From Actinotignum schaalii (GTDB lineage Bacteria > Actinomycetota > Actinomycetes > Actinomycetales > Actinomycetaceae), in the NCBI RefSeq assembly GCF_000724605.1, contig NZ_CP008802.1:2046001-2110000 (forward strand): a stretch of 64,000 nt of DNA. Direction: 5' to 3'. A program made the position numbers and the translations under genes. Under the pieces are notes generated by a model that was not told where the DNA came from, did not search any database, and saw only the letters and a list, made by a program, of their open reading frames with translations. This document shows positions 1 through 64,000 of the stretch, one piece after another; position 1 is the stretch's first letter, and every line of letters starts with the position of its first letter.

Positions 1-675
1 ATCACCTCCATGGGAATCACGGTGGCCCTCAAAGGCCACGCCGGTGTGGATCCCTTCACCGCCATGCTCCAGGGCGTGAGCTACGTGACCGGGCTGTCCT
101 TCTCCTGGGTGGTGCCGCTCGTCAATATCGCCTTGCTCGCGATCATTATCCCCTTCGACCGTAAAATCTTCGGGCTGGGCACCGTCCTCAATTTCACCCT
201 GGTCGGGGTGCTCGTCACCGAATTCACCAAGGTCTTAGATTCCATCTACGTTTTCACCTACTCGGTACCCGGAATGCTCATCCACCTGGCGGTAGGCCTC
301 CTGCTTTTCGCCTTCGGACTTTCCCTCTACATCACCCCGGATCTCGGGCAGGGCGCCGCGGACGGCATCGCCCCGGTCCTGGTGCGCCGCTTCCCGCAGC
401 GTTCCTACCGTTTCTTCCGCATCGCCCAGGATTTCACCGTGATTATCATTGCCCTCCTGCTCTTCCGCTTCGATCTGAGTGGCGGCGTGATCGGGGTGGG
501 AACCGTGGTCATGGTGGTCGGCATCGGCGTCGTCGTTGATTTCTTCAACCGCACGGTTGCCGGAAAGCTGGTAGGAGCGCCGTCGCCCCTCACCACGCAA
601 GCACAAGCACAACCGGAACCGGCCGCAGAACTTTCGCACACATCCGCTGTTCTTCATCAAAGGAGCGCATCATGA
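1..675 (+). CDS. YczE/YitT-like integral membrane protein, 5' end cut off by window edge
   Basis: The frame is open to the left edge, so the ATG at 10 is probably internal; the first visible residues (GITVALKGHAGVDPF) match the end of the first membrane helix of YczE-type proteins, where an Ala/Gly-Val-Asp-Pro-(F/W) motif follows helix 1. About four further hydrophobic helices follow, and the C-terminus is a hydrophilic Gln/Ala/Pro-rich tail. YczE/YyaS proteins are small multi-pass membrane proteins, suspected transporters with no settled substrate. The stop codon overlaps the ATG of the glycyl radical enzyme gene (ATGA at 672-675), so the two are translationally coupled, which argues that this protein serves the same pathway, perhaps moving the substrate or product. 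The family call rests on pattern recognition only. Confidence 0.75.
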   Translation: MTSMGITVALKGHAGVDPFTAMLQGVSYVTGLSFSWVVPLVNIALLAIIIPFDRKIFGLGTVLNFTLVGVLVTEFTKVLDSIYVFTYSVPGMLIHLAVGLLLFAFGLSLYITPDLGQGAADGIAPVLVRRFPQRSYRFFRIAQDFTVIIIALLLFRFDLSGGVIGVGTVVMVVGIGVVVDFFNRTVAGKLVGAPSPLTTQAQAQPEPAAELSHTSAVLHQRSAS

Positions 676-3083
676 CAAGTACCGTACCCACGCGCGAAGC
701 GACCTTGAGTTTTCTGGCTCCCGAGCGCACCGCGTTCCTCAACGAGCGCATGCGCGCGGCCGTGCCGGCCATCTGCACGGAACGCGCCCGCATCGTCACG
801 CAGTCCTACCGCGATAGCGAAGGCGAACCGGCCGTGATCCGGCGCGCCAAGGCCCTGCGCGACACCCTCGCTCATATGAGTATTTTTATCGACGACGCAG
901 AACTCATCGTGGGTAACCACGGCTCGAAACCGCGCTCGGCCCCGCTGTTCCCCGAATTCGGGCCGCTGTCCGAAAAGGAACTCGATCTTATGCCGGTGCG
1001 CAAAGTCGATACCCTCCAGGTCAGCCCGGAACAAAAACGCGAATTATTGGACGAGATCTATCCCTACTGGGTGAATCGCTCCAATGAGGACCTGGCCCGC
1101 CACCTCCTCGACGAGGAAACCAACCGGGTGCTTTCTGCCGATAATCGGCCCTTCGATACCCGCTCGCGGGCACGCTCCGGCTACGGGCACTATATCCCCA
1201 ATGTGCGGCGCATTATCGAAGGTGGCTTCATCGCGGTGGAAAACGAGGCGCGCACGCGTTTGGCGGAGCTTTCCCGCGGGGACGCGAATTATTCTGATAA
1301 GCGCGTTTTTTACGAAGCGGTGCTGATCGTGGTGGATGCCGTGCGTATTTTCCAGCAGCGGTTCGCGGAGCTGGCCGAGCGCATGGCGGCCGACTCCGTG
1401 GATCCCGGGCGGGCCGCCGAATTACGGGCCATCGCGGAAAACTGCCGGCAGGTTCCCTACCGCCCCGCGCGCACGTTCTGGGAAGCCTGCCAGGCCTACT
1501 GGTTCGTGATGCTCATCGACTATTGCAGCCAGAACGGCTCGGCCATTTCCGCCGGACGTTTCGACCAGTACTGCTACCCCTACCTGCGCGCCGACCTGGA
1601 TTCCGGGCGGCTGAGCCGCGAAGAAGCCCAAACAATTCTTGACGCACTGTGGGTCAAACACATCGATATCATCAAGGCCTGCACCTATTCTTCGGCGCGC
1701 AATAACGGCGGTTTCTCCACATCGGTGGCCCTCACCCTGGGCGGTGTGGATGAAAACGGGGAGGATGCCGTCAACGAGCTCTCCTATATGTGCCTGGATG
1801 CCGAACAGGCCGTTTTCAATTCCGAACCGAATGTTTCCATCCGCGTCTCGCATAAAACTCCCGATGCTTTCCTCGACCGAGTGCTGCGCATCCTCGTGGA
1901 AAACGAAGGCGGGAAGGATCCTTTCTTCAACGACGACGTGATTATCCCCGGCCTTGTTGAGCACCGCCATATGAGCCTGAAAGATGCCCGAGATTGGGCG
2001 ATTGTGGGCTGCGTGGAACCCACCGGGCAGGGGAATACCATGGGGCGGACCAATTCCTGCCACTTCAACCTGGCGAAATGCCTGGAGCTGGCCCTTCATG
2101 ACGGGCGCTGCCCCATGAGCGGGGAACAGCTGGGCCCCCACACCGGGGACTTCACCCAGATGCAGAGTTTTGCGGAGGTGCAGCGTGCCTATGCCGCGCA
2201 GGTGGATTACTTCGTGGAAATGATGGTCTCCACCCTCAATACCATCGAGCTGCTCCACGCCCGCGAAACACCCCATATTTATTGCTCCACCGTGCTCGAT
2301 GGTTGCCTGGAAAGCGGGCGGGATTGCACCGCGGGCGGCGCGGTTTATGATGCCACCGGGGTGAACGGGGTGGGTCTGCCGGACGTGGTGGACTCCCTGG
2401 AAGATATCCGCGAACTCGTTTTCGAGCGTAAGGTGATGACCGCGGCACAGCTGCTGGAGGCCACCGCCTCCGATTTCGCCGATGAAGTGATCCAGCATCG
2501 CTGCCTCAACGTGGCCAAATACGGTAACGACCTTACCCGAGTGGATGACCTGGCCCAATTCGTGACCTCGCAATATACCGATTCGGTATACCGGTTCCGC
2601 TCCCCGCACGGCGGCTATTTCATCCCCGGCCTGTTCTCCCTTTCCTCGAATACTCCGCTGGGCCGGCAGGTAGGGGCCTTGCCTTCCGGGCGCGCAGCCG
2701 GCACGCCCCTGGGTGACGGCGGGATTTCCCCCAAGCACGGGATGGATACCAATGGGCCCACGGCGGTGGTCTCCTCCGTGGCGAGCTGGGATCATTCCGC
2801 GGCCATCAACGGGGTGAATCTCAATATGAAATTCGTTCCCGCCATGCTCAAGAAACCGGCGGATCGCCAGAAGCTCATTGACCTCATCCGCGCCTATTTC
2901 GTGATGGGTGGGATGCATATCCAATTCAATATTCTCTCCGGGGAAACCCTGCGGGCCGCGCAGCGCGAACCGGAGAAATACCGCGGGCTGGTGGTGCGGG
3001 TGGCCGGATATTCGGCCTTCTTCGTGGAGCTGGACCGCGAAATCCAGGACGAAATTATTTCGCGCACGGTCCAAGAGTTGTAG
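672..3083 (+). CDS. Glycyl radical enzyme, dehydratase/lyase type (PFL-like)
   Basis: 803 residues, the usual size for glycyl radical eliminases. The thiyl-radical cysteine is Cys447 in the motif GCVEP, with the general-base Glu449 shared by glycerol, propanediol and hydroxyproline dehydratases and choline/isethionate lyases; pyruvate formate-lyase itself has Cys-Cys instead. The radical glycine is Gly779 in RVAGYSAFF, 24 residues from the C-terminus. The N-terminal PFL domain covers roughly residues 15-660. The start has AAAGGAG 7 bases upstream and overlaps the upstream gene's stop. A radical-SAM activase follows directly, then a DeoC-type aldolase. No microcompartment shell genes are present, so the aldehyde product would be handled in the cytosol. 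Substrate is unknown from sequence; the aldolase neighbour suggests a product that is a beta-hydroxy aldehyde such as deoxyribose-5-phosphate (inference). Confidence 0.93.
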   Translation: MTSTVPTREATLSFLAPERTAFLNERMRAAVPAICTERARIVTQSYRDSEGEPAVIRRAKALRDTLAHMSIFIDDAELIVGNHGSKPRSAPLFPEFGPLSEKELDLMPVRKVDTLQVSPEQKRELLDEIYPYWVNRSNEDLARHLLDEETNRVLSADNRPFDTRSRARSGYGHYIPNVRRIIEGGFIAVENEARTRLAELSRGDANYSDKRVFYEAVLIVVDAVRIFQQRFAELAERMAADSVDPGRAAELRAIAENCRQVPYRPARTFWEACQAYWFVMLIDYCSQNGSAISAGRFDQYCYPYLRADLDSGRLSREEAQTILDALWVKHIDIIKACTYSSARNNGGFSTSVALTLGGVDENGEDAVNELSYMCLDAEQAVFNSEPNVSIRVSHKTPDAFLDRVLRILVENEGGKDPFFNDDVIIPGLVEHRHMSLKDARDWAIVGCVEPTGQGNTMGRTNSCHFNLAKCLELALHDGRCPMSGEQLGPHTGDFTQMQSFAEVQRAYAAQVDYFVEMMVSTLNTIELLHARETPHIYCSTVLDGCLESGRDCTAGGAVYDATGVNGVGLPDVVDSLEDIRELVFERKVMTAAQLLEATASDFADEVIQHRCLNVAKYGNDLTRVDDLAQFVTSQYTDSVYRFRSPHGGYFIPGLFSLSSNTPLGRQVGALPSGRAAGTPLGDGGISPKHGMDTNGPTAVVSSVASWDHSAAINGVNLNMKFVPAMLKKPADRQKLIDLIRAYFVMGGMHIQFNILSGETLRAAQREPEKYRGLVVRVAGYSAFFVELDREIQDEIISRTVQEL

Positions 3084-3172
3084 CCGCGGCCGAGGCAACG
3101 AGCCTCGCGCAAGTCCCGCGCGGACCCGCGCAGCAGCCCTGAGCAGAGCCCAAGCAGAAGAAAGGAGTGCAG

Positions 3173-4192
3173 ATGTCCCGAGTTCGCCTCGCCACGGTTT
3201 TCAACGTGCAGCGGTATTCGATTCACGACGGCCCGGGCATCCGCACCGTCATCTTCCTCAAGGGCTGCTCGCTGGCCTGCGGGTGGTGCGCCAACCCGGA
3301 ATCGATCAACGGTTTCCGCGAAGTGATGTTCGCTCCCGATAAATGCATCGACTGCGGGATCTGCATCGACCTTGCCGAAAACGGCGAAGTGACGCGCGGC
3401 CCCGAAGGCACGGTGGTGCTCCACCGGGAGAAAATCAAGCCCGCGAACCTCGAATGGGCCGAAAGCTGCCCCACCGGGGCGCTGAGCGTGTACGGCCAGC
3501 GCCGCACCGTGGACGACCTGGTGGAGGAAGCCGCCCGCGACAAACTCTTCTTCGACCGCAGCGGCGGGGGAGTGACCTTCTCCGGCGGCGAGCCGCTCCT
3601 GCAGGCCCAATTCGTGGCGCAGGCCTGCGAAGAACTCCACCGGCGCGGCATCACCACCGCGGTGGAGACCTGCGGGAATGTGCGGCTGCGGGCCATCCAG
3701 CTGGTCGAACCGCATATGGACCTTTTTATTTGCGATCTCAAATTACTGGACGACGACGCACACCAGCGTGTAACCGGAGGAGGCAACGCCAGGATTCTTG
3801 AAACAATTTCCTATCTCGGGGAACACCACGGGGCGAGCACGATGGTGCGCACTCCGCTCATCCCGGCCGTCACGATGGCCAGCGCCCAGATCGACGCCAA
3901 TATCGCTTTTCTACGCTCGGTGGGAGTGCGCCACTATGACGTGCTTCCTTTCCACCGCCTCGGCACCGGAAAGTACACCGGGCTGGGCCGCACCTATCCC
4001 TTCGCGCATACCGAAACACCCGCGGATGAACTCGTGGAAGAGTATCGCGCCCGGATTCGCGCGGCCGGAATGAGCACGGAGTTCCCCGAAACTCCCTTGA
4101 TCCACGCGGATGTATCCGCCCTACCCGATTCTTCCGAATCTGAATCTGAATCTTCACAACCCAATCACATGGCCCGCCGGGCCATGGCATAA
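3173..4192 (+). CDS. Glycyl radical enzyme activating enzyme (radical SAM)
   Basis: 339 residues. It carries the activase signature HDGPGIRT at residues 18-25 and the radical-SAM cysteines Cys32-x3-Cys36-x2-Cys39 (GCSLACGWC); the GGEP motif lies further on. It would abstract hydrogen from Gly779 of the preceding enzyme. The ferredoxin-like insert holds only four cysteines (Cys58, 61, 64 and 99), enough for one extra [4Fe-4S] cluster, where many eliminase activases have eight. The C-terminal ~20 residues are Ser/Glu rich and look disordered. I chose ATG 3173 over GTG 3167 because the AAAGGAG ribosome site at 3161-3167 overlaps the GTG and sits 5 bases before the ATG. The gene lies 89 bp after the glycyl radical enzyme and 31 bp before the aldolase, consistent with one operon. 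Confidence 0.93.
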   Translation: MSRVRLATVFNVQRYSIHDGPGIRTVIFLKGCSLACGWCANPESINGFREVMFAPDKCIDCGICIDLAENGEVTRGPEGTVVLHREKIKPANLEWAESCPTGALSVYGQRRTVDDLVEEAARDKLFFDRSGGGVTFSGGEPLLQAQFVAQACEELHRRGITTAVETCGNVRLRAIQLVEPHMDLFICDLKLLDDDAHQRVTGGGNARILETISYLGEHHGASTMVRTPLIPAVTMASAQIDANIAFLRSVGVRHYDVLPFHRLGTGKYTGLGRTYPFAHTETPADELVEEYRARIRAAGMSTEFPETPLIHADVSALPDSSESESESSQPNHMARRAMA

Positions 4193-4223
4193 CCGCCCGC
4201 GAGGGCAGAAAGAAAGGATAATC

Positions 4224-4931
4224 ATGGCACAGCCGGAGAAGAAAGCCGCCGAGATGACGCGCGACGAACTCGCCTCCTACATCGATTACTCCATCCTCAA
4301 GCCGCAATTCACCACCGAGGAAGTGGTGGAACTGGCGCATACCGGTATCAATTACAAGTGTGCCACGCTGTGCATCAATCCCTGGGCCCTGGATGTGGTA
4401 GCACCTTTGCTGCCCGGGACCGGGGTGGGAATCTGCGTCGTCGCCGATTTCCCCTTCGGGCAGGGCACCGCAGCCGATAAGGAAATGCTGGCGCGTGCGT
4501 ATGTCTCGCGCGGGGATATTCAAGATCTTGACCTGGTCATTAACTACGGGCTGCTGCGCGAAGGCAAGTGGCAGCAGGCCGCCGAGGAAATTAAGCCGGC
4601 TATCGCGGTGTGCCGCGAGGCGGGCGTGGTCACCAAGGTGATCCTCGAAACCGATGCTCTCGATAAGAAGGCTATTGAGGGCGGGGTGGAAGCGGTGATC
4701 GCCGCCGGCGGTGACTACGTGAAGACCTCCACCGGTTTCTACACCGGCGGGCCCACGGTTGGCGGGGCGCGCGATGTGATGGCGCACCTCATCGAGGTGA
4801 CCGATGGCCGGGCCAAGGTCAAGGCTTCCGGCAATGTGCGCGACCAGGCCCACTACTTCGATCTCATCGATATGGGCGTGGACCGCATCGGGGTGGGTTA
4901 CCGCTCCGTGCCGGTGGTGCTCGGGGAGTAG
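4224..4931 (+). CDS. deoC: DeoC-type aldolase (deoxyribose-5-phosphate aldolase family)
   Basis: 235 residues, a class I TIM-barrel aldolase. Motifs in order: IDYSILKP (family IDHTLLKP), CINP, DFPFG, DLVIN, then the Schiff-base lysine Lys167 in VKTSTGF and the second active-site lysine Lys200 in VKASG. Both catalytic lysines are therefore present. Family enzymes split 2-deoxyribose-5-phosphate into acetaldehyde and glyceraldehyde-3-phosphate. The start at 4224 follows AGAAAGGA by 5 bases; upstream in-frame codons have no ribosome site and give a non-conserved extension. It is the last gene of the glycyl radical cluster and is not with nucleoside phosphorylase genes as classical deoC is, so its substrate is more likely the glycyl radical enzyme product (inference). 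Variation in the first motif (His to Tyr, Thr to Ser) may indicate a subfamily with altered substrate. Confidence 0.88.
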   Translation: MAQPEKKAAEMTRDELASYIDYSILKPQFTTEEVVELAHTGINYKCATLCINPWALDVVAPLLPGTGVGICVVADFPFGQGTAADKEMLARAYVSRGDIQDLDLVINYGLLREGKWQQAAEEIKPAIAVCREAGVVTKVILETDALDKKAIEGGVEAVIAAGGDYVKTSTGFYTGGPTVGGARDVMAHLIEVTDGRAKVKASGNVRDQAHYFDLIDMGVDRIGVGYRSVPVVLGE

Positions 4932-5009
4932 CCGTACCGTTTCGGATACCTAGCCCGAGCTCCGGTGGGGGCGTACCTGCGTGCGAGAATCCGCCCCCGC
5001 CGTAACGTG

Positions 5010-5052
5010 ATGACGGCGCCAGCAGAAGGATGTGCCCAGCTGGCGCCGTCGT
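5010..5052. terminator. Hairpin between converging aldolase and glycosyltransferase genes
   Basis: GACGGCGCCAGC (5012-5023) pairs with GCTGGCGCCGTC (5039-5050), 12 perfect base pairs with a 15-base loop, extended by a G-U and an A-U pair. There is no clear T run on either side. Its position between two converging genes suggests bidirectional termination. The right arm contains a copy of the dispersed word GCGCCGTCGT. Confidence 0.65.
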
Positions 5053-5151
5053 TATATGTGTGCGCGGGCGTTACCCGGAGCGGTGCCGCCCGTGACCTGA
5101 AGCGGCGCGGGCCGTCACGCAAGCCGCCGGAACGCAGAGTCGCGCGGGCAG

Positions 5152-6282
5152 CTAGCCGAACCAGCGCTGCACCGCGGCCACGATTTCGCGGTCGAACGCA
5201 TCGTCGGAGTGATGCGCGGCGATCCACTCGCGGAAACTCCCGCCGCAGGCCGCGTCCAGATCCGCCCGGCATTGCGCGGTGCGGGTGAGGACCCGGGTGA
5301 GCATGGCCGCCGCGGCCGCCTCATCGCCATCCGGATAGAGGAAGGGGTAATTCTCCGGAAGTAGCGCGCGGGCCCAGGGCACGTCCGGGAACACCCCGAG
5401 CGCCCCGGCACCCAGGGCCTCCACGTAGGAGAGCCCGTAGGATTCCTCCGCGGCGGTGGCCAGGAAGGCCGTGGTGTGGGCGAGGGCCTGGTAATACGAG
5501 GTGCGGGTATCGGTCAGCGGCCCCACGTGCATCCACGGCAGGCGCGAGTACCGCATGGCCTTCTCGGAAACCAGGTGTGCTTCGTGCAGGCGCATCTCCA
5601 CCGTGAGCGGGATGAGCTCGCGCACCCGGCTCAGCACGTCCATGAAGAAATCGGGGCGTTTGCGCGCCGAAAGATAAATCGCGGGGTAGAGCACCACCGG
5701 GACCTCCGGTTCGCGCCGCTCCTGCACGTGGTCGAGGCGGAAACCGAGATTCACCCAGCCAAGCTTGAGCCGCCCGGCCAGCGGGGGCACCGTCCACTTA
5801 TTCACCATCTCGCGGATCTCACCGGCGGTGCGCTCCGAATTGGCGAACGTGGGGAAGAGCGCGCAGGAGAGGGCCACCGGGGCGATCTCCTCCGCGCTGT
5901 CCAGGGTGGAAACCGGCAGCCACACAAAATTCATGAGGCGCGGGGCGGGCTGGCCAGCTTTGCGCAGCCGCGCCCACAGGGCCGGGGTGTCATGCACATC
6001 CATAGTGATGACCACCGTATCCGGGGCGAGGCTTTCCGGGGAAACAACAGCCACCGCATCGGAGGAGCGCGGTCCGGCTGGCTGCGCCGTCGTACCTACG
6101 TTTCCCGCACCACTCGCGGCCGCGTTGGCACCATTTGCGGCCGCGCCCGCCGCGGGGTCAAGCACAACGGCATCGGGGAAAATACGCAGAAGGCGGCGCA
6201 GCAGGGTGGCGCCGGCATCCTGGCCGGCTATTTTTCCTTCCGGGCTGATCTGAGCGCCGGACCAGTGCACGGCGATATTCAT
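5152..6282 (-). CDS. GT-B type glycosyltransferase, unknown acceptor
   Basis: 376 residues. The C-terminal half has the nucleotide-sugar binding pattern of family 1-like glycosyltransferases: a stretch AEESYGLSYVEALGAGAL, where Glu-x7-Glu coordinates the donor, followed by a short helix. The N-terminal half (MNIAVHWSGAQISPEG) is less typical, and residues ~45-75 are an Ala/Gly-rich variable linker. The start overlaps the stop of the pyrophosphatase gene by 4 bases (ATGA), so the two are translated together. I cannot tell the acceptor; cell-envelope glycan or a modified nucleoside are both possible. No signal peptide or membrane helix is visible, so it should be cytosolic. Confidence 0.7.
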   Translation of the reverse strand: MNIAVHWSGAQISPEGKIAGQDAGATLLRRLLRIFPDAVVLDPAAGAAANGANAAASGAGNVGTTAQPAGPRSSDAVAVVSPESLAPDTVVITMDVHDTPALWARLRKAGQPAPRLMNFVWLPVSTLDSAEEIAPVALSCALFPTFANSERTAGEIREMVNKWTVPPLAGRLKLGWVNLGFRLDHVQERREPEVPVVLYPAIYLSARKRPDFFMDVLSRVRELIPLTVEMRLHEAHLVSEKAMRYSRLPWMHVGPLTDTRTSYYQALAHTTAFLATAAEESYGLSYVEALGAGALGVFPDVPWARALLPENYPFLYPDGDEAAAAAMLTRVLTRTAQCRADLDAACGGSFREWIAAHHSDDAFDREIVAAVQRWFG

Positions 6283-8912
6283 GCCAGGACTCCCTTCTCG
6301 GGTTCGGACGACGTATGTGTTCCGGAATCGGCCCGTTTTCCGGTGACGGTGTCAAACCGGGAACGCGGTTCGAGCGCCGGTTCGGATTCAGGTGAAGATT
6401 CGGGCTCGGGCTCGTCGAGCAGCGGATCCTCCGTGGAGGCCTGGATGCGCATGCTGTAGAACGAGCGGTAAATAAAGACGAGCGCGAGGGCCCCGAAGCA
6501 CACCGCCAGGCCGGTGACCACCGCGGTGAGATTCTGGGTGTTGAGGCTCACGGCCAGCTCCACGGCGAGCAGGCCGAAGAGGGTCGTGAACTTAATAATC
6601 GGGTTGAGGGCCACCGAGGAGGTGTCCTTGAAAGGATCACCCACGGTATCGCCCACGATGGTGGCATCGTGCAGCGCGGTGCCCTTCGCGTGCAGGTCCA
6701 CCTCCACGATCTTCTTCGCGTTATCCCAGGCCCCACCCGCGTTCGCCATGTAAATCGCCTGGTAGAGGCCGAAAATGGCAATGGAAATGAGATAGCCGAT
6801 AAAGAAGTACGGCTCGATAAACGCGAAGGAAAGAGTAGCGAAGAAGACCGCCAGGAAAATCGTGAGCATCCCCTGCTGGGCGTACTGGGTACAAATTTCG
6901 ACGACGCGCCGCGAGTCATCGTGGGAAGCCCGCTCCGCATTTTTATCCAGATGGATGGACTCCTTGATGAACTCCACCGCCCGGTACGCACCCGTGGTCA
7001 CCGCCTGCATCGACGCGCCGGAGAACCAGAAGATCACCGCGCCCCCGCTGATAATCCCCAGCAGGAACGGGGCGTGCATGAGGGACAGCATCTCGATCCC
7101 GCTGGTCAGCCCACCGGTCAGCCCGATAATAATGGAGAAAATCATCGTGGTAGCACCCACCACCGCGGTGCCGATGAGCACCGGTTTGGCGGTGGCCTTG
7201 AAGGTATTGCCGGCGCCGTCGTTCTCCTCCAACATGAGCTTGGCGCGATCCCATTGCGGGGTGAAACCAAAACCGGAGCGAATATCGGCGTCAATATCGG
7301 GGAGCGCCTCAATGCGGGAAAGCTCGTAGACCGACTGGGCGTTATCCGTAACCGGGCCGTAGGAATCCACCGCGATGGTCACCGGCCCCATGCCGAGGAA
7401 CCCGAAAGCCACCAGCCCGAAAGCGAAAACAGCCGGCGCCAGCATGAACTCACCGAGCGTGGCATCCGCGATCACGAAAGCCCCGGCCATGAGCCCCACG
7501 ATGGTGATGCCCAGCCAGAACGCGGAGAAATTCCCGGCCACCACACCGGAAAGAATATTGAGGGAAGCCCCGCCCTGGCGCGAGCTCTTCACCACTTCAC
7601 GCACGTGCCGCGACGTGGTGGAGGTGAAGACCTTGACCAGCTCGGGGATAAGCGCCCCCGCCAAAGTCCCGCAGGTCACGATAGTGGCGAGCGGGAGCCA
7701 CAATGCGCCGTCGTTCCCACCCAAAACAAGCCAGGAGATCCCGTACACGCAAGCAATGCAGAAAATCGAGGTGAGCCACACGAGTGAACTCAGCGGTTTT
7801 TCGAAATTGAGGGTGGTGGCGCTCGCGTAGCGGGTGGCGGCCAGGCGCGCGTTGAGGCCGTAGGCCAGCGCCGAGGCGATAATCATTGCCACGCGCACCG
7901 TGAAGACCCACACCAGCAGGGTGGCTTGCAGCGCCGGGTCATGCACCGCTAGCACGATGAAGGTCACCAGCGCCACCCCGGTCACCCCGTAGGTTTCGAA
8001 ACCGTCCGCGGAGGGGCCTACCGAATCCCCGGCATTATCGCCCACGCAATCGGCGATCACGCCCGGGTTACGTGGGTCGTCCTCATCAATTTTGAAGACG
8101 ATCTTCATGAGGTCGGAGCCAATATCGGCAATCTTCGTGAAAATACCACCGGCGATGCGCAGCGCCGAAGCGCCCAGCGATTCCCCAATCGCGAAGCCAA
8201 TAAAGCACGCTCCGGCCACATCCGCGGGCAGGAACAGCAAAATGACCAGCATCATGAGCAATTCCAGGGAGATCAGCACCATCCCGATGGACATCCCCGA
8301 ACGCAGCGGCACCTGGTGCAGCGGGAGGGGCCGCCCGCGCAGCGAAGCGAAAGCCGTGCGCGCATTGGCCAGGGTATTCACCCGAATCCCGAACCACGCC
8401 ACCGCGTACGAGCCACCCATGCCCAGCAGCGAGAACGCCACCACAATCGCGAGCTTCCCCCAGGTGAAGCCCACCAGGAACTTGTAATAAACCACGATGA
8501 CCGCGGTAATAAAAGCCCAGAGCACCAGCAGGAACCGCCCCTGTTTGACCAGGTAGGCCTTGCAGGTTTCGTAAATGAGGTCGGCGACCTCGGCCATGGC
8601 CCGATGCACCGGAAGCTTGCGCAGATTCATATACGTGATGAGCCCGAAGCACAGCCCCAGCACGCAGACGCCCACCCCGATGAGGAGGAGCAGCCGGCCG
8701 GACACCCCGCCCGCCGCGCTCACGCCCGACAGATCAGGCAATACGATATTTGCTTCACCTCCGTGCACAGTTGCCTCACCGGCGGGCGCGCTCGCGGAGG
8801 CGGCGCACGAACCTAGGGCAACGGGAGCCAGCGCGAGCGCCCCGAGCAGGGCCAGCCGCCGGCGTGGACGCGAGGTGTTCTTGTGTGTGGATACAGAAAA
8901 ACAACGTCCCAT
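6279..8912 (-). CDS. hppA: Membrane-bound proton-translocating pyrophosphatase
   Basis: 877 residues with about 16 membrane helices. It couples hydrolysis of pyrophosphate to ion pumping across the cytoplasmic membrane. Catalytic motifs are present: EDDPRNPG and GDNAGDS in the first half, and GDTVGDPFKDTS in the second. Lys572 in GNTFKATAK occupies the position whose Lys marks K+-independent pumps (Ala in K+-dependent ones), so this should be a K+-independent, probably H+-pumping form. The segment VGPSADGFETYG differs from the commoner AGMAADLFETY and places it in a divergent clade. The N-terminus is longer than usual and looks like a signal sequence with a lipobox-like ALGSC near residues 32-36. 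GAGGT lies 5 bases before the ATG, supporting this start. The C-terminus is acidic and Pro/Glu rich. Confidence 0.93.
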   Translation of the reverse strand: MGRCFSVSTHKNTSRPRRRLALLGALALAPVALGSCAASASAPAGEATVHGGEANIVLPDLSGVSAAGGVSGRLLLLIGVGVCVLGLCFGLITYMNLRKLPVHRAMAEVADLIYETCKAYLVKQGRFLLVLWAFITAVIVVYYKFLVGFTWGKLAIVVAFSLLGMGGSYAVAWFGIRVNTLANARTAFASLRGRPLPLHQVPLRSGMSIGMVLISLELLMMLVILLFLPADVAGACFIGFAIGESLGASALRIAGGIFTKIADIGSDLMKIVFKIDEDDPRNPGVIADCVGDNAGDSVGPSADGFETYGVTGVALVTFIVLAVHDPALQATLLVWVFTVRVAMIIASALAYGLNARLAATRYASATTLNFEKPLSSLVWLTSIFCIACVYGISWLVLGGNDGALWLPLATIVTCGTLAGALIPELVKVFTSTTSRHVREVVKSSRQGGASLNILSGVVAGNFSAFWLGITIVGLMAGAFVIADATLGEFMLAPAVFAFGLVAFGFLGMGPVTIAVDSYGPVTDNAQSVYELSRIEALPDIDADIRSGFGFTPQWDRAKLMLEENDGAGNTFKATAKPVLIGTAVVGATTMIFSIIIGLTGGLTSGIEMLSLMHAPFLLGIISGGAVIFWFSGASMQAVTTGAYRAVEFIKESIHLDKNAERASHDDSRRVVEICTQYAQQGMLTIFLAVFFATLSFAFIEPYFFIGYLISIAIFGLYQAIYMANAGGAWDNAKKIVEVDLHAKGTALHDATIVGDTVGDPFKDTSSVALNPIIKFTTLFGLLAVELAVSLNTQNLTAVVTGLAVCFGALALVFIYRSFYSMRIQASTEDPLLDEPEPESSPESEPALEPRSRFDTVTGKRADSGTHTSSEPEKGVLA

Positions 8913-9220
8913 AATTACCTCGACATAAAATGATGAGGCTCCTTTGCCTCTCTTTTATCCTATGCCGCTTGGGCTGCGAGTTCTTGGGACCAGGTACGAC
9001 GCCGCCGCCCCTGCGCGGGCGCGCCACTGTGGCCGCGCAGGGGCTGGCCGGCCCGGCGCCTAGGCCCGAGGTCCCTCGTTGGGGGGGGCGGGCCGGGTGC
9101 GCCGGCGCGGTGATCCGGCTCGGCGGGCAGGCGAGGTGTTTCAAGGCGCTAACGAGCAACGAAATGGGCATTTTGGACACTGTCATCCGCAGAATGGGTA
9201 TAAGGAACACGAAATCACCT

Positions 9221-9388
9221 GAAAACGGTGCTCTAGCGCCCACTTTGTTTTCAGGGCCGGCTTGATACTGGTCTGAGGTCGGGCCGGGGTCGCGGTGGCC
9301 GCAAAGTGCAAATCCTGGACCTCGAGGGGCGCAAAGTGTAAGCCAGGAACAGAAAATCGGGGAAAACGGTGCGTGGATGTGCACTTTG
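9221..9388. repeat. Two copies of a 27-base imperfect direct repeat
   Basis: Copies at 9221-9247 and 9362-9388 share the first 11 bases (GAAAACGGTGC) and the last 7 (CACTTTG) with a different 9-base middle. The complementary word CAAAGTG occurs twice between them. Purpose unknown; could be paired binding sites or remnants of a mobile element. Confidence 0.55.
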
Positions 9389-9428
9389 CTGGTGGGCTAA
9401 AAATGGGACACATGGAGGGGGGACAAAG

Positions 9429-9476
9429 CACCGCTCCCCGAACGGCGGACCGAGGTCCGAGGTTCGGGGAGCGGTG
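9429..9476. terminator. Long hairpin downstream of cstA-ybdD
   Basis: CACCGCTCCCCGAAC (9429-9443) pairs perfectly with 9462-9476, and inside it CGGACC and GGTCCG form a second 6-bp stem with a GA loop. It lies about 107 bp beyond the ybdD stop on the minus strand and is the best candidate for the end of that transcript, although no T run follows. Confidence 0.6.
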
Positions 9477-9582
9477 TGGATGGCCAGTTTCCAGCCCGGC
9501 GATGAACGCCAGCCGGCGCATTCGGCCAGCTCGGCGCCCAGCGCCTAAGGCCAAGCCCGACGATGAACGCTAAGCCCAGCGC

Positions 9583-9780
9583 TTAGCAGCAGCCGGTGGA
9601 GACATTCTCCTCGTCGAAGGCTGCGCGCTGGCGCCAGAACTCGCGCTTGGCGAGCGGCGGGTGATCGGGATGTTCACGGGCGTGCCGGGCTACGTATTTC
9701 TCGTAAGCCGATTCGCCGGTGAAATCCCGCCACAGGCCGCGAGCGTGCGCCGCGAAGGCGCGGAGCTGGGTCATGAACAT
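9583..9780 (-). CDS. ybdD: YbdD/YjiX family small protein (CstA partner)
   Basis: 65 residues ending in Cys-Cys, a hallmark of the YbdD/YjiX (DUF466) family, whose genes sit directly behind cstA/btsT-type transporters. Visible features are a Trp/Arg/Tyr-rich middle (YEKYVARHA) and the C-terminal GCC; no membrane helix. It starts 11 bases after the cstA stop, with AGGAG 8 bases upstream, so the two are one transcript. The partner protein is thought to be needed with or modulate the transporter, but its molecular job is not settled. Confidence 0.85.
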   Translation of the reverse strand: MFMTQLRAFAAHARGLWRDFTGESAYEKYVARHAREHPDHPPLAKREFWRQRAAFDEENVSTGCC

Positions 9781-9791
9781 CGATCTTTCTC

Positions 9792-12263
9792 CTAGCTCTG
9801 AGCGGACCCGGAAGAATCCGAGTCGCTGGCAGAGCTCGCCGTGGCAGCTGGCGGCGTCGTCGTACCGGAACCGGTACCGTGCGCGCCCGCACCCTTACGG
9901 TGATCGTAACTGGGAATCAAAGCCGGGTCGCCCACGGCAGCGTATTCCGCCACCACCTTCTTCTCCAACTTGGTCGGGAAGAGCTGGGTGGGCGCGTAGA
10001 AGTTGGACTCCTGGTAGGGATCCTCGGAGGTCACGTACTTCTTCGCGGTGATCACCCGGATGATCTTGATAATCGCGCACACCAGCACGAAAGCTACCGT
10101 GGCCAGGAAGATGACCGAGAGCCAGCCCTGGATGAAGGTGTTACGCACAATCGCGGACTGGATACCGATAGCTTCGGTATCCCCGGCGGCCTGCGCCTTC
10201 GCCAAGGCTGCCTTCGCGTTGGTGTTCTGGGTGAAGTACCCGATGGCGGCGTCGGAGGAGAAAATCTTCTGCCAGGACGCCGCGAAGGTGACCACTAGGT
10301 CGAAGGTCGCGGCGATGCCCGGGATCCAGGCCCACTTCGCCCAGCCCTTATTGACCACCACCACGGTGCACAAAATCAGGGCCAAAGCGGCGATGAGCTG
10401 GTTGGCTACGCCGAAGAGCGGGTAGAGGGTTTGGATACCGCCGCGCGGGTCGGTCACGCCCATGAGCAGCAGCGAACCCCAGGCCGCCACCACCACGGCC
10501 GTGGTAATCCACGCGCCCACTCGCCAGGAGGGATCCTTGAACTTGGGCAGCACATTGCCCAGGGCGTCGCCCAGCTGGAAGCGGGCTACGCGGGTCACGG
10601 CGTCCACGGCGGAGAGAATGAACAGCGCCTCGAACATAATCGCGAAGTGGTACCAGAAGCCCATCATGGCCTGGCCGCCACCTACCTGGTGCAGAATATG
10701 GGCGATGGCCACCGCGAGGGTGGGTGCACCACCGGTACGCGAGGTGACGGAGGTTTCCCCAACGTCCTCGGCGACCTTATCGAAGGCTTCCGCGCCCACG
10801 TAGGTCTTCTCATTGCCGTTCTCATCCCAGGATTCCCAGCGGGCTTCCACCGAATTGCCGTGGGTATCGGTGACCGCGAGGTTTTGCACCGCGGCTGCCG
10901 AGAGCTCGGAACGGTTATCGGTCATCTGCACGATGGCCGTGCCCGCCAGCTTATCGGTGGTGTGCTCGGAGGTATTCATACCGAAGTAGATACCCATATT
11001 GAGGGAGGAGGCCGCGGCCAGCGCCATAATCGCCACGAAGGATTCCATGAGCATGCCGCCGTAGCCGATCATGCGGACCTGGGATTCCTTCTGGATCATC
11101 TTCGGGGAGGTACCCGAGGACACCGTTGCGTGCATCCCGGAGAGCGCCCCGCAGGCGATGGTAATAAAGAGGAAGGGGAAGAGTTCCCCGGCGAATACCG
11201 GGCCGTCCGTATTCGAAGCGAATTCGGTGACGGCCGGCATTTCCACCAGCGGGCGCACGATGAGGATGCCCAGCGCCAGCACCACGATGGTGCCGACCTT
11301 CATGAAGGTGGACAGGTAGTCACGCGGGGTGAGGAGCAGCCAGACCGGCAGCACGGCCGCGAAGAAACCGTACACAATCATGCACCACACGAGGGTGGTG
11401 GGGGACAGGTGCAGGAACGCCTGGCCGAAATCGGATTCCGCCACGTAGCGGCCCCCGATAATCGCACCGAGCAGCGCAATGAACCCAACAATGGACACCA
11501 TCGTGATATTGCCGGGCTGTACGAAACGCAGCCACAGGCCCATGCACAGCGCGATGGGGATCGTCATACCGACGGCGAAAACGCCCCAGGGCGAATCGGC
11601 CAGCGCGTTCACGCAGATCATGGCGAGCACGGCCAGCACGATCATGAGCATGACGAGGATCATGACCGCGGCCACGGCCCCGCCGATCTTCCCGATTTCA
11701 TCCACGGCCATCTGGCCGAGGCTGCGCCCGCCGCGGCGCATGGAGAAGAAGAGGACGAGCATGTCCTGGACGGCACCGGCCACGCACACCCCGAAAATAA
11801 TCCACAGGGTGCCGGGCAGGTAGCCCATCTGGGCGGCCAGCACCGGGCCCACCAGCGGGCCGGCACCGGCGATAGCGGCGAAGTGATGCCCGTAGAGCAC
11901 CACGCGGTTCGTCGGGTCGAAATCGCGTCCGTTATTGATGCGTTCGGCCGGCGTCGCGTTGGAATCGTCGGGCTTCATAATGGTTTTTTGGATAAAGAGC
12001 GCGTAGAAGCGGTAGGCGATCATGTAGGTGCAGACCGACGTCACCACAAACCACGCGGTATTGACTTGTTCACCGCGATAGAAGGCGAGCATGTACCAGC
12101 CCGCAACGCCGAGGGCTGTTACGAGGACCCACACCGCGATGCGCGGCAGCGTCCACTTCGTATGCGGTTTTGTTCCGACCGGAACACCGTGGCGGTTCCG
12201 GATAATATATTTTTCCTCTTCTTCGCTATAGCTCGGAAGAGCAGTGTCAGCTGGTGCACTCAT
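9792..12263 (-). CDS. cstA: CstA family carbon starvation transporter
   Basis: 823 residues with about 16-18 membrane helices. CstA/BtsT proteins import pyruvate and possibly peptides when preferred carbon is scarce. Recognisable family stretches are TPAERINNGRDFDPTN near residue 95, GPLVGPVLAAQMGYLPG, and SGTSPKMIQKE in the middle. A hydrophilic extracytoplasmic segment of ~90 residues (around TDNRSELSAAAVQNLAV) and a Ser/Thr/Ala-rich C-terminal tail make it longer than the ~700 residues typical of enterobacterial CstA. I start at 12263 because GGAG lies about 8 bases upstream and the preceding 35 codons look unrelated. It forms an operon with ybdD. Control is unclear, as no CRP-like site is obvious. 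Confidence 0.92.
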   Translation of the reverse strand: MSAPADTALPSYSEEEEKYIIRNRHGVPVGTKPHTKWTLPRIAVWVLVTALGVAGWYMLAFYRGEQVNTAWFVVTSVCTYMIAYRFYALFIQKTIMKPDDSNATPAERINNGRDFDPTNRVVLYGHHFAAIAGAGPLVGPVLAAQMGYLPGTLWIIFGVCVAGAVQDMLVLFFSMRRGGRSLGQMAVDEIGKIGGAVAAVMILVMLMIVLAVLAMICVNALADSPWGVFAVGMTIPIALCMGLWLRFVQPGNITMVSIVGFIALLGAIIGGRYVAESDFGQAFLHLSPTTLVWCMIVYGFFAAVLPVWLLLTPRDYLSTFMKVGTIVVLALGILIVRPLVEMPAVTEFASNTDGPVFAGELFPFLFITIACGALSGMHATVSSGTSPKMIQKESQVRMIGYGGMLMESFVAIMALAAASSLNMGIYFGMNTSEHTTDKLAGTAIVQMTDNRSELSAAAVQNLAVTDTHGNSVEARWESWDENGNEKTYVGAEAFDKVAEDVGETSVTSRTGGAPTLAVAIAHILHQVGGGQAMMGFWYHFAIMFEALFILSAVDAVTRVARFQLGDALGNVLPKFKDPSWRVGAWITTAVVVAAWGSLLLMGVTDPRGGIQTLYPLFGVANQLIAALALILCTVVVVNKGWAKWAWIPGIAATFDLVVTFAASWQKIFSSDAAIGYFTQNTNAKAALAKAQAAGDTEAIGIQSAIVRNTFIQGWLSVIFLATVAFVLVCAIIKIIRVITAKKYVTSEDPYQESNFYAPTQLFPTKLEKKVVAEYAAVGDPALIPSYDHRKGAGAHGTGSGTTTPPAATASSASDSDSSGSAQS

Positions 12264-12468
12264 AGCTGAAACTCCATTTATATGGGCCGGCGCGGTCCGC
12301 GTGGACGGCAGCGCTGGCATCTCGAGCGGATCCTCGGTTGAGTACCCGGGTGGCGTACGCCACCACATCCGATAATAAACGCGTGCAACAGTATTGGGTT
12401 AACTTACGTTCGCGTTAGCGCGCTAATTGTGGGCTAGACCACTAAAACTGTGGCTCGCGGTGATGAAG

Positions 12469-12488
12469 TACGACGACGCCGCCAGCTG
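12469..12488. repeat. 20-base inverted repeat copy upstream of cstA; mate at 9845-9864
   Basis: The 20 bases starting TACGACGACGCC and ending GCCAGCTG recur exactly, in reverse orientation, inside the last codons of cstA (9845-9864). The pair therefore brackets the cstA gene. It is related to the dispersed ACGACG-containing word described elsewhere in this record. Confidence 0.8.
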
Positions 12489-12767
12489 GCCGTGGGGCGC
12501 TTTGGGGTGGAAATGGCGGTTTGGAGCCAGTTTCGCACCTATCGCAAGATGTAGGGGTGGTGGGCGGGTGGTGCCCCTATAGGTAGTGGTAAGCTCGCCC
12601 GGTGGATGCGAAACGCGGCGCCGAAAAAATGTGTTGCACATCATAAAGTTGGCGGGCGCGGGGCGAGAGTGGCGCGGCGTCGCCCTTTACAGGGCTGGGT
12701 GCGGCGGGCGCGGTGCAAAAAACGCACCCGTGTGGCGCACGAAGCACACCGGTGTCATTCTGGCCGA

Positions 12768-12783
12768 CTACTATATGTAGTGT
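12768..12783. promoter_or_regulatory. Candidate NrdR box upstream of nrdD
   Basis: CTACTATATGTAGTGT matches 13 of 16 positions of the NrdR consensus ACACWATATATWGTGT and lies 22 bases before the nrdD start, where NrdR would block transcription. A second box at the usual ~31-bp spacing is not clear; ACACCGGTGT at 12746-12755 is palindromic but a poor match and too close. Confidence 0.5.
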
Positions 12784-12805
12784 TCGATTTTTACGGAGGC
12801 ACAAG

Positions 12806-14965
12806 ATGTTGATTGATACCTCAACGACCACGGGGGTAGTCGTCACCAAGCGTGACGGTCGGTCGGTTAGCTTTGACGCCGGTAAGATCTACCGCGCAAT
12901 CGCGCTGGCAATGAACAGCCAGGGCATTGACGATTACGCATTCGTTGAGGAAGCCACCCGCACGGTGATCGATCATCTTGATGCTGCCAAGCTTGACGTT
13001 CCCACCATCCAAACGGAAGTGGAAAACGTGCTCATGGCCTCCCGCTACCCGCAGGTGGCGCGCGCCTATATCGAGTACCGCCACGATCGCGATACCGCGC
13101 GTGAACAGGCCATGGATATTTCGCGCTCCCTGGATAAGCTCATGCAGCGCGATAAGACGGTGGTCAATGAGAACGCCAATAAGGACTCCACTGTTTTTAA
13201 CACCCAGCGCGATCTGACCGCGGGTGCGGTGGCCAAGGCCTACGCTCTCAAGTACCTGCTGCCTCCGGCGGTGGCCAATGCGCATATTAAGGGCGATATC
13301 CACTTCCACGATCTGGATTACAACCCCTTCCAGCCCATGACCAATTGCTGCCTCATTGATATTGAAGGCATGCTCCGTGATGGCTTCCAGATCGGTAACG
13401 CCCGGGTGGAATCCCCGCGCTCGATTAACACCGCTACCGCGCAGATCGCTCAGATCATCGCGAATGTGGCCTCCAGCCAGTACGGTGGCTGCTCGGTGGA
13501 TCGCTGCGATGAAGTGCTCGCCCCTTACGCGGAACTCAATTACGCCAAGCACCTCAAGGATGCCGAGCGTTGGGTTGCTGAAGATAAGCGCGATGAGTAC
13601 TGCTGGGAAAAGACGAAGAAGGATATCTACGATGCCATGCAGTCCCTGGAGTATGAGATCAATACTCTCTACTCCTCGAACGGGCAGACTCCTTTCGTCA
13701 CCCTCGGTTTCGGCCTGGGCACCAACCGCTTCGAGCGGGAAATCCAGAAGGCGATCCTGACTATCCGCATTAAGGGCATCGGGGCCGATGGCCACACCGC
13801 GATCTTCCCGAAGCTCGTTTTCGGGCTGCGCCGCGGCGTGAACCTCAATCCTGAGGATCCTAATTACGACGTTAAGCAGCTGGCTCTGGAATGCTCCACG
13901 AAGCGCATGTACCCGGATGTCCTTTCCTATGACCGGCTCACCGAGCTGGAAGGCGATTACAAGGCTCCCATGGGTTGCCGTTCCTTCCTGCCCAAGTGGG
14001 TGGATCCGGAAACCGGTGAGGCCGTGAACGCCGGGCGTAATAACCTGGGTGTGGTCACCCTCAACGTGCCGCGTATCGCGCTGCAGGCGCGCGGGGATAA
14101 GCAGCGTTTCTGGAAGATCTTCGATGAGCGCATGCAGGTGGTCAAGGAAGCTCTGGTCTACCGGGCCCAGCGCTGCGAGGATGCCACTCCGGAAAACGCC
14201 CCCATTCTCTACCGCTACGGTGCCCTGGGTATCCGCGCGGAAGAAGGCGATGAGGACGTCACGAAGTTCTTCCACAACCAGCGTTCCACGCTTTCCATTG
14301 GCTACATTGGCCTGTACGAAGCGGCTACCGCGTTCTACGGCCCGAATTGGGAGCACAACGCGGAAGCGAAGGAATTCACCCTGGATATCGTGCGCCGGCT
14401 GAGCCAGTACGCCGACCAGTGGAAGAAGGAGTACCCCTACTGGTTCTCCGTGTACTCCACCCCGGCTGAATCCCTCACCAACCGTTTCTGCTCCATGGAT
14501 CGCGAGCGTTTCGGTGCGGTTCCGGATATCACCGCGAAGGACTACTACACGAATTCCTTCCACTACGATGTGCGCAAGAAGATCACTCCCTTTGAGAAGA
14601 TCGACTTCGAAGCGCCCTACGCGGAGTACACCAAGGGTGGTTTCATCCACTACTGCGAGTACCCCAAGCTGACCCACAACACCGCGGCTCTGGAAGCGGT
14701 CTGGGATTACGCTTACGATAAGGTGGCCTACCTGGGCACCAATACTCCTATTGATAAGTGCTACGAGTGCGGCTTCAACGGGGAATTTGATCCCACGGCG
14801 GAAGGTTTCAAGTGCCCGAATTGCGGCAATGATGATCCCGACCGTTGCGATGTTGTCAAGCGCACCTGCGGGTACCTTGGTAACCCGGTCAAGCGCCCCA
14901 TGGTGCACGGCCGGCACGAGGAAATCATTTCCCGCGTCAAGCACATGGACGGTCCCTGCGCTTAA
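12806..14965 (+). CDS. nrdD: Anaerobic (class III) ribonucleoside-triphosphate reductase
   Basis: 719 residues. It reduces ribonucleoside triphosphates to deoxy forms without oxygen. An ATP-cone allosteric domain occupies residues ~8-100 (RDGRSVSFDAGKIYRA), followed by the ten-stranded barrel with GGCSVDRCDE. The C-terminal zinc site is formed by CYECG and CPNCG, and the radical glycine is Gly689 in RTCGYLG, 30 residues from the end. The start at 12806 has ACGGAGG 7 bases upstream; longer in-frame starts lack one. The activase gene nrdG follows after a structured 162-bp gap. A candidate NrdR box lies just upstream. Confidence 0.97.
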   Translation: MLIDTSTTTGVVVTKRDGRSVSFDAGKIYRAIALAMNSQGIDDYAFVEEATRTVIDHLDAAKLDVPTIQTEVENVLMASRYPQVARAYIEYRHDRDTAREQAMDISRSLDKLMQRDKTVVNENANKDSTVFNTQRDLTAGAVAKAYALKYLLPPAVANAHIKGDIHFHDLDYNPFQPMTNCCLIDIEGMLRDGFQIGNARVESPRSINTATAQIAQIIANVASSQYGGCSVDRCDEVLAPYAELNYAKHLKDAERWVAEDKRDEYCWEKTKKDIYDAMQSLEYEINTLYSSNGQTPFVTLGFGLGTNRFEREIQKAILTIRIKGIGADGHTAIFPKLVFGLRRGVNLNPEDPNYDVKQLALECSTKRMYPDVLSYDRLTELEGDYKAPMGCRSFLPKWVDPETGEAVNAGRNNLGVVTLNVPRIALQARGDKQRFWKIFDERMQVVKEALVYRAQRCEDATPENAPILYRYGALGIRAEEGDEDVTKFFHNQRSTLSIGYIGLYEAATAFYGPNWEHNAEAKEFTLDIVRRLSQYADQWKKEYPYWFSVYSTPAESLTNRFCSMDRERFGAVPDITAKDYYTNSFHYDVRKKITPFEKIDFEAPYAEYTKGGFIHYCEYPKLTHNTAALEAVWDYAYDKVAYLGTNTPIDKCYECGFNGEFDPTAEGFKCPNCGNDDPDRCDVVKRTCGYLGNPVKRPMVHGRHEEIISRVKHMDGPCA

Positions 14966-15047
14966 GCGCGGTGGGTGTTCGGTGCCGCGCGGCCTGAGCA
15001 TCCTAGCGCCCAGCGCCCGGTGTGCCTAGCTTGTCGCGGGCGCACTC

Positions 15048-15099
15048 TCGCAAGGCTCCCCGCACTCGGCGAATGTGCCGGGCGCGGGGAGTATTGCGA
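15048..15099. other. Structured RNA element between nrdD and nrdG
   Basis: TCGCAA (15048-15053) pairs with TTGCGA (15094-15099), and inside it CTCCCCGC (15056-15063) pairs with GCGGGGAG (15084-15091), topped by CGGC/GCCG. The two main stems are separated by a small internal loop. It could be an intercistronic attenuator or mRNA-processing site; there is no T run and nrdG starts 28 bases later. Confidence 0.55.
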
Positions 15100-15127
15100 C
15101 TCAGGGACCGTGAGAAGGTAAGGAAGA

Positions 15128-15757
15128 ATGCGAGAATTGCGCCTGCTCTCAACACCTCCGGAAGCTCCGGGGGTGCACCAACCCAAGCGCCCCGGCGCCT
15201 GGGACGGGCGGCGCTTATCGCGCAGCTATGTTGCCGATTACAAGCCTTTCGTCATGGTGGACGGGGAAGGGGTGCGCTGCGCGATCTACGTATCCGGGTG
15301 CCCCTTCAAATGCCCGGGCTGCTATAACGTGGCGGCCCAGAGTTTCCGCTACGGCACGCCCTACACAGAAGAACTAGAAGAGCGCATCCTGGAGGATTGC
15401 GCGAAAAGCTACGTGGCCGGGGTGTCTTTTGTGGGCGGCGAGCCCTTCCTCAATACCCCGGTGCTGCTGCCCCTGGCCCGGCGTTTCCGGGAGCGCTTCG
15501 GGACAAGCAAAACGATTTGGAGCTGGAGCGGATATACCTTCGAGCAACTCCTGGAAGAAACCGAAGATAAACGCGAGCTCCTCTCCCACGTGGATGTGCT
15601 GGTAGACGGCCCCTTTATCCAATCCCAGTTCATTCGCGATCTCACCTTCCGCGGCTCCAAGAACCAGCGCATTATCGACGTGCCCCAAACTTTTGCGGCC
15701 ATGGAAGCCGGGTGCGAAGCCCCGGTGCGGCTCTGGAAAAACGGGGAGTACGACTAG
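15128..15757 (+). CDS. nrdG: Anaerobic ribonucleotide reductase activating protein (radical SAM)
   Basis: 209 residues. Radical-SAM cysteines are in CPFKCPGC (Cys-x3-Cys-x2-Cys), preceded by DGEGVRC and followed by GGEPF. It generates the glycyl radical on NrdD. About 35 residues rich in Pro/Arg precede the first conserved strand, longer than the E. coli enzyme (154 residues). The ATG at 15128 has AAGGTAAGGA upstream. Unlike the other activase in this window it has no ferredoxin-like insert, as expected for NrdG. Confidence 0.95.
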   Translation: MRELRLLSTPPEAPGVHQPKRPGAWDGRRLSRSYVADYKPFVMVDGEGVRCAIYVSGCPFKCPGCYNVAAQSFRYGTPYTEELEERILEDCAKSYVAGVSFVGGEPFLNTPVLLPLARRFRERFGTSKTIWSWSGYTFEQLLEETEDKRELLSHVDVLVDGPFIQSQFIRDLTFRGSKNQRIIDVPQTFAAMEAGCEAPVRLWKNGEYD

Positions 15758-15911
15758 CCGGATGGCGGGTGCTGCTGAGCGTGTGCCGCCCGGCGCGTGC
15801 CGCACGGAGCATGCCGCGGTAGCGGCGGCGTCGTCGTTTTTCCGCTGGTGGAAAGCGCGCTCACCACGGGGCCGCGCTTTCCCGTAAAGTGAAAGAAACA
15901 AGGAGGTAGCT

Positions 15912-16322
15912 ATGGCTCAGCTCTCTGCCCGGCGTATCGGGCATCTTCATTTCACCGCCGTTAATGATCGCGGTGCCAGCGTGGAAATCGGGAAAGGTCC
16001 CGAACAATTCACTCCCGGGGAACTCATGCAGCTGGCGGTGGCCGGTTGCCAGGCCCTCAGCGCGGATTCTCGCTTCGAGCAGCTTCTCGGGGAGGACTAT
16101 AGCGCCACCTTCACGGTGAGCGCGGATGCGGACCGGGCAAATAACCGCTACACCGCTTTCCACACCGCGCTCGAGGTGGAATTCGCCGATATGCCTGAAG
16201 AACAGCGCGGTGCCTTGCTCCGGCGCGTGAACCTGGCCATTGAGCGATCCTGCACGGTGGGCCGCACCCTTGACCATCCCGCCCCGCATGACCTGGAGAT
16301 CCGCAGCGCCGCGGATAACTAA
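15912..16322 (+). CDS. OsmC-like peroxidase-family protein
   Basis: 136 residues. OsmC/Ohr proteins reduce organic hydroperoxides with two cysteines. Candidate catalytic residues are the Cys in [10 protein letters not shown] (about residue 44) and the Cys in SCTVGRTL (about 115), matching the usual positions. No membrane or signal segment. AGGAGG lies 6 bases before the ATG. The short gap (35 bp) to transaldolase suggests co-transcription. Substrate among Ohr, OsmC or YhfA-type subgroups cannot be fixed from sequence. Confidence 0.83.
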
Positions 16323-16357
16323 GAGCCGTTCGGGCTCCACCAAGAAAGGACATAAAC

Positions 16358-17458
16358 ATGAGTACCGCTAGCCTGAGCGCCGCCGGAGTGAGTATCTGGC
16401 TGGACGATCTATCCCGCGAGCGTATCGCTTCCGGGAACCTCGCTTCCCTTATCGAGACGCATACCGTGCGTGGCGTGACCACGAATCCCACGATTTTCGC
16501 CGCCGCCCTGCGCAATGGAGAAAGCTACACCGAGCAGGTGGCCGCCACCGCCGCGGCCGGCAAAGACGGCGACGAAGCCATTTTCGACATCATCATTAAG
16601 GATGTCCAGGACGCCTGCGATATTTTCCGCCCCATTTTTGAAGAATCCGGCGGGGAAGATGGGCGGGTTTCCATCGAGGTCTCCCCGGAACTCGCGCATG
16701 ACACCTCGGCAACCGTGGCCCAGGCCCGCCAGCTGTGGGACCGGGTGGACCGCCCGAACGCCATGATCAAAATCCCGGCCACCAAAGAAGGGCTGCCGGC
16801 TATTACCGAGGTGATCGGGCACGGGATCTCCGTGAACGTCACCCTCATTTTCTCCCTGGCTCGCTACGGCGAAGTGGTGGATGCTTACCTGGCCGGTCTG
16901 GAAAAGGCCCAGCGTTCCGGGCATGTGCTCAGCGATATCCACTCGGTGGCCTCCCTATTCGTATCCCGGGTGGATACCGAAGTGGATGCCCGCCTCGAGA
17001 AGATCGGTACCGAGGAAGCCCTGGCGCTGCGCGGCAAGGCCGGGGTGGCGAACGCCCGCCTCGTCTACGAAATCTTCGAGAAGAAATTCGCCTCCGAGCG
17101 TTTCGCTACGCTCGCGGCGGATCACGCGCATGCCCAGCGCCCGCTGTGGGCCTCCACCGGGGTGAAGAACCCGAATTATCCCGATACTCTCTACGTCACC
17201 GAGCTGGTGGCACCGGCCACCGTCAACACCATGCCGGAAAAAACCCTGGAGGCCACCGCGGACCACGCGGATATCACCGGGGATACCGTGCGGGATAACT
17301 ACGGCCAGGCACACCGGGTCTTCGAAGAGCTGGCTGCGGTGGGTGTGGATATGGGCGATGTGGCCGCCCAGCTCGAGAGCGAAGGCGTGGAGAAGTTTAT
17401 CGTCTCCTGGAAGGAACTGAGCGAAACCGTTAGCGCCGCGCTCGCGGCTGCGCGGTAA
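16358..17458 (+). CDS. tal: Transaldolase
   Basis: 366 residues, the length of actinobacterial transaldolases. It moves a dihydroxyacetone unit between sugar phosphates in the non-oxidative pentose phosphate pathway. Landmarks are GVTTNPTIF near residue 32 and the Schiff-base lysine Lys138 in [19 protein letters not shown] appears in the C-terminal third. AAGAAAGGA precedes the ATG. Transketolase and glucose-6-phosphate dehydrogenase, its usual actinobacterial neighbours, are not here. A strong hairpin ends the gene. Confidence 0.97.
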
Positions 17459-17513
17459 GGCCGGCTGCTCGGTAGGGTCGCCCGCCCGCGCTTAGTTCGC
17501 TGCGGGGTGGTCA

Positions 17514-17552
17514 GTGCGTGGTGCCAGTGCGGAACCGCCTGGCACCACGCAC
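17514..17552. terminator. Bidirectional hairpin between tal and the GH32 gene
   Basis: GTGCGTGGTGCCAG (17514-17527) pairs perfectly with CTGGCACCACGCAC (17539-17552) around an 11-base loop. It lies between converging genes, 55 bp after the tal stop and 6 bp after the GH32 stop. Confidence 0.8.
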
Positions 17553-17558
17553 AAGCAC

Positions 17559-19268
17559 TTAGTTCGCCGAGCTCTCCGCTTCGCCGTCGATTGTTAGCGC
17601 CGGCTTCGCCTGGGGGAAGGCATCCGTCATCTCCCATACCGAGGCCGCGACCGTGATATCACCCTCCTCAGCCAGGAGGGTGATATCACGTTTACCCTCC
17701 AGAAAGGCCAGCGAGGACAGCACCCGCTCGCCGTTTCCGGCGATCACTTCCACCGAGCCGGCATCCACGAGCACCCGGAAACTTAGCTCAGCGAGTGGAG
17801 CCAGCGGCGCTGCGCCCGTGGCGGTAGTTGCGTCGGCTGCTGCGCTTGTTGCGCCAGCGGCACCCGTGGCGGCAGATTCACTCGCAATCTCGCTGGCGCG
17901 CTCACCCCAGAGCCGGTAGGCCGGAGCCCAGGGCGCGGCCCGGTAGCCCAGGTTGCCCACCGCCGCGCCGCGATCCACCCCGATGGTGCCGCTATTGCGA
18001 TCCACGATGATGCTCACCGAGCTGGTATCCGAACCGATGCGCAGGCGCAGCCGTTCACATTCACCGGCAAGCAGAGTCACGGAAATATCCGCCGCGGTTA
18101 TATCGCGGGCGAGGACGGTAGGCGCGCTGGCCGAAAGGGCGGCGTCGTCGTTCCGTAAACAGCGGCCGCGCAGGCGCGCGAGGGCGGGCGCGGGCCGCAA
18201 GCACAGTTCACCGGACTCGAGGTGGACGCTCATCGGTACCGTGAGCTGGCCGGACCAGCCGTCGGCCGCGGAGGCCGGGGCGCGCCCGAAGCTGCCCATC
18301 CAGCCGACAAGCGTGCGCTGGCCGTTGATGAGGCAGGTCTGCGGCGCGTAAAAACTGTGACCCCAATTGAGGGTGCGGTACGGCGCGCCGGGTTCAAAAC
18401 TCGCCCCGGGGCGCCAGCTGCCTAGCAGGTAGCCGGCGCTATTGACATTGCAATGCGCGAAACCTTCCGGGCGGATGCCCATGGGCGAGAAAATCAGCAC
18501 CCAGGTGTCGCCGAGCGGGAAGAAATCGGGGCATTCGAGCATGAACACCCGCGGGTCCGGGTGGCGGTAGAGCACGCGGTCGAAAGTCCAACGGGCCAGG
18601 TCGGGGGAGGTGTACATCCACACTTCGCCGCGGCGGTCGCGGCTTTGCACGCCCACGACCATGCGGTACGTATCGCCGTGGCGCCAGACTTTCGGGTCGC
18701 GGAAATCGCGCACGCCTTCCGGGGTAGGTACGACGACGCCCTTCTTCTCAAAGGTCACTCCGTCGCGTGAGATCGCCCGGCACTGCGACTGCCCGCAGCT
18801 GGCGGGTGGTTCGCCGGCGGAATCGGGATCGCCGGTGGGTAGTTCGCCGTCAGGCTGTTCGCCGGCGGCGGGCGGGTCCGTAACATTGCGGTTCCCGGTG
18901 TAGAACACTTCGAGGTGCCCGCAGGGGGCCTGGAGCGCGGAGCCGGAAAAGACGCCGTCGCGGTCGGCTTCCAGGGAAGGAGCCAGGGCGAGGGGGCGGC
19001 GCTCCCAGGTGGCGCCGTCGCGGGAAACCACGTGCCCCCAGTGCATAGGCCCCCACTCGGTGGAATAGGGGTGGTGCTGGAAGAAAACGTGGAGTTCCTC
19101 GCCGGTGTTGACCAGGCCGTTCGGGTCGTTGATCCAGCCGGCGGGTGCCGCGATATGGAAACGCGGGTACCAGCGCGGGTTCACGGCGGCGGCGAGCTGG
19201 GCATTCGCGGCGCGGGCCCGAGCCAGCGCCGCATCGTGGTCGGCGGTGAACTCAAAGGAAAGCGACAT
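17559..19268 (-). CDS. GH32 beta-fructofuranosidase (sucrose/fructan hydrolase)
   Basis: 569 residues. The nucleophile is Asp48 in WINDPNG, the transition-state stabiliser is the Asp of FRDPKVW, and the acid/base is the Glu of ECPDFF, so all three GH32 catalytic motifs are present in order in the five-bladed propeller; a beta-sandwich domain follows from about residue 370. There is no signal peptide, so it should act in the cytosol on imported sucrose, sucrose-6-phosphate or short fructans. No PTS or sugar transporter is adjacent. The region around residue 105-125 (repeated Pro/Gly/Asp) and the Ala/Thr-rich stretch near 470-485 are low-complexity inserts. Which fructoside it prefers cannot be read from sequence. 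Confidence 0.93.
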   Translation of the reverse strand: MSLSFEFTADHDAALARARAANAQLAAAVNPRWYPRFHIAAPAGWINDPNGLVNTGEELHVFFQHHPYSTEWGPMHWGHVVSRDGATWERRPLALAPSLEADRDGVFSGSALQAPCGHLEVFYTGNRNVTDPPAAGEQPDGELPTGDPDSAGEPPASCGQSQCRAISRDGVTFEKKGVVVPTPEGVRDFRDPKVWRHGDTYRMVVGVQSRDRRGEVWMYTSPDLARWTFDRVLYRHPDPRVFMLECPDFFPLGDTWVLIFSPMGIRPEGFAHCNVNSAGYLLGSWRPGASFEPGAPYRTLNWGHSFYAPQTCLINGQRTLVGWMGSFGRAPASAADGWSGQLTVPMSVHLESGELCLRPAPALARLRGRCLRNDDAALSASAPTVLARDITAADISVTLLAGECERLRLRIGSDTSSVSIIVDRNSGTIGVDRGAAVGNLGYRAAPWAPAYRLWGERASEIASESAATGAAGATSAAADATTATGAAPLAPLAELSFRVLVDAGSVEVIAGNGERVLSSLAFLEGKRDITLLAEEGDITVAASVWEMTDAFPQAKPALTIDGEAESSAN

Positions 19269-19317
19269 GGTTATCCCTGCGTGCTAGAAGATGCGGGTCA
19301 TTTCATGATAGCCAGTG

Positions 19318-20463
19318 CTACAACCCCAACACCTGCGTCACCCGCCGAGCGAGCTCGGACATTTGGCCGGGGCTATAGCGCTGGTCGATGGGGAGGGCGA
19401 GGATATGCGGCCAGTCCACGCTGTGGCTGAGCCTCGGCCAAAAAGCGGGGGTATACACCCCGCGGGCGGCGAGGTGCTCGGCAATGGTATGCGAGTTATG
19501 CGGCTTATGTGCGGCAGCCCAGTCCGGCGGCAGGTCATCCAGACGGAGGGCGAGGGCGTAGGGTGCGTGGCTCGTTGATTCGCTACTGTCCGTCGCGTTG
19601 CAGCTCGTCGCCTCACCGCTCGTGGCCGCACCGTTTGGTACCCAGCCGTTTTCTGCCCCGCCGCTTCCTTCCCCATCGCCGAAGATCGCCGCCTCCGGCA
19701 CGCCCTCGCCGACCAAGGCCTCCCGCAAAGCCCGGGCATTCGCCCGCCGCCGCTCCAGCGCCGCACCGACATCCAGGTGGCCAAGAATATCCTGAGCCGC
19801 ACCGCTCATCGGGTTCGGGCTGAGAGCGGCATCGATAGCGGCCTCAGCTGCGCCGTCGTGCTCCTCCCCGCGCAATTGCAGCAAGCCGCACCGCGTCGCC
19901 TCGCGCGCCAACGCATTTTCCGCAGCCGCGGCGGGAAGCGCGGCGCCGAGCGCCCAGGCGCCGTCGGGAATCGGAAACCACTTCCGTAAAGACGCCACGG
20001 CATAACGTGTCGGAACCTTACGTATGGTTGCGGCACTAAAAGGCGCGTGCGTGAGATCGGCGACGACGGCGCCACCGCGGCGCTCCCACTCCTCGAGCAC
20101 GGCGCGTAACTCGGGAGCAGGCCAGGCACCGAAGGTGGTGGAGACGAGCACCGCGCAGCGCCGCGGCTCGGTGAGGAGTTCGGCGAGGCGGGCCGGGGCG
20201 GGCAGGAGATCCGGGCCGACCTGCACCCAGCGGACTCGGATGCCTTCGAGCTGGAAAGGCTCAATTGCCGTGGCGCACAGGAATCCGGGAGCGATGAGGC
20301 TGCGGATACCGCGGGCGGCGAGGGCCTGGGCAACGAGGCCGAGAGCCTGGCGCCCCGATTGCACCAGCACCGCGCCGGGCGGAACCGGGAGTGCGTGCGA
20401 AGCGGAGCGGGTCGGGAGTGAGGTGAATTCGCCGCCGAAGGTCAGCGCGGCAGAAAACACCAT
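19318..20463 (-). CDS. PLP-dependent aminotransferase-fold protein of unknown role
   Basis: About 381 residues. The fold resembles DegT/DnrJ/EryC1-type aminotransferases: an early glycine/serine stretch (VQSGRQALG) for cofactor phosphate, an Asp in VVADLTHAPF that could hold the pyridine nitrogen, and a candidate Schiff-base lysine in SLRKWFPIPDG. Residues ~265-300 are a low-complexity Gly/Ser/Asn insertion. The start is uncertain: AAAGGG lies 6 bases before the ATG at 20463 and 3 before that at 20466; a further ATG at 20490 has no ribosome site. No sugar-nucleotide genes accompany it, so the substrate is unknown. It is divergent to the nucleoside hydrolase gene. Confidence 0.65.
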   Translation of the reverse strand: MVFSAALTFGGEFTSLPTRSASHALPVPPGAVLVQSGRQALGLVAQALAARGIRSLIAPGFLCATAIEPFQLEGIRVRWVQVGPDLLPAPARLAELLTEPRRCAVLVSTTFGAWPAPELRAVLEEWERRGGAVVADLTHAPFSAATIRKVPTRYAVASLRKWFPIPDGAWALGAALPAAAAENALAREATRCGLLQLRGEEHDGAAEAAIDAALSPNPMSGAAQDILGHLDVGAALERRRANARALREALVGEGVPEAAIFGDGEGSGGAENGWVPNGAATSGEATSCNATDSSESTSHAPYALALRLDDLPPDWAAAHKPHNSHTIAEHLAARGVYTPAFWPRLSHSVDWPHILALPIDQRYSPGQMSELARRVTQVLGL

Positions 20464-20590
20464 CATTATCCCTTTCATTAAAGAGCCCATAACCGGCTTT
20501 TGTTTCGTATACTCATGCTATCCGGCAAGGGTGCCGGGTGGTGATGACGGTCAGCACGAAGGCCTTGACCGACTCTAAGGAGGAACCACA

Positions 20591-21538
20591 ATGAAAATGA
20601 TTCTGGACCTGGACACCGGTGTCGATGATTGCCTGGCAATTACCTACGCTCTCGGCTCACCGGAAGTCGAATTAATTGGCATCACCGGCACCTACGGGAA
20701 TGTCCTCTTGGAGACCGGTGTGAAAAACGATCTTGACCTCCTCGATCTTTTTGGGCATCCGGAGGTGCCGGTCTATCCGGGTATCCCGCACGCTCGCGAA
20801 AAGGATGGTTTTGAGGTCCTCGAGATTTCCGAATTCATTCACGGTAAAAACGGCATCGGTGAGATTGAGATTCCAGCCTCGAATCGGGTAGCGGAAACTA
20901 CACCGGCACCCGAATTTATGGTGGAAGCGGTGCGTGAATACGGTAGCGACGTCGTTATTGTTGCCACCGGGCCCATGACCAACCTGGCTCGCGCCATTGA
21001 ACTGGACCCCACGTTCAAAGATAATGCCCGCATCGTCATTATGGGCGGCGCGCTCACGGTTCCCGGGAATTGCAATGACGTGATGGAAGCGAATATTTCC
21101 CAGGATCCGGAGGCCGCTGATCTGCTCTTCCGCTCGGGTGCTCACGTCACGATGATCGGCCTGGATGTCACCTTGCAAACACTGCTCACCTATGAACACA
21201 CCCAGCAGTGGCGGGATTTGGGAACCCCGGCGGCAACGGCCCTGGCTGATATTACTGATTTCTATATCAAGGCGTATGAGACCACCGCTCCGCATCTGGG
21301 TGGTTGCGGCTTGCACGATCCGCTGGCCGTGGCCGTGGCGATAGATCCTTCGCTGGTCACGCTCTTCCCCTGCAATATCAAGGTTGATCTGCACGAACCG
21401 GTGCGCGGGCGCACGATCTGCGATGAGGAGCGGCTCAATGATCCGGTCAAGACCGCGGATGTGGCCATCGCGGTGGACGTGGAGCGTTTCCTCTCCGAGT
21501 TCATGTCCCGCATCACCTCGCTGTCGAAAGGCATTTGA
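20591..21538 (+). CDS. Inosine-uridine preferring nucleoside hydrolase family
   Basis: 315 residues. The N-terminal calcium-binding aspartate cluster is DLDTGVDD at residues 5-12, the family hallmark. Other conserved parts are TGPMTNLARA near 135 and a late HDPLAVAVA segment with the catalytic His-Asp pair. It splits ribonucleosides into base and ribose. AAGGAGG lies upstream of the ATG. An MFS transporter follows with the stop-start region overlapping or nearly touching, so the pair probably imports and cleaves a nucleoside or related glycoside. The exact base preference is unknown. Confidence 0.93.
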   Translation: MKMILDLDTGVDDCLAITYALGSPEVELIGITGTYGNVLLETGVKNDLDLLDLFGHPEVPVYPGIPHAREKDGFEVLEISEFIHGKNGIGEIEIPASNRVAETTPAPEFMVEAVREYGSDVVIVATGPMTNLARAIELDPTFKDNARIVIMGGALTVPGNCNDVMEANISQDPEAADLLFRSGAHVTMIGLDVTLQTLLTYEHTQQWRDLGTPAATALADITDFYIKAYETTAPHLGGCGLHDPLAVAVAIDPSLVTLFPCNIKVDLHEPVRGRTICDEERLNDPVKTADVAIAVDVERFLSEFMSRITSLSKGI

Positions 21539-21540
21539 TC

Positions 21541-22950
21541 GTGGACGCGCGTGATCGATCTCAGGTTGATACCGCGGCTGCTGTGCGCACGCTGCCGCAA
21601 CTCATCATTATTTTCATTACCTCAATTCTCACGATCCAGGGCTTCAACCTGGTTTTCCAAGACATCGGCACGCAGCTCAATGCGGTCGAATACGCCCCGC
21701 TCATCACCTCAATTCCCGGCATCGTGCTGGGTATCGTGTGCGTGATTTACGGATCGCTCGGCGATTTCGTTTCCCTGCGCAAAATGATGATGGTGGGCAT
21801 TGTGCTCATCGTGATCGGCTCGGTACTGGGCCTGGTGGCATCCCGATCCTCCATCTGGGTGGTTATTATTGCCCGCGCGATTCAAACCGCAGGCACCCAG
21901 GTATCCGGCTCGGTCTACCTGGTGGTCACCACCAAGTATGTTCCCGGGGTGAAGAAGGTACTGTATTTCGGCGTCTTCACCGCGGCCTACCAGTTCTCCA
22001 CAGCCATCGGGGTACTGGCGGCCGGATGGCTCATCACCATGTCCTGGGTGTGGCTCTTCGCGATCCCGCTCATTTCGGTGCTCTTCATCCCCACCCTGTG
22101 GCGGGGCCTCCCGGACGTTTCTGGACAGGCTCAGCGGATCGACGTTCCCGGGTTCCTGCTGGCCGGCGTTACGGTCACGGCCCTGGTCATGTACTTCAAC
22201 TCGATGAACTGGCTCTACCTGGGCGCCTTCGCGGTGCTCCTGGCCCTCTTCATCATCTACATTTCCAAGGCCAAGAACCCCTTCGTCACCCCGGAGTTCT
22301 TCCAGAATCGCCGCTACCTCATGGCGGTTTCCCTGGTGCTGCTCTTCTACTTCGGGAATTACGCTATGACGCCGCTCTTCAACCTGGCCGGTGGTATTTT
22401 CCACGGCAAGACGGCCCTGGAGATGGGCTTCGTGCTGCTCGCCGGCTACGTTGTTGCGACCGTCATGGGCGTGATGAGCGGTGCGATCGTGGGGAAAATC
22501 GGTAGTGGGATGGGCATTGTGCTGGCGGGCGGATCCGCCGCTATCGGTGCTTTCCTCGCGGCGTTCACGGTGGATAAGGGCCTGTGGGGCATTATCGTTT
22601 CGGCGGTGTTCCTCTTCGGCGGCTTGGGCCTGGCCTACGCCCCGGTGGTGAATACCGTGATGGGAACCGTGGATGTATCCGAATCGGGGCGCGCGGTGGG
22701 GATGAATGACCTGGCCATGAATATTTCGCCTTCGATTGGTATCGCGATTTTGGGCTCAATGATGCCGGCGGCGGCCCGCCCGGACGGTATGGCTGAGGCG
22801 CAATATCTGGCCGATTCCGCGCACAGCCTCACGCTACTCTTCATTATCGTGGGTGCCACGTGGCTAGCGGGGGTGCTGACTTTCTTCGCTTTCCGCCGCC
22901 AACTTTTCCCTGTTGATGGGTGGGGAAAGGTCACGAGCGAGGAGGCGTAG
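21541..22950 (+). CDS. MFS transporter (14-helix DHA2-like), nucleoside hydrolase partner
   Basis: About 469 residues with roughly 14 hydrophobic helices, the count of the DHA2 drug/proton antiporter branch. The loop between helices 2 and 3 (GSLGDFVSLRKMMM) matches the MFS motif A. I prefer GTG 21541, nine bases after AAAGG; TTG 21535 is the alternative and overlaps the preceding stop. Its tight coupling to a nucleoside hydrolase points to nucleoside or base transport, but this branch more often exports drugs, so direction and cargo are open. Confidence 0.85.
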   Translation: MDARDRSQVDTAAAVRTLPQLIIIFITSILTIQGFNLVFQDIGTQLNAVEYAPLITSIPGIVLGIVCVIYGSLGDFVSLRKMMMVGIVLIVIGSVLGLVASRSSIWVVIIARAIQTAGTQVSGSVYLVVTTKYVPGVKKVLYFGVFTAAYQFSTAIGVLAAGWLITMSWVWLFAIPLISVLFIPTLWRGLPDVSGQAQRIDVPGFLLAGVTVTALVMYFNSMNWLYLGAFAVLLALFIIYISKAKNPFVTPEFFQNRRYLMAVSLVLLFYFGNYAMTPLFNLAGGIFHGKTALEMGFVLLAGYVVATVMGVMSGAIVGKIGSGMGIVLAGGSAAIGAFLAAFTVDKGLWGIIVSAVFLFGGLGLAYAPVVNTVMGTVDVSESGRAVGMNDLAMNISPSIGIAILGSMMPAAARPDGMAEAQYLADSAHSLTLLFIIVGATWLAGVLTFFAFRRQLFPVDGWGKVTSEEA

Positions 22951-22997
22951 CCCGTTTGCCCGGCACCGCTAGGTGCGTGATTCTTATAGCGTGATTC

Positions 22998-23744
22998 TTA
23001 TAAAAGAATAATGAGCAGAGCAATACCCAGCGCTGCCGCGACTCCGCCCATCCCGAGGCTCAGGTAGCGCTGGGTTTGCGCGTGGGATTGCGCCTCGCTC
23101 AGCTCCGCCTGCGCCTCGGCCAGCTCATCCTCGCTGGTCTCCAGTTGGGTGCGGATGGCGGCCAACTGCGCCCGCGCCTCGCGCAACTGCACCTCAAGGG
23201 TGCTGATTTGACTGGTATAACGTTCCTCATGCGCGGCCGACGTGCGCGCCGAATCCACGGTCAGGCGCGCCTCCCGAGCCCGCCCGGCCGCCTCGAGGGC
23301 CGCGTAGCGCCGTCGTTCTTCTTCTACCTGCTGCTCTAAACCGCGCACGCGCGCAACCAGGCGGGCCGCGCGCCGCATCGCGTCCTCGCTGCGGGCCTGC
23401 GCGGTCACAGCGCTTTGCTCCACGCCCGAGGCATAGACCACGCCCGCCTCCAATTCTTTTTCACGACGACGCAGATCCGCCACCAGGCCCTCCAGCTCGG
23501 TAATGCGGGCCTGGAGAGTGGCCGCCTCCGAGCGGGCGCCCTCATGCTCGCGGCGCAGCTGGGAATTTTCGGCATTCAGCTGGGTATTTTCCGTGCGCAG
23601 GTTTTCGCACTCGGCGTGCAGCCGGTCGCGTTCTTCCCGGAGCGCTGCTTTTTCCGTGGTGGGAGAGGGCTCGGGCGCCGAGGCGCGTTTGCCGCGCGCG
23701 GGGGTATCAAGTGCCCGAGAACCGCGCCGTCGCTCCGTAGCCAT
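22998..23744 (-). CDS. Coiled-coil protein with C-terminal membrane anchor
   Basis: 248 residues. After a basic Arg/Lys/Pro-rich N-terminus (~35 residues) comes a long Glu/Arg/Ala/Leu-rich region of ~185 residues with heptad-like spacing (LRTENTQLNAENSQL, ARITELEGLVADLRR), and the last ~20 residues (MGGVAAALGIALLIILL) form one membrane helix ending the protein. This is a tail-anchored coiled coil facing the cytosol. GGAGG lies 5 bases before the ATG at 23744; the frame continues upstream, but that part is the antisense of fumC. I do not recognise a family; a role in division, polarity or envelope organisation is only a guess from the shape. Confidence 0.8.
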   Translation of the reverse strand: MATERRRGSRALDTPARGKRASAPEPSPTTEKAALREERDRLHAECENLRTENTQLNAENSQLRREHEGARSEAATLQARITELEGLVADLRRREKELEAGVVYASGVEQSAVTAQARSEDAMRRAARLVARVRGLEQQVEEERRRYAALEAAGRAREARLTVDSARTSAAHEERYTSQISTLEVQLREARAQLAAIRTQLETSEDELAEAQAELSEAQSHAQTQRYLSLGMGGVAAALGIALLIILL

Positions 23745-23936
23745 GACCCTCCTTCGTCCGCGCCTGACTTTACCTAATAAACATAGCGCGCGCAGATCTT
23801 CGCGGCCCGCTCGCGGCCGGCTTTCCTGGCCAAATACCGCGAGCGTGAGCGATGCCACTTTGGCTTGGCGGGCGAGGACAGTGCGCGCGGCGCAGGCGCA
23901 GGCAGCACGCACGTAGCAGGCGCTACCCTTGGAATC

Positions 23937-25349
23937 ATGACAAAGGATCAGCTCACCCGCACGGAAACGGATTCGATGGGCCCGGTCGAGGTGCCCGCCG
24001 AGCACTATTGGGGCGCGCAGACCGCTCGCTCGCTCCAGCATTTCCCCATCGGTGGGGATCGCTACACCTGGGGCGGCCCCCTCATCCACGCCTTTGGGCT
24101 GCTCAAAGGTGCTGCGGCCCGCGCGAATGCCGAGCTCGGGGTGCTCGATCCGCAGCTCGCCACTCTCATTACCGCGGCGGCCAGCGAGGTGGCCGAAGGG
24201 GTGCTCGACGCGGAATTCCCGCTCAAGGTGTTCCAGACCGGTTCGGGCACCCAAACGAATATGAACGCTAATGAGGTGATTGCCGCGCGCGCAAATGAGA
24301 TCGCCACCGGCCAGCGCGGCGGGAAAACACCGGTACACCCCAATGACCACGTCAATAAAGGCCAGTCTTCGAATGATGTGTTTCCCACCGCGATGTATGT
24401 GGCGGTGGCTCGCCAGGCGCACCGCCACCTCATCCCTGCGGTGGAGAGCCTGGCGGCCACGTTCCGCGCTCGCGCGAGCCAGTTCGCGGAGGTGGTGATG
24501 GTGGGGCGCACCCATCTGCAGGACGCTACCCCGATCCGCTGGAATCAGGTGGTGGGTTCGTGGGCGGCGCAGCTCGAGGGCGCGCTCGCGGGGGTGCGGG
24601 CAGCCGCGGCGGGCCTGTACCGGGTGGCGCTGGGCGGGACCGCGGTGGGCACCGGCCTGAATTCTCATCCGCGTTTCGCGGCGCGGGTCTGTGAGCTGCT
24701 CGAGGAGGCGACCGGTTTGCCGTTCCGTCCGGCCGATGATCTCCCCGCAGCCCTGGCCTCCCACGATGACCTCGTGACGTTTTCGGCGAGCCTGCGCACC
24801 CTGGCCGTCGCCGCCATGAAGATCGCGAACGATATTCGCTGGTATGCTTCCGGCCCCCGCACCGGCATCGGCGAAATCGCGATCCCCGATAACGAGCCGG
24901 GTTCCTCGATTATGCCCGGCAAGGTGAATCCGACCCAGGCGGAGGCCCTCACCCAGGTGTGCGTCGCGGTTTTCGGTTTCGACGCCGCGGTTGCTTTCGC
25001 CGGCTCGCAGGGCAATTTCCAGCTCAACGTCTACAAACCGGTCATGGTGTTTTCGGTGCTGGAGGCACTGCGCCTCCTCGGCGACGCCCTGCGCACCTTC
25101 GAACGTTTCTGCGCGGCCGGCATCGCCCCGCGCACCGACGTCATCTCCGCGCACCTGGACCGCAATCTCATGCTGGTCACCGCACTCGCTCCTCATATTG
25201 GGTACGACGCCGCAGCCAAGCTGGCCCGCGCCGCTCAAGCCAGCGGGGCATCGCTGCGGGAGGTCGCGCTTGCTTCGGGGCAGGTGAGCGCGGCGGATTT
25301 TGATACGTGGGTGAATCCGGCGGCTATGACCGAACCGGAAGCTAGCTAG
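23937..25349 (+). CDS. fumC: Class II fumarate hydratase
   Basis: 470 residues. It interconverts fumarate and malate. Signature [11 protein letters not shown] lies near residue 322, with [10 protein letters not shown] and [10 protein letters not shown] earlier; these and the late [10 protein letters not shown] favour fumarase over aspartate ammonia-lyase. Iron-free class II enzymes are oxygen-stable. Start at 23937 ([13 protein letters not shown]) matches the family N-terminus; no strong ribosome site is visible. Its malate could feed the malic enzyme encoded at 54471-55730. Confidence 0.94.
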
Positions 25350-25424
25350 GTGCGCATCGAGGCGTACGGCTAACTGTACGGCGAGAGGTGCAGCTAGGGG
25401 TGCGGCGTTGTGGAAGCCGCTACC

Positions 25425-26489
25425 TCAGCTCTCCGCGGGTAGCAGCGTTCGGGCGGGAGGCTCCGGCGTTGCCGGCGAGCTTTCGGGGATAGAGGTGATG
25501 GCGAAGCCGGCTTGGGCGAGGAGTTCGCGCAGGTAGGCGTGTGTTTCGCGGTACCCGCGCGCGGTGGGGTGCATCCAGGCCCGAATATCCGTGGAGGTGA
25601 AGGGGGAGACGAGCCAGGCTTCTTCACTGTCGTCACTGTCTTCGCTGCCGCGGAAGGCATGGGCACGTGGTTCGTGCCCGGCGAATAGTGCCTGGGTGGA
25701 GGCAAAGAGGAAACGCTCGGAGCCGGTTTCTTTCCTCATCTGGGCGATGACGCGTTCTTGCATGGCGTCCGCGGCGTCTTGGAGCTGGGCGAGGGCGGCC
25801 CCGGCATCGTAGCTTTCCACGATCGGCGGGATGAGGTAGGAGCGTTCCGCGAAGAGCCGCGGGTAGCCCACCAGGATAGCGGTGGCTTGGCCGTGGGAGG
25901 CGGTATCAATGGAGCGCAGGATCCCGAGGGTGGCTTCTTCGATAGCGGGGAGTGCCGCAGTGGCTGTATTCATGGCTTCTTCGCAGCTCTTCGGGGTGCG
26001 GAGCACGAAGCAGGAACTGATGATCTGGGCGAAGTTGGCGTCGTTGCCTCCGGCGGTGAGGAACACGACCGAGGTGGCCGGGGTGACGGCGCTGACTTGT
26101 TCTGCGATATCGGATGTTCGCGCCCCGGAGCACGAGGCGTTGGTGTAGTTGGCGCCGAGTTCGCGGGCGAGCGGGGCGGAGTAGTTATCGGGGGAGCGTC
26201 GGCAGGTATCTTCTTCGTAGGTGCCGGCCCCGTTACCGGAGGAAAAGGAATCGCCCAGCTGCACGATGGCGGTGATGGGCCGCGGAGTGGGAGATGGCGG
26301 CCCGCCCGCGTTGCCGGCGGGAGTGCATGCCGCGCAGCTGAGCGCCACGGCGGCAAGGCCGGCAGCGGCTCGTGCGGTGCGTGTATGAAACGCGAGCGAA
26401 GCGCTGGCCTGGACCTGGCCGGAGCGGGACCGCCCGGCCCGCGCGATGCGTGCGCTGCACAGCCCGCGGCCGGCGCCCGCCCGCGGCAT
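25425..26489 (-). CDS. SGNH/GDSL hydrolase-like lipoprotein
   Basis: 354 residues. An Arg-rich start and a hydrophobic stretch end in LSCAAC, a lipobox-like signal, so the protein is probably secreted and lipid-anchored. The hydrolase blocks follow: GDSFSSGNG (nucleophile Ser), an Asn/Gly region, AGGNDANF (block III, oxyanion Asn) and a late HPTARGY with the catalytic His. It is likely an esterase or lipase; substrate unknown. The ATG directly follows the folA stop codon (TAAATG), so it is co-transcribed with thyA-folA. Basic residues before the hydrophobic part are unusually long (~35) and the true start may lie further in. Confidence 0.85.
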   Translation of the reverse strand: MPRAGAGRGLCSARIARAGRSRSGQVQASASLAFHTRTARAAAGLAAVALSCAACTPAGNAGGPPSPTPRPITAIVQLGDSFSSGNGAGTYEEDTCRRSPDNYSAPLARELGANYTNASCSGARTSDIAEQVSAVTPATSVVFLTAGGNDANFAQIISSCFVLRTPKSCEEAMNTATAALPAIEEATLGILRSIDTASHGQATAILVGYPRLFAERSYLIPPIVESYDAGAALAQLQDAADAMQERVIAQMRKETGSERFLFASTQALFAGHEPRAHAFRGSEDSDDSEEAWLVSPFTSTDIRAWMHPTARGYRETHAYLRELLAQAGFAITSIPESSPATPEPPARTLLPAES

Positions 26490-27056
26490 TTAGGCCACCT
26501 GCCAGGCCGCATCCGGGGTAGCGGGAAGTAGATCCTCCGGGATAGCAATACCGGGGCGAGCCCAGACTTCGTACCGGTAGCGCAGCCCGGTACGCGAGGT
26601 GTGCCAGCCTTCGTTCACATCTCCCGGTGAGCAGAGCCGCAGCGCCCATTCTGGGGTGATTGCGGGCGCGAAAATATCAGCATCCACATCGGCATCAATA
26701 ACGGTGCGGATGAGCACGTGTGAGCATTCCCGGGTTTCGGCATAGACCCCGGCGCCTCCGCATACCCAGGCGGCATCCGCCCCGGTAGCACGGGCCAGCG
26801 TGAACGCCTCCTCAAGATTCGCGGCCAGCTGCGCACCGGGAACCTCGAAATCCTCCTGAGTGCTCACCACGATGGTGGGGGAGTGCGGCATGGGCCGCCG
26901 CCCCGCAGAAATCCAGGTTTTCCGCCCCATAATAACGGGCCGCCCGCGCACCGCTGCCCGGAAAAAGGCCGAATCTTCCGGAACATTCCAGGGCAGGCGC
27001 AAGCCTTTCGCGAGGGCGTGATCACGGGCTTCCGCCCAGATTTGTGCAATGAGCAT
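26490..27056 (-). CDS. folA: Dihydrofolate reductase
   Basis: 188 residues. It reduces dihydrofolate to tetrahydrofolate. Landmarks are LPWNVPED, where the Asp is the catalytic acid, the NADPH-binding VIMGRKTW, and VCGGAGVY near residue 116. The final ~20 residues are an extension beyond the usual barrel. It follows thyA by 9 bases in the classic folate operon order, since thymidylate synthase produces dihydrofolate. Confidence 0.95.
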   Translation of the reverse strand: MLIAQIWAEARDHALAKGLRLPWNVPEDSAFFRAAVRGRPVIMGRKTWISAGRRPMPHSPTIVVSTQEDFEVPGAQLAANLEEAFTLARATGADAAWVCGGAGVYAETRECSHVLIRTVIDADVDADIFAPAITPEWALRLCSPGDVNEGWHTSRTGLRYRYEVWARPGIAIPEDLLPATPDAAWQVA

Positions 27057-27065
27057 GGTTTCCTC

Positions 27066-27866
27066 CTAGACCGAGACCGCGCCGGTGAGCTTGGGGTGGT
27101 GCTGGTAGCCCTGGGTGGCTGATATATCATCCATCTCATAGGAGAAGAGGGAATCGGCCTTGCGCAGCTCCAGGGTGGGGAAGGGATAGGGTTCACGCGA
27201 AATCTGTTCACGCACCTGGTCAAGATGGTTGAGGTAGACATGGCAATCCCCGCCCGTCCACACAAAATCACCAACATCCAGGCCGACCTGCTGGGCAATC
27301 ATATGGGTGAGAAGAGAATACGAAGCAATATTGAAAGGCACCCCGAGAAACATATCCGCACTGCGCTGGTAGAGCTGGCAGGACAGCTTGCCATCGGCTA
27401 CATAGAACTGGAAGAAAGCATGGCAGGGCTGGAGCGCCATCTTATCCAGATCCGCCACATTCCACGCGGAAACAATCATGCGCCGCGAATCCGGATTGCT
27501 GCGCAGAGTTTCCAGAAGCTGGGAGATCTGATCAATATGCCGGCCATCCGGCGCGGGCCAGCTACGCCACTGGTAGCCGTAGACCGGGCCGAGCTCACCA
27601 TTCTCATCAGCCCATTCATCCCAAATGGTGATGCCATTGCGCTGCAACCACTCAATATTGGTAGAGCCGCGCAAGAACCACAGCAGTTCCCCCTTGATCG
27701 GCTTCATGGCCACGAACTTGGTGGTGATACGCGGGAAACCATCAGCTAGGTGGTAGCGCAGCTGGCGCCCGAAGACAGAGAGGGTACCCGTGCCGGTGCG
27801 GTCCCCCTTGCGAGTCCCATTGGCGAGGATATCGGCAAGCAGATCTTCATATTGGCGATTAATCAT
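27066..27866 (-). CDS. thyA: Thymidylate synthase
   Basis: 266 residues, essentially the E. coli ThyA length. The nucleophile is the Cys of [12 protein letters not shown]; the phosphate-binding Arg region QRSADMFLG and the late GDCHVYLNH are intact. It methylates dUMP to dTMP using methylene-tetrahydrofolate. First gene of the thyA-folA-SGNH operon. Confidence 0.97.
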
Positions 27867-27976
27867 GAACCCATCCTACGTGGCTACTACGACAGAAAAA
27901 CTGGCTGCGAAAAAGCACCTGGCTCGGCCGCTTCGGCAAGGCTTCCCCGGGAAGGGCAGCATGCCGGGCGAGCATC

Positions 27977-28435
27977 CTAGCCCTGCGCAATGATCTCGCG
28001 GATAAGCGCGGCGTCGCGCTCCACCACTTTCGCGGCGTACTGGGCCACCTTCTCTTCAATTTTCTTGCCGACGAAAGGAATGGAGACCCGCACCTCACCG
28101 GTGACCGTGACCGTGGCCGGCCCGGAACCGGAAACCTGGAAATCAGCGCTGGCGTGGACGGGAAGTTTGGCTTCCAGCTGCGCTGCGACGTCGTTCCCAC
28201 TGCGGGTGAACACGATACTGGCCGCTAAACCGGAAGAAAGGAAACGCCGCGCCTGCGCGGGAAGCTGGTCGGTGCTGACCTGCACCGTAAGGACCGCGCG
28301 CTCGGCGCCGGGCGTGAAAGAAGACGGTTGCGTATGGAGCGCGGCGAGGCGGCGGTTGGCGAGTTCTTCGGACATGAGGACGGTGGCGACGGCGCTCGCG
28401 GGGGCGCTGATCTCGTAGGTATGGGAAAACTGCAT
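27977..28435 (-). CDS. DUF2505 family protein
   Basis: 152 residues with no membrane or signal segment. The pattern (FSHTYEISAPASAV at the start, alternating strands, KKIEEKVAQYAAKVVERD at the end) fits the DUF2505 family of actinobacteria, a SRPBCC/START-like fold expected to bind a hydrophobic ligand. Function unknown. The C-terminal helix is amphipathic and charged, as in relatives. Confidence 0.8.
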   Translation of the reverse strand: MQFSHTYEISAPASAVATVLMSEELANRRLAALHTQPSSFTPGAERAVLTVQVSTDQLPAQARRFLSSGLAASIVFTRSGNDVAAQLEAKLPVHASADFQVSGSGPATVTVTGEVRVSIPFVGKKIEEKVAQYAAKVVERDAALIREIIAQG

Positions 28436-28528
28436 GGCTATATTTTTCCGTATGAGCGCGGCGCGAGGGAAGCTCGGCCGGGTTTTTCAGCGCAGAGCCG
28501 GAGAGGTGGGGCGTGGCGCACGAAACGG

Positions 28529-28790
28529 TTACTCGACGTCGAGGTCTCGCACGTTGTAATTCGATGGCGACGCCGATAGCTACCGCGTAGGAATGCAACT
28601 CTTGCAAAGTGGGGTTGATACCCCGGCCTTCCAATTCATCGATTCGCTCCGCTGTGGTACCGAGGCGCCGGGCCACAAGTTCTTGAGAGATGCCCTTGCT
28701 TTCACGCATGGCGCTGAGGGTGTCAATGAACTGGCGATTTCGGCGGGCTTGCTCATATGAGCGTTGCGTAACTTCGGGAAGGATGTCCAT
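28529..28790 (-). pseudogene. Small HTH (XRE-like) regulator with a likely 1-base frameshift
   Basis: The first ~76 codons encode a convincing helix-turn-helix: GISQELVARRLGTTAERIDELEGRG. Read on unchanged, the frame continues through Arg/Pro-rich nonsense for another 139 codons and overlaps the DUF2505 gene on the same strand. If one T of the GAATTAC run near 28557-28561 is dropped, the protein instead ends YNVRDLDVE and stops at 28529, giving an 86-residue product of the expected size and composition. I therefore call it frameshifted, by mutation or sequencing error. The ribosome site region before ATG 28790 is weak. Confidence 0.65.
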
Positions 28791-29011
28791 GGTTATTGCC
28801 CCTCTACGCGGGAAGTTGCTCTTTTAGGTTGTTTTGTGAAAATCCGAGATCGCCTGGCGCTTGCTGATTATTTGCCACTATCCTAGCCAAATCTGCACGG
28901 GCTCATGCGGTTAAAAGCGCGAGAAACGGGGGTCTGCGTATTACTGATCGCTTATTCCGCTCTGGTAAACTTGGCTTGTTTCTCAACGACGAGCGAGCAT
29001 AGGGACACTCA

Positions 29012-30205
29012 ATGTCATTAGCTTTTACCGCTGCGTGGGATACCGCCGAAGGAACTCGGCGGGCTCAGGAGCTTTTCACCCGTACTTTTGGCGAAACGGC
29101 TGAACGCGTGGCTTTCGCACCCGGGCGAGTCAATCTTATTGGCGAACACACCGATTACAATGCCGGGCTGTGCCTGCCCATCGCACTACCGCATCGCACC
29201 TACGTTGCCCTGAGTGTGCGCAGCGATAACCGCATTCAGCTGGTGTCCGAGCACGGCGAACTGTGGGAGGGACACGTAGAAGATATTAATCCCGCGATGC
29301 CGGGATCGTGGATCTCCTATGCCGCCGGACCTGCCTGGGCATTAGATGTGCAGCGCGGCTACGATGCGGCCGTTGTTTCTTGCGTTCCGCTGGGAGCCGG
29401 GCTGTCCTCTTCGGCAGCCCTCGAATGCGCCATGGCATGCGCCATCAACCCGCGCCTGGTTCAGGAAGATCCGAGCGCCGTTGTTACGGCCTGCATCCGC
29501 GCGGAAAACGAAGTGGCACACGCGCCCACGGGCGGAATGGACCAAACGGTATCTGTCTTCGGGAACGACGGCGCAGCTGTTGCGCTAGATTTCCACTCCC
29601 ACACGCACAGCCTTATTCCCGCGGATTTCGCGGCAGCCGGACTGCAACTCGTTGTCATCAATACCCGCGCCAAGCACTCCCTATCTGACGGCCAATACGG
29701 AAATCGCCGCCAGGAATGCGAAGAAGCCGCGAAGCTTCTGGGGTTGAGCTCCCTGCGCCAAGCGAGCGCCGAAGGCATCGCCACCCTCAGCGGAGCGCAC
29801 GCTAGCGCCAGCGGAGTGCACGCCCGGCGTGCGCGGCACGTCATCACCGAAAATGCCCGCGTGACCCGTGCAATCGAAGCCCTGAGCGCAGGTGATTTCC
29901 CGACTCTTGGCAAGCTGTTCAACGAATCGCACGCGTCGCTACGCGATGACTTCGAGGTCTCCTGCCCCGAACTGGATTGCGTGGTGGAAGCCGCATGCCA
30001 GCACGGCGCCCTGGGTGCCCGCATGACCGGCGGCGGGTTCGGTGGCTCCGCAATCGCGCTGGTTCCGCTCGACAAAGTGGAGGCGCTCGCGGCCGGAGTT
30101 ATGGAAGCGGCCGCAGCTCGCGGATTCCCCACCCCGGAACTACTGCTCGCGCAAGCAAGCTGCGGGGCCCGCCTGGTCAGCGGAGAAGCTGATGGCGCTC
30201 AATAA
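29012..30205 (+). CDS. galK: Galactokinase
   Basis: 397 residues, GHMP kinase family. The galactose signature GRVNLIGEHTDYN is at residues ~38-50, the ATP loop is PLGAGLSSSAAL near 128, and the third motif is MTGGGFGGSAIAL near 338. It makes galactose-1-phosphate for galT. Divergent or separate transcription from galE/galT, which lie on the opposite strand across a terminator hairpin. Residues ~260-275 contain a short duplicated Gly/Ala/His/Ser stretch (SGAHASASGVHA). Confidence 0.97.
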   Translation: MSLAFTAAWDTAEGTRRAQELFTRTFGETAERVAFAPGRVNLIGEHTDYNAGLCLPIALPHRTYVALSVRSDNRIQLVSEHGELWEGHVEDINPAMPGSWISYAAGPAWALDVQRGYDAAVVSCVPLGAGLSSSAALECAMACAINPRLVQEDPSAVVTACIRAENEVAHAPTGGMDQTVSVFGNDGAAVALDFHSHTHSLIPADFAAAGLQLVVINTRAKHSLSDGQYGNRRQECEEAAKLLGLSSLRQASAEGIATLSGAHASASGVHARRARHVITENARVTRAIEALSAGDFPTLGKLFNESHASLRDDFEVSCPELDCVVEAACQHGALGARMTGGGFGGSAIALVPLDKVEALAAGVMEAAAARGFPTPELLLAQASCGARLVSGEADGAQ

Positions 30206-30218
30206 GAGCGGAAAGTAA

Positions 30219-30256
30219 TATCGGCCGGTTATCCGAATGAGGGATACCGGCCGATA
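30219..30256. terminator. Bidirectional hairpin between galK and galE
   Basis: TATCGGCCGG (30219-30228) pairs with CCGGCCGATA (30247-30256), continued after a one-base bulge by TATCC/GGATA, leaving a 7-base loop. It lies 14 bp after the galK stop and 54 bp from the converging galE stop. Confidence 0.8.
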
Positions 30257-30309
30257 CTCGCGGTGCCGAAGAGACGTTCAGGGGAACGAAGGAAACGAAG
30301 ATACGCTGC

Positions 30310-31326
30310 TTACCTCCGCAAGCCCGCGGGATTCATTCTCTGCCAGTGCAGGGAAGAAGCCGCCATCTCGTCAAGAGAATGGGTGGCCCGCCAGCCCAAT
30401 TCCCGCGCGGCTTTACTGGCATCGGCGTAGCTGGCAGCGATATCGCCCGGGCGCCGGGCGACCACCCGGTAGGGAATTTTGATCCCGGCTGCCTTTTCAT
30501 AGGCGTGAATAACCTCCAAAACCGAGGAACCGTGACCGGTGCCCAGGTTATAGACGTACACGCCCGGCGAAGCGACCTTATCAACCGCAGCAACATGCCC
30601 GCGCGCTAAATCAACGACGTGGATGTAATCGCGCACGCCGGTACCGTCCGGGGTGTCATAGTCATCACCAAACACCTGGACGTGGTCCAGCTCGCCGACC
30701 ACCACCTTAGCCACATACGGGGTGAGATTAGCGGGGATACCCTTGGGGTCTTCTCCGATCAAACCACTGGGATGGGCGCCAATAGGATTGAAATACCGCA
30801 GCAGCACCACCGTCCACTCCGGGTCAGCCTTCTGAATATCCTCCAAAATCTGCTCGGTCATCACCTTGGTTTGCCCGTACGGATTCGTCGCCATCCCCGC
30901 CGGAGACTCCTCGGTCAGCGGCAAAGACACCGGATCCCCGTAAACGGTAGCTGAACTAGAAAACACAATCTTCTTCACCGAATGTGCTTGCATAACAGAC
31001 AGCAATGCCAGCGCCCCGCCAATATTGTTCTCGTAATACTTGAGCGGTTGCGCCACGGATTCACCCACCGCTTTGAACCCGGCGAAATAAATGACCCAGT
31101 CAATCGAGTGGCGGGCGAAAACCCGGTCGAGGGCTTGCGTATCACGAACGTCAATATCGTAAGCGGGCAGGTCATGATCGGTAATCCGGCGCACGCGCTC
31201 CACGGCTTCCGGGCTGGAATTCGCGTAATTATCCACGCACACCACGTTGTAGCCCTGCTCAAGAAGCTCAATACTGGTGTGGGTGCCGATATACCCAGCG
31301 CCTCCGGCTACTAACACAGTTGTCAT
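30310..31326 (-). CDS. galE: UDP-glucose 4-epimerase
   Basis: 338 residues, extended short-chain dehydrogenase fold. GGAGYIGTHT at residues 8-17 binds NAD, and the catalytic pair is YGQTK near residue 150 with SSSATVYG preceding. It regenerates UDP-glucose from UDP-galactose made by GalT. It is downstream of galT on the same strand with a 112-bp gap, so the two probably share a transcript. Confidence 0.96.
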   Translation of the reverse strand: MTTVLVAGGAGYIGTHTSIELLEQGYNVVCVDNYANSSPEAVERVRRITDHDLPAYDIDVRDTQALDRVFARHSIDWVIYFAGFKAVGESVAQPLKYYENNIGGALALLSVMQAHSVKKIVFSSSATVYGDPVSLPLTEESPAGMATNPYGQTKVMTEQILEDIQKADPEWTVVLLRYFNPIGAHPSGLIGEDPKGIPANLTPYVAKVVVGELDHVQVFGDDYDTPDGTGVRDYIHVVDLARGHVAAVDKVASPGVYVYNLGTGHGSSVLEVIHAYEKAAGIKIPYRVVARRPGDIAASYADASKAARELGWRATHSLDEMAASSLHWQRMNPAGLRR

Positions 31327-31438
31327 CGCTCATCTCTTTTCACAAACCGGTTATCTAGTTCTGTGCGGCCGCGCGATATCTCGCCGCGCGGCACCACGCC
31401 TTGCGATCTAACACCTTGCAGCATCGACCCTTGCGGTA

Positions 31439-33061
31439 TCACGCCTGCGGATACCAGCCGCATTCAGCCAGGAAACTCGCGGTATCCGATTCGCTCGGGA
31501 AAACTGCGGTATTTTCGAGAATCCGAACGCAGACACTCCCCAGTTCAGCCCGGATCGCATCCGCGACGCTTTCCTTATCGCGGGAACCGCCCAGCAGCTG
31601 GCGGATCTCTTCGAAAATCATGGCGAATTCCGGAAGCTCTTCAGGCAGCTCACGCCCATCCTCCAAAGCCTGCGCAAGCAGTGCGAGCTGACGCTGCAAA
31701 CGCGCCGGCAGAATGAACAATCCCTGCGCTTCGATCAGACCGATGGATTCCTGCTTGACGGGGAAAAACTCCGGGTGCGCGTGGAAAACTCCCTGCGGAT
31801 AGCGCTCGCTGGTGATATTCGAACGCAAGATGATATTCATTTCGTAACCGCGCGCGGTCCGCACACAGGTGGGCGATACCCCGGAATGCTGCCCCTCGGC
31901 GTCCCGCGGAATAATGCCGAGCCGCTCATTCGTGTACGTATTCCACGCCCGGGTGATACCGTAGCTGGCCCGCGTCACGGCCGCGCGGTCACGCCCCACA
32001 ACGCGCAGCACACTTCCGGGCCACTCCACACTTTCTAGTACGACGGCGCACTCCTCTGGCGAGGTGTAGCTGTGGCGGGCAGGGGTGGTGTGGAGGGGGA
32101 GGGTTTCCAGGCCACCCTGGTAGTGGTCATGTCCGAGCACGGATCCTCCGATCCGGGGGAGGGTGGCATTGCAGCCAATAAAGTACCCGGGGAATGCATC
32201 AACGAAGTCCATGAGCCTGTCAAAGGTGGCTTCGTCGATGTGCATGGGGATGTGTTCAGTGTTCACCGCGATCCCGTGCTGCGTGAAATATCCGTAGGGG
32301 GAGAACTGCCAGAACCAGTCCTGGCCGGCTAAACGCACAGGCACCGTGCGGAGAGTCGCTTTAGAGCGGCCCGCAAAACCTTCGTTCTCCGGGCAGATCG
32401 TGCATTTGGGATAGCCGCCCTTGAGGGAATTTCCACTTGCTGCGGTACTCGGGTCTTTGAACTCGGGCTTAGCCAAATTGATGGTAATGATCAGGCCTTG
32501 CGATTCGAAACGCGGATTGCGGTCAAGTACGCTGCGCTTCACGTAGTCATTTGCCACGCCGTAGTTATAGAGCCATTCCATAGCCGCCCGGCCTCCCGCC
32601 GCAGCGTTCAGGCCGGCGAACTTGGTACGGATAACGGAGGGTGGGCTGCTTAGGATCCCCATGACTCTATCGGCCAGGGCTGCCCGGCCACCCGGCTCGA
32701 TGAGCGCGGCGTTTTCGCATGCGTCCAAAAACTCGCTCAGCACGTTATCGGGCCGGCCGCCATGCACGGGAGCCGTAACCGTCGGGTCCGCGGTGGCGGG
32801 TTCCGCACTCGTTGGATCCGCGGGGGCAGGCTCCCCACTCGTTGAGTCCGCGGGCACGCACTCCGCACCCTCAGCGCTATCGAGCAAAGCCCGGAGTTTT
32901 TCCGCGCCCGGATAGGAATCTAGAGAGAAAATCTCAAAGATGCGATTGCGGCTCAGGGTGATATCGCGGGCATCAAGATCAAGATATTCCTGGGCATAGG
33001 CGAGCAGGTCATCAATGCTGCGGTACACCCTGAGGAGCTGTGGGGGAGGAGTCATAGCCAC
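31439..33061 (-). CDS. galT: Galactose-1-phosphate uridylyltransferase, class II
   Basis: 540 residues, longer than class I GalT (~350) and matching the class II enzymes of Firmicutes and some actinobacteria. Active-site histidines are in SVLGHDHYQGG; zinc-type CTICPENE (around residue 218) and NTEHIPMH are also recognisable. Residues ~65-110 form a low-complexity insert of repeated Ala/Pro/Thr/Glu units (SAEPATADPT-like), apparently a local tandem duplication. GTG 33061 lies 6 bases after GGAAG; ATG 33055 is an alternative. It transfers UMP between UDP-glucose and galactose-1-phosphate. Confidence 0.94.
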   Translation of the reverse strand: MAMTPPPQLLRVYRSIDDLLAYAQEYLDLDARDITLSRNRIFEIFSLDSYPGAEKLRALLDSAEGAECVPADSTSGEPAPADPTSAEPATADPTVTAPVHGGRPDNVLSEFLDACENAALIEPGGRAALADRVMGILSSPPSVIRTKFAGLNAAAGGRAAMEWLYNYGVANDYVKRSVLDRNPRFESQGLIITINLAKPEFKDPSTAASGNSLKGGYPKCTICPENEGFAGRSKATLRTVPVRLAGQDWFWQFSPYGYFTQHGIAVNTEHIPMHIDEATFDRLMDFVDAFPGYFIGCNATLPRIGGSVLGHDHYQGGLETLPLHTTPARHSYTSPEECAVVLESVEWPGSVLRVVGRDRAAVTRASYGITRAWNTYTNERLGIIPRDAEGQHSGVSPTCVRTARGYEMNIILRSNITSERYPQGVFHAHPEFFPVKQESIGLIEAQGLFILPARLQRQLALLAQALEDGRELPEELPEFAMIFEEIRQLLGGSRDKESVADAIRAELGSVCVRILENTAVFPSESDTASFLAECGWYPQA

Positions 33062-33121
33062 TTCTTCCGCTGAGGACGTGCCGCCCAGCCAAGCCGGACA
33101 AGCACGTCAAAATGGAACTAG

Positions 33122-34306
33122 TTATCTACGGTAAATTTCTTGGAAACCTTGGACGGATGGGAAGACTTCCGAGGAAGAAGCCATCTGCGTGAGGTCATCG
33201 GTGAGCGTGTCCAGCCCTTGCCGCAAAGCACCTAGGCAAATAGCGCGCGGGCCCAGAGCTGATACGGAAACTTCCGGCATAATCGGGCAGATCCGCCGTA
33301 AGTTCTCGATGAATCGCTCCAAGAAGGTATCCGCGTAGGCGGAGTATTTCCCGCCCACCACCACGTGGGAGGGAGCAAGCGCGAGGATCATAGCGGAGGC
33401 GCCCAGGGAGAGTGTATCGGCGAAGTCATCAACGAAATCGCGGGCGCGCGGATCGCTATCCACGCTCTCGAAAATCTTGGTGCGGGAAGGAACCCCACCT
33501 TCGGGGTACAGCTCCCGGGCATGGGTTGCCGCTTCGATATCGCGCCAGCGCAATACCCCAAGTTCGCCGATCAGGCCGGCCCCGCCCCGCAGCCCGCGGT
33601 GGATACGCCCGCCCACGATGGCGGCCGCACCGGTACGTTCCCCAGAGAGGATGTACACCACTTCATCATGGCCCTCCGCGGCTCCCTGCCAGGCTTCCCC
33701 GAGGGCACCGAGGGCGCAATCGCCGGCCACCACCGTGTGGCAGCCCAGCCTGCTCGAGATCTGAGCTGCGATATCGCTGCCCTGCCACCCGGGCATTCCA
33801 CTACCGCCGAAGTACTCCACTGCGCCGTCGTTAATAACACCGGGTGAGGCGACCGAACAAAGTGTAATATCGCTCACGTTTAGTGCGGCGTTCGCGAGAG
33901 TGCTCCGCCCCAGATCAACGGCCGCGTCGATACGTTCGTTAGCCACCTGAGCTGCGGAAAGTTCGCAGGTGCGCTCGGCAAGAACCTCGCCCCTGGCATT
34001 GCAGAGCATGGCGGTGCAATGGTGCGCGCCAATATCTAAACCGAGCACGTAAACGGCGTGCTCGTCCAAGACCCAGCGCACCGCCGGGCGCCCAAGGGTG
34101 TTTTCGGGCTCCAGTTGTTTGAGCCAACCCAAATCGTCAAGATCGGCCACGATGCTTTCCGCAGCCGGCCGCGTGACGCCAATTTTCCCCGCAATTTCCG
34201 CGATAGTCTGCGATTCGCGCACCAGGTACTGGCACGCCGCGAGGAGGTTCATGCGGCGCTGCACCCTGCGGGTCACCGCAGCCGGGAACTTCGAAACGTT
34301 TGACAT
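33122..34306 (-). CDS. ROK family transcriptional regulator of the galactoside locus
   Basis: 394 residues. A winged helix-turn-helix covers residues ~20-75 (TIAEIAGKIGVTRPAAESIV), followed by the ROK sugar-kinase-like domain beginning VLGLDIGAHHCTA. The zinc-binding CxCGxxGC motif of ROK proteins is absent; the corresponding region reads GLIGELGVLRW, so the metal site is missing. It is divergent to the ABC transporter operon, with a palindrome between the two starts, so it likely represses that operon and responds to a galactoside. ATG 34306 is chosen as the only start near the HTH; the ribosome site is weak. Confidence 0.88.
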   Translation of the reverse strand: MSNVSKFPAAVTRRVQRRMNLLAACQYLVRESQTIAEIAGKIGVTRPAAESIVADLDDLGWLKQLEPENTLGRPAVRWVLDEHAVYVLGLDIGAHHCTAMLCNARGEVLAERTCELSAAQVANERIDAAVDLGRSTLANAALNVSDITLCSVASPGVINDGAVEYFGGSGMPGWQGSDIAAQISSRLGCHTVVAGDCALGALGEAWQGAAEGHDEVVYILSGERTGAAAIVGGRIHRGLRGGAGLIGELGVLRWRDIEAATHARELYPEGGVPSRTKIFESVDSDPRARDFVDDFADTLSLGASAMILALAPSHVVVGGKYSAYADTFLERFIENLRRICPIMPEVSVSALGPRAICLGALRQGLDTLTDDLTQMASSSEVFPSVQGFQEIYRR

Positions 34307-34318
34307 ACTAAAGAAACT

Positions 34319-34332
34319 AACGTAATAATGTT
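34319..34332. promoter_or_regulatory. Candidate ROK operator
   Basis: AACGTAATAATGTT is an imperfect palindrome (half-sites AACGTAA and AACATTA) in the divergent gap between the ROK gene and the ABC transporter operon. Its AT richness also suits a -10 region. No second copy was found. Confidence 0.4.
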
Positions 34333-34418
34333 CGCGAGGCAACCGGTAACCAGATACTGGACCAGATACTGGATACGCAATGAAGCGAAAACCTGCCCCG
34401 GCAGGTATGGAGGCGATG

Positions 34419-35378
34419 ATGCACACAGCCGCAGCTACAGCCGAGAACGGCGTAGTACCCGCACGAAAGAAACCCCGCGCCCAAGGAACTCCGCGCGGGA
34501 GCCGCTTCCACCGCAAGGGGGAGGGGCGCGCGGCGGTCCTCTTCCTGGCTCCGGCAGTCATCGGATTCGTGGTCTTCTACCTCATTCCGATTGTGCGCGG
34601 TATCCACATGTCCTTTACCGATTGGAACCTGCTCGAGGACGCAAAGTGGGTGGGCTGGGATAACTACGCACGGCTCCTTTCGGATGACACCTTCCTCAAC
34701 TCCATTAAGGTCACGGTCATCTACGTACTCGTGAATATTTCCACCCAGACCATTCTGGGGCTCGGCATCGCTTTCCTCATGCAAAAGGTTTCGCAATCCA
34801 CCCTGGTGCGTTCCGTTTTGCTCCTTCCCTGGCTCGTTCCCAATGTCACGATCGCGGCCATTACGCTGTTCATCCTCGATCCCACGGTTGGCCTGCTCAA
34901 CCACCTCATCGGTTTTATCGGGGTCGGTCCCATTTCCTTCTACGGCAACCCGGATATCGCGATCTACACCGTGGCTTTGGTGAACTCCTGGCGCAATATG
35001 GGCTACACCGGGCTGCTGCTTTTCGCGGGAATGCAAACAATTCCGCGCATGATCTACGAAGCGGCGGAGACGGAAGGCGCCTCCACCTGGCAAACATTCC
35101 GCCACGTCACCCTGCCGCTGCTGCGTCCCATCCTCGTCATGGTTGTGGTGGTCTCCATGATCGGTTCCTTCCAGATCTTTGACACCGTTTCGGTTGCCAC
35201 CTCGGGCGGGCCGGGTAACTCCACTCGGGTGATTTACCTGTATATCTACGAAAAAGCCTTCGAACAATTCGATATGGGTTATGCCTCCGCGATGGCGGTG
35301 GTGCTCATGCTGGCCCTGGTTGTTATTACGATCATCCAGCTGCGGCTCGCTCGCTCCAACGAATCCGATATGAACTAA
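34419..35378 (+). CDS. Carbohydrate ABC transporter permease (MalF type)
   Basis: 319 residues with six membrane helices after a ~35-residue basic cytosolic start. The EAA loop reads YEAAETEGASTWQTF and contacts the ATPase. GGAGG at 34409-34413 places the start at ATG 34419 (ATG 34416 is too close). It heads the operon permease-permease-binding protein-GH36-GH16, so it should import a galactose-containing oligosaccharide. No ATPase is encoded, as is usual for actinobacterial sugar importers served by a shared MsiK-type ATPase. Confidence 0.93.
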   Translation: MHTAAATAENGVVPARKKPRAQGTPRGSRFHRKGEGRAAVLFLAPAVIGFVVFYLIPIVRGIHMSFTDWNLLEDAKWVGWDNYARLLSDDTFLNSIKVTVIYVLVNISTQTILGLGIAFLMQKVSQSTLVRSVLLLPWLVPNVTIAAITLFILDPTVGLLNHLIGFIGVGPISFYGNPDIAIYTVALVNSWRNMGYTGLLLFAGMQTIPRMIYEAAETEGASTWQTFRHVTLPLLRPILVMVVVVSMIGSFQIFDTVSVATSGGPGNSTRVIYLYIYEKAFEQFDMGYASAMAVVLMLALVVITIIQLRLARSNESDMN

Positions 35379-35394
35379 GGGGCTGGGAAGAACA

Positions 35395-36306
35395 ATGAAG
35401 CTGATCGCACGCACAACGAAAAAACGGCACCAGCCCGTGACGGCCCGAAAAGTGGCGGGATGGGGATTGCTTATCCTTCTCATTATCGTCACGGTTCTTC
35501 CGCTCCTGTGGGCGCTGCGTACCGCACTCACACCCAATTCGGAAATCTTCTCCGGGAACTATTCCCTCATCCCTGAGAACGCCACCACCATCAATTTCCA
35601 GCGGGTGCTGGGCATGACCACCCCGGAAGAAAGCGTGGCCGCGGGAGGCACGGCCGCCACCATCAACTTCTGGCTCTATATGCGCAACTCGCTGCTTTTC
35701 GTGGCGATTCTAGTTTTCGCTCAGGTGACCACCTCCACCATGGCCGCCTACGCGCTCTCACGCCTGCACTTCCGCGGCCGGGACACCCTGTTCGTCACCC
35801 TGCTCGTGGCGCTCATGATTCCCCCGATCTTCGTGGCACTTCCCAACTTCGTGCTCATGGACAAATTGGCGTGGATCAACACCTTCCAGGGCTTGCTCGC
35901 CCCGTACGTGCTCATCTGCCCCTTCGGGATTTTCTTCCTGCGCCAGTTCATGCTGTCGCTCCCGCGAGAAGTGGAAGAAGCCGCCATGCTCGACGGCGCG
36001 AGCCGGTGGACGGTATTCCGGAAAATGATCGTGCCCATGTGCGCCGCACCCATCACCACCCTCGCGATTATCCAAGCGGTATTCGGATGGAACGAATACA
36101 TGTGGCCCCAGCTCATCGCCAAGGGCGACTCCGTGCGGCTCCTCAACGTGGCCCTCTCCGTTTTCGCGCAGTCCTCACCCTCCACCCGCCCCGATTGGGC
36201 CGGGCTCATGGCCGCGGCAACCTTGCAGATCATCCCGATGTTTATCTTGCTCATTATCTTCGGCAAGCGCCTGGTTAACTCTCTTGGTTTGACCGCCGCG
36301 AAATAG
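35395..36306 (+). CDS. Carbohydrate ABC transporter permease (MalG type)
   Basis: 303 residues, six membrane helices; EAA loop EEAAMLDGASRWTVF near residue 195. It pairs with the preceding permease, 16 bases upstream. A ~65-residue loop after helix 1 (GMTTPEESVAAGGTAAT) lies outside, as in MalG-type proteins. Confidence 0.93.
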   Translation: MKLIARTTKKRHQPVTARKVAGWGLLILLIIVTVLPLLWALRTALTPNSEIFSGNYSLIPENATTINFQRVLGMTTPEESVAAGGTAATINFWLYMRNSLLFVAILVFAQVTTSTMAAYALSRLHFRGRDTLFVTLLVALMIPPIFVALPNFVLMDKLAWINTFQGLLAPYVLICPFGIFFLRQFMLSLPREVEEAAMLDGASRWTVFRKMIVPMCAAPITTLAIIQAVFGWNEYMWPQLIAKGDSVRLLNVALSVFAQSSPSTRPDWAGLMAAATLQIIPMFILLIIFGKRLVNSLGLTAAK

Positions 36307-36378
36307 GCGGGCACAAGTCAAGTACCCAAAAATTGAAATAAGAACGACGACGACGTCACCTTCGAGAAAGGAACTCAG

Positions 36379-37743
36379 ATGCGTAAGGTATCGCAACTGG
36401 TCGCCATAGGTGCAACTATGTGCCTCGCATTGGGAGCGTGCTCCAACGGCACCTCCGTATCCCAAGGGAAAAGTGACTCTGGCAAAGAGTCCAACTCCAA
36501 AGAAGTCACCTACCGGCTCTGGGACGCTGGCCAGCAGGCCACCTACCAGAAGTGCGCGGTTGCTTTTGAAAAGGAAACCGGTATCAAGGTTAAGATTGAA
36601 CAGCAGGGCTGGGATGACTACTGGAAGAATCTGACCACCGACCTCGTTTCTGGCACCGCACCGGATGTTATTACCAACCACGTGCAGTACTATCCCGAGC
36701 TCGCGGGTAAGGGCCAGCTCCTGGACCTCAACCAGTACATGAAAGATGGGGAGATTGATTTCTCCAAGTACACCGGTGAACTTGCCAACCTGTGGGTCAA
36801 GGACGGTAAACGCTACGGCATCCCGCAGGACTGGGACACCATCGCTTTTGTCTACAACACCAAACTCATCGAAGAGGCAGGGGTCTCCGCCGATGAGCTC
36901 AAGAAGCTGACCTGGAATCCGCAAGACGGCGGTACTTTCGGCAAACTCATCGCCCATCTGACCATCGATAATAACGGCAAGCGCGGCGATGAACCCGGTT
37001 TCGATAAGAACAATGTCAAGGTTTACGGCTGGGGCCTGGAAAAGGGCGGCGGGATCGTCGGCCAGGGCCAGTGGTCGTGGTTCGCCCTCTCCAATGGCTT
37101 CAAGTACCTCGACAAGAATCCTTTCGGCACCGAGTACAAGATGAACGATCCCAAGCTCGCCGAAGCGATGACCTGGTGGCAAAAGCAAATCGAAGCAGGA
37201 TACGTTACCCCGCTGGAAATTGCCGGTCCGCTGGGCCTGGAACCCATGATGGAACAGGGCAAGGCTGCGCTGGTTCCCGATGGATCCTGGCGTATTAAAA
37301 TGTGGTCCAGCTCGGAGAAAAACAAGTTCGGTTTCGCCCCGCTTCCCGAAGGTCCGCAAGGCCGCAAGACCATTATTAACGGCCTGGCTCCCTCCATCAC
37401 CAAGCAGGCAAAGAATCCCGAAGCTGCGTTCCAGTGGGTCAAGTTCCTTACCTCGGATAAGTGCCAGTCCATCGTTGCCGAAGATGCGGTTGTCTTCCCC
37501 TCGCTGACCGAATACTCCGAGAAGGCCGCCCAATCGCATGAAAAGGCAGGCCGGGACGTTTCGGCATTCACCGAAATCACCAAGGATGCCTCCAACCTCG
37601 CGTACTACCCGATCACCGATAAGGGCAATGAGATCGCAACGGAAGGCCAGGTCACCTTCGATGAGATCGAACAGCTCTCCGTTGAGCCGGCCGAGGCACT
37701 GGCCAAGCTCAATGACAAGGTGAACTCCATCCTCACCAAGTAA
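36379..37743 (+). CDS. Sugar ABC transporter binding lipoprotein
   Basis: 454 residues. Signal peptide with lipobox LGAC and Cys at residue 21, followed by a Ser/Lys-rich linker and the family 1 solute-binding fold (TGIKVKIEQQGWDDYW near 70, DLNQYMKDGEIDF, then VPDGSW). It would capture the oligosaccharide for the two permeases. AAAGGA precedes the ATG. A strong hairpin right after the stop probably protects this part of the mRNA so that the binding protein is made in excess. Confidence 0.94.
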   Translation: MRKVSQLVAIGATMCLALGACSNGTSVSQGKSDSGKESNSKEVTYRLWDAGQQATYQKCAVAFEKETGIKVKIEQQGWDDYWKNLTTDLVSGTAPDVITNHVQYYPELAGKGQLLDLNQYMKDGEIDFSKYTGELANLWVKDGKRYGIPQDWDTIAFVYNTKLIEEAGVSADELKKLTWNPQDGGTFGKLIAHLTIDNNGKRGDEPGFDKNNVKVYGWGLEKGGGIVGQGQWSWFALSNGFKYLDKNPFGTEYKMNDPKLAEAMTWWQKQIEAGYVTPLEIAGPLGLEPMMEQGKAALVPDGSWRIKMWSSSEKNKFGFAPLPEGPQGRKTIINGLAPSITKQAKNPEAAFQWVKFLTSDKCQSIVAEDAVVFPSLTEYSEKAAQSHEKAGRDVSAFTEITKDASNLAYYPITDKGNEIATEGQVTFDEIEQLSVEPAEALAKLNDKVNSILTK

Positions 37744-37759
37744 CCCCCATTACCTACAC

Positions 37760-37800
37760 AGCGGGGTGCGGTTAGGCACTCGAGCTAACCGCACCCCGCT
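37760..37800 (+). terminator. Intercistronic hairpin after the binding-protein gene
   Basis: AGCGGGGTGCGGTTAG (37760-37775) pairs perfectly with 37785-37800 around a 9-base loop; a T-containing stretch (GCATATCTTT) follows. It is a partial terminator or mRNA stabiliser between the binding protein and the GH36 gene. Confidence 0.8.
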
Positions 37801-37822
37801 GCATATCTTTCGCGGAGAAAAC

Positions 37823-39349
37823 ATGGACATCCACACCGACTCAGGCACGTTCACCGTCCACGGGGCCAGCGCCGTCGTACCACTTAATACAAGCGACTAC
37901 CTCATTACCGGAACGTCGTGGAAACTCTCCCACCCGTGGGGCGCCACCGACTACTACCGGCACGGCTGGAATTCCTGGACCCCCACGCGGTGGTGGACAC
38001 TGCGCCGCGAACCGTGGCGAATCTGGGACAAGCCTTTACGCGCGCTCACGGCCGACGACGCCGCAACGGATACTTCCACTGAGCATCACTCGTCCATGGT
38101 CACCGCGTTGAGCGGCCCGGAAGGGCGCACCCTCCTTATCGGAGCCGTGCACGCCTCCTCGCCGCTCTTGAGAATCACCGCGGAAGAAATAGCAGCCAGC
38201 GCGGAAGCCGGGGAGGCTTCGTGGCTGGTAAGCATCGGAACCGAACCCGAGGTATTTGACCGCTACGCGGGTGTTCTCACAGAAGAATATCTGGGGGAGC
38301 GCACCCCGCTACGGGCGGCAGAAACGCTCGGACCGGTGTGGTCCTCCTGGTATTCCTGGTTTGAAGAAATAACCGCGGAGATTATTACCGCGGAAATAGC
38401 GCCCGCGCGGGAGCTGGGATACGGCACCATCCAGATCGATGACGGTTGGGAACGCCGGGTCGGGGACTGGCGGGCCAACGCGAAATTCGCCGCGGGTATG
38501 CCGGATGTGTTTGCCAAGATTCACGATGCGGGCCTGAAAGCCGGGCTGTGGGTGGCGCCCTTTATTGCCCTCCCGGATACTCCGGTGGTTTCTTCCTATC
38601 CGGAGCTGTTCCTCCACAACGCGGATGGCTCCCTGACCGTAACCGGCAATAATTGGGGAGCGAATTATTACGCCCTCGATTTTTCCAAGCCCCAAGCGCA
38701 CGACTGGCTCGCTACCACTATGTCCACGATCCAGGGCTGGGGTGTGGATATGTTCAAGCTTGATTTCATCTATGCCGCCGCGGTCGCCGGGGAACGCACG
38801 GGCGGGATGCCGCGCGAAGAAGCCTACCGAAGCGGCCTGGAAACAATTCGCGCCGCCCTGGGTGACGACGTGTATTTGCTCGGTTCCGGAGCGGTTATAA
38901 ACGCGTCCCTCGGGGTGCTGGACGGGGTCCGGGTAGGCCCGGATACCGCACCCTACTGGGATAATAGCGAACGGGTGCGGGACCCATCCGGGCCGGCGGT
39001 GGTCAACGCGCTGCGGAATTCGCTTTCGCGTACCTGGCTTAAGCCGCTCCTCGACTGCGACCCCGATGTTGCCTACTTCCGCACCCGCGGATCGCTGCTT
39101 TCTCCCGAGGTTAATGCCTTGACCGCGGATGCGGCACTCGCGTGTGAATTCGCGCAATGCTCCTGCCCGGCGGCCTGGCTCAGCGAAGAAGAAAAAGCGG
39201 CGGTGCGGGCCTGGACCGCGCGTTTCCGCGGGGCTCCGGCGGTTCGCCAACTCGGGCGGTATCGCTTTGAGATCAACGGGGAGATCATCGATTTTGATCC
39301 CTACCTCAACCCGACAACCCGTGTTTCTGACCGGCTCTTGGTGAAGTAA
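37823..39349 (+). CDS. GH36-like alpha-galactosidase
   Basis: 508 residues, no signal peptide, so cytosolic. The barrel carries DDGWE near residue 207, the nucleophile Asp314 in FKLDF and the acid/base Asp374 in VGPDTAPYW, the pattern of clan GH-D enzymes. An N-terminal beta-sandwich (HGWNSWTPTRWW near 50) and a short C-terminal domain flank it. It would release galactose from imported alpha-galactosides such as melibiose, raffinose or host Gal-alpha-Gal glycans; the galK/T/E genes nearby then use it. Start 37823 follows GGAGAAAAC; the in-frame upstream codons lie inside the hairpin. Confidence 0.9.
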   Translation: MDIHTDSGTFTVHGASAVVPLNTSDYLITGTSWKLSHPWGATDYYRHGWNSWTPTRWWTLRREPWRIWDKPLRALTADDAATDTSTEHHSSMVTALSGPEGRTLLIGAVHASSPLLRITAEEIAASAEAGEASWLVSIGTEPEVFDRYAGVLTEEYLGERTPLRAAETLGPVWSSWYSWFEEITAEIITAEIAPARELGYGTIQIDDGWERRVGDWRANAKFAAGMPDVFAKIHDAGLKAGLWVAPFIALPDTPVVSSYPELFLHNADGSLTVTGNNWGANYYALDFSKPQAHDWLATTMSTIQGWGVDMFKLDFIYAAAVAGERTGGMPREEAYRSGLETIRAALGDDVYLLGSGAVINASLGVLDGVRVGPDTAPYWDNSERVRDPSGPAVVNALRNSLSRTWLKPLLDCDPDVAYFRTRGSLLSPEVNALTADAALACEFAQCSCPAAWLSEEEKAAVRAWTARFRGAPAVRQLGRYRFEINGEIIDFDPYLNPTTRVSDRLLVK

Positions 39350-39433
39350 GACACGGATGCCGCTTCCACCAGTTGGGTGGAGCACGCAGCGATGCCGCTC
39401 CGAAGATGAAGCACGTTCCCGAAAGGACACCTC

Positions 39434-40756
39434 ATGAAATTCGGCAAAAATATGCTTCTACGGCGAAGCGTGAGCAGCGCCGCGCTCCTCGCTGTGGTTG
39501 GCGCAGCAACGCTCCTTCCCTGCACCAGTGCCGCGGCTCCCTCGAAAGGCCTGGGCGGTAGCGTGGCTTCCCCGGAACAGATTATTGACCCGGCCACGCC
39601 GGCTAAAGAAGGAATGGTGCTGACCGCATCTTCCGAATTCAACGGCACAAACATCAACGATGCCCTCTTCACGGACCGCTACCTACCCCACTGGTCAACA
39701 TCTTCCGGAACCAAAGCAAACTACGAGGTGAGCAACGGTACCCTCAAACTCAAGATCACCGCGGATCAACAACCCTGGGACCCGAGCTTTGACGGCTCAA
39801 CGCGGGTTTCGTCCTTGCAGACCTATCAAAAAGACTATTTGCACGAGTGGACCAAGTACCCCGGGATCGCGCAGCATACGCAGCCATTCCGAGGGCACCT
39901 CCAAAAATATGGATATTTCGAGCTGCGAGCCCGCGCCGCGAGCGGGGGAGGCCTGCACAGCGCCTGGTGGATGACCGGTGCCAATCAAGACGTGCCCGAA
40001 GGGCAGGGCGGATGGTCACGCCAGAACGGCGAAGTTGATATTTTCGAGATCCTCGGGCGCAATAACGCTACCGTGGCGCAAAGCGCTATTCACCCCTGGG
40101 GTGATTGGGGCCGGCTCTTCCCCTGGACAACCAAGATTTCCACCGGCACCGATCTTTCCGAAGGTTTCCACACTTACGGCTTTGAATGGAAACCCTCGGG
40201 GATGAAGGTGTACATCGACGGCGTTGAGAAATTCTCCACCCCGCTATCCCCGAATTATCCGATGCTCACCTACCTCGGCCTGTACGAGAAACGCGAAGCT
40301 GACTCCTGGACCGGTCCTTTCGATCCCGCGATCCCGTATCCGAAGACCTTCGAGATTGATTATTTCCGCGCGTACCAATATGCGCCGAGCTCACTGCCCT
40401 ATACCCTCGCGACGACCGATGGAGTGATGCGGGGCGAAACCCGGGTTGCGGGCGGGACAACGCGGTGGTTGGGTGGCCCGGGTAATGACGTCACCCTCAC
40501 CTCCGTTTATGCGCCGGAAACTGGCACGTATCGCCTCGGCATTGAATACCGTAGCGGTGAGGTGCGTGACCTCCACGTAGATGTGAACGACGACGCATAT
40601 GTGCTCGGCGGCCTATCAACGGGATCTTTCAGCGGCGCATTCTCCTGGGTGAATACCTCGGTCTCCTTACGCCAAGGTTGGAATACCGTGCGCCTGGGGA
40701 ATCCGAACGCTCCCGCACCCGACCTTCGCAATATCAGAATAGAATCGAGGGAATGA
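39434..40756 (+). CDS. Secreted GH16 glycoside hydrolase with C-terminal carbohydrate-binding-like domain
   Basis: 440 residues. A signal peptide (basic start, hydrophobic core, cleavage near SAAAP about residue 37) leads to a GH16 jelly-roll whose catalytic motif is EVDIFE: nucleophile Glu200, Asp202 and acid/base Glu205. The last ~120 residues (TLATTDGVMRGETRVAGG, TGTYRLGIEYRSG, ending with GWNTVRLGNP) resemble a CBM6/35-type sugar-binding module. GH16 enzymes cut internal beta-1,3/1,4-glucosyl or galactosyl links. In a galactose locus, an endo-beta-galactosidase-like activity on host or plant glycans is a reasonable guess, not a finding. AAAGGA precedes the ATG. Confidence 0.9.
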   Translation: MKFGKNMLLRRSVSSAALLAVVGAATLLPCTSAAAPSKGLGGSVASPEQIIDPATPAKEGMVLTASSEFNGTNINDALFTDRYLPHWSTSSGTKANYEVSNGTLKLKITADQQPWDPSFDGSTRVSSLQTYQKDYLHEWTKYPGIAQHTQPFRGHLQKYGYFELRARAASGGGLHSAWWMTGANQDVPEGQGGWSRQNGEVDIFEILGRNNATVAQSAIHPWGDWGRLFPWTTKISTGTDLSEGFHTYGFEWKPSGMKVYIDGVEKFSTPLSPNYPMLTYLGLYEKREADSWTGPFDPAIPYPKTFEIDYFRAYQYAPSSLPYTLATTDGVMRGETRVAGGTTRWLGGPGNDVTLTSVYAPETGTYRLGIEYRSGEVRDLHVDVNDDAYVLGGLSTGSFSGAFSWVNTSVSLRQGWNTVRLGNPNAPAPDLRNIRIESRE

Positions 40757-40817
40757 GGACGACGCAGGCGTTACTCAGCGGAGAGCGCCTGCGGCACGCG
40801 CGCCCAGCGGAGGTGAT

Positions 40818-41312
40818 ATGGCTACTGATATAACGACGATACTGAGCCCCAGAACGATCAGGAATATTCTGCGTTTTCGAACGGCTTGTATGGTTGTTCT
40901 TGCCGTGCTCGTTGCGTGGCTGGGGGCTATAGGCGCGCTCTACTGGAATATCGTTCCAGGATTCTATATTGACCGAACCCCTACGATTCCCGAGGATGCG
41001 CACATGATCGTCAATCAGGTCACTGCCGGGGAAAAGATTTTCACGGTATATCGGGATGAGGGCGATGTATGCGTCGCCGCGTACGGGAAGGCATTTGATA
41101 TCCCGTATACGGAATGTGTGCCGACCGCAGAACAGATTGAGCCCTCGGATATCACCGTGCAATGGCTTGGTTTCAACGGCGAGGAAGTGGACCCGGATTC
41201 TCCCGAGGTTGCGGCGGTTCATTTTCGCATCGCCGCAGGAGGGAAGATCATCCTCGAGAAAACCGAGTCATACTTTGAGGAAGCGTTTCATTTACTTGGA
41301 AAGATCATCTAG
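40818..41312 (+). CDS. Hypothetical protein with one membrane helix
   Basis: 164 residues. A single hydrophobic helix at residues ~23-46 (VVLAVLVAWLGAIGALYW) anchors a ~115-residue domain that is probably outside, rich in beta-strand-like stretches and with two cysteines (CVAAYG and TECVP) that could form a disulfide. GGAGG lies 3-4 bases before the ATG. I do not recognise a family. Position right behind the GH16 gene does not prove a link. Confidence 0.7.
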   Translation: MATDITTILSPRTIRNILRFRTACMVVLAVLVAWLGAIGALYWNIVPGFYIDRTPTIPEDAHMIVNQVTAGEKIFTVYRDEGDVCVAAYGKAFDIPYTECVPTAEQIEPSDITVQWLGFNGEEVDPDSPEVAAVHFRIAAGGKIILEKTESYFEEAFHLLGKII

Positions 41313-41337
41313 CGGGATGATCTAGGTGGTGCTTGGG

Positions 41338-41841
41338 CTACAAGCCAGGGGCTGATTCGTCCGGTGTTGGTACATCGGGTGTTGGCGCATTCGGCGCGGT
41401 TGTGCCAGGAGCCTGCTCATGGGCGCGCAAATCTTGGTCCTGTGATTGCTGCCGGAGGAAAGTTTCATAACGGATTTTTTCTTTGCGGAAGCGGCAAGCT
41501 AGTAAGCAGACAAAGGCATAAACTCCGCAATTCACAAGGAGATAACCGCCGAAGAAGCGCGGCATATCCGGAAACCAATCCCACGCCAGCGGCCACATTC
41601 CCAGGCCTGCTACCAATCCGATAAAGATGCTGATCCCGCACAAAACTAAGGATTTTCGGGATACCAGGCGCAGCGGAAGAATCAAACCGAGGAGACTGCA
41701 CGCGAGTATAGATCCCAAGGCAAAGTACCCGGAGTAGTACCACTTGTCGGGCTGAATGAGGTCCATAATGGGATACGCGGCATGGCATACAAAGATCAGC
41801 AGTGCCACGGACGCATACGACTTCCAGCTAAGATTCTTCAC
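41338..41841 (-). CDS. Hypothetical four-helix membrane protein
   Basis: 167 residues, four hydrophobic helices within residues 10-115, then a cytosolic tail of charged and Pro/Thr-rich sequence (TPDVPTPDE). Its start overlaps the end of the MFS transporter gene by 14 bases, so the two are co-translated. No family recognised. Confidence 0.7.
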   Translation of the reverse strand: MKNLSWKSYASVALLIFVCHAAYPIMDLIQPDKWYYSGYFALGSILACSLLGLILPLRLVSRKSLVLCGISIFIGLVAGLGMWPLAWDWFPDMPRFFGGYLLVNCGVYAFVCLLACRFRKEKIRYETFLRQQSQDQDLRAHEQAPGTTAPNAPTPDVPTPDESAPGL

Positions 41842-43057
41842 TCCGCGCCTCTCCTGTTTCCTTGACCTGAACGTAGCGATTTGCGATTGGAATCCACGTC
41901 AGCATGACGAAGAAAAGCACAAGGGCGATTCCGCCCACTGTCACCACCGGACTTTGATCTGCACCCCAGCCGATGACCGGGTTGAGCAAGATTCCAATGA
42001 GACTTCCCAGTGTGCTCGCAACGTTTAAAACCGTCGCGCGGCGCTCGCTCGGAATTTCCTTGTTAGCGACTGCCCGAGTGATCGGTCCACGCGCGAACAT
42101 GCTGATAACCACCAATGTGAAACCAATGATCACGCATATGATGTTCGGAATCATCATCAAGATAAATCCAATGACGCCGTATCCGAAAGCCAGGAGAAGG
42201 CCTACTCGCCGGCCGACTCGCTCAACGATCACCCCAGAGAAATGATCGTAAACTGCCGCAGCTAATTGCGCACCACCAACGATGAAACCCCACAAGGCAA
42301 GCGGCACATCAACTCGATCAAAAATCGGCTGGTTGAGCGTAAACACTGAATTGAAGAGCACAAAGACCGCTGAAGAAGCGACAGCGGTATACAGCAGCAC
42401 CGGGGAACTGAATAGTAAGCTAATTCCCCGCTTCAAGGAAACAAGTGCCGTTTCTTCCGTGGTTTTTTCAGATGCAGAAGCGGGTTGTGGCGGGAGGAAA
42501 AGAACCGCTACCGCGGCTAAGCAAGCAGCGATGGCGGCAGCGTACGCCGGCAAAGCAACGTCAATCTTTGCGAGCACTCCACCCACGAACGAAGCAAAGA
42601 CCCCGGCCACTAACTCAAGGGCACCGAAGTGTCCCCACACCGCAACTGAGTCCCGGTCTGCATTGTCGCCGAGGGCTTCGTAGATGTAGGCATCCTGCGT
42701 GCCGGTGAGCATCGCAATTCCTAGGCCGCTCAGCACAAACGACGCGGTGAATGCGGTGAACGAGTTACCCAGCGCAAATACAACTTCCGCACACCCGTTG
42801 AATACGAAACCGGAAAGGATAACCCACCGGCGATCAATTCTGTCCGATATAAGCCCGCTGGGTACTTCTGCAACAAGGATGCTCGCTAAGAGAATACTTT
42901 CGAAAATGAAAATATCTTCGAGGGACTGCCCTCGAGAAGTCAGGAAAACTACGCTAACCGGAACATAGAAGGTCAAGCCGGCAGCAATAATAGCCAGGGC
43001 CATGGGCGCTAACGAACGGTTATGCCACACCAATCTGAGTGACGTGGTAGCTTTCAT
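41828..43057 (-). CDS. MFS transporter, 12 helices
   Basis: 409 residues with about 12 helices and the motif-A-like loop GLISDRIDRRWV after helix 2. The general look is that of sugar- or drug-efflux MFS proteins; cargo unknown. Start ATG 43057 is preferred over TTG 43069. It leads a minus-strand pair with the four-helix protein. Confidence 0.88.
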   Translation of the reverse strand: MKATTSLRLVWHNRSLAPMALAIIAAGLTFYVPVSVVFLTSRGQSLEDIFIFESILLASILVAEVPSGLISDRIDRRWVILSGFVFNGCAEVVFALGNSFTAFTASFVLSGLGIAMLTGTQDAYIYEALGDNADRDSVAVWGHFGALELVAGVFASFVGGVLAKIDVALPAYAAAIAACLAAVAVLFLPPQPASASEKTTEETALVSLKRGISLLFSSPVLLYTAVASSAVFVLFNSVFTLNQPIFDRVDVPLALWGFIVGGAQLAAAVYDHFSGVIVERVGRRVGLLLAFGYGVIGFILMMIPNIICVIIGFTLVVISMFARGPITRAVANKEIPSERRATVLNVASTLGSLIGILLNPVIGWGADQSPVVTVGGIALVLFFVMLTWIPIANRYVQVKETGEARSEES

Positions 43058-43072
43058 CGCAACACCCAATAT

Positions 43073-43288
43073 CTACATCCTTATTTCGGTATTAGTGTCG
43101 GCACGAACCTCGGAATGCCTACCCACCAGCAACCCGTACGCAATTTCAACACCGCCAATCACCAGCAGTAGTGCCCACGGCACCCACCAGCCGCGCTGGA
43201 GAATGACGGTGAGAAGAAGGGGGAGGAGGCCGGCAGCAATAGAGCTCGCCCCGGCCCACATCCAGCGTTTAGTTTTCGCTGACTCCAT
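43073..43288 (-). CDS. Small two-helix membrane protein
   Basis: 71 residues with two hydrophobic helices (WMWAGASSIAAGLLPLLL and PWALLLVIGGVEIAYGLL). It overlaps the end of the amino acid permease gene by 20 bases in another frame and has AAGGAG about 11 bases before its ATG, so it is probably translated after the permease. It may be an accessory subunit of that permease; no family recognised. Confidence 0.65.
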   Translation of the reverse strand: MESAKTKRWMWAGASSIAAGLLPLLLTVILQRGWWVPWALLLVIGGVEIAYGLLVGRHSEVRADTNTEIRM

Positions 43289-44822
43289 TAGTTGTAGCTC
43301 CTTCGCTCCCAGCCGCGGCACCCCGCCCCGCTTCCTCACCGGCCAGATCGCGCGGCGCGGGCAGCCCGCGCACCCGATCCAGAAAAACATAGATAAGCAA
43401 CAGGATACCCAGATAGGGCAGCCCGGCATACCAGGCTACCGGCATGAGCCAGAAGAGCGCCACAAAAATAGCCAGGCAGCCGGCCATGACGGCCAGATTC
43501 GTCACCGGGGCGCCCCAGAGGCGAGCCGGTGGGAGCTCGAGTCCCAGCTGCTTGCGGCGTCGTCGAAAAGCAATATGAGTGGCCATCACTAAAGCCCAGG
43601 TGAGCAGGGTCCCGACCGTAGCGCAGCCGTACAAATACGAGAAGCCGGCCTGCGGGGAGGTGAGCGCCAAAATGCAGGCGACCACCATTCCCACCATCGC
43701 CAAGGTCACCGCACCGCGCGGGGTGCCCTTCGGGGTGGTGCGCGCGGCAAAAGCGGGGGCCATGCGGTCAGTCGCCAGCGCGTGAATCATGCGCGAAGAA
43801 GTGTACAGGCACCCGTTCGCCGCGCTCAGCGCCGCCACCAGCAGCACCGCGTTCATAATATGCCCGGCGGCCGGAATCGCGGCGGCGTCCAGCGCGTGCA
43901 CGAAAGGCGATTGGGAAATATCGTGGAGCGGCTCGGCGGTGACCGTCCACGGCTGCATCGCCACCACCACCGCAATCGCCCCCACGTAGAAGAGCAGCAG
44001 CCGCCAAATCATAGTGTGCGCGGCGCGCGGAATATCGTAACGGGGATTTCCCGATTCCGCGGCCGTGACCGAGACCGTTTCAATCCCGCCGAAAGAAAAC
44101 ACCGCCATGCACGCGGCAATGAAAACCGAGCCGGCGCCCAGCGGCATAAAGCCGCCGTGCTCGGTGAGATTGACCAGCCCCACCGGTTCGCTCGCGGGCA
44201 GCCCCACAAAAATAATAATGAGACCGAGCAGAATAAAAACCGAGATGGCCGCCACTTTAATCATGGAGAACCAGTATTCCGCGGTGCCGTACAGCCGCAC
44301 CGTGGCCATATTCAGGCCCACAATAAACAGGGAACAGGCGACCGTTCCCACCGCGCTATTGAGCTGGGGCAGCCAGTGCTGGAGGTATTTCGCGCCGGCC
44401 GTCACCTCCGCGCCCACCGCCACAATATAGGTGACGGCCAGATTCCAGCGGGTCACAAAAGCCCCCAGGTTCCCCAGATAAGCCCCAGCGATGGTGCCGT
44501 GCCCGCCGGGAACGGGATGCGCGCTGACCATCTCCGCCAGCGCCCACACCACCGACAGCGCCAGCAGCCCGGCCAGCGCGTAAGAAATAATCGTGGCCGG
44601 CCCGGCTAGCGAAATCGTGGCACCCGCCCCGAGGAACAGCCCCGTGCCCAGAGCCCCGGACAGTGCAATCATCGCGATTTGCGGGGAGGTGAGGCTGCGC
44701 GCCAGCGCGGTGTGGTGCGCGGTGGCGTGGGTACGTGCGTTGGTGCGGTTAGCGTTGGTGCGGTGAGCGGCGGTGCGCGTGCGGGCCCGGGCGCCGGGCG
44801 AAGCGTGGTGGCGTGCGGCCAT
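43269..44822 (-). CDS. Amino acid permease (APC superfamily, AAT type)
   Basis: 517 residues, about 12 helices. The first helix carries the substrate-binding pattern IALSGALGTGLFLGAG; the EIxGEVLAL-like loop and the FxGxE motif (FSFGGIETVSV) also fit the GABA/aromatic/branched AAT family. The first ~42 residues are a low-complexity His/Ala/Thr/Arg/Asn stretch made of near-repeats (HRTNANRTNARTHATAHHT). AAGGGAAG lies before ATG 44822; the frame is open further upstream but without a site. Substrate not determinable. Confidence 0.9.
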   Translation of the reverse strand: MAARHHASPGARARTRTAAHRTNANRTNARTHATAHHTALARSLTSPQIAMIALSGALGTGLFLGAGATISLAGPATIISYALAGLLALSVVWALAEMVSAHPVPGGHGTIAGAYLGNLGAFVTRWNLAVTYIVAVGAEVTAGAKYLQHWLPQLNSAVGTVACSLFIVGLNMATVRLYGTAEYWFSMIKVAAISVFILLGLIIIFVGLPASEPVGLVNLTEHGGFMPLGAGSVFIAACMAVFSFGGIETVSVTAAESGNPRYDIPRAAHTMIWRLLLFYVGAIAVVVAMQPWTVTAEPLHDISQSPFVHALDAAAIPAAGHIMNAVLLVAALSAANGCLYTSSRMIHALATDRMAPAFAARTTPKGTPRGAVTLAMVGMVVACILALTSPQAGFSYLYGCATVGTLLTWALVMATHIAFRRRRKQLGLELPPARLWGAPVTNLAVMAGCLAIFVALFWLMPVAWYAGLPYLGILLLIYVFLDRVRGLPAPRDLAGEEAGRGAAAGSEGATTNGVSEN

Positions 44823-44972
44823 GCGGGCTTCCCTTCGTGGATAGAACGACGGCGCAGCGCGGCGCCGCCCCACCCGGCCTCCACCGCCGGCGCAGCCCGG
44901 CCCTCGCACTGCCGTGAATATAACTAACGTGGAACTACTAGTGTACTCGCGCGAGCGACTACTCTTAGGGGT

Positions 44973-46430
44973 ATGCCATCTCTCGGTCATATCTTGGAAC
45001 GGTCCCAAACGCTCTCCGCTTCGCAACGCGAATGGTTGCATCAGCTGGTGGGGGACTGGCAGTTACTCTCCGATTTTTCCTTCGCGGACCTCGTGCTGGT
45101 TACCCCGCTCCAGGATGAACGCTTTATTATTGCGGCGGCCTGCCGCCCGGCCACCAATGCCACCGCGCTCGATAATGACGTGGTTAATATGACTTTCGAT
45201 CCGGCCGATTCGGAGAAATTCCGGGAGATTATTGCCACCGGGCAGCGCGGCACCGTCTATATTCACGGCCTGCGTTACGAAGGCTACCCGGTGCGCCGGG
45301 CCGGTGAGGATCCCTTCGCGGTCCTCGCCCTGGTGTATTCGCAGCGTTCGCGCAAAGAAACGGTGCTGCGGCATTCCTCCTACGAGGAAATTGAAGAGCA
45401 GCTCCTCGATATGGTCACTCAGGGGCTTTTCCCCCTGGAAGGCACCCCGAGCGGATTCCGCCACGGCGCCCCGCGCGTCACGGACGGCTTCACCCACATT
45501 GATGCCGACGGCGCGGTGATTTTCAATAGCCCGAATGCGGTGTCTAATCTGCACCGCCTCGGGATTCGTTCCACTTTCGAAGGCCAGCTGCTCGCCGAGC
45601 AAATTACTTCGAGTATTGACGCGGAAACCCGCCTGGATGATGCGCTGCCGGTGGTGCTGCTCGGGCGTGCCCCGTGGATGACGGAGCTCGAATTGCGCGG
45701 GGCGGTGCTCTCCTTGCGCGCGGTGCCGCTGTGGAAGGACGGCAAGCACGTGGGCGCCGTGGTACTTTCGCGCGATATTAGCGAGCTGCGCCGGCGCGAA
45801 TTAGAGCTGGTCAGCAAAGACACCACGATCCGCGAAATCAACCACCGCGTCAAAAATAATTTGCAGACCGTATCGGCGCTGCTGCGGATGCAGGCGCGCC
45901 GCGCCGACGATAAAAAGGTGATCGAGGTGCTCTCCGAAGCGCAGCGCCGCGTGGAAACCATCGCCCTCGTTCACCAAATCCTCTCCCAAACCGTGGATGA
46001 AATCGTGGACTTTTCCGAGGTCCTCACCCCGCTGATCACCATGGCCACCGATATTGCCTCCACGGATGTGCGTGTTTCTTCCGAGGTGCGCGGCGAATTC
46101 GGGATGGTGGACGCCAATACCGCCACCCGCCTGGCTGTTGTCCTCAACGAACTGGTCTCCAACGCGGTGGAGCACGGCCTGCCGCACGGCGGGCATATCG
46201 TGGTGAGCGCGGACCGCGAAGGTGACGTCCTCACGGTGCAGGTCAGCGACGACGGCGTGGGCGTGCCCACCACCGGTGTCAAGCAGGGCCTGGGCACCCG
46301 GATTGTGCGCACCATGGTGGAAGGCGAATTGCACGGCACCATTAAATGGGAGGCACGGGACGGCGGGGGGACCACCGTCACGCTCACGATTAATGTGACG
46401 GCCGGGCTGCCGCCCACGGATGAAAAATAG
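44973..46430 (+). CDS. pdtaS: PdtaS-like sensor histidine kinase
   Basis: 485 residues, soluble. A GAF-like sensor occupies residues ~1-150, a PAS-like domain ~165-280, then the HisKA_2 phosphoacceptor with His291 in EINHRVKNN, then a HATPase domain (VLNELVSNAVEHGL, DDGVGVP). This arrangement is that of actinobacterial PdtaS, which signals to the RNA-binding antiterminator PdtaR (not in this window). The convergent whiB1 gene just downstream mirrors the Mycobacterium Rv3219-Rv3220c order, supporting orthology. Confidence 0.9.
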   Translation: MPSLGHILERSQTLSASQREWLHQLVGDWQLLSDFSFADLVLVTPLQDERFIIAAACRPATNATALDNDVVNMTFDPADSEKFREIIATGQRGTVYIHGLRYEGYPVRRAGEDPFAVLALVYSQRSRKETVLRHSSYEEIEEQLLDMVTQGLFPLEGTPSGFRHGAPRVTDGFTHIDADGAVIFNSPNAVSNLHRLGIRSTFEGQLLAEQITSSIDAETRLDDALPVVLLGRAPWMTELELRGAVLSLRAVPLWKDGKHVGAVVLSRDISELRRRELELVSKDTTIREINHRVKNNLQTVSALLRMQARRADDKKVIEVLSEAQRRVETIALVHQILSQTVDEIVDFSEVLTPLITMATDIASTDVRVSSEVRGEFGMVDANTATRLAVVLNELVSNAVEHGLPHGGHIVVSADREGDVLTVQVSDDGVGVPTTGVKQGLGTRIVRTMVEGELHGTIKWEARDGGGTTVTLTINVTAGLPPTDEK

Positions 46431-46460
46431 TTTCCGTTCCCGGCGCGCGTAAAAATTAAG

Positions 46461-46473
46461 TACGACGGCGCAG
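46461..46473. repeat. Dispersed word WACGACGGCGCAGC (one of 16 core copies)
   Basis: Exact ACGACGGCGC on the plus strand: 20063, 29565, 32040, 44846, 46462, 47224, 50867. Its complement GCGCCGTCGT: 5043, 6084, 7213, 7705, 19850, 23307, 33822, 37869, 61835. Eight of these extend to the 12-mer ACGACGGCGCAG (starts 29565, 44846, 46462, 47224; complement at 6082, 19848, 33820, 61833), nearly all preceded by A or T and followed by C. Twelve lie in genes, in different reading frames; four are intergenic. Confidence 0.85.
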
Positions 46474-46497
46474 CCCACGCGCAAAGCACGTGGGCTG
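46471..46497. terminator. Hairpin between converging pdtaS and whiB1
   Basis: CAGCCCACG (46471-46479) pairs perfectly with CGTGGGCTG (46489-46497) around a 9-base loop. It lies between two converging genes and can end both transcripts. Confidence 0.75.
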
Positions 46498-46518
46498 GTA
46501 GGTTTGGGCCGGTTCGCC

Positions 46519-46779
46519 TTAGGAGGCAAGTTCACGCACTCGCCGCGCGCGGGCGGTGCGGCGGCGCAGCCGGCGGCGTTCATCTTCGGAGGTGCCACCC
46601 CATACGCCTGAATCCTGGTTGTGTTCGAGGGCGTAATTCAAGCAGTCGTCACGGACGGTACATTCCTGGCATACTCGCTTGGCCCGATCCGTTTGGGCCA
46701 GGGCCGAGGCCGAACTACCAATCGGGAAGAAAAGCTCCGGGTCTTCCGTCAGGCACGCGGCACGCGAACGCCAATCCAT
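46519..46779 (-). CDS. whiB1: WhiB1-type iron-sulfur transcription factor
   Basis: 86 residues. The four cluster cysteines are Cys9, Cys37, Cys40 and Cys46, followed by the GVWGGTSEDERR turn and a basic C-terminal tail that binds DNA. DPELFFP and the overall length match WhiB1. Its [4Fe-4S] cluster senses nitric oxide in mycobacteria and it binds the principal sigma factor. AAGGAGG lies 5 bases before the ATG. Upstream are a perfect palindrome at 46853-46864 and TGTGA words near 46838 and 46892 that could be CRP half-sites, as CRP controls whiB1 in mycobacteria (inference). Confidence 0.95.
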   Translation of the reverse strand: MDWRSRAACLTEDPELFFPIGSSASALAQTDRAKRVCQECTVRDDCLNYALEHNQDSGVWGGTSEDERRRLRRRTARARRVRELAS

Positions 46780-46852
46780 GAATCCTCCTTTTCCCCGCCA
46801 GCGCGGGGCATTCCCGCCTCTGCGGGATATAGCCGTATGTGAGACCCATATA

Positions 46853-46864
46853 TCTTTGCAAAGA
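46853..46864. promoter_or_regulatory. Perfect 12-bp palindrome in the whiB1 promoter region
   Basis: TCTTTGCAAAGA, 74 bases before the whiB1 start, in the divergent gap with ligA. Its regulator is unknown. Confidence 0.45.
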
Positions 46865-46985
46865 GCGCAGCCGCGGTAAAGAGCCCACAGGTGTGATATT
46901 TCAACGCCCGTCCTTTCCGGGCTACTCACTTGTTATTCCAGGCTTAAACGACTATGGGGCGGCCCGCCGCGCGCTGGGGGTTTGA

Positions 46986-49598
<2,613 letters not shown>

Positions 49599-49710
49599 AA
49601 AACCGAGCAACACACAAACCGAAGGCCGCACAGTAGCGGCGCGGCGGGACGGCGCTGCGGCGTCGTACCCGTTGCGGCCGTGCGCGCCCCGTGCCACTAC
49701 AGCAGCGCCG

Positions 49711-50952
49711 CTACAGCAGCGGCGCCAGCGGAGCCATAACCTTTTCGGTCACCCGCGCGAGGGTGCCGCGCTGATCCCATTCCCCCAGGGTGAGCTCGCG
49801 AGTATTCCGCAGGTCGAATTCGAAAATCTTCTCCATAACGGCCGCGAAACCGGCATCGTGAATCGACATATTAATTTCAAAATTCCCCCGCAGGGACAGC
49901 CGGTCAATATTCGCGGTCCCCACGGTGGACCAGGTGGAATCCATCGTCATGGTTTTCGCGTGAATCATGGCCTCCTGGTAGAGGAAAATCCGCACCCCGG
50001 CGCGCAGTAGCCGTTCGTAATGCGGCCGCCCCACCCAATCCGTATAAATATGATTGGAGTACTGCGGGATAAGAATCCGCACGTCCACGCCGCGTTCGGC
50101 CGCGTCGGTCAGCGCATCGAGCATGGGCGCGTCCGGAATGAAATACCCCATGGTGATCCAGGCCCGCTGCGAGGAGCGCGCCAGCGCATCCAAATACAGC
50201 GAAGAAATAGGATAAGTATTATGCGCGGGGGAATTCGTGACCGCCCGCATGCGCGAATCCCAATGGTGGGTGAGGGCGCGGCGCAGGGTGGGATGATCGC
50301 GTTTGCGGTAGGCATTCCACATATCCACAAAAGCCACGTCCAGCTCCCACACCGAGGGGCCCTCCACGCGCAGGTGGGTATCGCGCCATTCGGTCACGTA
50401 TAGGCCGCCAATATTGTAGCCACCCACGTAGCCGACGCGCCCGTCCACCGTCAAGATTTTGCGGTGATCGCGCCCTTTATCGCGCGACCGCCCGGTCAAA
50501 ATACCGGTGCGCACCAGCGGGAAATTCATCCAGTGCAGATTCGCGATCCGCGGCGGATGGCGGAACGAGGGCGGCTGATTGAGATTCCCCCAGGTGTCCA
50601 GCAGCACATGTACCTGCACCCCGCGGTGCGCCGCCGCGATAAGCGCATCGCGGAAACGGTGCCCCACGTGATCCGCTTTGACAATAAACCACTCGAAATA
50701 AATATGGTCCCGCGCATTATTAATATCGGCGAGCATTGCGCGGTACACATCCGCGGCACCCGTATACAAGATTGCGTGGTCGCGCCCGACCTGCACCTCT
50801 TGCGGGGGCAGATGCGGATAGGAACTGACCGGTGGGGTGCGGCGTTTGCGCATTTCATCTACAACGACGACGGCGCCCGCGGCGGCCAAAGGCGCCGCGG
50901 CCGCGAGCATACCCGCCGTACGCAGCACCCGGCGCGAAGTCCACTCAGTCAT
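49711..50952 (-). CDS. Cardiolipin synthase-like phospholipase D family protein
   Basis: 413 residues. One N-terminal membrane helix (residues ~12-32) is followed by two HxKxxxxD (HKD) motifs, DHRKILTVDG in the first half and IHAKTMTMD in the second, as in bacterial cardiolipin synthases. It joins two phosphatidylglycerols or a related lipid pair at the membrane. Usual ClsA has two N-terminal helices; this has one. ATG 50952 is chosen because the preceding 30 codons overlap the gatC promoter and lack a ribosome site. Divergent to gatC. Confidence 0.9.
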   Translation of the reverse strand: MTEWTSRRVLRTAGMLAAAAPLAAAGAVVVVDEMRKRRTPPVSSYPHLPPQEVQVGRDHAILYTGAADVYRAMLADINNARDHIYFEWFIVKADHVGHRFRDALIAAAHRGVQVHVLLDTWGNLNQPPSFRHPPRIANLHWMNFPLVRTGILTGRSRDKGRDHRKILTVDGRVGYVGGYNIGGLYVTEWRDTHLRVEGPSVWELDVAFVDMWNAYRKRDHPTLRRALTHHWDSRMRAVTNSPAHNTYPISSLYLDALARSSQRAWITMGYFIPDAPMLDALTDAAERGVDVRILIPQYSNHIYTDWVGRPHYERLLRAGVRIFLYQEAMIHAKTMTMDSTWSTVGTANIDRLSLRGNFEINMSIHDAGFAAVMEKIFEFDLRNTRELTLGEWDQRGTLARVTEKVMAPLAPLL

Positions 50953-51032
50953 AGCGCCAATTGTAGACGCTCCCCGGTTCTCACTAATCCACGGGTGCGC
51001 CATCGCGCGGTGCAACCGCGTAGACTTGAGCC

Positions 51033-51329
51033 ATGTCGTCATTTTCTAAGGAAGAGGTAGCGCGCTTAGCGGAGCTATCCCGCATCGCCCTGACGGATGC
51101 CGAGGCCGAAAAAATGGCCGGTGAGCTTTCCGTCATCGAGGATGCAGTGAAGGCGGTATCCGAAGTTGTTAGCCCGGATATTCCCTTTACTTACAATCCG
51201 CTCCCGCTGGCCAATGTCAAACGCCCCGATATTCCGGGGGAAACCCTTGATCGTGAGGAAGTCCTCGCCGCGGCCCCGGCCGCCGAAGAAGGTAAATTCC
51301 TCGTCCCGCGCATTATGGGGGAGGAATAA
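51033..51329 (+). CDS. gatC: Asp/Glu-tRNA amidotransferase subunit C
   Basis: 98 residues. Start VARLAELSRIALTDAE and end FLVPRIMGE are typical of GatC, which clamps GatA to GatB. The stop directly abuts the gatA ATG (TAAATG). Confidence 0.95.
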   Translation: MSSFSKEEVARLAELSRIALTDAEAEKMAGELSVIEDAVKAVSEVVSPDIPFTYNPLPLANVKRPDIPGETLDREEVLAAAPAAEEGKFLVPRIMGEE

Positions 51330-52859
51330 ATGAATAGCTTGTTGCTCAAGTCCGCCGCGGAACTTTCCGCGCTGCTGCGCGCGGGGGAGATCACCTCCGT
51401 GGAACTCACCACCGCCTGCCTGGATCGCATCGAGGCGCTCAACCCCAAGGTGAACGCTTTCCTGTACGTAGATCGGGAGGGTGCCCTGGAAGTGGCCCGC
51501 GGGGTGGATGCCGCCCGCGCGGAAGGCCAGGAACTCCACCCGCTGGCCGGTATCCCTATCGCGGTGAAGGATAATATTTGCACCCGCGGGATTCCCACCA
51601 CCGCGGCGTCGAAAATCTTGGAAGGGTGGCGCCCGCCGTACGATGCGAGCGTCGTCGTAAAAATTAAAGAAGCCCGGCTCCCTATCGTGGGCAAAACCAA
51701 TATGGACGAATTCGCGATGGGGTCCTCCACGGAGCATTCCGCTTTCGGGCCTTCGCGCAACCCCTGGGATCTGGACCGGATTCCGGGCGGTTCGGGCGGC
51801 GGTAGCGCAGCGGCCGTCGGTGCGTTTATGGTGCCGCTCGCCCTCGGTTCCGATACCGGCGGGTCGATCCGCCAGCCCGCCGCGGTCACCGGAACGGTGG
51901 GAACGAAACCCACCTACGGGGCGGTATCCCGCTTCGGTTTGATCGCCATGGCTTCTTCGCTGGACCAGATCGGGCCGGTGACCCGCACCGTGGAAGATGC
52001 CGCGCTGCTCCAGGAGCTGCTCAGCGGGCACGATCCCCACGATTCCACCTCGCTTCCCGATACTCCTTCCGGCCTGGTGGCGGCCTGCCACGGCGAAGCC
52101 GGGAGCTGGGACGGTGCCGGAAGCGATCCGGAGCGCCCGCTCGCGGGCCTCAAGGTGGGGCTCGTGGAAGAAATGCACGGGGAGGGCTACGCGCCCGGCG
52201 TGCTCGAGGCTTTCGAAAACGCGGTGGCGCGCATGCGCGAACTCGGCGCGGAAACGGTGGAGCTTTCCTGCCCCAGTTTCCACTATTCGCTGGCCGCCTA
52301 CTACCTCATTATGCCCGCCGAAGTTTCCTCCAACCTGGCCCGTTTCGACGGAATGCGCTACGGCCTGCGGGTGGAACCCGAAGAAGGGCCGGTCACCGCG
52401 GAAACCGTGATGCGCGCTACCCGCGCGGCCGGTTTCGGTGAGGAAGTCAAGCGCCGCATTATCCTGGGCACTCACGTGCTCTCCGCCGGGAACTTCGATG
52501 CCTTCTACGGCGCGGCGCTGCGGGTCCGCACCCTGGTTCAGCGTGATCTGGAGCAGGCGTTCTCCCGGTGCCACGTGATCGTATCGCCCACCTCGCCCAC
52601 GGTGGCCTTCCCCTTCGGCTCGAAAACCAACGACCCGCTGGCCATGTACCTCAACGACATCGCCACCATTCCCGCCAACCTGGCCGGAATCCCGGGTATT
52701 TCGCTGCCGGCCGGGCTTTCGGAAGGGCTGCCGGTGGGCTTGCAAATTCTCAGCCCGGCCCGGGCGGACGCCCTCATGTACCGGGTGGCCGCGGCCATCG
52801 ATGCCGCGCTCGGCCACAACGTCCCCGCTGCCTGCCCCGCGCGGGATTGGGAGGAATAA
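51330..52859 (+). CDS. gatA: Asp/Glu-tRNA amidotransferase subunit A
   Basis: 509 residues, amidase-signature enzyme releasing ammonia from glutamine. The Ser-Ser-Lys triad is in [11 protein letters not shown] (Lys), [11 protein letters not shown] (cis-Ser) and [12 protein letters not shown] (nucleophile Ser). Its presence with GatB and GatC means at least one of glutaminyl- or asparaginyl-tRNA is made by transamidation. Confidence 0.97.
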
Positions 52860-52862
52860 AGC

Positions 52863-54362
52863 ATGGATGAACTCATGAATTACGAGGACGCCGTCGCGCG
52901 TTTCGACCCGGTCATCGGTTTGGAAGTGCACGTGGAGCTGTCCACACACACCAAGATTTTCGACGCCGCACCCGTGGCTTTCGGTGCTGAACCCAATACC
53001 GATGTGCAGCCGGTTTCCCTCGGGCTTCCCGGTTCGCTCCCGGTGGTCAATGAGGCAGCGGTGGAATACGCGGTGAAACTGGGCTTGGCCCTCAATTCCC
53101 GCATTAACGAGCTCTCGCGTTTCGAACGCAAGAACTATTTCTACCCGGATCTGCCCAAGGCCTACCAGATCACCCAGAACGCCCAGCCGATTATCCTGGG
53201 CGGCTACCTGGATATCGAGCTGGCCGACGGCACCCCCTACCGTTTCCCCATTGAACACGCGCATCTGGAAGAAGACGCCGGGAAGAATACCCACGTGGGT
53301 GGGGCCGATGGGCGCCTCCAGGGGGCGCGCTATTCACTGGTGGATTACAACCGTTCCGGGGTGCCGCTCATTGAGATCGTTTCCGATCCGGCTACCGGAG
53401 TGGGGAAGAACGCCCCGGAGATCGCCGGTGCGTACGTGCGCGGGATCCGCGAACTAGTGCGGGCGCTCGGCATTTCCGAGGGGCGCATGGAACGCGGAAA
53501 TATCCGCGCGGACGTCAATGTGTCCCTGCGGGAAAGCCCGGATGCTCCCTTCGGTACCCGTACCGAAACGAAGAATGTCAATTCTTTCCGCGGGATCGAA
53601 AACACCATTCGCTACGAGATCTCCCGCCAGGCCGCCATCCTGGCTGCCGGTGGCACGATTCTCCAGGAAACACGCCATTACAAGGAAGAAATCCAGGGCA
53701 CCATCGCCGGGCGCGTGAAGTCGGACGCGGATGACTACCGTTACTTCCCCGAACCGGATCTGGTTCCGGTGATCTGCACTCCCGCGTACGTGGAGGAGGT
53801 GCGCGCGGGGCTGCCCGAACTGCCGGCCGCGAAGCGCGCCCGTATCACCGAAGAATGGCAACTTTCCCCGGAGGAATTGCGCGATCTTATCAACGCCGGC
53901 GCGGTGGATCTGGTGGACGCCACCGTCCGCGCCGGGGCAACGCCCGCCGGAGCCCGCAAATGGTGGATGGGCGATATCGCCCGTTACGCCAAGGATAACG
54001 ACGTCGAACTCGAGGACGCCCCCATTACTCCGGAGGCGGTTGCCGAGCTGGACGGCCTGATCCAGAGCGGGCGCCTCAATGACAAGTTGGGCCGCCAGGC
54101 GCTGGCGGGAGTCCTCGCCGGGGAAGGCAGCCCGGAGGAGGTTGTTGCCGCGCGCAATCTGGAGATCGTTTCCGATAGCGGGGCCCTGGAGAGGGCTGTG
54201 GATGAAGCCCTGGCTGCCAACCCTGACGTCGTCGAAAAAATTCGCGGCGGAAAGGTGCAGGCCGCCGGCGCCATTATCGGTGCCGTCATGAAGGCGACCC
54301 ACGGTAAGGCCGATGCCGGTGCCGTGCGCGCTCTCATTATGGAGCGCGCCGCGGCCGAATAA
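52863..54362 (+). CDS. gatB: Asp/Glu-tRNA amidotransferase subunit B
   Basis: 499 residues. GLEVHVEL near residue 20 and the kinase-like core with [12 protein letters not shown] and DVNVSLRE are conserved; the C-terminal YqeY-like helical domain binds tRNA. It phosphorylates the misacylated tRNA and passes ammonia from GatA. ATG 52863 is 3 bases after the gatA stop; ATG 52878 is a possible shorter start. Confidence 0.97.
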
Positions 54363-54470
54363 AGCGGCGGTGAACCGGGCCGATAAAGGCGTGGCGGTCA
54401 ATGGGCCGGCCCGATAGAGCCGCGGCAGTGAACCGGACGAAACCGGGCATATCTCGTGAAGGAGGCGCAG

Positions 54471-55730
54471 GTGGCGCGAACACAAGCAGGGACAGACGGA
54501 CAGTCGGAACCGGGTGGAAACACCGGCGGAACCGCGTGCTCAAACGGAGTCTCACGCTCTAGCGGTGCCGTGCAGTTCGCGCCACCTCCGTCCCAACGCG
54601 AGATTTTTGCGGCCCACGAAGGCGGCAAATTAGAAACCCACGCGACGGCCGCCATCGAAAACCGCGAGGACCTGGCCCGGGTGTATACGCCCGGGGTGGC
54701 GAAAGTCTGCGAAGCGATTCACGCCCAGCCGGAACTGGCCCGCCGCTACACGGTGAAATCCAATACCGTGGCCGTGGTGACAGACGGCACCGCGGTGCTC
54801 GGCCTGGGCGACATCGGGCCGCTGGCCTCCCTCCCCGTTATGGAGGGGAAGGCCGCGCTCTTCAAGCGTTTCGCCGGCGTGGATGCTTGGCCGGTGCCCC
54901 TGGCCACCACCGATACCGAGGAAATCATCGCGGCGGTGCGCGCCATCGCCCCCGCGTATGCGGGCATCAATCTGGAAGACATCTCCGCCCCGCGCTGCTT
55001 CGAAATCGAAAAACGCCTGCGCGCGGAACTCGATATCCCGGTCTTCCACGACGACCAGCACGGTACCGCCGTTGTAGTGCTGGCCGCCCTCATCACCGCA
55101 CTGCGCGTGGTAGGGAAAAAACCCGCAGACGCACGCGTGGTGGTATGCGGAATCGGCGCCGCCGGCACCGCGATTATTCGCTTACTGCTGGAATACGGGG
55201 TACGGGACATCATTGCCGTGGACCGCGCCGGTACGCTCGGTCCTTTCCGCAGCGAAATCAACCCCGGTCACGCCTGGGTTGCGGGCCGTACCAATCCCCG
55301 GCAGATCGACGGCGACGTGCGTGCGGCCCTGCACGGTGCGGATGTGTTCATCGGCGTTTCCGGCCCTAATATTCTCGACGGCGCAGCTCTGGACACCATG
55401 GCCAAGGATGCCATCGTTTTCGCCCTGGCCAATCCCACCCCGGAAATCGCTCCCGAAATCGCGCGCGAGCACGCCGCGGTGGTGGCAACTGGACGTTCGG
55501 ACTACCCGAATCAGATCAATAACGTGCTGGCTTTCCCCGGGATCTTCCGCGGTTTGCTTGACGCTCATGCCACCGAGGTCAGTGACACGATGCTGCTGGC
55601 CGCGGCGAAGGCTCTTGCTGACTTGGTCGGGGACGATGCGAATCCGGATTACATCATCGTTTCTGCGTTCGACGAGCGGGCTGCCACGGCGGTGGCGCAG
55701 GCGGTGCGCGAGAGTGTGGCGGCGGCCTAG
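54471..55730 (+). CDS. Malic enzyme (oxaloacetate-decarboxylating malate dehydrogenase)
   Basis: 419 residues, the short bacterial form. YTPGVAKVC and GLGDIGPLAS in the N-terminal domain, the metal-binding Asp pair in FHDDQHGTA and the Rossmann GIGAAGTAI are present. It converts malate to pyruvate and CO2 with NAD or NADP. I prefer GTG 54471, five bases after AAGGAGG; GTG 54456 lies before that site. The first ~45 residues are variable and precede IFAAHEGGKLET, where the conserved part begins. Together with fumC it would link fumarate to pyruvate. Confidence 0.95.
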   Translation: MARTQAGTDGQSEPGGNTGGTACSNGVSRSSGAVQFAPPPSQREIFAAHEGGKLETHATAAIENREDLARVYTPGVAKVCEAIHAQPELARRYTVKSNTVAVVTDGTAVLGLGDIGPLASLPVMEGKAALFKRFAGVDAWPVPLATTDTEEIIAAVRAIAPAYAGINLEDISAPRCFEIEKRLRAELDIPVFHDDQHGTAVVVLAALITALRVVGKKPADARVVVCGIGAAGTAIIRLLLEYGVRDIIAVDRAGTLGPFRSEINPGHAWVAGRTNPRQIDGDVRAALHGADVFIGVSGPNILDGAALDTMAKDAIVFALANPTPEIAPEIAREHAAVVATGRSDYPNQINNVLAFPGIFRGLLDAHATEVSDTMLLAAAKALADLVGDDANPDYIIVSAFDERAATAVAQAVRESVAAA

Positions 55731-55916
55731 GAGACTCAGCCGCGGTTCTCTCGGGTGTTTTCCGGTCATTCGGCCGGGTGTGGTGGGTGTCTCTCTACTT
55801 TGATTTGCGTCTAGCGGGGTGGGCTTGTAAGCTTGTTATCCGTCGCCGAGAGCCGGAAACGCCTCAAGGTGGCAGGAAATCCTCGTGATTATGTTCTAGT
55901 CCACAGGTTGCCGGGT

Positions 55917-55945
55917 TTGAAAGAATCAGGCCATGGTGGTAGGCT
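55917..55945 (+). promoter_or_regulatory. Probable rRNA operon promoter
   Basis: TTGAAA (55917-55922) and TAGGCT (55940-55945) are separated by exactly 17 bases, a good -35/-10 pair about 350 bases before the 16S gene. Confidence 0.6.
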
Positions 55946-56293
55946 AACGGGGTTGCTCTTCTTGAGCGTGAATGATTTCCTCCTGGACTAACCAGTCTGT
56001 TTGATGTGGATGGTTGGTGTGGGGTGTGGATATGGTGTTTGGATGCTTAATAGCGTGTCTGACTAATATATTTTTTACGTGAAAATTTTTTGTTCACATG
56101 ACCTATACCGGGTTGACTGATCATTGTTGTTGGTTTCTTGGTTGGTTGTGTGGGTGTGTGCAAGGACAGTAGCACTCCAACATGTAAAGACTGGGTGTAT
56201 CCACTGTTTGTGGGTGTGTTTAGTTGTGTTGGTGGTGTGTTTTGTTCTTGTTATATGTTTTTTATTTGAGCTAGATATTTTGGCTCTCTGTTT
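55946..56293 (+). other. rRNA leader, T- and G-rich, no gene
   Basis: About 350 bases between the proposed promoter and 16S. The base use (long GT runs) differs sharply from flanking genes. A short frame at 56124-56345 runs into 16S and is not a gene. The region probably holds antitermination and processing signals, which I could not pin down. Confidence 0.6.
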
Positions 56294-61312
<5,019 letters not shown>

Positions 61313-61405
61313 AACGATAACGGGTTATTTAGCGTGAGATAAGTGTTTGCGTTCACTGTGCGATGACTGGCCACCGCGTGTGGTTGGTTGGTGTTTGTTT
61401 GGTTG

Positions 61406-61526
61406 TGGCGGTGGTTATAGCGGCAAGGGTATACGCCCGGTCTCCTTTTCGAACCCGGTAGCTAAGGTTGTTTGCGCTGATGGTACTGCACTCGGTGGGG
61501 TGTGGGAGAGTAGGTCACTGCCGCCA
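61406..61526 (+). rRNA. rrf: 5S ribosomal RNA
   Basis: TGGCGGT at the start pairs with the end (ACTGCCGCCA); the middle has ACGCCCGGT, TCGAACCCGG and GATGGTACTGCA, all typical. About 120 nucleotides. Confidence 0.95.
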
Positions 61527-61537
61527 TGTCTTGTTGA

Positions 61538-61584
61538 GTGTGTGGGGTGTTAGTCCTGATTGATGGGGCTGGCACCCCACACAC
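61538..61584 (+). terminator. rRNA operon terminator hairpin
   Basis: GTGTGTGGGGTG (61538-61549) pairs perfectly with CACCCCACACAC (61573-61584); the following ATTT is a short T run. Beyond it, 61585-61842, I see no gene. Confidence 0.8.
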
Positions 61585-61842
61585 GCATTTAAACGGTTAC
61601 TTCCCGAACCCCAACCTACGCGGCGGGTGAGGTGTTTATGGGCTCAGTGCAGAAGCTGACCCAAAGCATCACCAGCCCAAAAGGTGTGTAGCTGGAAGCG
61701 CTCACATAGCGACAATTGGGCGGATGCGTCGCCAGGGCTCAACCTTGTCGTAAGGGTGTGGTACCGTCCGATACATGATCGGCGCGCCGCCCCCGGATAG
61801 CGACATGCACGCGGGTTGCTCGCGGGGGCTAGCTGCGCCGTC

Positions 61843-61855
61843 GTACCTTAGGTAC
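61843..61855. promoter_or_regulatory. Palindrome upstream of the haem-binding lipoprotein gene
   Basis: GTACCTTAGGTAC, a perfect 13-base palindrome 20 bases before the start codon. It includes TTAGG, as in iron-dependent DtxR/IdeR sites, but the whole site is a weak match. Iron control is therefore only suggested. Confidence 0.45.
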
Positions 61856-61874
61856 ACGCGAAATGGAGGTAAGA

Positions 61875-62966
61875 ATGAAACGTTGGGGAGCGCTGTGCGC
61901 GGTGCTCGCACTCGCCCTGGGCGCCTGCGGAACCACCGGGAAAACCGAAGGGAATTCCCCGAGAGAAGGCGCCGCATCCGCACCCGCAGCTGAAGCGCAA
62001 GTATCCGCGCCCGCCACCACCGCGGTAGCCGTGCCCGATCCGCGCAGCCTCACCGGAATGGTGACCGTCGATCCGCTCCCCGAACCGCATCCGGCGCAGC
62101 CCGCCGCCGTCAATCTCCCCGTCACCATCACGGATGCCAGCGGTGCGAAAGTGACCGTGACCGATGCTTCGCGTGTGGTGACCCTCGATATGTCCGCCGC
62201 GATCTCGCAAACGCTCCTCGCCCTCGGGCTGGGCAACACCATCGCGGGCCGCACCGTATCCGATACCGAGCCGAGCCTCGCGGACGTGCCGGTGGTCACC
62301 GAAAGTGGGCACAGTGTGAACGCCGAGGCGGTACTGCGCCTCGCTCCGACCCTGATCCTCACCGACGGCACTATCCGCGGGGCCGAAGGCGCCCTCGCGC
62401 AACTCGAAGCATCCGGTATTCCGGTGGTGCGGCTGACGCGCGCAACAAAGTTCGACGACGCGCCAGCCCGCGCGGCGGAAGTCGCCCGCGCCGTGGGAGC
62501 CGGGCAGGCGGGTGAAGAACTGGCCGCCCAGATTTCGCAATCCATCGCGCAGGCGCGGATCGACGTCGCCCAGCTGGCCCCGGCCGACCCGCTGCGGATG
62601 GTCTTCCTCAATATTCGCCCCCAGGCCGGGCTGTTCATGCTGCTCGGGAGCGAATCGGGTGCCAGCGACGTGATCGACGCGGTGGGCGGGCGCGATATGG
62701 CAGGGGAAGCGGGAGTCACCAAGGCCCGGCCCGCCAGCCAGGAAGCCCTGCTCGTGGCCAACCCGGAAGTTATTATCGTGATGACCAATGGGCTGGGCGC
62801 CCTCGGCGGGATTGAGGCGCTCGAAGGGCAACCCGGGATCTCGCAAACCGACGCCGGCAAGAAACAGCGCGTGCTCGCCATCCCCGATAATCTTTCCCTC
62901 GGATTCGGTCCGCAAAGTGGCGATCTTATTCGCGCGATGGGCCAGGCGCTTTACACTGCCCAGTAG
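61875..62966 (+). CDS. hmuT: Haem-type ABC transporter binding lipoprotein (HmuT-like)
   Basis: 363 residues. Signal peptide with lipobox LGAC (Cys at about residue 18), a Pro/Ala-rich linker, then a class III periplasmic-binding fold: VTVTDASRVVTLDMSAAI, LAPTLILTDGTI, NPEVIIVMTNGLGALGG. This pattern fits haem- or cobalamin/siderophore-binding proteins, with HmuT-like haem binding most likely; ligand residues are not certain. GGAGG lies 5 bases before ATG 61875 (an upstream ATG at 61863 overlaps it). The next gene is an ABC protein of exporter shape, not the usual HmuU permease. Confidence 0.85.
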   Translation: MKRWGALCAVLALALGACGTTGKTEGNSPREGAASAPAAEAQVSAPATTAVAVPDPRSLTGMVTVDPLPEPHPAQPAAVNLPVTITDASGAKVTVTDASRVVTLDMSAAISQTLLALGLGNTIAGRTVSDTEPSLADVPVVTESGHSVNAEAVLRLAPTLILTDGTIRGAEGALAQLEASGIPVVRLTRATKFDDAPARAAEVARAVGAGQAGEELAAQISQSIAQARIDVAQLAPADPLRMVFLNIRPQAGLFMLLGSESGASDVIDAVGGRDMAGEAGVTKARPASQEALLVANPEVIIVMTNGLGALGGIEALEGQPGISQTDAGKKQRVLAIPDNLSLGFGPQSGDLIRAMGQALYTAQ

Positions 62967-63100
62967 CGGAACACGCCGGCAGCGGTGGGAACACATAGCC
63001 GGCACGTAGCGGGAACACGCCACGCGGCGTGGGAAACGCGGGCGGTAGTGTGCCCGCGGTAGCACAGCACGAAGGGAAAGTACGAAAGGAACGTGAGAGG

Positions 63101-64000
63101 ATGACCGTGGCCCAGCGCCCCAGCTCGCGCGAGGGACATCCGCATTCTTCGCCGGCGGTGCATGCCGCGCGGTCGGCACAAGGCCCCAGCTCACGGCAGC
63201 GCCCTGGCCCGCGCGGGGCGGATCCGATTTCCGCACCCGGGCGCCGCGCCGCACTCATCGCGGCCTGCCTGCGCCTGGCCACCATCGCGGCGATTATTGC
63301 CGGGTACGTGACGGCGGCCCACGCCAGCGCGGGGTTTCTGGGTAGTCAGGGGCTGCTCGGTAGCTCGGCTTCAGCTACCGGCGTACCGGGTGGCACCGCG
63401 GCACCGCTGAGCAGCGCCCACCTGTGGCTCGCGACCGGCTTCTTCGCCCTCGCCGCCACTTGCGCGGTAGCCGAACGAGTGGGCAGCACCGGGGCGGCCC
63501 GCGCGGAGGAACGCCGCTTGCGCGGCCGGCTCCTCGAACGCACCTTCATGCTCGCCCGCACCGGCACCCCCACGCCCTATACCGCCGGGCGCCTCCTTCC
63601 ACTCCTCACCGATAGCGTCGAACGCATCACCAACTACCGGCAGGGCTACGTGGGCACCACCATCGGCGCGCTGCTCGCCCCGTTCCTCACCCTCGCCTTT
63701 ATCGGCATCGCCATCGACCCGGTAATCGGCTTCGGCGTGATGGCCGCCCTCCCGCTTATCCCCGCTGGCATCGGCCTCTTCTTCCGGTTCTTCCGCCGTG
63801 CCTCCAGCGAATCGCGCCGCGCGCGCGACACCCTCGTGGATAGCTACCTCGACGCCATCCGCAATATGACCACCATTCGTCTCTTTAACGCCGGGGAACG
63901 CACCGAAGCCGACCTGGCCCGCCGCGGCGAAGCCAACCGCCGCGCCATTATGCGGATGCTGGCCGGCAACCAAATCGTCATTATCGTGATGGACGGCCTG
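63101..64000 (+). CDS. ABC transporter, fused membrane/ATPase type, 3' end beyond the window
   Basis: The frame from ATG 63101 stays open for 300 codons to the right edge. A basic Pro/Arg-rich N-terminus of ~45 residues precedes at least four membrane helices; the part SYLDAIRNMTTIRLFNAGERTE near residue 248 is the coupling-helix region of type IV exporters such as CydD, IrtA/B or YbtP/Q. The ATPase domain would lie past the edge. GAGAGG directly precedes the ATG. Sitting behind a haem-type binding protein suggests haem, siderophore or cytochrome-related transport. Confidence 0.8.
   Translation, partial: MTVAQRPSSREGHPHSSPAVHAARSAQGPSSRQRPGPRGADPISAPGRRAALIAACLRLATIAAIIAGYVTAAHASAGFLGSQGLLGSSASATGVPGGTAAPLSSAHLWLATGFFALAATCAVAERVGSTGAARAEERRLRGRLLERTFMLARTGTPTPYTAGRLLPLLTDSVERITNYRQGYVGTTIGALLAPFLTLAFIGIAIDPVIGFGVMAALPLIPAGIGLFFRFFRRASSESRRARDTLVDSYLDAIRNMTTIRLFNAGERTEADLARRGEANRRAIMRMLAGNQIVIIVMDGL

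What the first reader, a model, noticed from the sequence alone, without database searches (positions are those of the whole stretch)
1..4931. Glycyl radical enzyme plus DeoC aldolase: possible pentitol-phosphate dehydratase pathway
Seen: a coupled YczE-like membrane protein, a glycyl radical enzyme with GCVEP (Cys447, Glu449) and Gly779, its activase, and a DeoC-type aldolase with both lysines, in one tight run and with no shell proteins. Known: eliminases of this type dehydrate 1,2-diols to aldehydes, and DeoC splits 2-deoxyribose-5-phosphate. Inference: 1,2-dehydration of D-ribitol-5-phosphate or D-arabitol-5-phosphate gives exactly 2-deoxyribose-5-phosphate, because C2 chirality is lost. 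DeoC would then yield acetaldehyde and glyceraldehyde-3-phosphate. This would be an anaerobic route for pentitol or cell-wall ribitol-phosphate. I know of no established pathway of this form, though I cannot search.
Basis: partly seen in the sequence, partly recalled or inferred. Interest (0 to 1): 0.85.

Follow-up and report, generated by a model that had tools for sequence, protein, structure and literature searches.

The report
Uncharacterised radical enzyme–aldolase sugar pathway
An oxygen-sensitive radical enzyme, its activator, a sugar kinase and a DeoC-like aldolase form a small gene set that recurs in distantly related bacteria and probably breaks down a sugar-alcohol-like compound without oxygen, by a route that we did not find described.

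Summary
In detail: YczE-like membrane protein (cut by the window edge), glycyl radical enzyme (GRE; C447, E449, G779), activase and DeoC-type aldolase (D103, K167, K200). The operon begins outside the window with a PfkB sugar kinase, facing a DeoR regulator. The set is conserved: of 12 genomes found with this GRE clade (55-99% identity), 8, in three phyla, carry the same DeoC type and a PfkB kinase in the same locus; one more has that DeoC beside an ABC permease; three, one sublineage, lack it. The GRE meets only a broad subfamily cut-off, no equivalog, and has lost residues shared by glycerol and propanediol dehydratases. So a GRE feeding an aldolase is likely, but the specific pentitol-phosphate to deoxyribose-5-phosphate step is not shown. 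The aldolase is a separate subfamily with a remodelled phosphate loop; the six such genomes tested also have a higher-scoring DeoC; and a sister aldolase in the same genome sits with a ketohexokinase-family gene. The nearest known logic is anhydroglycolysis (YbiW/PflD with FSA aldolase), but the YbiW-like loci opened in this bacterial family carry FSA. Substrate unresolved.

The parts
1..675 (+). YczE-like membrane protein, 3' part (full gene G000 2045911-2046675, 254 aa); role unknown, transport is a guess
   Evidence: NF052291 87.6 bits here, 92.7 for the full protein, cut-off 205; overlaps GRE by 4 bases; similar gene in the G567 locus (48-52%) and beside the same DeoC type in G415 (53-57%)
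672..3083 (+). Glycyl radical enzyme, 803 aa, uncharacterised clade; C447, E449, G779 (roles by family homology, recalled)
   Evidence: PF02901 and PF01228; TIGR01774 739.7 of 678.2, no equivalog cut-off met; residues; trees
3173..4192 (+). Radical-SAM activating enzyme: CxxxCxxC motif plus ferredoxin-like Cys motifs
   Evidence: TIGR02494 313 of 174.35; motifs CSLACGWC, CIDCGICI, CPTGAL; start codon
4224..4931 (+). DeoC-type class I aldolase, 235 aa, 'GYRS' subfamily; D103, K167, K200 (M1 counted)
   Evidence: TIGR00126 147 of 117.3; start at 4224; motifs. My protein queries began at 4227, one residue short

Best explanation
The genes encode an anaerobic catabolic module: uptake (perhaps the YczE-like protein here; ribose-type ABC transporters in Bacillota), a PfkB kinase, a GRE eliminase with its activase, and a dedicated class I aldolase. 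The GRE most likely removes water (or opens a C-O bond) next to a radical carbon in a polyol-like compound larger than glycerol, giving a deoxy-sugar. As its phosphate, made by PfkB before or after the GRE step, this is split by the DeoC-like aldolase into a triose phosphate (or similar) and a small aldehyde or ketone, which fermentation enzymes reduce. Shown: the gene set, its conservation, catalytic residues, separate clades. Inferred: reaction type, order, products. Not known: the substrate.
For: GRE Cys/Glu/Gly and activase intact. PfkB + GRE + activase + GYRS-DeoC in one locus in 8 of 12 clade genomes: Actinomycetaceae (3), Chloroflexota (1), Bacillota (4), in five arrangements, so not just inherited gene order. 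In a ninth, G1236, the GRE lies on a 3.9-kb contig; its GRE has the DeoC-linked residue at 7 of the 7 positions that separate linked from unlinked members, and its genome has the aldolase beside an ABC permease. Ribose-type ABC genes lie in the loci of G397, G398, G1574, G1686; family searches were made for G397 and G1686, where the binding protein scores best on RbsB but below its cut-off. Changes at glycerol-dehydratase H281, S282, W445, H446, D447 argue for another, larger substrate. AdhE is over its cut-off in 5 of 7 genomes and could dispose of acetaldehyde, but is a general enzyme.
Against: No substrate evidence. The aldolase subfamily also occurs away from this GRE (L066, L088-L090, Enterococcus plasmids), so its chemistry need not be set by the GRE. 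The GRE clade also occurs without it (3 of 12). Those three are one sublineage, so the residue differences may be one event. An Arg at 459 is not constant in linked members (Ile in L078, L079). AdhE is below the cut-off in G567 and G400. In G398 GRE and aldolase lie 21 kb apart.
Confidence: 0.5

Rival explanations
1. One reading: GRE dehydrates ribitol- or arabitol-5-phosphate (or the free pentitol, then PfkB acts as deoxyribokinase) to 2-deoxyribose-5-phosphate, and the aldolase gives acetaldehyde and glyceraldehyde-3-phosphate.
For: The chemistry fits exactly; catalytic Asp/Lys/Lys kept and DeoC model cut-off met; a PfkB kinase is in the operon; AdhE over cut-off in 5 of 7 genomes.
Against: Remodelled phosphate loop; a higher-scoring DeoC in all six GYRS-DeoC genomes; paralogue with a ketohexokinase-family gene; no pentitol-specific gene recognised in the loci, though only part of their ORFs were searched against families.
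Confidence: 0.2
2. Variant of anhydroglycolysis: PfkB phosphorylates an anhydro-polyol such as 1,5-anhydroglucitol or -mannitol, the GRE opens the ring to a 1-deoxyketose phosphate, and the DeoC-like enzyme replaces FSA, giving hydroxyacetone and glyceraldehyde-3-phosphate.
For: Closest known GRE-on-sugar logic (PMC12441222, passages). The clade groups weakly with PflD (support 0.81). N82, N387 and K734 are shared with PflD and all YbiW-like sequences compared but not with the five other GREs compared. In E. coli the pflD stretch fetched shows no FSA gene, so FSA need not be adjacent.
Against: PflD model 591 of 1109. Identity 39% to PflD and 35% to YbiW, no more than the 39-40% to glycerol and propanediol dehydratases. 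The shared basic residue at WIN 343 is also Lys in glycerol dehydratase. Four of four YbiW-like loci opened in the own family, and E. coli ybiW-ybiY, have FSA close by, not DeoC. Position 447 (GD numbering) differs from both lyases.
Confidence: 0.2
3. The aldolase works on a ketose-1-phosphate with dihydroxyacetone phosphate (or hydroxyacetone) as donor; the GRE makes a deoxyketose that PfkB phosphorylates.
For: Paralogous aldolase (48%) is in a tight operon with a prokaryotic ketohexokinase-family kinase (PF25270, 202 bits, cut-off 35), a 6-phospho-beta-glucosidase-like and a PTS beta-glucoside-like gene, the latter two below their cut-offs. New Arg/Lys in the phosphate loop of the subfamily.
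Against: The three PfkB kinases of GRE loci searched (of eight) are nearest to IolC, fructokinase and ribokinase models, all below cut-off, not Khk. The Khk label rests on homology; the plasmid relatives are 22-32% identical, nearly all haloarchaeal and mostly unnamed.
Confidence: 0.15
4. Reverse order, as in fucose/rhamnose microcompartments: kinase and aldolase act first, the small aldehyde is reduced to a diol, and the GRE dehydrates that diol.
For: Known for GRM5 (PMC6325248, passages). A Gfo/Idh/MocA oxidoreductase-like gene lies in two loci (L078, L079) and an alcohol-dehydrogenase-like gene about 3.5 kb from the kinase in G567.
Against: Residues shared by glycerol and propanediol dehydratases (H281, S282, D447) are changed. 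No reductase was recognised in the other five loci, whose ORFs were not all searched. Shell-protein genes are absent from 7 of 9 genomes, and in G397 and G398 lie on other contigs than the GRE.
Confidence: 0.1

Closest known systems
Anhydroglycolysis (E. coli YbiW or PflD; FsaA/FsaB step recalled)
   Same: A GRE acting on a phosphorylated polyol-like compound, then a class I aldolase; DeoR-type regulator at the four YbiW-like loci opened in the own family
   Different: Aldolase is DeoC-type, not FSA; PfkB kinase instead of PTS phosphorylation; GRE 35-39% identical and below the PflD cut-off
B12-independent glycerol / 1,2-propanediol dehydratase GREs
   Same: Family, GCVEP motif, H164 equivalent; best PDB hits by score (1r8w, 5i2a)
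   Different: H281, S282, W445, H446, D447 and Y640 all changed
GRM5 fucose/rhamnose microcompartment
   Same: GRE plus aldolase in one locus
   Different: Class II fuculose-phosphate aldolase acts upstream of the GRE and shell proteins are present (PMC4207490, PMC6325248, passages)
SPU metabolosome loci with DeoC-like aldolase
   Same: DeoC-like aldolase proposed for sugar phosphates
   Different: No GRE mentioned in the passages seen; shell proteins present (PMC4207490)

Membership tests
Glycyl radical enzyme superfamily | PFL-like and glycine radical domains; thiyl Cys; radical Gly; own activase | tested here: met
Glycerol/1,2-propanediol dehydratase | Pocket residues H281, S282, D447 (numbering of 1r8w; roles recalled) | tested here: not met
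   S290, A291, N461 in the window protein
AM6P lyase PflD | NF007437 cut-off 1109 bits | tested here: not met
   591 bits; E. coli PflD gives 1725
AG6P lyase YbiW | Position in the YbiW clade; FSA gene close by | tested here: not met
   Outside the YbiW clade (that clade's support 1.0); DeoC-type neighbour instead
AG6P/AM6P lyase activity | Turnover of an anhydrohexitol phosphate | not testable with these tools
   Needs an assay
HypD, CutC, sulfopropanediol dehydratases | NCBIfam equivalog cut-offs 1000-1100 | tested here: not met
   525-554 bits; L027 (HypD) and L029 (HpfG) give 1548 and 1543
Deoxyribose-phosphate aldolase (TIGR00126) | Model cut-off 117.3 bits and catalytic Asp/Lys/Lys | tested here: met
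   147 bits; D103, K167, K200
Deoxyribose-phosphate aldolase (TIGR00126) | Canonical 5'-phosphate loop (GG after the second Lys; G-T/A-S; role recalled from E. coli DeoC) | tested here: not met
   GN and GVGYRS in the window protein; GG is kept in subfamily members L103, L074, L075
GRE microcompartment (GRM) | BMC shell proteins | tested here: not met
   PF00936: 0 matches in G000; 7 of 9 genomes tested have none
YczE membrane protein | NF052291 cut-off 205 | tested here: not met
   92.7 bits for the full protein
GRE-activating enzyme (TIGR02494) | Cut-off 174.35 bits | tested here: met
   313 bits

The most novel reading that the evidence does not exclude
A second 'radical glycolysis': a GRE of a new specificity turns a polyol into a 2-deoxy-aldose, PfkB adds the phosphate, and a re-tooled DeoC cleaves it to acetaldehyde and a sugar phosphate: an anaerobic polyol route in three bacterial phyla that needs no polyol dehydrogenase.
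Probability: 0.3. Interest if true: 0.8.

Novelty: new variant of a known kind. Interest (0 to 1): 0.6.

Why it matters
New GRE specificities have repeatedly exposed unsuspected anaerobic nutrient routes (choline, hydroxyproline, sulfonates, anhydroglucitol). Here four enzymes that travel together in three phyla give a directly testable pathway, and a DeoC subfamily now annotated 'deoxyribose-phosphate aldolase' may need re-annotation.

Tried and rejected
Rejected: membership in glycerol/propanediol dehydratase, HypD, CutC, sulfopropanediol dehydratase and PflD families. Rejected: a microcompartment at this locus. Paper searches joined 'glycyl radical (enzyme)' with deoxyribose-phosphate aldolase (2 papers), anhydroglucitol (10: 1), ribitol (47: 5), deoxyribose-5-phosphate (48: 2), Actinotignum (57: 1), with aldolase, kinase and genome neighbourhood (71: 18, 12 listed) and with polyol names (72: any 2 of 5 terms, 1,057 papers, 12 listed, none of these holding 'glycyl radical'); one search listed 30 of 281 papers since 2023 that hold 'glycyl radical' or 'anhydroglycolysis', one search gave 2 papers on terms of the anhydro pathway, none on ketohexokinase with DeoC terms. 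No such pathway showed in titles or abstract starts. Passages of four papers were read (PMC12441222, PMC4207490, PMC6325248, PMC11574389), no paper in full; the main text of the 2024 review PMC11574389 has no occurrence of YbiW, PflD or words beginning 'anhydro'. Only open-licence PubMed Central is held, so absence from print is not shown. GRE in plasmids: 0 of 151 matching records at 60% or more. Dropped: Arg459 as mark of DeoC-linked enzymes, since L078 and L079 have Ile, and its apparent match in YbiW, which moved in the second alignment. The kinase and the Gfo/Idh/MocA protein were too far from solved structures to name a substrate.
Full report
What is there. The four genes reported are present: a YczE-like membrane protein cut by the window start (1-675), a GRE (672-3083, 803 aa), an activase (best start 3173, to 4192) and a DeoC-type aldolase (4224-4931). 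The window is G000 2046001-2110000 in a 2.16 Mb genome. The nearest named record is Actinotignum timonense (Actinomycetaceae), GRE 99% identical. In the own genus 2 of 6 genomes have the GRE (G000, G455; not G452, G453, G454, G456).

Who has it. One scan of the public genome contigs gave 5 loci. Whole-genome searches found members of the clade in 3 of 213 genomes of the own family, 1 of 400 of the phylum sample around the Chloroflexi MAG G400, 5 of 397 of the family of G398 and 3 of 291 of its class; query genomes and already known hits are included. Together that is 12 genomes: G000, G455 (same coordinates as L005), G567, G400, G397, G398, G399, G1026, G1115, G1236, G1574, G1686. The tree puts all 12 in one clade with support 1.0, apart from PflD, YbiW, HypD, HpfG, glycerol and propanediol dehydratases. 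The other 9 GREs found at that threshold in 396 genomes of the own phylum are 37-40% identical.

Conservation of partners. An aldolase of the same subfamily and a PfkB kinase are in the GRE locus in 8 of the 12: G000 and G455 (PfkB-YczE-GRE-activase-DeoC), G567 (PfkB-YczE-GRE-activase, then DeoC and DeoR on the other strand), G400 (PfkB-GRE-activase-DeoC), G397 and G398 (GRE-activase, DeoR, acetyltransferase-like, PHP and DUF1349 genes, ribose-type ABC genes, PfkB, DeoC, over about 10 and 21 kb; Pfam names from G397), G1574 and G1686 (DeoC and GntR divergent from ABC genes, GRE, PfkB, activase, Gfo/Idh/MocA and PHP genes). In G1236 the GRE contig is 3.9 kb, but the aldolase is next to an ABC permease (by eye) on another contig. 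G399, G1026 and G1115 have no such aldolase: their best DeoC hits are 37, 37 and 32% identical and lack the GYRS loop. As a rough guide, one gene dropped at random in a 2.5 Mb genome lies within 25 kb of another 2% of the time. G000 and G455 are near-identical, and G397/G398 and G1574/G1686 are pairs of relatives, so about five lineages are independent; that is still not chance.

Active site of the GRE. Aligned to glycerol dehydratase (numbers of 1r8w; roles recalled), C433, E435, H164 and G763 are kept. H281, S282, Y339, W445, H446, D447 and Y640 become S, A, S, R, T, N and F. Most changes shorten side chains, as expected for a bulkier substrate. Basic residues fixed in the 11 full-length clade sequences and basic in fewer than 15% of 25 other GREs are R28, R159, R166, K415, H535 and R665 (partial G1236 has Lys at 665). 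R166 lies in the loop before H173 (GD H164) and could meet a phosphate; this is inference. Seven positions separate the 8 DeoC-linked from the 3 unlinked members (130, 171, 291, 405, 440, 463, 507), and G1236 has the linked residue at all seven; position 351 is S/T in linked and A in unlinked members. The unlinked are one sublineage, so this may be one change.

The aldolase is not ordinary. One search covered eight clade genomes. The six with the GYRS type (G000, G455, G567, G400, G397, G398) each also have a DeoC with a higher model score, 202 to 292 bits, against 145 to 171 for the GYRS type; the other two, G399 and G1115, lack the GYRS type. The ordinary phosphate loop was checked by alignment in one such DeoC of G000 (L071) and one of G567 (L063); the others are judged by score. 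The subfamily has an altered phosphate loop, mostly G-V-G-Y-R/K-S, and often lacks the second Gly after the second Lys. It occurs elsewhere: in G000 itself in an operon with a ketohexokinase-family kinase, a 6-phospho-beta-glucosidase-like and a PTS-like gene; in 3 genomes of another genus of the family (G415, G416, G421), once with YczE; and on Enterococcus plasmids, two of six opened, with an AraC regulator. So it is best seen as a sugar-phosphate aldolase of unknown specificity.

Comparison with anhydroglycolysis. A review states that E. coli YbiW and PflD, radical enzymes, convert 1,5-anhydroglucitol-6-P and 1,5-anhydromannitol-6-P to 1-deoxyfructose-6-phosphate after PTS phosphorylation (PMC12441222, passages). 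The FSA step is recalled; fsaA lies beside ybiY, the putative activase gene next to ybiW, while the pflD stretch fetched holds no FSA gene. In the own family, four of the seven YbiW-like GRE loci were opened: all four carry an FSA-like aldolase (38-40%) and a DeoR regulator. Thus GRE clade and aldolase type tend to go together, and the window clade's product is probably not 1-deoxyfructose-6-phosphate, though a DeoC-type enzyme doing the same job cannot be excluded.

Verdict. The module and its conservation are solid. The general logic, radical elimination followed by aldol cleavage of a phosphorylated deoxy-sugar, is the best reading at 0.5.

Noticed in passing
L066 4885-9357 (G000 about 1478884-1483356): Operon on the - strand: GYRS-type DeoC, GH1 6-phospho-beta-glucosidase-like, prokaryotic ketohexokinase-family kinase (PF25270), PTS beta-glucoside IIC-like; a GntR-like gene (by eye) divergent. 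A lac-like set for an unknown glycoside.
   Followed up: partly
L003 8999-9733: Second YczE-like gene, about 74% identical to the one in the operon, just beyond the divergent DeoR gene.
   Followed up: partly
L091-L094: Four genomes of another genus of the same family with YbiW-like GRE, FSA-like aldolase and DeoR: likely anhydroglycolysis loci in Actinomycetota.
   Followed up: partly
window 12713-14965: ORF that looks like a class III (anaerobic) ribonucleotide reductase, another GRE (recalled, not searched).
   Followed up: no
window 6279-8912 and 9792-12368 (- strand): Look like a membrane pyrophosphatase and a carbon-starvation (CstA-type) transporter (recalled, not searched).
   Followed up: no
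L003 1642-6084: 1480-aa protein with many DTDGDGxxDGDE-like repeats and a sortase-like C-terminus (by eye), i.e. a repetitive surface protein.
   Followed up: no
L047 and L048 (G1026 contig 35): The same GRE region appears near both ends of one contig in opposite orientation with equal scores; an assembly artefact or an inverted duplication.
   Followed up: no
L044 16284-18391 and L045 6657-8780: Acetyltransferase-like, PHP and DUF1349 genes recur between GRE and transporter in two Bacillota (Pfam for L044, L045 by eye); a PHP gene also in L078 and L079. Possibly side-product control.
   Followed up: no
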